A DNA stretch of 35,985 bases, from NCBI GenBank assembly GCA_025450475.1, contig JANWHJ010000020.1, positions 1 to 35,985 of the forward strand, given 5' to 3'. Position numbers and translations under genes: made by a program. The notes beneath the pieces were generated by a model that did not search any database, was not told where the DNA came from, and saw only the letters and a program-made list of their open reading frames with translations. Positions 1-35,985 of this stretch are shown in pieces (positions within the stretch are counted from its first letter, which is position 1; each line of letters starts with the position of its first letter). The stretch is from Nitrososphaera sp. Lineage in GTDB: Archaea; Thermoproteota; Nitrososphaeria; Nitrososphaerales; Nitrososphaeraceae.

Positions 1-71
1 AGCGCGATAGACCTTGGCTTTCGTTGCTCTATCAATTCAAACATTCTATTTTCGTCGATCCTGATCGTCAT
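1..71 (-). CDS. partial CDS running off the left edge (N-terminus MTIRIDENRMFELIEQRKPRSIA...)
   Basis: Reverse-strand ATG at 71-69 overlaps the ferredoxin stop (ATGA); open to the window edge. Confidence 0.55.
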   Translation of the reverse strand, partial: MTIRIDENRMFELIEQRKPRSIA

Positions 72-361
72 GGCTTGCTCACCCTTATCGCAAATTTCGG
101 GCATACTGCTTCGCACCCAAAGCAGTAAATGCAGCCGTGCTCCCTTGACGGTAACGCCTTCCTCTCTGCGCCTTCGCCCTTCCAGTCAAACACGTTTGTA
201 GGGCAAACTTCGATACACGCACCGTCGCCCACGCACAAGTCAAAGTCTACTGCAACCTCGGTGCCATAGATCCCGAGGGTGCTGGTCTTGTCCTTCCATA
301 CCTTGAGGTTGTCGTATTTTGTCGCGACCCTATTTGCATGGAAGTTGGGTTCAATAGGCAA
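68..361 (-). CDS. 4Fe-4S dicluster ferredoxin
   Basis: 97 aa ORF with cysteine clusters CVGDGACIEVCP and CIYCFGCEAVCP. Confidence 0.9.
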   Translation of the reverse strand: MPIEPNFHANRVATKYDNLKVWKDKTSTLGIYGTEVAVDFDLCVGDGACIEVCPTNVFDWKGEGAERKALPSREHGCIYCFGCEAVCPKFAIRVSKP

Positions 362-407
362 TACGAAAAATGACTGCCAAATTCAATTTAAATCATACTA
401 TGAAATG

Positions 408-730
408 GAATGGAGGCAGCCTGCCGGTACCACCGTTGGCAAAAGGCCCCATTTCAAGCCCCGCAAGATCCACCACGTAGACGTGCTAGCATGGTTACGC
501 CGCCTTAGGGCTGCTCCCTCCCGGACCTCACCCATTTCGACGATGCGCAGTCGAGACCGCGCCTTCGCGCAGTTCGCCGCTCATAACCATCCGACACGGC
601 GTGATTTCATTTCAGCAAGGCAAGCGGGAACTTCCTACCAGCGGATTTACCCGGCCGTTACTGATCCTGGCATAAAGCCGATTTCCAGTGAGGGGCACGG
701 CTGGCGCCCCGATCCTCCCTGCCTCCGCCC
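408..730 (-). ncRNA. archaeal signal recognition particle (7S) RNA
   Basis: Reverse complement contains GGTGAGGTCCGGGAGGGAGCAGCCC, matching the helix-8 SRP core; the termini GGGCGGAGGCAGGG and GGCTGCCTCCATTCC can pair. Ends are approximate. Confidence 0.85.
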
Positions 731-747
731 AATAATTTGCTGGATGG

Positions 748-1698
748 CTATATTTGCGTGTTGGATGTCAAAACGCTGACAGTCCTACATACCGAGCAGA
801 CATCGCCCATCGAGCCACGGCCGCATATTGAGCACTTTTTACCTTTGCTTGCGGGGGCATTGCGCAGTGACTTTGATATCTTCATCATAGAGTTGTACGC
901 ATTGTGCTTTATGCCGGGGTGGTCCTTCTCCAGCCTGTTGAAGAACTCGCGCAGATCTGTTCGTATACTCTCATTCATGTAAGGGCATTCCTCGGACTGG
1001 AACGGGATCTCGCGCTGGAGCGCATAGAATGCGATCTCGTATTCGTATATTTCAATGAACGGCTTGACCTTTTTCATGCCAGTTGCGTACTGCACCGGCT
1101 CGGGGCATATCCAGCCGATTCGCTCAATGTCACCGGCAAGGAGGTTGATCATGAATGTTTGCAATTGGTCGTCCATGTTGTGCGCGGTCGCGATGACGTC
1201 GGCATCAACGGCTTCTGCTGCAATGTCAATTGCTCGCCGCCGGAAAGTGCCACACATGGAGCACGACGACATTTTTTCTGACGGCCTCAGGACCATTGAC
1301 TCGTCCATGTCTACCCCAAATAAGGACTTGTAGCTGAACACCTTGCTCTCCACTCTCAGCTGGGCGCAAAAGTCCTTCACTATCTGCAGCGACTCGTCGC
1401 GGTAGCCCTTGATGCCCTCGTCTATCGTGACTGCGACCAGCTCGTTGCCGTTGTTTGGGTGCTGGTCAAAAAGCATCCTTAGCACGTACAGCATGGACAG
1501 GCTGTCCTTGCCGCCAGACACGGCGACTGCGACCCTGTCACCGTATCCTATCATCGAATACTTTGAAATCGTCTTTGCAGCCTTGTCCTCGATCGACCGC
1601 ATGAAGCATTTCCTGCACAGATGCTCGCCGGAATACGCCCTGTGGAATGCACTCGTTGTCTTTTCGCACTTGCTGCAAATCACGAAATGCTGGCGCAC
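748..1698 (-). CDS. tRNA 2-thiolation protein, TtcA/TtuA/Ncs6 family (PP-loop ATPase)
   Basis: VAVAVSGGKDSLSMLYVL PP-loop; N-terminal CSKCEKT...CRKC and C-terminal CSICGRGSMGDVCSVC zinc motifs. Confidence 0.9.
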   Translation of the reverse strand: MRQHFVICSKCEKTTSAFHRAYSGEHLCRKCFMRSIEDKAAKTISKYSMIGYGDRVAVAVSGGKDSLSMLYVLRMLFDQHPNNGNELVAVTIDEGIKGYRDESLQIVKDFCAQLRVESKVFSYKSLFGVDMDESMVLRPSEKMSSCSMCGTFRRRAIDIAAEAVDADVIATAHNMDDQLQTFMINLLAGDIERIGWICPEPVQYATGMKKVKPFIEIYEYEIAFYALQREIPFQSEECPYMNESIRTDLREFFNRLEKDHPGIKHNAYNSMMKISKSLRNAPASKGKKCSICGRGSMGDVCSVCRTVSVLTSNTQI

Positions 1699-1900
1699 TG
1701 GAAGGGTTATTAACTATTCTAGGATAAACCGTTATCCTCTTAGGCGCTCATGAGGATCCTTGAGGAAATTAGGAACTTCTTGGTCAATATGATACTCAGG
1801 CTCTTAAAAGATGCCAAGTTGATGGCAGACCTGACAACGACAAGGGTAATCGGTGTCCTTGAAAAAGGGCATTTCGGACGTTACAGCGTCTCCAAGGTGA

Positions 1901-2116
1901 TTATTTCTGCTGTTTGTCCTTCTTTGACGACTGCCACCAGTCAAGGTAGTCGTCGTGATGCGTTCTGCTTGGGTCGCTCCGGGAATTTTCAGCCTTGTCG
2001 CGCAGCTCATCTATCTTTTCGCGACTGGCAAAGAGGCCGCAGCTTTTGCAGATAAAATTCTTGCTAGAGAGGTCAAATTTCAGCTCGCCTCCGCATTCAG
2101 GACAAAAACTTGCCAA
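1901..2116 (-). CDS. small zinc-ribbon protein
   Basis: 71 aa with CPECGGELKF...CKSCG ribbon. Confidence 0.75.
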   Translation of the reverse strand: MASFCPECGGELKFDLSSKNFICKSCGLFASREKIDELRDKAENSRSDPSRTHHDDYLDWWQSSKKDKQQK

Positions 2117-2177
2117 TCATAATCATATTTACTTCCCGCTAATAAAAGGTTTTCAAGCGCGAATTTCTAGCAAATTT

Positions 2178-2334
2178 GTACGATATTCAGTTTTGGTGGT
2201 TAGCTCCGGCAGAGACACTGACATGAGCGGAGAAGAAAATAAGAATATTGATAGAGTACCCGCCAGAGCGCGGCAAGGCAAACAGGGAGCTGGTGAAAAA
2301 GCTAGCAGCAAATGTTGGGAGGAGCGAAGACTGA
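2178..2334 (+). pseudogene. frameshifted, truncated DUF167/YggU-family remnant
   Basis: Frame A VRYSVLVVSSGRDTDMSGEEN then frame B KIRILIEYPPERGKANRELVKKLAANVGRSED*; the PPxxGKANxELVKxLA motif is typical of DUF167. Confidence 0.7.
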
Positions 2335-2669
2335 ATTAGGACATTTCGGGCCAGGCATCACAGAAAAATGTAGTCGAAATACTCTAACAAAAAGAAAAGA
2401 GGAGTTAGTTCACAATGATCATTTCGTACATGGGTGAGTCAAAAGCGCAGAAATATTCATAGGTGCGGGCACTTCAAACGTCACAGTTAGCATATTTATG
2501 TTCAGGAAGATTCACACCTCGTACGCCTGGGTGGCGCTAACTTCTGTGACGGCCATGGTGTCGCAAATTAGGTTCGGTGCATGGACTTTGGTCGTCATTC
2601 CGCTCGTGCGGTCAGTTCGCCCGTCGAAGCACCATGCACCGAATGGCATGATATTGCATTTTTTTGAAA

Positions 2670-3065
2670 TTAAACCTTTACGGTAATCCTGCCAATGTCT
2701 GCTTCAACCCTTGTAAGCACGCCTTGCCTTATCGCTGCCCCGCCCTTGGGCAGGTCGACTAGCGGAATGTTGGCTATTGCGCAGCCTGACGCCGTCGTGA
2801 TGTCTGCCTTTGAGCACACGACCGCGCTTGGGGCTGATCCGAACTCTCTCAACGAATAGATTGTATAGGCGCCCACACTGCTTCCAACCGCGTACGGGAA
2901 TACCAACACCGCATCCTTTAACGACTTTTCATGCAACTCGTGCTTTGGATCTGTTATCAACCCTGTCTTAGGATCAACCATCGCGAGAAAGTTTATCGGC
3001 TGCATCGTGACAAGGGCACATCCTTCTCCGGAGCCCCCCACAATTTTCTTGCAATTGTTGATCAT
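2670..3065 (-). CDS. aconitase X small (swivel) subunit; phosphomevalonate dehydratase small subunit
   Basis: MINNCKKIVGGSGEGCALVT...GSSVGAYTIYSL...; start chosen at the ATG overlapping the large-subunit stop, shorter than the listed 214 aa ORF. Confidence 0.88.
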   Translation of the reverse strand: MINNCKKIVGGSGEGCALVTMQPINFLAMVDPKTGLITDPKHELHEKSLKDAVLVFPYAVGSSVGAYTIYSLREFGSAPSAVVCSKADITTASGCAIANIPLVDLPKGGAAIRQGVLTRVEADIGRITVKV

Positions 3066-4216
3066 CACTCTGCGTACTCCTTTGCTATTGTCCTGAAGTC
3101 CTTGAGCGCCACACTGACCTTGTTGGAGTAGTTTAGGTAATAAGCGCCCTTGACGCTGTTTGACACGACGGAATCGTATTTTTCCTTCGTGACGTAGGGG
3201 GTGAGGCATGTACACGAGTCGCACATGAATTCCGCGCCCGACCTTTCGAGACAGCCAGTCAGGCCCACCTTGGTCGCCTGGCCGTGAATCGCCCTTGAGC
3301 AGAATATCAGGCAACGCCTGGTGAATTTTTTGCCTTCAGTGAGCTTTGCCAAGAGATCGAGCTCGTTCAAGCCCAGCTGGGGGCTCCCAAGCGTAATGAC
3401 GTCGCCGTCTTCGGCGGTACTCAGCTCCTCCATCACCGCTTTCGCTTCTTTCTTGGTAAAGGAAATTTTTTCTCCGCGACCTTGGCCAATAGTAAACATG
3501 CCGCAGGAGCCAGAAGTTCCCATGGCCGCGCACAGTGCCTTTGCCTCAATGGTTGACGGCTTGGCTATTCCGCTAAAGGCTACAGAGCTTTCCTTGACGG
3601 CCTTGCCGGCAAAGTATCCTAGAAGGCCGTAATCGAGCTCGCTTTTAAACTTGAAATCAGCCTCGATGCCTACCTTTGGTTTTCTCGCCTCTTCCAGCCG
3701 GAGGTCAGACAACGGCGCCTTGCCCGTGATAGAGCTGGCAAGCGCTGACAGCGCGCTTTCTTTGTTTGTCATCAGGCCTAGAACCGAATTTGTCAACACA
3801 GCCGCGTTGCTTTCCGCGAAGCTCACCGGCGCGCCCTTCTGCGGGATGTCGAAAACTTCATACGGCGTGCAGGTAAAGGATGGCGTGACACCCATTTGCT
3901 CGTACGACCGTACGATGCTCGTCTGTTCTTCCTGAAATTTTTCAGGGATGCCTTCGGGGTGGCTCCTGTCGTAGCCCATCGGGTTCACGGTCGTCATTAT
4001 GGCGACTCTGGCCGTCTTGCTGAACTTGTCGAGGAACTGGACTCCTGCGTCCCCGATCGTGTTGTAGTTGACGCCGGAAACGTGGGCCCACTTGATCGGG
4101 AGAAGCTTCGTAGCATCAGTGGCCTCGCCTATGGCAACAAGAATCCTGTAAGCAGAAGCGAGTGCCGCTCCTTTCTTGCCTGCGAGTGCCTCTTCTTCGT
4201 CCCGTGCAAGCTCCAA
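3065..4216 (-). CDS. aconitase X large (catalytic) subunit; phosphomevalonate dehydratase large subunit
   Basis: 383 aa aconitase-X-type sequence directly upstream of the swivel subunit. Confidence 0.9.
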   Translation of the reverse strand: MELARDEEEALAGKKGAALASAYRILVAIGEATDATKLLPIKWAHVSGVNYNTIGDAGVQFLDKFSKTARVAIMTTVNPMGYDRSHPEGIPEKFQEEQTSIVRSYEQMGVTPSFTCTPYEVFDIPQKGAPVSFAESNAAVLTNSVLGLMTNKESALSALASSITGKAPLSDLRLEEARKPKVGIEADFKFKSELDYGLLGYFAGKAVKESSVAFSGIAKPSTIEAKALCAAMGTSGSCGMFTIGQGRGEKISFTKKEAKAVMEELSTAEDGDVITLGSPQLGLNELDLLAKLTEGKKFTRRCLIFCSRAIHGQATKVGLTGCLERSGAEFMCDSCTCLTPYVTKEKYDSVVSNSVKGAYYLNYSNKVSVALKDFRTIAKEYAE

Positions 4217-4294
4217 ATCAAGCTATAGTTTCAGTAGAGAGTATAAAATTATATGCTCTGCAAGTGCATTTTCTTGCAGTTGGCAAAGCACCGG

Positions 4295-4951
4295 ATGGGT
4301 ATCATAATAAAAAAGATGGAGCAGGCGCTCAACCGGGAAAAGCCACCGCGGCTTACCGCGCTCCGCGGGCTCCAGATGGAGGAGCAGGGAGATCCATTCA
4401 AGATCCTGATAGGCACGATACTGTCGGCGCGCACTAGGGACGAGAACACGACTAAGGTTGTGAGCAAGCTGTTTGCAAGGTTTAAGACTCCGAAAGATCT
4501 TGCCTCGGCAGACGTTGACGAGGTAAAAAAAATAATCCATAGTATTGGCTTTTACAACGTCAAGGCAGAACGCATAAAGAAGGTGTCGCAGACGCTGGTA
4601 GCCAAGTTCGGCGGCCAAGTGCCACGCGACATTGATCAGCTGTTGGAGCTTCCAGGCGTAGGCAGAAAGACCGCCAATTGCGTGCTTGTCTACGCGTTTG
4701 ACATGCCGGCGATACCCGTCGATGTGCATGTGCACCGGATTTCAAACAGGCTTGGGCTAGTCAAAACCAAGATGCCCGAACAGACAGAGCTGGAACTGAG
4801 CAGGTTGGTTGACAAGAGGCTGTGGACAAGAGTGAATGACGTGTTCGTGATGTACGGCCAGAACATATGCCTGCCGACAAAGCCGAATTGCAATGCGTGC
4901 GACTTGAAAAAGATATGCCGATACTACTCTACACTGGTTTCCTCTTCTTGA
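4295..4951 (+). CDS. nth: endonuclease III (HhH, 4Fe-4S DNA glycosylase)
   Basis: LPGVGRKTANCVL HhH, VDVHVHRISNRLGL, C-terminal Cys cluster CLPTKPNCNACDLKKIC; likely start at MGIIIKKM inside the ORF from 4253. Confidence 0.92.
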   Translation: MGIIIKKMEQALNREKPPRLTALRGLQMEEQGDPFKILIGTILSARTRDENTTKVVSKLFARFKTPKDLASADVDEVKKIIHSIGFYNVKAERIKKVSQTLVAKFGGQVPRDIDQLLELPGVGRKTANCVLVYAFDMPAIPVDVHVHRISNRLGLVKTKMPEQTELELSRLVDKRLWTRVNDVFVMYGQNICLPTKPNCNACDLKKICRYYSTLVSSS

Positions 4952-5612
4952 AAATCAGCAGCCCTACTATTAGGCCGCCTACTCCAAGCGTAACCCCTAG
5001 GGGCACGTAGTAGACGGGCGACTCGCTGAAACTTCCAAAGAGTATTTCAAATCTGATGTCGCCTGCGTAGGCGTTAGCCATCGGCAATTCGCCGTCGCCG
5101 CCATAGACTGCAATCGAGCCCACAGCAAAACCATTAAGGTTGAGTCTGTCGAGTACGATCCTCTTGCCATTTGTGACCGTCAGTCCAGAGTTCTCGCCGT
5201 GCGTGACGGCTATCGGGCCCTCTGTACTCCAGCCATTCTGCTGATTGTCGTACATCTTGGCGTATCCTGCTTCTGGCGTGTTCACCGCGACCCAGTACCT
5301 TTTTGCCTCGCCCCCAAACATCATGATTTCAATGTATTTCTCGCTTGGAGCTGGCTCTTGTATCCTTATGACCGTTTTTGAGTCGTTGCTCGGAACGTAC
5401 GAGATATTGTTCTCTACTAGAAGTATCCAGCTGGGCTGCTTCGGCTCGTCAAAAGTGTAGACAAGAGGGCTGCCGTCGTCATAGTTAGACGCAGTGTACG
5501 GGAGCCTGAAACTTTCGCTCCTCTCAGACTTGATTACGTCGTAATCCTGTGCGAAAGCGAGGGCAGGCAGAAGCAACAACGACGCCGCAATTACGGCAAT
5601 CATCAGGCGCAT
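4929..5612 (-). CDS. exported membrane-anchored protein of unknown function
   Basis: N-terminal signal peptide (MRLMIAVIAASLLLLPALAFAQ) and C-terminal TM helix followed by KKRKPV. Confidence 0.75.
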   Translation of the reverse strand: MRLMIAVIAASLLLLPALAFAQDYDVIKSERSESFRLPYTASNYDDGSPLVYTFDEPKQPSWILLVENNISYVPSNDSKTVIRIQEPAPSEKYIEIMMFGGEAKRYWVAVNTPEAGYAKMYDNQQNGWSTEGPIAVTHGENSGLTVTNGKRIVLDRLNLNGFAVGSIAVYGGDGELPMANAYAGDIRFEILFGSFSESPVYYVPLGVTLGVGGLIVGLLIFKKRKPV

Positions 5613-6026
5613 ATGGAGAATTGAGTCGTTTTAGTAATATATACGACTCGGGAAACGCACATTGCCCGCTCTCCCTCCGAATAGGCACTTCTTTCCGGCG
5701 CGTCTTCCATGACCTGCCTTGACCTATCAAGAAATGAGGCGACTAAGGTGTTGTCGGGCTAGATATCATGTCCGCGTAGTCTTTTGTATCCGAGGGGTTA
5801 ACAATGCTTTATTGCTCTTCCATGATGAGCATCACGAATATCCGCCTGTCGCGTTTTAGGCGGCTTACGTTGTACTTCATGACCATGCCACGGCATAGCA
5901 TTCCTTTTAAGTCTGATTAGAGCAACTACAGCGGCACGACGACAGATCTTCAGGCTTAAAGATGGAACAGTCGTTCCAAGTATTCCTGATATAATGGCGT
6001 CATAAGTAATAGATGGTAGTAACAGG

Positions 6027-7232
6027 TTGTACGCCCCTTCGGGTTCATTGGTTAATAAAAAAACGATTGTCGCGCTGCCCCTATTACTGATTCTGGTCCT
6101 GCCCATGTCGGCATATGCAGAATCCCTTACAGCGACCACTAACAAGGACATCTACACCCTCGATGAGAAGGCGAGAATTGTCGGGGTAATACCTGAGGGC
6201 GCGCCCGAGGGCTATGCCGTCCAGATAAGAGTGACCGGACCTTATGGAGATTGCGGTACCCAGCATATTCTGCCAGCTGTAGACAACTCGTTCATATCTA
6301 AGCCAGTCACGCTTGAATGTGGCTATGGCGAATTCACGGTTTCGGTTTCTTATGCCGACCTAAAGGCCAATTCTACGTTCGTGGTATCAAATAGCAGCCA
6401 GATAGACGCGGGAAGCAAACTAGAGCTGCGAACGCTAAAGAAGGTCATGCTCCAGGCACAGGAGTCGATCAACACCCGGGTGAAAGAGCTCATCGAAAAC
6501 GGATACGTCTTACCTGAGAAGGTGGCGGGAAAATACAGCGACGGAGTCTCGGAAGCATCGCTTGCACTCCAGTCAATCGAATTTGGAGACGCCTCGGAGG
6601 CGAAGAAGAATATGATATTTGCGATTGGGGATTTCCGTGAGGTTCTCAAGGCGCTTTCTAGCAATAACATGGCAAGGTTTGGGCAGACCGCAGAGCAGCA
6701 GGCTGCAAACGACGGCAACTCGGGCATCGTTGGAACGTATAGGATACTGCAAGAATTTTACTATAGGCTCGAAGAGCTCGCCCAGAAGAATAACATTGAC
6801 AAGGATGACCAGTTTGAAGTCGCGGCGCGGCTCTTGGCAAATGCAAAGCACCTGATAGACGAAGGCAACTTTGCAGGGGCAGAACGCTACCTTGAACGTG
6901 TGAATATACTGCTCGAGGCAATCAGGGCCGACCTACTTGAGAATAGAGGGGAACAGTTTGCTTCGTACGCAAACAACACTAGCTTGGAAGATGAAGAATC
7001 AACCAGGAAGCTGATCTACGCGGCAGACAGGTTCGAAAAGAACGCGTTTGAACTTCTAAATAAGACAGGCTCCGATGCCGAGGCACAAGCTGAGGTACAG
7101 GAGGCACTCTTGCATATTGCAGGAGCTAGGATGAGTATACAAGCGCACAACCTTGATTCGGCAAGAAATAGCCTGACAGCGGCATACTGGGTGCTTGAGG
7201 ATGCAAAGCGTCTGATCGAGGACAAGACTTAA
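6027..7232 (+). CDS. secreted helical protein of unknown function
   Basis: Signal-peptide-like KKTIVALPLLLILVLPMSAYAES, then a beta-rich N-terminal region and long helical region; true start may be the TTG at 6048. Confidence 0.75.
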   Translation: MYAPSGSLVNKKTIVALPLLLILVLPMSAYAESLTATTNKDIYTLDEKARIVGVIPEGAPEGYAVQIRVTGPYGDCGTQHILPAVDNSFISKPVTLECGYGEFTVSVSYADLKANSTFVVSNSSQIDAGSKLELRTLKKVMLQAQESINTRVKELIENGYVLPEKVAGKYSDGVSEASLALQSIEFGDASEAKKNMIFAIGDFREVLKALSSNNMARFGQTAEQQAANDGNSGIVGTYRILQEFYYRLEELAQKNNIDKDDQFEVAARLLANAKHLIDEGNFAGAERYLERVNILLEAIRADLLENRGEQFASYANNTSLEDEESTRKLIYAADRFEKNAFELLNKTGSDAEAQAEVQEALLHIAGARMSIQAHNLDSARNSLTAAYWVLEDAKRLIEDKT

Positions 7233-7453
7233 ACATCCAGATCCGACGGGGGCTGAGGACGTCGACAACTATTAAGGCAAATAAGGCGGACGACAGGTAG
7301 GCAATTTCAAAAGCATGGTTTTGGAAAACCGCGACTGGCTACTGGGAAGCACATATTTTGGCGCGTTAAGCGTCAACTCAAGACAGGCATGCTACCAGCT
7401 AGAATTGGAACGACCGTTCCACCGTGGAAGTTCCGCCCTACCCCTAAAATAAC

Positions 7454-7780
7454 TTGCAAGACTTCATGCGACTTATGTCTGAACGCAAGAACAACAGAGG
7501 CAAGATCGAGATAATGGCAGACGTTCTGGCTCTCTCAACTTCAGGGATAAAGAAGACCCATATCATGTACAGGGCAAACCTAAGCTACGAGCAGATACTA
7601 TACTACCTGAACCAGCTGCTTAGCAAGGGACTCATAGCCCAAGACGTGTCAGACGGCGCGCTTGTGTACAGGACAACTGAGAAGGGGAGAGAATTCCTAG
7701 CCTGCTTCACGCGAATGTCAGAATTGATAACGGAGAGCTACGGAAACGACCAGAGTGTGCCGCTGCTAGCAACAACATAG
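7454..7780 (+). CDS. winged-helix transcriptional regulator
   Basis: KTHIMYRANLSYEQILYYLNQLLSKGLIAQD...YRTTEKGREFL winged-helix pattern; start could be the ATG at 7484 (MSERKNNRGK). Confidence 0.85.
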   Translation: MQDFMRLMSERKNNRGKIEIMADVLALSTSGIKKTHIMYRANLSYEQILYYLNQLLSKGLIAQDVSDGALVYRTTEKGREFLACFTRMSELITESYGNDQSVPLLATT

Positions 7781-7897
7781 ATTATTTTCTGGTGATCCAA
7801 GGAAGCACAATGATGCCTCCTGGTTGGGCTATGTTTGCGAAATGGTACGGCGCGGCAGCATCTACTATGTTCTTTGTTGCCGACCCAGTCATGAACG

Positions 7898-7962
7898 GGA
7901 CAACTGAGAAGACTATTCCTAGCCTGATACGCGCGAATGTCAGAATTGATAACGGAGAGCTA
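7898..7962 (+). pseudogene. partial duplication of the 3' end of the winged-helix gene
   Basis: Near-identical to 7670-7740: GACAACTGAGAAG...ATTCCTAGCCTG...GCGAATGTCAGAATTGATAACGGAGAGCTA, with about 5 nt deleted. Confidence 0.85.
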
Positions 7963-8115
7963 TAGGAATTCGAAAATAACATACTCATAGTCTAAACAAC
8001 TTGCTAGAGATACTTTCTAATGGTCTAGTGGAAGTATTGTAATGCTTTGGGAGACAATTATCAGACTAGCGTTTGCAATATAGCGTAGGATCTGTAGTTT
8101 CCTGAAAAAATTATT

Positions 8116-9261
8116 TTAGATGAACGGTTCATCAAATGAGACGATTATCCTTGCTACCTCTGGCCTCATGAGGTGCTCGGCAGGGAATTCCCCTGAGCTC
8201 ACCATGTTCCTCATCTTAGTGCCGCTCATCTCTTCCCTGAACTCGAGTCCATGGGGGCAGTTCCTTTCATTGGCGTAGCTCAGGCACTTTTTACAGTAAT
8301 AAAACGCAGGAAAGAACACAGGCTCTATCCCAAGGTCAGCATAGTCCTTGAATATCTCATGCGAAGCAAACGGGTGGTAGTAATTGCCGACTCCTGCGTG
8401 GTCGCGCCCGACTATGAAATGCGAACAGCCAAAGTTCTTCCTCATGATTGCGTGGTGGATAGCCTCCTTTGGGCCGGCGTAGCGCATCTCGGTGTGGAGC
8501 GTGACAAACATTGCCCTGTCTTTCGGGTAATAGTTGTCAATGAGCGCCAGGTAGGAAGCAATAATCAGCTCGTCCTTGAAATCACCCTGCTTTTTCTTGC
8601 CTATAAGGGGGTTGATGAACAGCCCATCGTATAGGTTGAGCGCAGCCTTTTGCAGCATTTCATGCGCAACATGTGGAACGTTTCTCGTCTGGAAGCCGAC
8701 TACCGACTTCCACCCCTTACGTGAGATTTCTGCCCGCGTTTCTGCTGGTGTCATCCTGTACTTGCGCAGGGGCGATTGCTCTATTCTTTTCAGCACATCA
8801 ATCCTGCCCCCGACCAGCTTGTTCTTCATGCTCACCATCTTTTCGACCCCGGGATGCTTTACGTCATTTGTTCGGTAGATCGCATTTGCGCATGCCAGCT
8901 TGTCAAAAGAATATTTTTCCTGCACGTGCAAAATCGCGAATTTGTCGGTACCTGTTGCCAGCGCGACCTGACCTGCGTCCTTCATCTCGTTCGCCGTTTG
9001 GTCTTCAACGTCAAGGACTATAGGCACTGTCCACGCAAGCCCGCTTTCCAGCCTGCCAGTTCTTACGATGCTCTGAAAGTCTTGCTCGCCAACAAACCCC
9101 TCAAGCGGGCTAAACACACCGTCTGCAATGTTCTCGATGTCGTTTCTGAGGTCGCCACCCACTTGTATTGCGAGCATGCCATCGGCCTTGCCGTCAGAAA
9201 CGATAAACCTGTTTACTAGCTTGCCTCCATGAGGCTGCGGGATCGATCCTGCCAAAATCAT
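8116..9261 (-). CDS. sat: sulfate adenylyltransferase (ATP sulfurylase)
   Basis: GFQTRNVPHVAHEMLQK and GRDHAGVG motifs; zinc motif CKKCLSYANERNCPHG. Confidence 0.95.
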   Translation of the reverse strand: MILAGSIPQPHGGKLVNRFIVSDGKADGMLAIQVGGDLRNDIENIADGVFSPLEGFVGEQDFQSIVRTGRLESGLAWTVPIVLDVEDQTANEMKDAGQVALATGTDKFAILHVQEKYSFDKLACANAIYRTNDVKHPGVEKMVSMKNKLVGGRIDVLKRIEQSPLRKYRMTPAETRAEISRKGWKSVVGFQTRNVPHVAHEMLQKAALNLYDGLFINPLIGKKKQGDFKDELIIASYLALIDNYYPKDRAMFVTLHTEMRYAGPKEAIHHAIMRKNFGCSHFIVGRDHAGVGNYYHPFASHEIFKDYADLGIEPVFFPAFYYCKKCLSYANERNCPHGLEFREEMSGTKMRNMVSSGEFPAEHLMRPEVARIIVSFDEPFI

Positions 9262-10040
9262 CACTGGTGCTTCTTTTTCGTAGGGTCAAAATGCAGGCCG
9301 CATTCTTTTGTTGCCGCATTTTCCCACCACCACCTTCCGGCCCTCGGGTCCTCACCCGGTTGTACTGCCCTCGTGCATGGCTCGCAGCCGATGCTCGGGA
9401 GCCCCTTGTCATGTAGCGCGTTGTACGGGACGTTGTTCTCTTTGATATAGTCCCATACCCTGTCTGAGCTCCAGTCAGCTATCGGGTTTAATTTAATGAT
9501 GCCGCCGTGGGCCGCGTCAAGTTCGATCTTTCTGGTAGTGGATCTCGTGACAACTTGATCCCGACGTAGACCAGTTATCCAGCCGTCGAGCGTGGCGAGC
9601 GCGCGGTTGAGCGGGTGGACCTTCCTTATCTCGCAACACAGCTTGCGGTTTTCAACACTTTCGTACATCAGATTCATGCCCTTTGGCCTGATCATGTCTT
9701 CGACTTCCTTCTGGTCTGGAAAATAGGCTTCGATTGGAATTTCATATCTTGCACGGATGGCGTCAATAACATCATAAGTTTCTTGGTTAAGGCGCCCGGT
9801 TTCAAGTGTGAAGACCTTGGTTCTGCTCTTGTCTATTCCTGCCATCATGTCGATAATGACGACATCCTCCGCGCCAAAACTGGACGCAAGTCCGATCTTT
9901 GTGCCAAAAGTGTCAATGGCCCACTTCAAAATTTCCTGTGGGGACTTTGTCTCAAATTCGTCTGCGAGCTTTTCAAGCTGAACCGCCGTAAGTCTCATGA
10001 GAAAATTGAGATCTTGACTCCTTATAATACTTGTTCTCAA
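9261..10040 (-). CDS. cysH: adenylylsulfate (APS-type) reductase
   Basis: ASSFGAEDVVIIDM; KLCCEIRKV and GCEPCTRAV motifs (CC...CxxC 4Fe-4S ligands); start possibly MRLTAVQLEK. Confidence 0.93.
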   Translation of the reverse strand: MRTSIIRSQDLNFLMRLTAVQLEKLADEFETKSPQEILKWAIDTFGTKIGLASSFGAEDVVIIDMMAGIDKSRTKVFTLETGRLNQETYDVIDAIRARYEIPIEAYFPDQKEVEDMIRPKGMNLMYESVENRKLCCEIRKVHPLNRALATLDGWITGLRRDQVVTRSTTRKIELDAAHGGIIKLNPIADWSSDRVWDYIKENNVPYNALHDKGLPSIGCEPCTRAVQPGEDPRAGRWWWENAATKECGLHFDPTKKKHQ

Positions 10041-10139
10041 AATTCACTGCATGAGGCAATAAAAGAAGTTGTTTATTAGGCAGTATTTTCTATGTAATGT
10101 GTAAATTACTCTATTTACCATAGTGATTGCTAGGAGAGA

Positions 10140-11558
10140 TTGGGGTTGTCTGATAATTTTTGGGAACATGTCGATCAGTACAGGAAACTCGGTTTTGACC
10201 CGCTCCGGTGGATTCCGGCATGTTCCAACGAAGTCGATAGCCACATCTTGAAAAATGCTCTTGGGGACATAAAAAAGACTAGCATCAAGGTTTCACCCTC
10301 GTGGTTTGATTCGTTCTACCACATTGATGGTAAGATACCCGAGTTGACAAGGCGCGTGTACAGCCTCGCTGCCCCGTTGGTGGACAAGGAAGTCGAACTA
10401 AAAAGGGCGCTTGCAGTCTTCCGCGTACACACCGGCGCTGGAGAATATGCGCCGCTGCTGTCAGAAGCCTTGCAGAACTTTTTCAAGGTGTTCAACGCCA
10501 AGGTGTCGGTGTCCTGCGCGTCGGCAGCGCTCACCGAGCACCCGGACGCGCAGTTCGGGATGCTAGACTATATTGAGCTCCACCGTGGCGACAAGGTTGG
10601 CTACATGCCCGGTGTCACTTCTGTCACCCAAGTAACGGACGTGACAAGGGCTCCTGACGCTGATGTCCACAGCAATATTGGAATAACATCTGCGATCGAA
10701 CTCTTGAACCTGCTCGGTTGTGGGGTTGCGTCGTCTTTCAAGCTGTTTCCCGTCTACGACGCGCCATCGGAAGAGATCCTTGACACGATAAGGTCGAACC
10801 TCGACGCGTTCACCTCGCGCTACAACCTTGCGATGGAAGATTACAGCTCACTCAAGATTGGCAAGCTGTTCTTCGGCACGAGCGCCATGGCAAGTACCAT
10901 GAAGGAGCTGCCCACAAGGTACGATCAGATAGAAGAAGGAATGGAAATCATGATCACCAATCAGTTAGGAGGCCTACCTGCGTTGAGCCTCTACACACTT
11001 GCTCGCATGGACTCGGAAAATATTATCAAGTACGAGCAGAATGGAGTGTCCTTTCCCGGAATCACTGAAGCTCGAGATGAGGCAGTAAAGAACCTGAGCG
11101 AGCCCCACTTTGCACTTGGAAAGATAATTGCGAAATACTGCCCGGATTTTGGCGCTTCGTTTGACAAGAGCGCCCATGTCACGGCCGTCCACCCCGTCGG
11201 GCCGCGAGGAGTGTTTGCATTGGGCTTGCTGGCAGAGCTCGCAAACTCGCACCTGCTGATAAACGAGCTCCCTGTAAGGAACCCCGAGCTGGCAAGATTC
11301 GCGACCAAGGAATTCCTAGTCGATAACTCGACCGCATCGATGAACGGATGCCACATCATAGTCGCCACGAGCGATGTCCTCAATCTAATGACCGAGGATC
11401 TGAAAAAGCACAACTTTGCGCCCGAAAGGATAGGGATAGTGCTCAAGAAAGGCGCAGCGTCTACAACCTTTACCAAGGACCCTAGCCAGTTCGTGGCTTC
11501 AAAGGCGAAACTTGCGCGGCTTACAGCGCCAAGCCCCGACCAGCAGGCCACCGGCTAG
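10140..11558 (+). CDS. SelD/PurM (AIR synthase)-like protein
   Basis: SelD/HypE-like organisation: MITNQLGGLPALSLY, SEPHFALGKIIAKY, GPRGVFALGLLAELANSHLLINELPV; divergent from sat-cysH. Confidence 0.6.
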   Translation: MGLSDNFWEHVDQYRKLGFDPLRWIPACSNEVDSHILKNALGDIKKTSIKVSPSWFDSFYHIDGKIPELTRRVYSLAAPLVDKEVELKRALAVFRVHTGAGEYAPLLSEALQNFFKVFNAKVSVSCASAALTEHPDAQFGMLDYIELHRGDKVGYMPGVTSVTQVTDVTRAPDADVHSNIGITSAIELLNLLGCGVASSFKLFPVYDAPSEEILDTIRSNLDAFTSRYNLAMEDYSSLKIGKLFFGTSAMASTMKELPTRYDQIEEGMEIMITNQLGGLPALSLYTLARMDSENIIKYEQNGVSFPGITEARDEAVKNLSEPHFALGKIIAKYCPDFGASFDKSAHVTAVHPVGPRGVFALGLLAELANSHLLINELPVRNPELARFATKEFLVDNSTASMNGCHIIVATSDVLNLMTEDLKKHNFAPERIGIVLKKGAASTTFTKDPSQFVASKAKLARLTAPSPDQQATG

Positions 11559-11595
11559 CTGCTACGATAATATATCAAGATAAAGCAGGGCAGCC

Positions 11596-12024
11596 ATGCA
11601 AGACGAAAACTGTGTCTTTTGCAAGATCGTTTCCGGCAAGATCCACGCAAGGGTGTTGATGCAAAACGACAGAGCAGTTGCGGTGCTCGACGCCTTCCCG
11701 CTAGCGCCGGGACACACACTTGTTATCCCAAAGTCGCACTATGCCAAAGTCCAGCACATGGATCAGCAGAGCGCGATGGCGGCGTTTGAAATCGCGTGGA
11801 AAATTGCTGGCGCCGTAGAAGCAGGCTCGCACGCGAGCGCCTCCACGATAGCGGTTCACAACGGGAGCGAGGCGGGGCAGGAAATACCTCACGTCCACGT
11901 GCACATTGTACCGAGGATAAAGGGCGATGGCGCAGGCCCCATCCACTCGATGTTTGGAAGCAGACCAAAATTAAGCGCGGAAGAAATGGACTCGCTGCGC
12001 GACAAAATTGTGGGCAACCTTTGA
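11596..12024 (+). CDS. HIT family protein
   Basis: CVFCKIVSGKI..., HVHVHIVPR histidine triad. Confidence 0.95.
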   Translation: MQDENCVFCKIVSGKIHARVLMQNDRAVAVLDAFPLAPGHTLVIPKSHYAKVQHMDQQSAMAAFEIAWKIAGAVEAGSHASASTIAVHNGSEAGQEIPHVHVHIVPRIKGDGAGPIHSMFGSRPKLSAEEMDSLRDKIVGNL

Positions 12025-12288
12025 CAACAGCCTGACGAGCAGCACCGGAGTCGTCGACCGGATGTTACCTTCTATCACATGGCCCACTACAAACAATGCT
12101 ATAGCACCAATCCACATGGCAATGCCAGGAGCTAGTTCGGTTTGCATGCCTGCAAAATACCCGAGCGCCGTTGCAAGGCCGATTACATAAAACGGCGCGC
12201 CTATGCAGTGGAGTACCCTGTTGACGGGATGCCTGTGGGTATTTTTTATCATCTTTGTGACGGCGTGCACGAGATGGAATCGAGTCAT
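11971..12288 (-). CDS. Mpo1/YGL010w-like (DUF962) small membrane protein
   Basis: HRHPVNRVLHCIGAPFYVIGLA...GHVIEGN and hydrophobic helices; start taken at MTRFHLVHAV. Confidence 0.6.
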   Translation of the reverse strand: MTRFHLVHAVTKMIKNTHRHPVNRVLHCIGAPFYVIGLATALGYFAGMQTELAPGIAMWIGAIALFVVGHVIEGNIRSTTPVLLVRLLSKVAHNFVAQRVHFFRA

Positions 12289-12989
12289 GAATTGATAATT
12301 CTTTCTACTATCCTTGGGATTTCTGATAGGCGTGACACCGTGTATGCTGGGTGTTCGCACTCTTGTAATGTTGTTTGAAGCGCAAATAGTGAATTCGTTG
12401 TCCTAATGGTGATCATGCCAAGTGTATTGGCTGGGCAGATGTCTGTGTCAAGCCTGTCGCCTACCATTATGCAGTCACGCGGAGATCGCCCTGCCTGCTT
12501 TAGCGCGAGGTCGAAAATCCGAGGGTCGGGCTTTTTCAGCTTGACAATCGACGAGATTGTCTGCACTTTGAAGAACCTACAAAGCCCTGACTTTTCCAGA
12601 ACGTGAAGCATTTCTTCTGACTGGTTGGCTATCAACCCAATTTCACAGTGCTTTGAGAGCGCCTGCAATGTGAATTCGGCGTCGTCAAAAAATCGGAAAA
12701 GGTCGCACCTGCTGGATTCAATCTGGGCCTCTAGCCTACTTGCAATGGCCTTCTCATAGCCTGGAGGCGATAATATCCTGCAAACCTCCGTTATCAGTTC
12801 TTTCACGCTGCCGTGACCTATCTTGCGGTCGCGAATAATGCTGTCGCGTACCGCGTGGTAGTTGCGCTGGTCTATCCTCGCCCCGAAGCCGTTTAGTAGC
12901 TCCAGAAATTCCTGGTCAAGATAGTCAATAAAGTCCCGCTCGTCGACGAGGGTTTGGCCGAGGTCGAAGAATATGAAAGGCGTGGGCAT
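12285..12989 (-). CDS. HAD superfamily hydrolase
   Basis: FFDLGQTLVD motif I; VKLKKPDPRIF and MVGDRLDTDI motifs. Confidence 0.9.
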   Translation of the reverse strand: MPTPFIFFDLGQTLVDERDFIDYLDQEFLELLNGFGARIDQRNYHAVRDSIIRDRKIGHGSVKELITEVCRILSPPGYEKAIASRLEAQIESSRCDLFRFFDDAEFTLQALSKHCEIGLIANQSEEMLHVLEKSGLCRFFKVQTISSIVKLKKPDPRIFDLALKQAGRSPRDCIMVGDRLDTDICPANTLGMITIRTTNSLFALQTTLQECEHPAYTVSRLSEIPRIVERIINS

Positions 12990-13082
12990 CTACAAATCTG
13001 AACTCGTGACTGTTATTCTGTCTTTCTGCCTAGGCAGGAACACTTTAAATATCGTACTTCGCCTTCGCGCGTTGTCTACCTG

Positions 13083-14531
13083 ATGATAAGAGACTATGAC
13101 ATTATTGTGGCAGGCGGCGGCCTTGCAGGTCTTATCGTTGCGTCGTCGGCGATGTATTACTCAAAGCAATCGATGAAGATCTTGGTCATTGACCGGAACT
13201 CGGTACCACAACAGGGCAGGAAAACGGTTTCCGGCTGGGTTTGCGGCGACGCTGTTGGCAAGAACACGGTCGACTATATGACTGACAGGATCAGAATCAG
13301 CTGGGGTCATCCGGAAATAGAGCATCCGGTAAGGGGTGTGATCGCTTATTCGCCTGACCACGAAACAGGTATTTCGTTTGACGGCCCGGGCTATATTCTC
13401 AACAGGCGCTTGCTGCCGCAGAAGCAGCTGAAAGATGCGCAAAAAATGGGCGTCGAGATAAAAGAGCGCGTCGCCCTGCGCTCGCTAATAATTGAAAACA
13501 ACTCAGTCATCGGTGTAGAAGGCGAAGACCTTGAGAGTAAGGCACCATATAAGAAAACAGCCAAGTTGGTGATCGACTGCACTGGCGTGACATCGGTGTT
13601 GAGGACGAATCTCCCAATCAAGTCGTTCATACAACGCAGGATCGATCGCGACGATCTTGAAGCCACCGGTAGGTACATCTACAATTTCGACATTGCGTAC
13701 GACGACAAGACCTATTTCGATCCTGAGTATTGCATCATCCACCTTGAACAAAAACTTGCACCGGGCGGCTACGGTTGGGTCTTTCCAAAGGGCAAGAGCA
13801 AGGTGAACATCGGCCTTGGCGTACAGCAAAAGGCGTTTGACGCGCGCAACAAGGCTATGGGTACCCATACTGACCTCAAGACGCTAATAGACGAATACGT
13901 GAAAATAAACCCCGTGGTAAAGAGCCCGCGCCTGGCGGATGGCGAGAGTGACGACGGCAACGCGTGGGGCACGTGGCAGGTATCGGTAAGACGGCAAAAC
14001 GACTGCCTTGTCGCAAATGGCTACATACTGGTAGGCGACTCGGCGTGGATGCCAAAGCCGCTCGATGCAGGTGGCATCGGGCCTGCGATAATCGCGGCCA
14101 CGATAGCCGGGAAGGACGCCGTCGAAGCGGTCCAGGCCGGCAACACTTCTGAAAAAGGATTGTGGATGTACAATAAGCACTTCATCGACGACTATGGCTA
14201 CAAGACTGCCGGCCTTGAAGTGTTCCGCAGAATGTTGCAGGGGCTGACAAACGATCAGATCAACTATGGAATGAAGCACTTTTTATCCAAGATGGATATT
14301 GACAAGATAACAAAAGGCGAGCACCCGGAATTCAGCACGGTCGACAAGTTAGGAATGATGATCAGAGGAGCAATGAATAAGAAACTTGCAGAAGACCTGA
14401 AGTATACTGCCAGTATAGATAAGGTACTGGTGGACCACTACTACAACTACCCTGACGCGCCAGAAGGCTTCCCCGAGTGGCACAAGATCCTGCTAGGGCA
14501 TCTTGGGGAAGCTTTTGCAAAATACAAGTAG
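13083..14531 (+). CDS. geranylgeranyl reductase family flavoprotein
   Basis: DIIVAGGGLAGLIVASSA FAD motif; GYGWVFPKGKSKVNIGLGV; VGDSAWMPKPLDAGGIGPAI. Confidence 0.9.
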   Translation: MIRDYDIIVAGGGLAGLIVASSAMYYSKQSMKILVIDRNSVPQQGRKTVSGWVCGDAVGKNTVDYMTDRIRISWGHPEIEHPVRGVIAYSPDHETGISFDGPGYILNRRLLPQKQLKDAQKMGVEIKERVALRSLIIENNSVIGVEGEDLESKAPYKKTAKLVIDCTGVTSVLRTNLPIKSFIQRRIDRDDLEATGRYIYNFDIAYDDKTYFDPEYCIIHLEQKLAPGGYGWVFPKGKSKVNIGLGVQQKAFDARNKAMGTHTDLKTLIDEYVKINPVVKSPRLADGESDDGNAWGTWQVSVRRQNDCLVANGYILVGDSAWMPKPLDAGGIGPAIIAATIAGKDAVEAVQAGNTSEKGLWMYNKHFIDDYGYKTAGLEVFRRMLQGLTNDQINYGMKHFLSKMDIDKITKGEHPEFSTVDKLGMMIRGAMNKKLAEDLKYTASIDKVLVDHYYNYPDAPEGFPEWHKILLGHLGEAFAKYK

Positions 14532-14624
14532 GGACATTCGTAGTCCCGACCCAGTATGATACCGCGTAAGTTTCAAGTCTTCAAAATAGTATGAATTTTA
14601 TCTGACTGCGCTTTTTTTCTGCAC

Positions 14625-14960
14625 ATGCCCTCTCACTATGCGAAGTTTCCGGTGCTTGAAACAATCGACATAAAAGAAGCGTCGGACATACGATGGGCAG
14701 TCGACAGGATGGTCGAAGCCTACGTCGCGCAGGTGTCGCAGGATAGTTTCAGCTACCGCATACTTCTGCCGAGGGACCAGAAATCGACTGCAAAGGCAAA
14801 GCGGATGGGGCTTGCGTTCCAGGGTGAGTTTGTGCTCGAACTGCGTAAGCATAACGTCGTACCGCGTGTGCGCGAGGTGCGGTACGTCCACGACGAAAGC
14901 CATTACGGCTGGCTGCTGGCCAGCTCAGAAGTGTATGACCGTTTTGAAAAAGAGGACTAA
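14625..14960 (+). CDS. hypothetical protein
   Basis: 111 aa ORF with coding-like composition. Confidence 0.65.
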   Translation: MPSHYAKFPVLETIDIKEASDIRWAVDRMVEAYVAQVSQDSFSYRILLPRDQKSTAKAKRMGLAFQGEFVLELRKHNVVPRVREVRYVHDESHYGWLLASSEVYDRFEKED

Positions 14961-15306
14961 AAATACCTGGCAAGAATTTCGACCATCTCTTTCTGGAACT
15001 TGACGCATCGCTGCCTGTCATCTCTATCTCCGAGATCCGCATTCTTGATGTTGTCTATCACCCTGTCAAACTCTGCGAGCCCTTGGTTTGCCTTTTACAG
15101 CCGGTTTGCAAGGAAGAACACCGACGATACCATATCGTTCACCTTGTCACTTTCAAGCTCAACCCTCGAGTCTAGGAATGCGGCGTCAAGGCACCCCTCA
15201 GCTGCCTTGCAGAGCGTTCAAGGCACTCAGCGCTGCCGTTACACGCTCCTGCCTCCTTGCGCCAGTCGGCAATGAAAACGGCCATTGCCTTTGAAAACTC
15301 CATCAC
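14957..15306 (-). pseudogene. decayed helical protein gene with one frameshift and one in-frame TAA
   Basis: Reverse-strand MEFSKAMAVFIADWRKEAGACNGSAECLERSARQLRG / frameshift / CLDAAFLDSRVELESDKVNDMVSSVFFLANRL*KANQGLAEFDRVIDNIKNADLGDRDDRQRCVKFQKEMVEILARYF*. Confidence 0.75.
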
Positions 15307-15339
15307 TGTTGACGGATCGCGCGTCTAAACATAAGAGTC

Positions 15340-15948
15340 TCAGCCGCGCTTTTTCTCCAGACTATCGATTGCAGTCATGAACGCTTTTCTCCTGCTCTCT
15401 TCGGTGACCACTGCTCTGATGTCTTCAATGAGCATTCTTGCCACGTCAAGCTTTTTGCGTAAGCCAGGCACGATGTTGTCGTAGACAGCAAAAGGGTAGA
15501 TCGCGTTATAGATCTCTTCCATCGTTACAAACAGCTTCTCGGCGTCCTTTTCGTTGCCCGAGCGCATCCTGTCGTACACAAGGCGTTTTATCTCGCCGAC
15601 GCAGTCAAGCAGACCTGTGAGGTATGACGGCCCCGTGATGTCCAGATCCTGCATTGAAGGGATGAACGCGTTCTCCATCACCGCCCGGAGAGCATATGCT
15701 TCCACCAGCTCCTGCTCTGCCACAGAAATGTAGCGATAGAGGTCTTCCTTTGCATATTGCCTGAATTCTACGAGCATTGTCTTTGCCTCTCCCATCTTGT
15801 TCTTTGCGTCCTCAATCTGGCCGTGGTGCAGCGAGACTATAGACCTGCTGCACAGCATCACGATGTCGCGCGTGCCCTTGATCAATTTTTCGCGCCGCTC
15901 CTGCACGTCACTTAGTTCCTTGCTAATAGCTTCAAGCGAGCCCTGCAT
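15340..15948 (-). CDS. translin family protein
   Basis: QERREKLIKGTRDIVMLCSRSI... and TGLLDCVGEIKRLVYDRMRSG; start MQGSLEAISK, because upstream ORF sequence is antisense to Hjc. Confidence 0.8.
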   Translation of the reverse strand: MQGSLEAISKELSDVQERREKLIKGTRDIVMLCSRSIVSLHHGQIEDAKNKMGEAKTMLVEFRQYAKEDLYRYISVAEQELVEAYALRAVMENAFIPSMQDLDITGPSYLTGLLDCVGEIKRLVYDRMRSGNEKDAEKLFVTMEEIYNAIYPFAVYDNIVPGLRKKLDVARMLIEDIRAVVTEESRRKAFMTAIDSLEKKRG

Positions 15949-16029
15949 GACGTTACAGCTGGCAGTTTGCAATAAAAGACTTGCTCCCTTGAGAAACTTT
16001 AAAGATACGAAAAGTTCAACGCTAGCTGA

Positions 16030-16560
16030 TTGGGAAACATTCGCCGGAGCAGAGGATACAGCTATGAATACACATTGGTCCAGAGAATGAACAATGGGGT
16101 ATGGCATGCCCGGCGTCTTGGCGGCTCGTCGACGGGCTTGCCCGACATTGTCGCAGTCAACAACAACGATGGCATATTGCTGACGATCGAAGCAAAGTCG
16201 GGGACGAGTGACATACTGTACGTGCCGCAGGATCAGGTAGAGCGCTGCCTGATGGTCAGGAACATGTTTGGCATATACCCGGAGAGGCACATTATACTCG
16301 CATTCAAGTTCATGAGCAAAAAGAGGTTCAGGCGCAAGAACAAGACAGTCTATGAAAGCCGCAAGCTGCTGGAATACTACAAGGTGGCAGATATAGTCTC
16401 AGACTTGAGCGTCCTCCCGATAATAAAATGCACATACGACGGCAGGACTTTTGCCATACACAAAGGCAAGACAGTGGCCCTGAACCTACCGGACTATTCC
16501 ATGCCGTTTCAGAAAATTGTACGGCGGGTTGCCACAGTAGCGGCGGGAGGAACAACATAA
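16030..16560 (+). CDS. hjc: archaeal Holliday junction resolvase
   Basis: SRGYSYEYTLVQRM...RRLGGSSTGLPDIVAV...LLTIEAKS nuclease motifs. Confidence 0.88.
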   Translation: MGNIRRSRGYSYEYTLVQRMNNGVWHARRLGGSSTGLPDIVAVNNNDGILLTIEAKSGTSDILYVPQDQVERCLMVRNMFGIYPERHIILAFKFMSKKRFRRKNKTVYESRKLLEYYKVADIVSDLSVLPIIKCTYDGRTFAIHKGKTVALNLPDYSMPFQKIVRRVATVAAGGTT

Positions 16561-16664
16561 TGGTCAAGCCTGGTTCTCCAATCACTATTGTCTTGTGGTT
16601 GGCCGCCGTGAGCGTCGGCGCCGTGCTGTCGATCGTTACTACGAATTTTTTCGAAATGCAGTAG
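16560..16664 (+). CDS. putative 34-aa single-pass membrane microprotein
   Basis: ATG overlaps the hjc stop (TAATG); MVKPGSPITIVLWLAAVSVGAVLSIVTTNFFEMQ. Confidence 0.4.
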   Translation: MVKPGSPITIVLWLAAVSVGAVLSIVTTNFFEMQ

Positions 16665-16942
16665 CGCTTTGCGATTTCGTTGATGACGTCTACTTCGTCT
16701 GCCCTGCACCTATTACACATTATAGAGCCGTTTTTGTGATAAATCGGTTGTCATGGGTGGTTTGCTCCGCATTTTTTGCAATTGAGAAATACAGCAGTTA
16801 TCGATCATATCTTGGTAAATTTACAGAAAAATATATAATCTCATGAATTCTTCTCCAGAACGAGATTATACTAAAAATATTTCTCAATTAGCATTCTTTA
16901 TTAATTTGAATCGTGATAATATAGTCACCTCATTATAGAAAC

Positions 16943-17845
16943 ATGCAAACTGCAACACTGTGTAACGTATGCAAATCCGGTCAGACGGTCACAGACCCGG
17001 AATCTGGTGAAGTCATTTGCAGGAATTGCGGTCTTGTGCTCTTTGAGAAAGCGCAGGAAAGCCGTGCGGAATGGCGCGCTTTTACAAGCGAAGAAGCAAA
17101 CGACAGGAGCAGGACAGGAATTCCAAGCTCTCTGGCTCGCCACGACATGGGTCTGTCTACAGTAATCGGTAGAACAGACAAGGACGCCAGCGGGCGGACG
17201 TTGGACGCGGCGATGCGCTCGACGATGGGCAGGCTCAGGGCCTGGGACTTTCGCTCGCAGGCGCATTCTCCTACAGACAGGAACCTGCGGCGGGCTTTCT
17301 CCGAGCTTGATAGGCTCAAGGACAAGCTCGGCGTGTCAGACGCGGTGATTGAAAAAACCGCCTATATCTACAGGAAGGCCCAAGAGCGCGGCCTGGTCAG
17401 GGGAAGGACAATATCTGCCACGATCGGCGCAGCGCTCTATATCGCGTGCAGGGAAACCGGCGCGTCCAGGACGCTAAAGGACATCGCAGAAATCGGTAAC
17501 ATCAAGCGCAAGGATCTCGCGAGGATATATAGGCTCGTTGTGATGGAGCTTGACCTAAAGATCCCGCTCATCGATCCGATGAAGTGCGTTGTCAGGGTAG
17601 CAAATCGGGCCAACTTGAGCGAGCGCACAAAGCGCGTTGCCCTGAAGATAATGAAAGGTGTGACAAGGAGCGGCATCTCTGCCGGCAAGGACCCGATGGG
17701 GCTTGCCGCGTCGGTGCTGTACCTTGCGTGCCTTAACACCGGTGAGAGCCGGACCCAGACAGACATTGCGGAGGCAGCCGGCGTTACTGAAGTGACCGTC
17801 AGAAACAGATACAAGAATCTAAAAAGTCAGCTCGACTTGAATTAA
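16943..17845 (+). CDS. tfb: transcription initiation factor IIB (TFB)
   Basis: CNVCKSGQTVTDPESGEVICRNCGLVL zinc ribbon and two cyclin-like repeats. Confidence 0.96.
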   Translation: MQTATLCNVCKSGQTVTDPESGEVICRNCGLVLFEKAQESRAEWRAFTSEEANDRSRTGIPSSLARHDMGLSTVIGRTDKDASGRTLDAAMRSTMGRLRAWDFRSQAHSPTDRNLRRAFSELDRLKDKLGVSDAVIEKTAYIYRKAQERGLVRGRTISATIGAALYIACRETGASRTLKDIAEIGNIKRKDLARIYRLVVMELDLKIPLIDPMKCVVRVANRANLSERTKRVALKIMKGVTRSGISAGKDPMGLAASVLYLACLNTGESRTQTDIAEAAGVTEVTVRNRYKNLKSQLDLN

Positions 17846-17900
17846 AGACAGTTAGCAGTTAATGTTAACTGTCACAAAGATGACAATTGACGTCTGAATT

Positions 17901-17936
17901 GAAGTTGCTATGACCGGTGCAACTTCTCCCTTTTTG
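17901..17936 (+). terminator. hairpin plus T-tract
   Basis: GAAGTTGC-TATGACCGGT-GCAACTTC perfect 8-bp stem followed by TCCCTTTTTG. Confidence 0.5.
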
Positions 17937-18103
17937 ATTAGAGTTTACGACGGAAAAAAATCGGTTCAAGTTTTAATATCGCGTGGGGCCTGCTCGCTTG
18001 TTTTCCTCGCGAAGAGAGGTGACTAATGACGATAAGCTCAAATGGGATTGTACTAACACGACCAATCATTTTCATAGTGAGCCTCTATTTTCTGGGATAA
18101 AAT

Positions 18104-18174
18104 CAGTAAACATCATGTAAAATAGATGATATTTACGTAAAATTGACGTAAAATGACGTAAAAAACACGTAAAA
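18104..18174. repeat. phased (A)(N)GTAAA(A) direct-repeat array
   Basis: GTAAA cores at 18106, 18117, 18137, 18148, 18158, 18169 (spacings 11, 20, 11, 10, 11); four exact ACGTAAAA copies. Confidence 0.85.
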
Positions 18175-18186
18175 TGGGGGTTTTGC

Positions 18187-18558
18187 ATGCACGAGGTGAG
18201 TTGGCTGCTAGGACGCAATCTCTCCCATAAGACTGTCAACAATCACTTCAAGGTAATCAAGCATTATTTCAGTTACCATGGAATTAGGGCAGATCCTATC
18301 GGATTGCGCCAAAACGTAAATAGACCCCGAGAAATCAAGGAGAAACTCCATCCGCTAACATTGGAAGAAATACACAAGATATTTTTCCATTCCATTGAGA
18401 AGCGCCGAATGCTGTATCTTGTTCTAATTGGAAGTGGCATGCGGATACGTGAATGTGTGGCATTACGAAAACGCGATTTTGATCTCCATTGTCCGAAACG
18501 AATCAAGATTGCCATTCCAGTTCAGAATTGTAAGGTTAATGGCGTCCAACTCTGCTAG
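18187..18558 (+). pseudogene. truncated tyrosine recombinase/integrase
   Basis: SAM-like N-terminal domain and first catalytic Arg (GSGMRIRECVALRKRDFD); catalytic H-x-x-R and Tyr regions absent. Confidence 0.8.
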
Positions 18559-18707
18559 GTGAACCATATATTTTACTCACGCCTTCGTCTGTTCCTTGTC
18601 TACTTGTATTAGATTCACCCTTTTTCTCGACAATAGCTCATCATAATTTTAATAGCTAGTGGAAACACAAATGCCTAAATAACAAATTTCGCCCTATTCT
18701 GCTAGCA

Positions 18708-20132
18708 GTGGCAGAGCGGTTAAGCACAGCCGACGTTGGAGCCATAAAGAGAAACGCCTTACGAATGTCTCTTGCCGCCATCGCCTCTGTTTTCGTCATC
18801 GAGTTTGCAGCCGGCATCTTCACGAACAGCCTTGCCCTTTTCACCGACGGCACCCACGCACTGCTCGACGCGGTGGTCACCGCAATCCTGATAATCGCCA
18901 CTACGCTTGCACTCAAGCCGAGGGACGCCGACCACCCCTACGGGCACGGCAAGATCGAGACCATCGGCGGCTTTATCGGCGCCGCAGCGCTTTTTGTAGT
19001 CGCGATATTTTTCATCTATGAAGCCAGCGTCAGGATAGCTGCAGCAGGATCAGCCCCGCTGGTGAGTCCCGGCGCGATAGGCTTTGCAGCAGTCATTTAC
19101 ACTCTGGCTGTCGACGGCTTTAGGATAGCCGTGCTTCGTCGGGCAATAAGAAAGGTGGCCGGGACCACGACCCTGAAGGCGGACTTTTACCATGCTTTTG
19201 CGGACCTCGCTTCTACCACTGTGGCGTTTGTGGGCCTGTGGCTGGTGACAACCGGTTTTGGCAACGGCGACTCTATGGCAGCCATCGTACTGGGCGTCTT
19301 CCTCGCGTACCTCAGCAGCAAGTTCGCGTACCAGAACGCGATGGAGCTCACGGACGTCATCTCGCCCAAGCTGGTAGCAAGGGTGCGGCAGGCTGCGAAT
19401 GACAGCGAAGGCGTGCTTGAATGCAACGACATCAAGATGCACCGCGTTGGTAGGGAGATTTTTGTCGAGGCGACGATCGCGCTGAGGGCTGACATTAGTT
19501 TTGAAAACGCACATGAAATCAGCGCGCAGGTGGAGGGCAACATAGCCAAGAGCCTGTCAGGCACCGGCCTGGACGTTAGGCCAAGAAACGTCACCGTGCA
19601 CTTTGAGCCGGAAGGCGGCGCCGACCTGCCGCCTGAATTCTTGATTGAAAAGGCGGCAACCAGGGTGAAGGGCGTCAGGGGCGTGCACAACATCCTTGTG
19701 TCAAAAATCGGCGGCACCGATTCAGTGGGAGTGTCGCTTCACATCCAAGTCAACAGGTCGGCAACGCTTGTCGAGGCGCACTCGGTGGCCAACGCGGTTG
19801 AGGACTCGATAAAGCGGCAGCTGAGAGGAGCCGAGAGCATTACTGTTCATCTCGAGCCCCTAATGCCAGAGATAGGTGGCATGGAGCCGCTCATAGACGG
19901 TAGCACACAGAATTCAATAAGGGAGACCATCCTTGGGGCACGCGACGTCAAAAAGGTTGGCAAGGTTGAAACCTACAGGACGGCCGCGAATGTTCTGATA
20001 ATAGATATCAACTGCGCTTTTAGCAGCGAGATGACGATAGAGCAGATCCACGAGCGCGTTTCAGAGATCGAAAAACAGATACGTGCAAGATATCCGGGAT
20101 CGATCGTGACGATACACGCCGAGCCCAGCTAG
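18708..20132 (+). CDS. cation diffusion facilitator transporter with extended C-terminus
   Basis: FTNSLALFTDGTHALLDAVVT, DHPYGHGKIETIGGF; three cytoplasmic repeats ending in VTVHFEP, ITVHLEP, VTIHAEP. Confidence 0.93.
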   Translation: MAERLSTADVGAIKRNALRMSLAAIASVFVIEFAAGIFTNSLALFTDGTHALLDAVVTAILIIATTLALKPRDADHPYGHGKIETIGGFIGAAALFVVAIFFIYEASVRIAAAGSAPLVSPGAIGFAAVIYTLAVDGFRIAVLRRAIRKVAGTTTLKADFYHAFADLASTTVAFVGLWLVTTGFGNGDSMAAIVLGVFLAYLSSKFAYQNAMELTDVISPKLVARVRQAANDSEGVLECNDIKMHRVGREIFVEATIALRADISFENAHEISAQVEGNIAKSLSGTGLDVRPRNVTVHFEPEGGADLPPEFLIEKAATRVKGVRGVHNILVSKIGGTDSVGVSLHIQVNRSATLVEAHSVANAVEDSIKRQLRGAESITVHLEPLMPEIGGMEPLIDGSTQNSIRETILGARDVKKVGKVETYRTAANVLIIDINCAFSSEMTIEQIHERVSEIEKQIRARYPGSIVTIHAEPS

Positions 20133-20142
20133 GCCGCAGTCA

Positions 20143-20505
20143 GGATCGCGTTCGGTTTTTTTTGCTACGTCCGGAATCCTTATCGGCTTTTTGATGAAAT
20201 CCCTCACCTTAATCAAGGGCATGACCTTGGAAAACTCGTCCTCGTTAATATCAAAGGCGGCAATGAATGCGTTCGGGATCGACGTGTTCTTTTCCTTTAT
20301 CCTGCGGTACAGGTGGAGCCGTTCATCTTGGCATCCTGATGTCTGTCAGGACAAGGTCGTAATGATCTGAAGCTCGACTTACAATGGCGTGTAGCGGCGC
20401 TTCGCCACAGTTAGACGTGTCTACCGCAAACCTTCACCTTGACTCGAAGCCTGACATCAGGATTGAAAGGATGTCTTTCTCGTCATCTACGACCATGATG
20501 ATTCG
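20143..20505 (-). pseudogene. decayed CheY-like response regulator
   Basis: Reverse strand RIIMVVDDEKDILSILMSGFESR*RFAVDTSNCGEAPLHAIVSRASDHYDLVLTDIRMPR then frameshift RLHLYRRIKEKNTSIPNAFIAAFDINEDEFSKVMPLIKVRDFIKKPIRIPDV. Confidence 0.88.
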
Positions 20506-20892
20506 TGGCGGTGAACTCTGCTAGCGCCCACCACTTACCATATCGTTGTTAGGTGTGTCAGGAACTATTCAGCAAGATTGCATCAAACACTATGTCGGAC
20601 GGGTTGACCAAATGCAAATTCTGAATGAAATAAAGAGGGGTGGGTAACATGTTCGGCAGCAGTCTAATCTCTGATCCGGCAAGTCTGCACGCTTATCATT
20701 CTTGGAGCCACATTCAGCCAATCCGGCGACGCGTAGCGACATCCTACGCTGTCGGTCAGCTGCTCAAACTTGCTTTCAGAAGGCTCAAGTCGGTAGGAAG
20801 CACTCCAAGCTTGCCCTCTTTAATGCTGTTTGACTCTGTTGATAGGGACTGGCAAAGTTTATTCCCCCATTCACATGTAGTATAGCAAGCAT

Positions 20893-21753
20893 TTGCCGTC
20901 GACAATCACGGTCACTCCAAAGATGATCAGGCAGCTCATGCCGCCACGCTCATCTCTGTCAAGAAAAGGCGACAACGGGATAGTTCTGATAGCCGGCGGT
21001 AGCAGGTTCTACCATGGCGCGCCGGTGCTTGCGTCTATTGCAGCGCTCCGCTCAGGAGCCGACATTGTCTATACCGCAGTCCCGCGCTCGATAGTCACGG
21101 CCGTCAGGTCATTTTCCCCCACGATAATTGCCCTTCCGCTACCGGACGACAAGCTGACGGTGGGCTCTGCGAACAGGCTTGTTGCCATGATGCCAAAGCG
21201 CGCGGACGCCGCCGCGATAGGCATGGGGATGAGCATAGAGCAGGAAGCAATAGTGGCACTCGTCAAGAAAATGAAGGAGACCCGTACAAAGATCCTTCTT
21301 GACGCTTCGGCCCTCATCCCGCAGGTGCTTGGAGAGCTTTCAAACACCGGCAGCATCGTCACGCCTCACGCCGGCGAGTACAGGAGGCTTTTTGGAGTCG
21401 ACCCCGGGACGACAAAAGAAGATATGGTGTCAAGCGTGCGCAAGGCTGCAAAGGAGCACGGGATCACAATAGGGCTTAAGGGGTGGATCAACATCGTTTC
21501 AGACGGCGATCAGACTGCAACAATAAAGAGGTCGACGGCGGCAATGACGGTGGGAGGGACGGGCGACGTGCTGTCGGGGCTTGCCGCCGGACTGCTCGCC
21601 AGAATGAAGCCCTTTGACGCGGCGTTTGCCGCAGTCTACATCAATGGCGTTGCAGGCAGCCTTGCGTTCAAGCGCGCGGGTTTGCACATGATTGCCACGG
21701 ACCTTCTTGATGGCCTGCCTGCCGCAATGAAGCCGTTTGACAGAGTCAAGTAG
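20893..21753 (+). CDS. nnrD: ADP/ATP-dependent NAD(P)H-hydrate dehydratase
   Basis: KGDNGIVLIAGGSRFYHGAPVLA, VTPHAGEYRRLF, GGTGDVLSGLAAG. Confidence 0.93.
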   Translation: MPSTITVTPKMIRQLMPPRSSLSRKGDNGIVLIAGGSRFYHGAPVLASIAALRSGADIVYTAVPRSIVTAVRSFSPTIIALPLPDDKLTVGSANRLVAMMPKRADAAAIGMGMSIEQEAIVALVKKMKETRTKILLDASALIPQVLGELSNTGSIVTPHAGEYRRLFGVDPGTTKEDMVSSVRKAAKEHGITIGLKGWINIVSDGDQTATIKRSTAAMTVGGTGDVLSGLAAGLLARMKPFDAAFAAVYINGVAGSLAFKRAGLHMIATDLLDGLPAAMKPFDRVK

Positions 21754-21809
21754 GTCAGCTTCAAGTAGATCTCAACGTTTTTCTACCCACTTTTGTCAAG
21801 TTCAAGCTA

Positions 21810-22616
21810 TTGAAATCGGTAATTGTCACCGGCGCTTCAAGCGGCATAGGCAGGGCGACGACCATCAAACTTGCAAAATCCGGGTACAGGGTGTTTGGCC
21901 TTGCGCGAAGTTACGACAGGCTGCAAGAGCTGGCTGCAGAGCTCCCTGCAGAAAATTACATCGCGGTAGAGTTTGACATTACTCGTCCTGAGAGTTATGG
22001 CACGGCAGTGAGCGATATTGCTGCAAGGGGCGAAATATTCGGGCTCGTAAACAACGCCGGCTATGTCGAGCCCGGCGCGATCGAAGACATCAGCATGCCA
22101 GATTTGAGGGCCCAGTTTGAGACAAACTTTTTCGGACTCGTCGGGTTCACAAAGAAGGTTTTGCCACTAATTATGCAAAAGGGGCAGGGCAGGATTGTAA
22201 ACGTCAGCTCGATGGCCGGCATGGTTTCGCTCCCGCTGATAGGAGCGTACTGCGCCGCAAAGCATGCCTTAGAGGCGGTTTCTGACGCTCTCAGGATGGA
22301 GCTATGGAACACCGGCATAAAGGTGGTCAACATCAACCCCGGCGTCATTGAAACAAACATCCACACAGTCACACAGTCAAAGGCCGCGCTGCTAAGGAAT
22401 TCGAGATTCGCAAACGCCTACAGGAAATACCTTGAAGACGTTCCAAGGGGCCTGCCTGCAAGCGCCGTTGCCCGCGCTATAGTCAAAGCGATCGAGTCTC
22501 CAAATCCCAAGCCGCGGTACCTCATCGGCTCTGGCAGGGAAATGGCAGGCGTCAAGGTCAGGCCGTGCATCCCTGACCGGCTGTTCTACTCGCAGGTAGC
22601 TAAGAGGTTGACGTAA
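21810..22616 (+). CDS. short-chain dehydrogenase/reductase
   Basis: VTGASSGIGRAT, NNAG, YCAAKHA motifs. Confidence 0.95.
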   Translation: MKSVIVTGASSGIGRATTIKLAKSGYRVFGLARSYDRLQELAAELPAENYIAVEFDITRPESYGTAVSDIAARGEIFGLVNNAGYVEPGAIEDISMPDLRAQFETNFFGLVGFTKKVLPLIMQKGQGRIVNVSSMAGMVSLPLIGAYCAAKHALEAVSDALRMELWNTGIKVVNINPGVIETNIHTVTQSKAALLRNSRFANAYRKYLEDVPRGLPASAVARAIVKAIESPNPKPRYLIGSGREMAGVKVRPCIPDRLFYSQVAKRLT

Positions 22617-22650
22617 CCAATTTTAATGACTCACAGATTCATTCACTGTT

Positions 22651-22998
22651 ATGAGCGAGCCGACGGCAGAGAAATTGATCACTTTTGAGGAATTTTCAAA
22701 GGTGGATCTGAAGATAGGCAAGGTGATCCACGCAGAAAGCATGCAGGGAATGAAAAAGGTCTTCAAGGCAAAAATCGACCTTGGCAACGAGCAGAGGGAG
22801 CTTGCCGTAGGAGGCGCCATGCACTACAAGCCCGAGGAATTCGTCGGCAGGACCGTCGTTGTCTGCACCAACCTGGAGCCAAAAAAGATTGGCAACTTGA
22901 TCTCAAGGGGCATGCTCTTGGCGGCTGACGGGCCGGAGGGCAAGCCTGTGTTCCTGACAATAACAGAAGACGCGCCGGTGGGAGCGCCGATACACTGA
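22651..22998 (+). CDS. tRNA-binding OB-fold protein (MetRS beta/CsaA-like)
   Basis: FSKVDLKIGKVIHAE...VVVCTNLEPKKIGNLISRGMLLAA. Confidence 0.9.
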   Translation: MSEPTAEKLITFEEFSKVDLKIGKVIHAESMQGMKKVFKAKIDLGNEQRELAVGGAMHYKPEEFVGRTVVVCTNLEPKKIGNLISRGMLLAADGPEGKPVFLTITEDAPVGAPIH

Positions 22999-23042
22999 CG
23001 TTTGGGTAAAATCATAGATATGAAAATCAGCATTTAACATGC

Positions 23043-23342
23043 TTGCACTCGGGGAGCCAGCCGGGAAAATTCTATACAATAGCTGCGTTAACAATGATAA
23101 TCGCTGGCTCTACCCTGCTGCTGTTTTTCGTAGCAGGCATCGTGAATTCGCGAACAATGCCCAAAGACAATCTTGAAGTTGGTCGCACAGATTTCTTGGT
23201 GCCTGCACCTAGTCATTGCATTGATCCAGTGTTTGAAATTGGATGGCCATCATCTAATAGCTTCATCCAGATCATATTGGCGATCTGCCTCGGCTGTTGG
23301 TGGAGCAAACGTTGGAATGATCACGAGGCTAGGCTAGCCTAT
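23043..23342 (+). pseudogene. possible truncated membrane protein N-terminus
   Basis: TTG-initiated ORF FYTIAALTMIIAGSTLLLFFVAGIV, whose remaining sequence runs antisense into the PAC2 gene. Confidence 0.3.
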
Positions 23343-24053
23343 GCCCGGTCCGAATTTCGACGGGTCTTTATTTTTCTGTATGTCTTCCAGAATGGACTCG
23401 TAATGCCTGTCAAGGGGTTTGGTGTCAATCGGCACGCCTTCCAGCTTCGCGAACGTCGAGATGATGGCCTTTGCCGCGAGGGGCTGCGGCACCGTCGTCT
23501 CGGCTATTTCGCCAAACAGCCCTATCGCGTCGATGCCTCTTTCTGCGGCAAGCCCCAGGATGAGGCCGTTGAACCACGTGATGCTTGTTATCTCGTTCCC
23601 AACGGTGTCGATGCCCGCCTTTGCCAGCACCTGCTTTAGCTCTTGCCTGTTCACCACTCCGCATACTCTTGGCGCCCCGGTTACCTGCTCGCGCAGGTAA
23701 CCGCCTGCGCCGTACAGCCTCGTCGCCTTGCCTATAGACTGGACGTAGTCAAGGAGCATTTTGCACAGCCTGTTGAGCTCGCCGGGGTCCTGAGGCTGCG
23801 ACTCGCCGGTGAACACCAACAGCTTGTGGTCAATGTTGTAGGATATCTTGTAAACGTCGCTTGCGCTTTTCACCACGCCGTCAGAGTGCGAGACCCACGG
23901 TTTGTCGCTTGAAGTTATCTCCGCCACCTGCTCTGCCTTTAGCTGCTGGGACAAGAATGACGAAACTAGGCCACCCACCCTGCCCATGTCAGGCAGCGAA
24001 GCAAAGACCGTGAACTCGTTTGCCTTGATGTCCTTTATCTTGTTGATTATCAT
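23334..24053 (-). CDS. PAC2 family (proteasome assembly chaperone-like) protein
   Basis: VFASLPDMGRVGGLVSSFL...YGAGGYL...ITWFNGLILGLAAERGI...PLAAKAIISTFAKLEGV. Confidence 0.85.
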   Translation of the reverse strand: MIINKIKDIKANEFTVFASLPDMGRVGGLVSSFLSQQLKAEQVAEITSSDKPWVSHSDGVVKSASDVYKISYNIDHKLLVFTGESQPQDPGELNRLCKMLLDYVQSIGKATRLYGAGGYLREQVTGAPRVCGVVNRQELKQVLAKAGIDTVGNEITSITWFNGLILGLAAERGIDAIGLFGEIAETTVPQPLAAKAIISTFAKLEGVPIDTKPLDRHYESILEDIQKNKDPSKFGPGIG

Positions 24054-24925
24054 TTTTCCATCCCGTTTATTTTTGCTAAGAACGCGCAGATCGAAGTATA
24101 ATCCTGGTCAGAAAAACCGCTGTTGCTTGCAGCCCGAAAGATCTGTTGCGCAAGCGCGGTCTGGGGCAAAGTGATGCCGGCGACCTGCGCGGTCCCCGTG
24201 GCAAGGTCAAGGTCTTTTAGCATGTTCTTGAGGTGGAATGACGACGTAAAGTCGTTCTTTACCATTTTCGGTCCTTTCTTTTCCGACAGGCCTGTCTTAA
24301 AATAAGTCGAATTGAGCATCTGGATGAATATCGACGGATCTATGCCACAGCCTCTGGCAAGCGTTATACCTTCCGACACGGCGCTTGCGACAAGCGCGAT
24401 GTTCAGGTTGAGCGCCAGCTTTATCACGTTTGCAGAGCCGTCCCTTTCGCCGACGTAAAAAGTCCTGCCCAGCTTTTCGATAACCTGCCTTGCTTTTTCA
24501 AACGCCTGCCTGCTGCCTGCTACCATTGGCACGAGCTCGCCCACCTCGGCTGCAGCCGGCCCTCCCATCACGGGCATGCCGAGCATCTCTATGCCTACGC
24601 TGCGCAATTCCTGCGCGCAGTGCTCGGACTGTGACGGCGAGATCGTACTTGCATCCACCACTACCAGCCTGCGGTTAGCCGATTCAACGATGCCGCCCTT
24701 GCCCAGAAGCACTTCCTTGACGGCTTCAAAGTCGGTGACGATGGTTATGACAAGGTCGCAACTTTCGGCAAGCTCTTTCGGGCTAGAAACAATAGTGGCG
24801 CTTTTTGAAAACCGCTCTGCCTTCGCGCTGGAGCGGTTGTACACCGACACGGTGTGCTCTGTATTGACAAGCCGGGTTGCAATCCCAGATCCCATAAGGC
24901 CGAGGCCTGCCACGCCCACTTTCAT
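24050..24925 (-). CDS. 3-hydroxyisobutyrate/beta-hydroxyacid dehydrogenase family
   Basis: VGVAGLGLMGSGIATRLVN Rossmann motif; VDASTISPSQ; GMPVMGGPAAAEVGEL. Confidence 0.93.
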   Translation of the reverse strand: MKVGVAGLGLMGSGIATRLVNTEHTVSVYNRSSAKAERFSKSATIVSSPKELAESCDLVITIVTDFEAVKEVLLGKGGIVESANRRLVVVDASTISPSQSEHCAQELRSVGIEMLGMPVMGGPAAAEVGELVPMVAGSRQAFEKARQVIEKLGRTFYVGERDGSANVIKLALNLNIALVASAVSEGITLARGCGIDPSIFIQMLNSTYFKTGLSEKKGPKMVKNDFTSSFHLKNMLKDLDLATGTAQVAGITLPQTALAQQIFRAASNSGFSDQDYTSICAFLAKINGMEK

Positions 24926-25030
24926 AAGTGCTCCTGCACACCCGCGACAATATGAAACTATACTTTTGCAGGCACCCCCTTCCCTGCCGGTGCCGCCTGC
25001 TTTATAGACATGCTATAGTCATGCGTCATC

Positions 25031-25972
25031 ATGTCAGGTCTGTGGTACAACGGCGCGGCGACGCTTGAAGAAAAAAAGAGCAAGTCGATAATCCACCCCT
25101 TCGCCGTAAAGAGCTACAACGGCCTTACGATAAACCCTTACCAGGGATGCGGCCACCGGTGCGCGTACTGCTACGCTACGTACGAATGGTCGCCTGAGTT
25201 TTACGACAAGATTTACGCCAAGAGCAACGCGCCTGAAGTGCTGGACGGGCAGCTTGCGGCATGGAAGTCAAACACGATCGACCCCGTAATGGTGGCCTCT
25301 GCGACCGACGCCTACCAACCGGCGGAGCTCCGCTACGGGCTGACCAGAAAGTGCGTGCAGGTTTTGCAGAAATACAACGTACCGTACTATGTGTTCACGA
25401 AGTCCGCGATAATCGAGCACGACCTGGAACTCCACAGACAATACCGCCACAACTGTTTTATCGTGTGGTCGGTTACCACATGCAATGAAAAGATACGCAG
25501 GGTAGTCGAGCCGGGGACGCCGCCTGCAAGCAAGATATTTGAAACGATTAAGAAGTTCATCGACGCCGGGGTTTGTTGCGGAGTCAACGTTGATCCGATA
25601 ATGCCGCTCGTGACAGACACCGACGAGGAACTTGACGCAGTGGTAAAGAGCTGCAAACTGGCGGGTCTGCAGCATGTGATTGGCGCGATGCTGCGGCTGC
25701 GGACAGACATATGGGAGCGGATGAAGCTCGCCCTGCGTATGCTCGAAATCCCTGGCGGCGTTGAAAAGTACAAGCAGATTTACAACTTTGGAGAGCCACT
25801 GGACGCCAAGTATGTCGCGGCCGACGAAAAATATTCCGATAAGGTCATCGACGACCTAGAGCGCAGGATCAAGAGCTGCGGGATGTCATGTGACTTTCCA
25901 GACTATATGGGTTCTAGGAGGATGGACAGATCGCACCTTGGGCAGACTACACTTCAAAATTTTCTAATGTAG
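25031..25972 (+). CDS. radical SAM protein, SPL family-like
   Basis: NPYQGCGHRCAYCYATY (CxxxCxxC). Confidence 0.9.
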   Translation: MSGLWYNGAATLEEKKSKSIIHPFAVKSYNGLTINPYQGCGHRCAYCYATYEWSPEFYDKIYAKSNAPEVLDGQLAAWKSNTIDPVMVASATDAYQPAELRYGLTRKCVQVLQKYNVPYYVFTKSAIIEHDLELHRQYRHNCFIVWSVTTCNEKIRRVVEPGTPPASKIFETIKKFIDAGVCCGVNVDPIMPLVTDTDEELDAVVKSCKLAGLQHVIGAMLRLRTDIWERMKLALRMLEIPGGVEKYKQIYNFGEPLDAKYVAADEKYSDKVIDDLERRIKSCGMSCDFPDYMGSRRMDRSHLGQTTLQNFLM

Positions 25973-26053
25973 GCTAGCGATGCGCCCGTTCGATCATGCG
26001 TATGTTCATTTTCGCCTGTAGCCTGCAGAAAATATCGCTTCACATTCACAGTG

Positions 26054-26194
26054 CCCGTCGATCCATTCTCAGGCACAGGCACTACCGGCATAGTTGCGAG
26101 GGGGACTGGTAATTCTTCAGTCTCCGTGAAGATAGCCGACATATTGCAATTGATGGTCGCACATACTGACAAGAATTTAGAGCGTTTCAGAAAT
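26054..26194 (+). pseudogene. remnant of a DNA methyltransferase (SAM-binding motif region)
   Basis: VPVDPFSGTGTTGIVARGTGNSSVSVKI resembles the DPFxGxGTTG motif of N4/N6 methylases; no remaining domain. Confidence 0.6.
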
Positions 26195-26313
26195 ACTATT
26201 GCTATTCTACTTTTGTTAGGATTGTTTACAAAAGGTTATTTTCGATATATAAAATATATTGAAATTCTTGCAACCGCTAGAACCATTTATAGCGCGTCCA
26301 TGCTCATCAGGAC

Positions 26314-26760
26314 ATGCAATACCGCAACCCCGCCCCTACCGTCGACGTCTTACTGCAACGCGATTCCAAGGTCCTGATGATAAGGCGCAAAAAGGACCCG
26401 TTCAAGGGCCAATTCGCCCTGCCCGGCGGCTTTGTCAACGAAGGAGAGACTATAGAGGAAGCGATGAAGCGGGAAGCCATGGAGGAGACTTCGCTTGAAG
26501 TCGAGCCGATCGACATCCTCGGTGTATATTCAGACCCAAAGCGCGACCCCCGCAAGCACATCCTGTCGATAGTCTTTGTAGGGATAATCGTAGGGGGCTC
26601 TGACAAGGCAGGGGACGATGCTGCAATCCTTGAGTGGGTCGATCTTGAGGGCATTGAAAAGCAGCAGATCGCGTTTGACCACATCACGATACTCCGCGAC
26701 TACAAAAAGTGGAAGGTTTTAGGCGGGACGTTCTGGTCCACCAAAAGAAGAAATGAATAA
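26314..26760 (+). CDS. Nudix hydrolase
   Basis: GGFVNEGETIEEAMKREAMEETSLEV Nudix box. Confidence 0.95.
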   Translation: MQYRNPAPTVDVLLQRDSKVLMIRRKKDPFKGQFALPGGFVNEGETIEEAMKREAMEETSLEVEPIDILGVYSDPKRDPRKHILSIVFVGIIVGGSDKAGDDAAILEWVDLEGIEKQQIAFDHITILRDYKKWKVLGGTFWSTKRRNE

Positions 26761-27214
26761 AACCCCTGTACTCCAAATGGATGGCAGGTTGCGCGCCGAG
26801 AAGGACATCAGGCTCAGGATAGACCTGTTGGAGGGCCAGTCAAGCTCTATCGCCAAGATGCTCGCAAAGGCCCTCCGCGACCACAACGAAGCCGCGTTCA
26901 AAGAATACGCGGAGCGCCTAGCGGCAAACCGCGGCAGGGTTGAGGAGCTGCTATGGGTTATTGACGGAAGAGTCGGCCAAAGCGTCCTTGACCTGCTGGT
27001 CGCAGACAAGAACAGCAACCTATCGGTCAAGCAGGCCTTGGAAAAGCTCAAAGCGGGCGAGCTGAAAATGGACGATCTGTTGCCCGAAGCCCAGGCGATG
27101 GTGAGAAAAGGTGCACGAGATGAAAAACGCGCACAACGGCTGAATTGCAGCTACTTAGCTTGTACTAACAGCGGACAAGATTTTAGCCAGCAGTTTAGGC
27201 ACAAAAACACATAA
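26753..27214 (+). CDS. hypothetical helical protein
   Basis: ORF overlaps the Nudix stop by 8 nt; helical and coding-like until about residue 130. Confidence 0.7.
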   Translation: MNKTPVLQMDGRLRAEKDIRLRIDLLEGQSSSIAKMLAKALRDHNEAAFKEYAERLAANRGRVEELLWVIDGRVGQSVLDLLVADKNSNLSVKQALEKLKAGELKMDDLLPEAQAMVRKGARDEKRAQRLNCSYLACTNSGQDFSQQFRHKNT

Positions 27215-27225
27215 TTAGCTTGTAC
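27155..27225. promoter_or_regulatory. two TTAGCTTGTAC direct repeats upstream of suf
   Basis: Exact 11-mers at 27155-27165 and 27215-27225; the first extends to TTAG-N6-CTAA. Confidence 0.45.
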
Positions 27226-27253
27226 AAATTCGCTTAGGCTCGCCTGCTAAATG

Positions 27254-27270
27254 CAAAATATATATAAAAC
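27254..27270 (+). promoter_or_regulatory. TATA-like promoter element of the suf cluster
   Basis: AAAATATATATAAAACA about 25-40 nt before the ATG at 27292. Confidence 0.6.
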
Positions 27271-27291
27271 ATAACAGCGTTATAGGAACGT

Positions 27292-28692
27292 ATGACGGCA
27301 AAAGGTCTTAACATGGACTATAGCAAGTATGACTTTAAAGACTCTACAGAACTTTACGTTTACCTCAGCAAGAAGGGGCTCTCAAGAGGCACGGTCGAAG
27401 AGATCAGCAAGATGAAGGGCGAGCCGGACTGGATGAGGGATTTCAGGCTTAGATCATACGAGGTCTTTATGAGCAAGCCGATGCCAAACTGGGGAGGCGA
27501 CCTGAGCAAGATCGACTTCCAGAACATCTATTATTATGCCAAGGCGTCGGAAAAGACCAGCAAGAACTGGGACGACGTGCCCGAGTCTGTCAGGAACACT
27601 TTTGAAAAGCTCGGCATCCCTGAAGCGGAACGAAAGTTCCTTGCAGGAGTAGGCGCCCAGTACGAGTCTGAAACTGTTTATCATCATTTAAGGGAAGACC
27701 TGCAAAAGCAAGGTGTAATTTTCTCCGACACAGATACCGCGGTCAAGGAATACCCAGAGATCGTCAAGAAACACTTTGGTAAGGTCATCCCGCCAGAAGA
27801 CAACAAGTTTGCAGCGCTCAACAGCGCAGTATGGTCAGGCGGTTCATTCATTTACATTCCACCGGGAGTCAAGGTAGATCTTCCGTTGCAGGCATACTTT
27901 AGGATCAACGCTGAGAACATTGGCCAGTTTGAAAGGACACTCATTATTGCCGATGAGGGTGCCGAAGTTCACTACATAGAAGGATGCACTGCTCCAGTCT
28001 ACAGCACCGAGTCACTTCACTCTGCAGTAGTGGAATTGATAGCAAAGAAGGGTGCCAAGATACGATACACTACAATACAGAACTGGAGTAAAGATGTGTA
28101 CAACTTGGTAACAAAGAGGGCATACGCGTATGAAGGTGCGACTGTAGAGTGGATCGATGGAAACCTTGGAAGCAAATTAACAATGAAGTATCCTGGAGTG
28201 TACATGCTTGGCAAGGGCGCGCACGCAGAAATCGTGTCAGTGGCCTTTGCTGGAGCAGGAATGCACCAGGACGCAGGAGCAAAGGTTGTTCACCTTGCGC
28301 CAAACACCACTTCGAGGGTCACCAGCAAGTCGGTGAGCAAGGACTCTGGCAGGACGACCTACAGGGGTCTGCTGCACGTTGCAAAGGGCGCAACCGGGGT
28401 AAAGTCAAACGTCAGGTGTGACGCGTTGCTGCTGGACGAGCGCTCCAGGACCGACACCTATCCATACATCGAGGTCAACGAGGACGACGCTACGATCACA
28501 CACGAAGCGACGGTAGGAAAGATAGGCGAGGACCAGATATTCTACCTAATGAGCAGGGGTTACACGGAATCTGACGCGCTGTCGCTCATAGTCGGCGGAT
28601 TCATGGATCCGTTCACAAAAGAACTGCCAATGGAATATGCCGTAGAGCTGACCCGGCTCATCAAGATGGAAATGGAAGGCTCTGTCGGCTAG
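27292..28692 (+). CDS. sufB: Fe-S cluster assembly protein SufB
   Basis: SufB sequence: [30 protein letters not shown]...EGCTAPVYS. Confidence 0.97.
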
Positions 28693-28715
28693 AAGATACT
28701 GCAGGTGATCCTATA

Positions 28716-30128
28716 ATGGCTACTACACTGTCCTCAATCGGCAGCGAATATATCGATTCGCTAGCAGATACCGACCCCTCCTGGCTGGCAGCTATGCGCA
28801 AGAAGGCGTTTTCGCAATACGAATCATTGCCGGCAGAAGTGTCGTCGCTGTATGCAAAGTATTCGGACGTTAACAAGATCAAGCCGCACAATGTCAATTT
28901 TGCCGCAACGAGGCTGGTTGGGCTTGGCAAGGACCTTGCAGACAGGCTGAAGGAACTGGAGGGAGAGACGGGCGTGCTGCAGGTGGGCCAGGAAATAAAC
29001 AGGATATTCGTCCGGGACAGTGTCGCAAAGCAGGGCATCATTGTTTCGGGCATAAAGGAGGCGCTATCAAAGCACGGCGAGCTGATCAGGTCGCACATGG
29101 AGGCAAACCAGCTCAACTACGGGGAGGACAGGTTCCTCGCGCTTGAAGCCTCGGCCTTCCAGTCAGGAGTTTTCGTTTACATCCCAAAGAACGTCGCGCT
29201 TGAAGACCCGATCAGGATAATCACATCGCTTGCGGACGACGGCACCTCACTGATATCTAGAAACATCGTAGTCGCAGACACAGGCTCTAAAGCGACAGTC
29301 GTGCAGGAGCTTTATGCTCCCGGCTCGTCAGGCAGGCAGGATGTCCAGCAGGGCTATTTCGAATTGATGGAAACGCACGTCAATCCGAACGCGCACCTTG
29401 AAATGGTGACTTTGCAGGCGATGAGTGCAGACACTGTCAACGTTTCAAACAGAAAGGCGTTTGTTGAAAGGGACGCCAAGATGTCCTGGTACATCGGCAT
29501 GTTCGGATCGCTCTTGTCGCGCTACAAGACCGACAGCATCATGAAGGGCAGCGGCTCGTCGGCCGAAGATGTGGAGATCATTTTTGGCGTGGGCAATCAG
29601 TCGTTTGACGTGATGTCAAACCTGATACACAACGGCCCGCACTCTAGAGGCAGGGTGCTGGTAAAGTCAGTTCTCAAGGAGACCTCAAAATCGTTATTCA
29701 AGGGCATGATCAAGATCAGCAAGGACGGTAAGGGCACCGAGTCGTATCTGGCGGGCCATGCAATCCTGCTTGATCGAGGAGCAAAATCAGACTCGATACC
29801 CGGGCTTGAAATTGAAAACAATGAGGTAAAGGCGACCCACTCTGCGTCCGTCGCCCAGATTGACGAGAACCAGATCTACTACCTTTCTACCCGAGGGCTG
29901 AGCAGGGAAGGCGCAAAGCGCGAGATCGTGTCGGGCTTTCTAGAGCCGCTGTCGAGAAAGATGGGCCCGACGATCAGGGCGTGGGTCAACTACCTGATAG
30001 AGAACAAGTGGCAAGGCAGACAGCTGATGCTCCGGACCGACGAAGCGATGGAGCAGATCTTGGAAGTCGAAAAGTCGCGCTACCGCGAAACGCAGGACAT
30101 TTTCGAGAAGCACTACAAATACAGGTAG
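28716..30128 (+). CDS. sufD: Fe-S cluster assembly protein SufD
   Basis: SufB/D family; EASAFQSGVFVYIPKNVALEDPI...ATHSASVAQIDENQIYYLSTRGLSREGA. Confidence 0.93.
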   Translation: MATTLSSIGSEYIDSLADTDPSWLAAMRKKAFSQYESLPAEVSSLYAKYSDVNKIKPHNVNFAATRLVGLGKDLADRLKELEGETGVLQVGQEINRIFVRDSVAKQGIIVSGIKEALSKHGELIRSHMEANQLNYGEDRFLALEASAFQSGVFVYIPKNVALEDPIRIITSLADDGTSLISRNIVVADTGSKATVVQELYAPGSSGRQDVQQGYFELMETHVNPNAHLEMVTLQAMSADTVNVSNRKAFVERDAKMSWYIGMFGSLLSRYKTDSIMKGSGSSAEDVEIIFGVGNQSFDVMSNLIHNGPHSRGRVLVKSVLKETSKSLFKGMIKISKDGKGTESYLAGHAILLDRGAKSDSIPGLEIENNEVKATHSASVAQIDENQIYYLSTRGLSREGAKREIVSGFLEPLSRKMGPTIRAWVNYLIENKWQGRQLMLRTDEAMEQILEVEKSRYRETQDIFEKHYKYR

Positions 30129-30133
30129 CGGCC

Positions 30134-30454
30134 ATGCCAGAAGAATGGATCAAAGTGTGCGACGAAAAATTGCTCGAGAACGGCGTACTGCTCGATTTTG
30201 ATCACGGTGACAAAAAAATATTGATTGCACGGGCCGGCGGTAAGGTGTTTGCAACCGACAGGATCTGCACGCATGCCTACGCCGATCTCGTAACGGGCAT
30301 AATGAACGAAGAAGAAAAAACCGTTACCTGCCCATTACATTTGTCGGCGTTCAAGCTGGACAGCGGCGCGCCGCAGAACTTGCCGGCGGAAGAGCCGCTT
30401 AAAACTTACAAGGTTAAAATACAGGACAAGGCAATTTACATTCAGCTAAGGTAG
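30134..30454 (+). CDS. Rieske-type [2Fe-2S] ferredoxin
   Basis: CTHAYADL...CPLHLSAF ligands; start MPEEWIKVCDE within the ORF from 29981. Confidence 0.92.
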   Translation: MPEEWIKVCDEKLLENGVLLDFDHGDKKILIARAGGKVFATDRICTHAYADLVTGIMNEEEKTVTCPLHLSAFKLDSGAPQNLPAEEPLKTYKVKIQDKAIYIQLR

Positions 30455-30456
30455 CT

Positions 30457-31704
30457 ATGATGCAAAAGGGTGCTCTCAACGTCGAAAAAATAAGGATGGA
30501 TTTCCCGATCCTGAAACGAAAGGTGAGTGGAGGCAAGCAGCTTGTTTACCTTGACAATGCAGCTACCACGCAAAAGCCCCTTGCAGTCATCGACGCCATC
30601 CGCGACTATTACATGAATTACAACTCTAACATCCACCGCGCGGTGCACCAACTCGCCGAAGAGGCCACGATCGCGTTTGAAAGTACTAGGGAAAAGGTTG
30701 CGAAATTCATCAACGCAAAGTCTACGGAAGAGATCATTTTCACTCGCAACGCCACAGAGGCGCTCAACCTTGTAGCCTATTCGTGGGGCCGCGCAAACGT
30801 GAAAAAGGACGACAAGATCGTGATCACGGAAATAGAGCACCACAGCAACATCGTTCCATGGCAGATCCTGACTACGGAGAAAGGCGCAAAGCTGGAATAC
30901 ATTGGGGTCGACGACAACGGTTACCTGAAGATGCACGAATACAAGGGCCACCTTGACAGCAACAAGGTGAAACTCGTGTCGGTAAGCCACATGTCAAATG
31001 TCCTTGGCACAATCGTGCCTGTCAGTGACATCATAAAGATGTCGCACGAAAAAGGAATCCCTGTGTTGATTGACGGCGCGCAGTCGGTCCCGCACATGGC
31101 AGTAGATGTGCAAAAAATGAACTGCGACTTTATGGCGTTTTCAGCTCACAAAATGCTCGGCCCGACAGGTGTCGGCATCCTCTATGTAAGGAGGGACATT
31201 CTCGAAAAGATGCCGCCGTTCATGGGCGGAGGCGACATGATAAAAGAGGTTCACAAATATGAAACAAGGTACAACGATCTGCCGTATAGGTTTGAGGGCG
31301 GGACACCTAATATCGCCGACGTCATTGGTTTTGGAGCCGCAATCGACTACTTGAACAATCTGGGCATGGACAAGGTCAGAGAGCACGAAATGGAACTAAC
31401 ATGGTACGCGATCGACAGGATCTCCAGGGTAAAAGGTGTGACGCTCTACGGGCCGCGCAACATGAACGACAGGGGCGGCGTCGTGTCGTTCAATATCGGC
31501 GACATTCACCCGCATGACCTTGCGACGATAATGAACGATCACGGAGTCGCAATAAGGTCAGGCCACCACTGCGCACAAGTGCTCATGGAGAGGCTAGACG
31601 TCGCCGCGACGTCTAGAGCAAGTTTTTATATCTACAACACGAAACAAGAAATCGACACATTCATTGGAGCGCTTGAAGAAGCAAGGAGGCTGTTCAAGAT
31701 TTGA
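30457..31704 (+). CDS. sufS: cysteine desulfurase SufS
   Basis: YLDNAATTQKP, FSAHKMLGPTGVGILY, RSGHHCAQ. Confidence 0.97.
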   Translation: MMQKGALNVEKIRMDFPILKRKVSGGKQLVYLDNAATTQKPLAVIDAIRDYYMNYNSNIHRAVHQLAEEATIAFESTREKVAKFINAKSTEEIIFTRNATEALNLVAYSWGRANVKKDDKIVITEIEHHSNIVPWQILTTEKGAKLEYIGVDDNGYLKMHEYKGHLDSNKVKLVSVSHMSNVLGTIVPVSDIIKMSHEKGIPVLIDGAQSVPHMAVDVQKMNCDFMAFSAHKMLGPTGVGILYVRRDILEKMPPFMGGGDMIKEVHKYETRYNDLPYRFEGGTPNIADVIGFGAAIDYLNNLGMDKVREHEMELTWYAIDRISRVKGVTLYGPRNMNDRGGVVSFNIGDIHPHDLATIMNDHGVAIRSGHHCAQVLMERLDVAATSRASFYIYNTKQEIDTFIGALEEARRLFKI

Positions 31705-32129
31705 GTGACGACATTTACCGCGAAATAATCCTAGACCACTACCGCAACCCGAGGAACAAGGGCAAGCTGCCTGACGCCGACGTGAGCATACACGACAGCA
31801 ACCCTCTGTGCGGCGACGAGATCGACATCCACTTAAAGGTGGACGGGGACAAGATAAAGGACATCAGGTTCGAGGGCAGAGGTTGTGCAATAAGCCAGGC
31901 TAGCGCGTCTATGCTAACTGAGATGGTGGCCGGCAAGCCGCTCACTTCGGTCAAGGACCTAAACAAGAATGACATTCTAGAAAGTATAGGGCTCATGAAC
32001 CTAGGCCCGGCGAGGATCAAGTGTGCTCTCCTGTCGCTCAAAGTGCTAAAGCTGGGGATGGTAAAGTACTATGCAGAAAGGGATCCGGCTTCCGCCAAAA
32101 AGCTCCAGGAAGACTCAAAGGGTCTGTAA
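31701..32129 (+). CDS. sufU: Fe-S assembly scaffold/sulfur transfer protein SufU
   Basis: DHYRNPRNKGKL...NPLCGDEIDI...GRGCAISQASASML...RIKCALL. Confidence 0.95.
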   Translation: MSDDIYREIILDHYRNPRNKGKLPDADVSIHDSNPLCGDEIDIHLKVDGDKIKDIRFEGRGCAISQASASMLTEMVAGKPLTSVKDLNKNDILESIGLMNLGPARIKCALLSLKVLKLGMVKYYAERDPASAKKLQEDSKGL

Positions 32130-32459
32130 ATGCCCAAGGTCGATGGCAATGCAATACGCAAAATAATATTTGACAATTTCAACGACATCGACGTACGGTT
32201 CTCAAACGACGAGATGCTTGGCTACCTTAACCAGATGGATCAGTACAAGGCGCTGGACGACGTACTCGACTTTGAGGATGTACTTCTGGATATGGAAAAA
32301 TCCGGCATGCTCAGGCCGATAGCGCAGAATTTCAACACACGCTACTACCGACTTTGGAACACGCTGACGCCGGCCAAGTGCAAGGCGTGCGGTCTCGCAA
32401 CATACTTTGCCCTAAACGAGGAAAGCAAGGTCTGCCCAAAGTGCGGCGCCAAGATGTAG
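32130..32459 (+). CDS. zinc-ribbon hypothetical protein, last gene of the suf cluster
   Basis: C-terminal CKACGLATYFALNEESKVCPKCG; starts directly after the sufU stop. Confidence 0.8.
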   Translation: MPKVDGNAIRKIIFDNFNDIDVRFSNDEMLGYLNQMDQYKALDDVLDFEDVLLDMEKSGMLRPIAQNFNTRYYRLWNTLTPAKCKACGLATYFALNEESKVCPKCGAKM

Positions 32460-32524
32460 GGAAAACAGTTAAACGGCAACTAGCCCGCTCCTTTCACAGG
32501 TTGTCAGTAACAAGGCCGCCTTGG

Positions 32525-33220
32525 ATGATAAGTACACGCTCAATTCACTTTGTCGCGCTCGTAGCCACGTTCGTAACGTTCAGCGCTGTGGTTGCTTCAG
32601 GCGCGACTTTTGAAGCCGATGATGTGGTAAGCCGCTACTTCAAGTCAATCCACGGCAATGCCGGCCTGGACACGGCAATGGTTGTGATCACTTCGACCGG
32701 TGACGTCACCACCTTGTTCATCCTTGGCATAATCATCACAATAATCAGGCGAACGAGGAAGGCCGGGATGATCTTCCTAATCGCGCTTGTCGTCATTGTA
32801 GTCTTGGTAATGTACATGAAGCCTTTGATCGGTAGGGAAATCCCGCCCTACGGCTTTGATCCTGTAGGTCTGCCGGAAACTTTCAGCATTGAAAACGACA
32901 GCCTTGCGCCCTTCGCAACCGCATTTGGCTACCCTTCCGGACACGCTTCACGCACAACCGCGCTCGCCTTCATTGTCGGCTTTGCGCTCTACCAAAGGTC
33001 AAAGAAGGGTGCCTATGCGTTATGGGCATTTCCAGTGATTATCGGCATCACGCGGCTCTATGTCATGCAGCATTACCCGACCGACATTGTGGGCGGGTTC
33101 CTGTTCGGAGGGATGGTGTCAGTAGTTCTGGCCAACGCCATGAAGCTCGACCAGCCCTTCTCAATGTCTCGAATCAAGGGAAAGGAGGACAGGCCTTCTC
33201 AGACTAGTGGAAATCTTTAA
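32525..33220 (+). CDS. PAP2 family phosphatase (membrane)
   Basis: YPSGHASRTTALAF...HYPTDIVGG phosphatase motifs and TM helices. Confidence 0.9.
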   Translation: MISTRSIHFVALVATFVTFSAVVASGATFEADDVVSRYFKSIHGNAGLDTAMVVITSTGDVTTLFILGIIITIIRRTRKAGMIFLIALVVIVVLVMYMKPLIGREIPPYGFDPVGLPETFSIENDSLAPFATAFGYPSGHASRTTALAFIVGFALYQRSKKGAYALWAFPVIIGITRLYVMQHYPTDIVGGFLFGGMVSVVLANAMKLDQPFSMSRIKGKEDRPSQTSGNL

Positions 33221-33247
33221 TTCTGGTCAGAAGATATTACGATCCAA

Positions 33248-33595
33248 ATGGAAGCCTCCGCTCTCGTAATGAACATCGCCGGCTCAGAATGGATCATTAT
33301 CATATTGCTGGGCCTCGTCCTGCTCTTTGGCACCAAAAAGCTGCCACAATTCTCGAGGACGATCGGCAAGGCGATGGGCGAGTACGAAAAGGCAAGGGAC
33401 ACATTTCGGCGCGAAATGGAAGAAGCCTCGGACCCTGCTAAGAGCCTCCGCAGGGTACCCAAGATCACGAGTCCCGTTTCCACCGAAAGGGAAAAGCTTG
33501 AAACCATAGCCAGTTCGATCGGCATCGAAGACTACGAGGGACTCACTGACGAGCAGCTACGCATCCTCATATCACAACGAATGTCTAGTCCGTAG
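33248..33595 (+). CDS. tatA: twin-arginine translocase subunit TatA
   Basis: IIIILLGLVLLFGTKKLPQFSRTIGKAMGEYEKARDTF. Confidence 0.93.
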   Translation: MEASALVMNIAGSEWIIIILLGLVLLFGTKKLPQFSRTIGKAMGEYEKARDTFRREMEEASDPAKSLRRVPKITSPVSTEREKLETIASSIGIEDYEGLTDEQLRILISQRMSSP

Positions 33596-33636
33596 TTCTT
33601 CAACACTTAAATACACAACTTTGGCAGAACAAGCCC

Positions 33637-34890
33637 ATGTCAGCAACAATCAACCCGTTTGAGGTTGCTCTGAAACAGCTTGGCGAAGCGGCAAAAATCA
33701 TCAAACTAGACAAGGGTTTGCATCAGGTTTTGGCACACCCAAAGCGCGTTCTTACGGTTTCGTTGCCAGTAAAAATGGACAACGGCGAAATCCGCGTCTT
33801 CACCGGATATAGATCGCAGCATAATGACGCGCGCGGTCCGTACAAGGGCGGCATACGCTATCACCCACAGGTCAGCATAGACGAGGTCAAGGCCCTGTCG
33901 ATGTGGATGACCTGGAAGTGCGCAGTAGCGGACATTCCCTACGGCGGCGGCAAGGGCGGAATCATTTGCAACCCAAAGGAAATGTCAAATGGCGAGCTCG
34001 AGCGCATGACGAGGCGCTACGCTTATGCCATTGCAGACATTATCGGTCCGCATACTGATATTCCCGCGCCGGACGTCTACACTGGCGGAAAGGAGATGGC
34101 GTGGATAATGGATACATACTCTGCGCTCAAGGGCAACTTTGTTCAGCCAGAAGTCATTACCGGCAAGCCGATTGCAATCGGAGGCTCGCTTGGAAGGAAC
34201 GAGGCCACGGGACGAGGCCTAGCATTTACGGTAAGGGAAGCGGCAAAGAAGTTGAAAATAAACATGAAGGCCGCGACGGTCGCGGTGCAGGGATTTGGAA
34301 ACGCCGGTCAATTTTCGTCACAATTGGTGGAAGAACAGGGCGCTACAGTTATTGCCGCATCCGACTCGAAGGGTGGAGTCTATAACAAAGACGGTATACA
34401 AATTGCCGCATTAAGAAAGCACAAGGAAAAGACCGGCTCTGTAGCCGGATTTCCGGGCGCAAAGTCTATCACCAACGAAGAACTACTGGAAACAGATTGC
34501 ACTATACTGATACCGGCGGCGCTTGAAAACCAGATTACAGGCAAGAATGCCACCAAGATTAAGGCAAAGATGGTTGCAGAAGCGGCTAACGGCCCGACCA
34601 CGCCGGACGCAGACGACGTGCTGTTCAGGAACAAGATCCTAACCATTCCTGATATTCTTGCAAACGGCGGCGGGGTAACAGTTTCTTACTTTGAATGGCT
34701 GCAGAACCTGCGGAGAGAATATTGGACGGAAGCCGAGGTCAACGAAAGGCTCAACAAGAACATCACGAAGTCGTTCCTAGACACCTACTCGACGTCGGAA
34801 AAGTACGGCATCAACATGCGCAAGGCAAGCACTGTACTTGCGGTGAACAGGGTAGTCGAAGCAATCCAGATAAGGGGACTCTGGCCATAG
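33637..34890 (+). CDS. gdhA: glutamate dehydrogenase
   Basis: GPYKGGIRYHP, KCAVADIPYGGGKGGI, VQGFGNAGQFSS. Confidence 0.97.
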   Translation: MSATINPFEVALKQLGEAAKIIKLDKGLHQVLAHPKRVLTVSLPVKMDNGEIRVFTGYRSQHNDARGPYKGGIRYHPQVSIDEVKALSMWMTWKCAVADIPYGGGKGGIICNPKEMSNGELERMTRRYAYAIADIIGPHTDIPAPDVYTGGKEMAWIMDTYSALKGNFVQPEVITGKPIAIGGSLGRNEATGRGLAFTVREAAKKLKINMKAATVAVQGFGNAGQFSSQLVEEQGATVIAASDSKGGVYNKDGIQIAALRKHKEKTGSVAGFPGAKSITNEELLETDCTILIPAALENQITGKNATKIKAKMVAEAANGPTTPDADDVLFRNKILTIPDILANGGGVTVSYFEWLQNLRREYWTEAEVNERLNKNITKSFLDTYSTSEKYGINMRKASTVLAVNRVVEAIQIRGLWP

Positions 34891-34982
34891 GATCATTCAA
34901 TTCTTCGTAGAAAAAATGGACGGCCCGGGTAATTACCTCTGACATTAGTTTGACTAATAAGAAATTGAGAAAAGATAAAGGT

Positions 34983-35330
34983 TTACTCGGTGCTGAACGA
35001 GTGTCCGCATGAGCAGCTCTTCGTCACATTGGGGTTGTTGATCTTGAATCCGGAACCCATCAGGCTCTCGATATAGTCTATGTTGGCCCCTTTCAGGTAT
35101 CTCTGGCTATAGCTGTCAAGCAACAGTTTTACGCCGTTCTGCTCAACGACCTTGTCGTCTTCGTCTGGCTTTTCCTCAAATCCCATGCCGTAGGAGAGAC
35201 CTGAACAGCCTCCTCCCGAGACGTACACTCTCAGATAAAGACCTGAATTGCTCTCTTGCTTCATAAAGTCAGCAACCTTCTCGGCTGCCTTAGGGGTTAT
35301 CGTTACTGGTTGTTCCTGAACGCTTTCCAT
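34983..35330 (-). CDS. HesB/IscA-type iron-sulfur assembly protein
   Basis: YVSGGGCSGLSYGMGFE and C-terminal CSCGHSF. Confidence 0.95.
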   Translation of the reverse strand: MESVQEQPVTITPKAAEKVADFMKQESNSGLYLRVYVSGGGCSGLSYGMGFEEKPDEDDKVVEQNGVKLLLDSYSQRYLKGANIDYIESLMGSGFKINNPNVTKSCSCGHSFSTE

Positions 35331-35374
35331 ACGGTCTACTTTTACTGTATTAATATAATAAACTTTTGCCCCTT

Positions 35375-35985
35375 TTACTTCTTGGCATCAGGGGTAACTT
35401 CTGCCTTTGGCAGCTCCTTCTTTTGTTCGGCGGGCGCAGAATAATTCTCAATGAACTTTACTGTCTTGACCGAATATACATACTTAAAAATGTCGTTTGC
35501 GACTGCCCTCTTAATTATCTGCAAGCCCTCTGCGAGGAATGCCTCTTCTGGCAGCTCGATTTCTAGATTTGGCTCGGCCATGCTGACTTTTACCTTACCT
35601 TCTTCTAGGCCAGTCCTCCTCCTTACAAGCGCGCCTACCTTCTCGCTGTCAGAATCCAGCTTTTTCATTACGTTGACGTCGTACAATAGCGTTCTACCGG
35701 CGAACCTGTGGTTAAAGTCGACTTGGATCCTGCCAGATCCAATGTAACGGACAATTCCTGTCCTATCGTCCACTTCAATTACGTCCCCGACTCCCACTTC
35801 ATCAGCTTTGTCCCCCAGCTTGCGCTGAGGGATCATTCTTACCTTGGTCGGGTCGCGCTCGCCAAAGCCCTTATCTGGAGCCACTTCGACGTTGATCTTG
35901 TCGCCCACGTTTGCTATCCCAAGAGCTTCATCAAGACCTTTCAACACCCAGCTTTCACCAACAGAAACGAGCCGCGGCTCATACT
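35375..35985 (-). CDS. FKBP-type (SlyD-like) peptidyl-prolyl isomerase, N-terminus beyond window
   Basis: YEPRLVSVGESWVLKGLDEALGIANVGDKINVEVAPDKGFGERDPTKV...VDFNHRFAGRTLLYDVNV; frame stays open to the edge. Confidence 0.92.
   Translation of the reverse strand, partial: YEPRLVSVGESWVLKGLDEALGIANVGDKINVEVAPDKGFGERDPTKVRMIPQRKLGDKADEVGVGDVIEVDDRTGIVRYIGSGRIQVDFNHRFAGRTLLYDVNVMKKLDSDSEKVGALVRRRTGLEEGKVKVSMAEPNLEIELPEEAFLAEGLQIIKRAVANDIFKYVYSVKTVKFIENYSAPAEQKKELPKAEVTPDAKK

Follow-up and report, generated by a model that had tools for sequence, protein, structure and literature searches.

A helically phased GTAAA repeat array with strong predicted curvature lies in the remnant of an element integrated at the TFB gene of a Nitrososphaera genome

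A phased array of GTAAA repeats and an adjoining integrase fragment are carried by a decayed, site-specifically integrated element, which lies at a probably recurrent target, the 3' end of the TFB gene. The analysis covered the whole stretch of 35,985 nucleotides (hereafter the window) and related genomes. The array is statistically real, private to its genome and predicted to be strongly bent; our preferred explanation, held tentatively and with somewhat less than even confidence, is that it once served the element, before its decay, as an accessory or architectural site. The features concerned are the following.

16943..17845, plus strand: TFB (TFIIB-family transcription initiation factor) gene, 300 amino acids (Pfam TFIIB, E 5e-38).
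17835..17844, plus strand: attL core ACTTGAATTA, the last TFB codons (BLAST overlap and aligned empty sites in genomes G017, G001, G002 and G004).
17845..18601, plus strand: insertion missing from sister genomes, 757 bp between the repeats.
17847..17873, no strand assigned: left-end imperfect inverted repeat GACAGTTAGCAGTTAATGTTAACTGTC, common to the insertions of the window and of genome G011.
18104..18174, plus strand: phased GTAAA/ACGTAAAA array, about seven units of 9-11 bp with A4-A6 tracts.
18187..18558, plus strand: integrase fragment of 123 codons, about residues 74-192 of an intact tyrosine recombinase of 315 amino acids.
18602..18611, plus strand: attR core ACTTGTATTA, followed by GATTCAC as in the empty sites (junction comparison).
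18708..20132, plus strand: cation diffusion facilitator gene (Pfam Cation_efflux, E 2e-32; synteny).

The insertion was found by searching the genus with a 2-kb probe and then reading the junctions. In G017 and G001, the 3' end of the TFB gene runs directly into the sequence that begins at 18602 in the window, the two overlapping by 10 bp, and the uninterrupted TFB site is also present in G002 and G004. The left junction of the window reads CTCGACTTGAATTA, then AAGACAG, and the right junction TCTACTTGTATTAGATTCACC, while the empty site is GACTTGAATTAGATTCAC in G017, with close variants in the three other genomes. The attL and attR cores are identical at only 9 of 10 positions and, when one copy of the repeat is counted, the insertion measures 767 bp (17835-18601). 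The 10-bp core stops one base short of the end of the TFB stop codon, so that the final A of this TAA is contributed by the element; the four empty sites have TAG. The left arm of the element reads ACTTGAATTARRGACAGTTARCAG. The GC content of the insert is 40% against 51% for the window. On the right, the cation diffusion facilitator gene is the conserved downstream neighbour of TFB, and its upstream sequence is intact beyond attR. The earlier note had proposed a search for att direct repeats flanking about 17.85-18.7 kb; these were recovered at 17835-17844 and 18602-18611 and are validated by the empty sister sites. With direct repeats at both ends and an uninterrupted target in relatives, the insertion is a site-specifically integrated element of the tyrosine recombinase type. 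A tRNA relic from 18708 onward was considered and rejected, because the cation efflux gene begins there with conserved sequence and no tRNA was called by ARAGORN. Elsewhere in the window, both on the minus strand, are an archaeal SRP RNA (411-727; Rfam RF01857, 118 bits) and a gene for a Translin-family protein (15340-16290; Pfam E 5e-11).

The element is a thaumarchaeal integrated element of a known kind. In the sections of Krupovic et al. 2019 used here (PMC6563490), the att sites of such elements are described as typically short, from 8 bp upward with a median of 17, and 14 of 68 elements lie in the 3' ends of protein-coding genes. The window element shares with those described there the short att repeat, the restored 3' end of the target gene with a stop codon partly supplied by the element, the tyrosine recombinase and the empty site in a sister genome. 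It differs from them in being only 767 bp long, in having an integrase broken at both ends and in its TFB target, which is not among the targets listed in those sections.

The same site is occupied in a second genome. In G011, a separate insertion of about 3.66 kb (L077:1733-5390) occupies this TFB 3' end. A copy of the core bounds it on either side, and it shares the left-end inverted repeat (GACAGTTA..TAACTGTC) with the window element; this inverted repeat was seen in no other of the 70 genomes of the family. The G011 insertion carries secreted-protein-like genes and one for a DDE transposase; an integrase was not found in it, and the array has no match in G011. In a tree of the efflux gene, G011 groups with the empty G017 (support 0.988), which implies either that the TFB site was used more than once or that the element was lost in G017. 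Repeated use is thus probable, unless such a loss took place. The TFB gene is therefore an integration target occupied in two genomes of this genus, and its flanks and core are now defined well enough for live elements to be sought. It is also conceivable, though we regard it as quite improbable, that the TFB stop codon is the recurrent site of a thaumarchaeal element family whose attP combines the left-end inverted repeat with a strongly bent arm of phased A-tracts. If so, the inherent curvature of the DNA would do for recombination what a host bending protein otherwise does.

The earlier note had described the integrase as truncated, which was borne out: both ends and most of the catalytic residues are gone. 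The fragment (ORF 18187-18555) aligns at 58-59% identity with residues 76-188 of an intact recombinase of 315 amino acids, which is encoded in G100, a genome from another family of the order. Relatives of the G100 protein were found in G191 (two copies, one with an internal stop) and in G227 (broken), and a profile built on three relatives widened the match to about residues 65-193; with this profile, no further N- or C-terminal integrase homology was detected in the six frames of the insert. Being limited to about residues 74-192 of 315, the integrase marks a remnant and not a live element. The fragment retains what we take to be the first catalytic Arg (GMRIRE) and presumably lacks HxxR, the second His region and the Tyr, these residues being assigned from what is generally known of the family. 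Both the fragment and its 315-residue relative match the models of the XerA-like archaeal tyrosine recombinases (NCBIfam NF040815; Pfam PF00589); however, the NCBIfam scores are far under the equivalog cut-off, and the fragment differs from these enzymes in having no N-terminal domain, HxxR, His or Tyr. An SSV-type (suicidal) integrase element was considered and rejected, since the cores lie outside the integrase fragment and the intact relative matches PF00589, not PF16795. No relatives of the integrase were found in viral contigs. A search around the G100, G191 and G227 integrases found no TFB gene, so that these probably use other sites. Pieces of this integrase subfamily that retain only the N-terminal or only the C-terminal part, with varied break points, are scattered over other genomes of the order (L126, L128-L133), which indicates that the decay of such elements is common.

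The array ends 12 bp before the ATG at 18187, in agreement with the earlier description of an array stopping just before a truncated integrase ORF. Aligned with the intact protein, this ATG falls near residue 74 and hence is not the native integrase start. The open frame extends back to 18157, and integrase homology starts within about 4-20 bp of the array. The array thus stands where integrase codons should be, implying that a deletion or rearrangement joined the two. The claim that the array lies beside an integrase accordingly has to be amended: the juxtaposition is at the broken end of a gene and is not promoter-proximal.

Six GTAAA cores start at 18106, 18117, 18137, 18148, 18158 and 18169, with gaps of 11, 20, 11, 10 and 11 bp, and four of them belong to exact copies of ACGTAAAA (18135, 18146, 18156 and 18167), a sequence with a single extra copy in the 36-kb window, at 24453. 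The 20-bp gap is filled by a degenerate unit, ATGATATTT (18126-18134), and the array may then be divided into seven consecutive units of 11, 11, 9, 11, 10, 11 and 11 bp. These units follow each other without spacer, the copies being best preserved at the right and degenerate toward the left. Tandem Repeats Finder (TRF) reported, at 18131-18176, a period of 11 with 4.2 copies (score 55) and a period of 21 with 2 copies (score 63). In 2000 dinucleotide shuffles, neither the 757-bp insert nor the 250 bp around the array ever yielded four GTAAA in 71 bp or three phased copies of any 8-mer, and the three-copy pattern had no match in 100 shuffles of the window. The number, spacing and helical phasing of the repeats given in the earlier note are therefore confirmed, and the low-complexity explanation that it had allowed for fails: although the segment is AT-rich (25% GC), shuffles never reproduce the array. 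The array is unique within its own genome, and its region showed DNA similarity only to itself across the 70 family genomes. Among 150 related genomes, only scattered matches of two copies with one mismatch were recovered, which were not commoner than those of a reversed control pattern.

The array carries A4, A4, A6 and A4 tracts in helical phase, and a tandem repeat with such tracts is expected to form intrinsically curved DNA. A dinucleotide wedge model predicted for the array a bend of 117 degrees per 42 bp. This was the top value among the 479,232 positions scored in its own genome (479 kb, about 47% of it), where the runner-up reached 82. A model restricted to AA/TT wedges gave the same ranking (105 against 80). 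Intrinsic bending, which the earlier note had put forward, is thus supported as a prediction. The array resembles phased A-tract curved DNA in its A4-A6 tracts spaced by 10-11 bp and its largest predicted bend in the part of the genome examined, and it has what defines this class, A-tracts of at least 4 at about 10.5 bp together with exceptional predicted curvature; it differs in that its bend is a predicted one.

The ACGTAAAA array is absent upstream of the three intact or near-intact homologous integrases (G100, G191-C5 and G191-C14), which is the first half of what the earlier note had named as refuting its reading, and three phased copies of any 7-mer were found at none of 59 integrase loci of related archaea. 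Its suggestion of recombinase arm sites or an excisionase array, taken as a conserved feature, therefore finds no support at these loci, and specificity of the array for the recombinase is not supported. The three-copy pattern was recovered in 3 stretches among 2.9 million viral contigs and in 19 among about 85,000 prokaryote genomes, none of the latter archaeal by record title. Near-identical arrays occur in unrelated bacteria in ordinary intergenic DNA, mostly with no integrase seen nearby, so that there is no reason to link the motif to recombination. Its independent recurrence, in most cases with no recombinase in sight, fits either a role in curvature or an easy birth by slippage. We found nothing specific in the literature on the motif or on archaeal phased A-tracts at integrases. 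The case shows how a striking repeat array, however sound statistically, can be misread when it adjoins an "integrase" and the empty site and intact relatives are left out of account.

No intact copy of the window element was found, and the original position and role of the array can consequently only be inferred. According to the explanation we tentatively favour, the 767-bp remnant is what is left of a mobile element that integrated site-specifically at the TFB stop codon. In the intact element, the array would have stood in non-coding DNA near attL, about 260-340 bp inward of the core, where it may have provided a bend. A small DNA-binding protein, for instance a winged-helix protein encoded by the element, possibly coated this bend in a cooperative manner. 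Later deletions would have removed the start and the end of the integrase and brought the array against the remaining fragment. The array probably does nothing for recombination now. A plausible alternative, to which we give a lower but substantial weight, is that the array never had a function and is a young minisatellite, born by slippage in an unselected, pseudogenised insert, whose phasing and bend follow incidentally from an A-rich unit of 11 bp. The spacerless tandem arrangement with its best copies at the right, the restriction to one genome and the location in a dead element, almost touching the integrase homology, all agree with slippage, as do similar 11-bp arrays in several unrelated bacteria, including one long homogeneous tandem array (L158). 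Against it, the alternation of 11-, 10- and 11-bp units keeps the helical phase, and the 8-bp core is exact while only the linkers of 2-3 bp differ, which looks more like selection on the core, a weak argument with four good copies.

An array of recombination arm sites or of sites for a recombination directionality factor (RDF), or an operator of the integrase gene of the lost element, would by analogy bind protein cooperatively on one face, with a subunit for each helical turn, in the manner of winged-helix RDFs. We consider this unlikely. The array does lie between the attL core and the integrase remnant, and the intact G100 integrase has a small, different upstream repeat (TTAGCAAAAT-TTAGCAAAAA and an inverted TTTGCTAA), but the absence of the array at the three homologues and the 59 integrase loci argues against it, and the loss of the native integrase start leaves promoter proximity unproven. 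The one-turn spacing is that of head-to-tail winged-helix oligomers, and the cooperative arrays of BldC and RdfS (PMC11963761) share with the window array one DNA turn per unit, direct repeats and a curved DNA path; they differ in that the window element has no cognate protein and its array is not conserved around related integrases. Iterons for the replication of an integrated plasmid or virus, also raised in the earlier note, are very improbable: direct repeats within a mobile-element remnant would suit them, but the repeat units, at 10-11 bp, are short, the only gene recognised in the 757 bp is the integrase fragment and not a replication gene, and the searches yielded no comparable array in archaeal elements. 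We give even less credit to a regulatory array for a neighbouring chromosomal gene. The array does lie between the TFB and cation efflux genes, but it is restricted to an insertion missing from sister genomes, it is about 530 bp upstream of the efflux start and downstream of TFB, and the efflux gene has its own conserved upstream block right of attR.

Several similar repeats were seen elsewhere. Two Paludibacteraceae MAGs (L143-L149, L151, L155, L156, L159 and L160) contain dispersed 11-bp ACGTAAAAARG arrays, about ten loci in one genome, which often start with ATTTACGTAAAA and have strong predicted curvature. Their sequence (ATTTACGTAAAA...ACGTAAAAAACACGTAAAA) and period are almost identical to those of the window array, but they are bacterial, present in many copies per genome and neighboured by ordinary genes in the loci examined, with no sign of common descent. 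Before the intact G100 integrase are two TTAGCAAAAT-like repeats and an inverted copy (L004:2121-2139), and downstream of an integrase in G225 lie TTAC-led units with a spacing of 10-11 bp (L114:3231-3293). In a viral contig, four 10-bp ACGTAAAATC-like repeats begin at the stop codon of a XerC-like integrase (L140:4817-4852), just ahead of a terminator-like hairpin.
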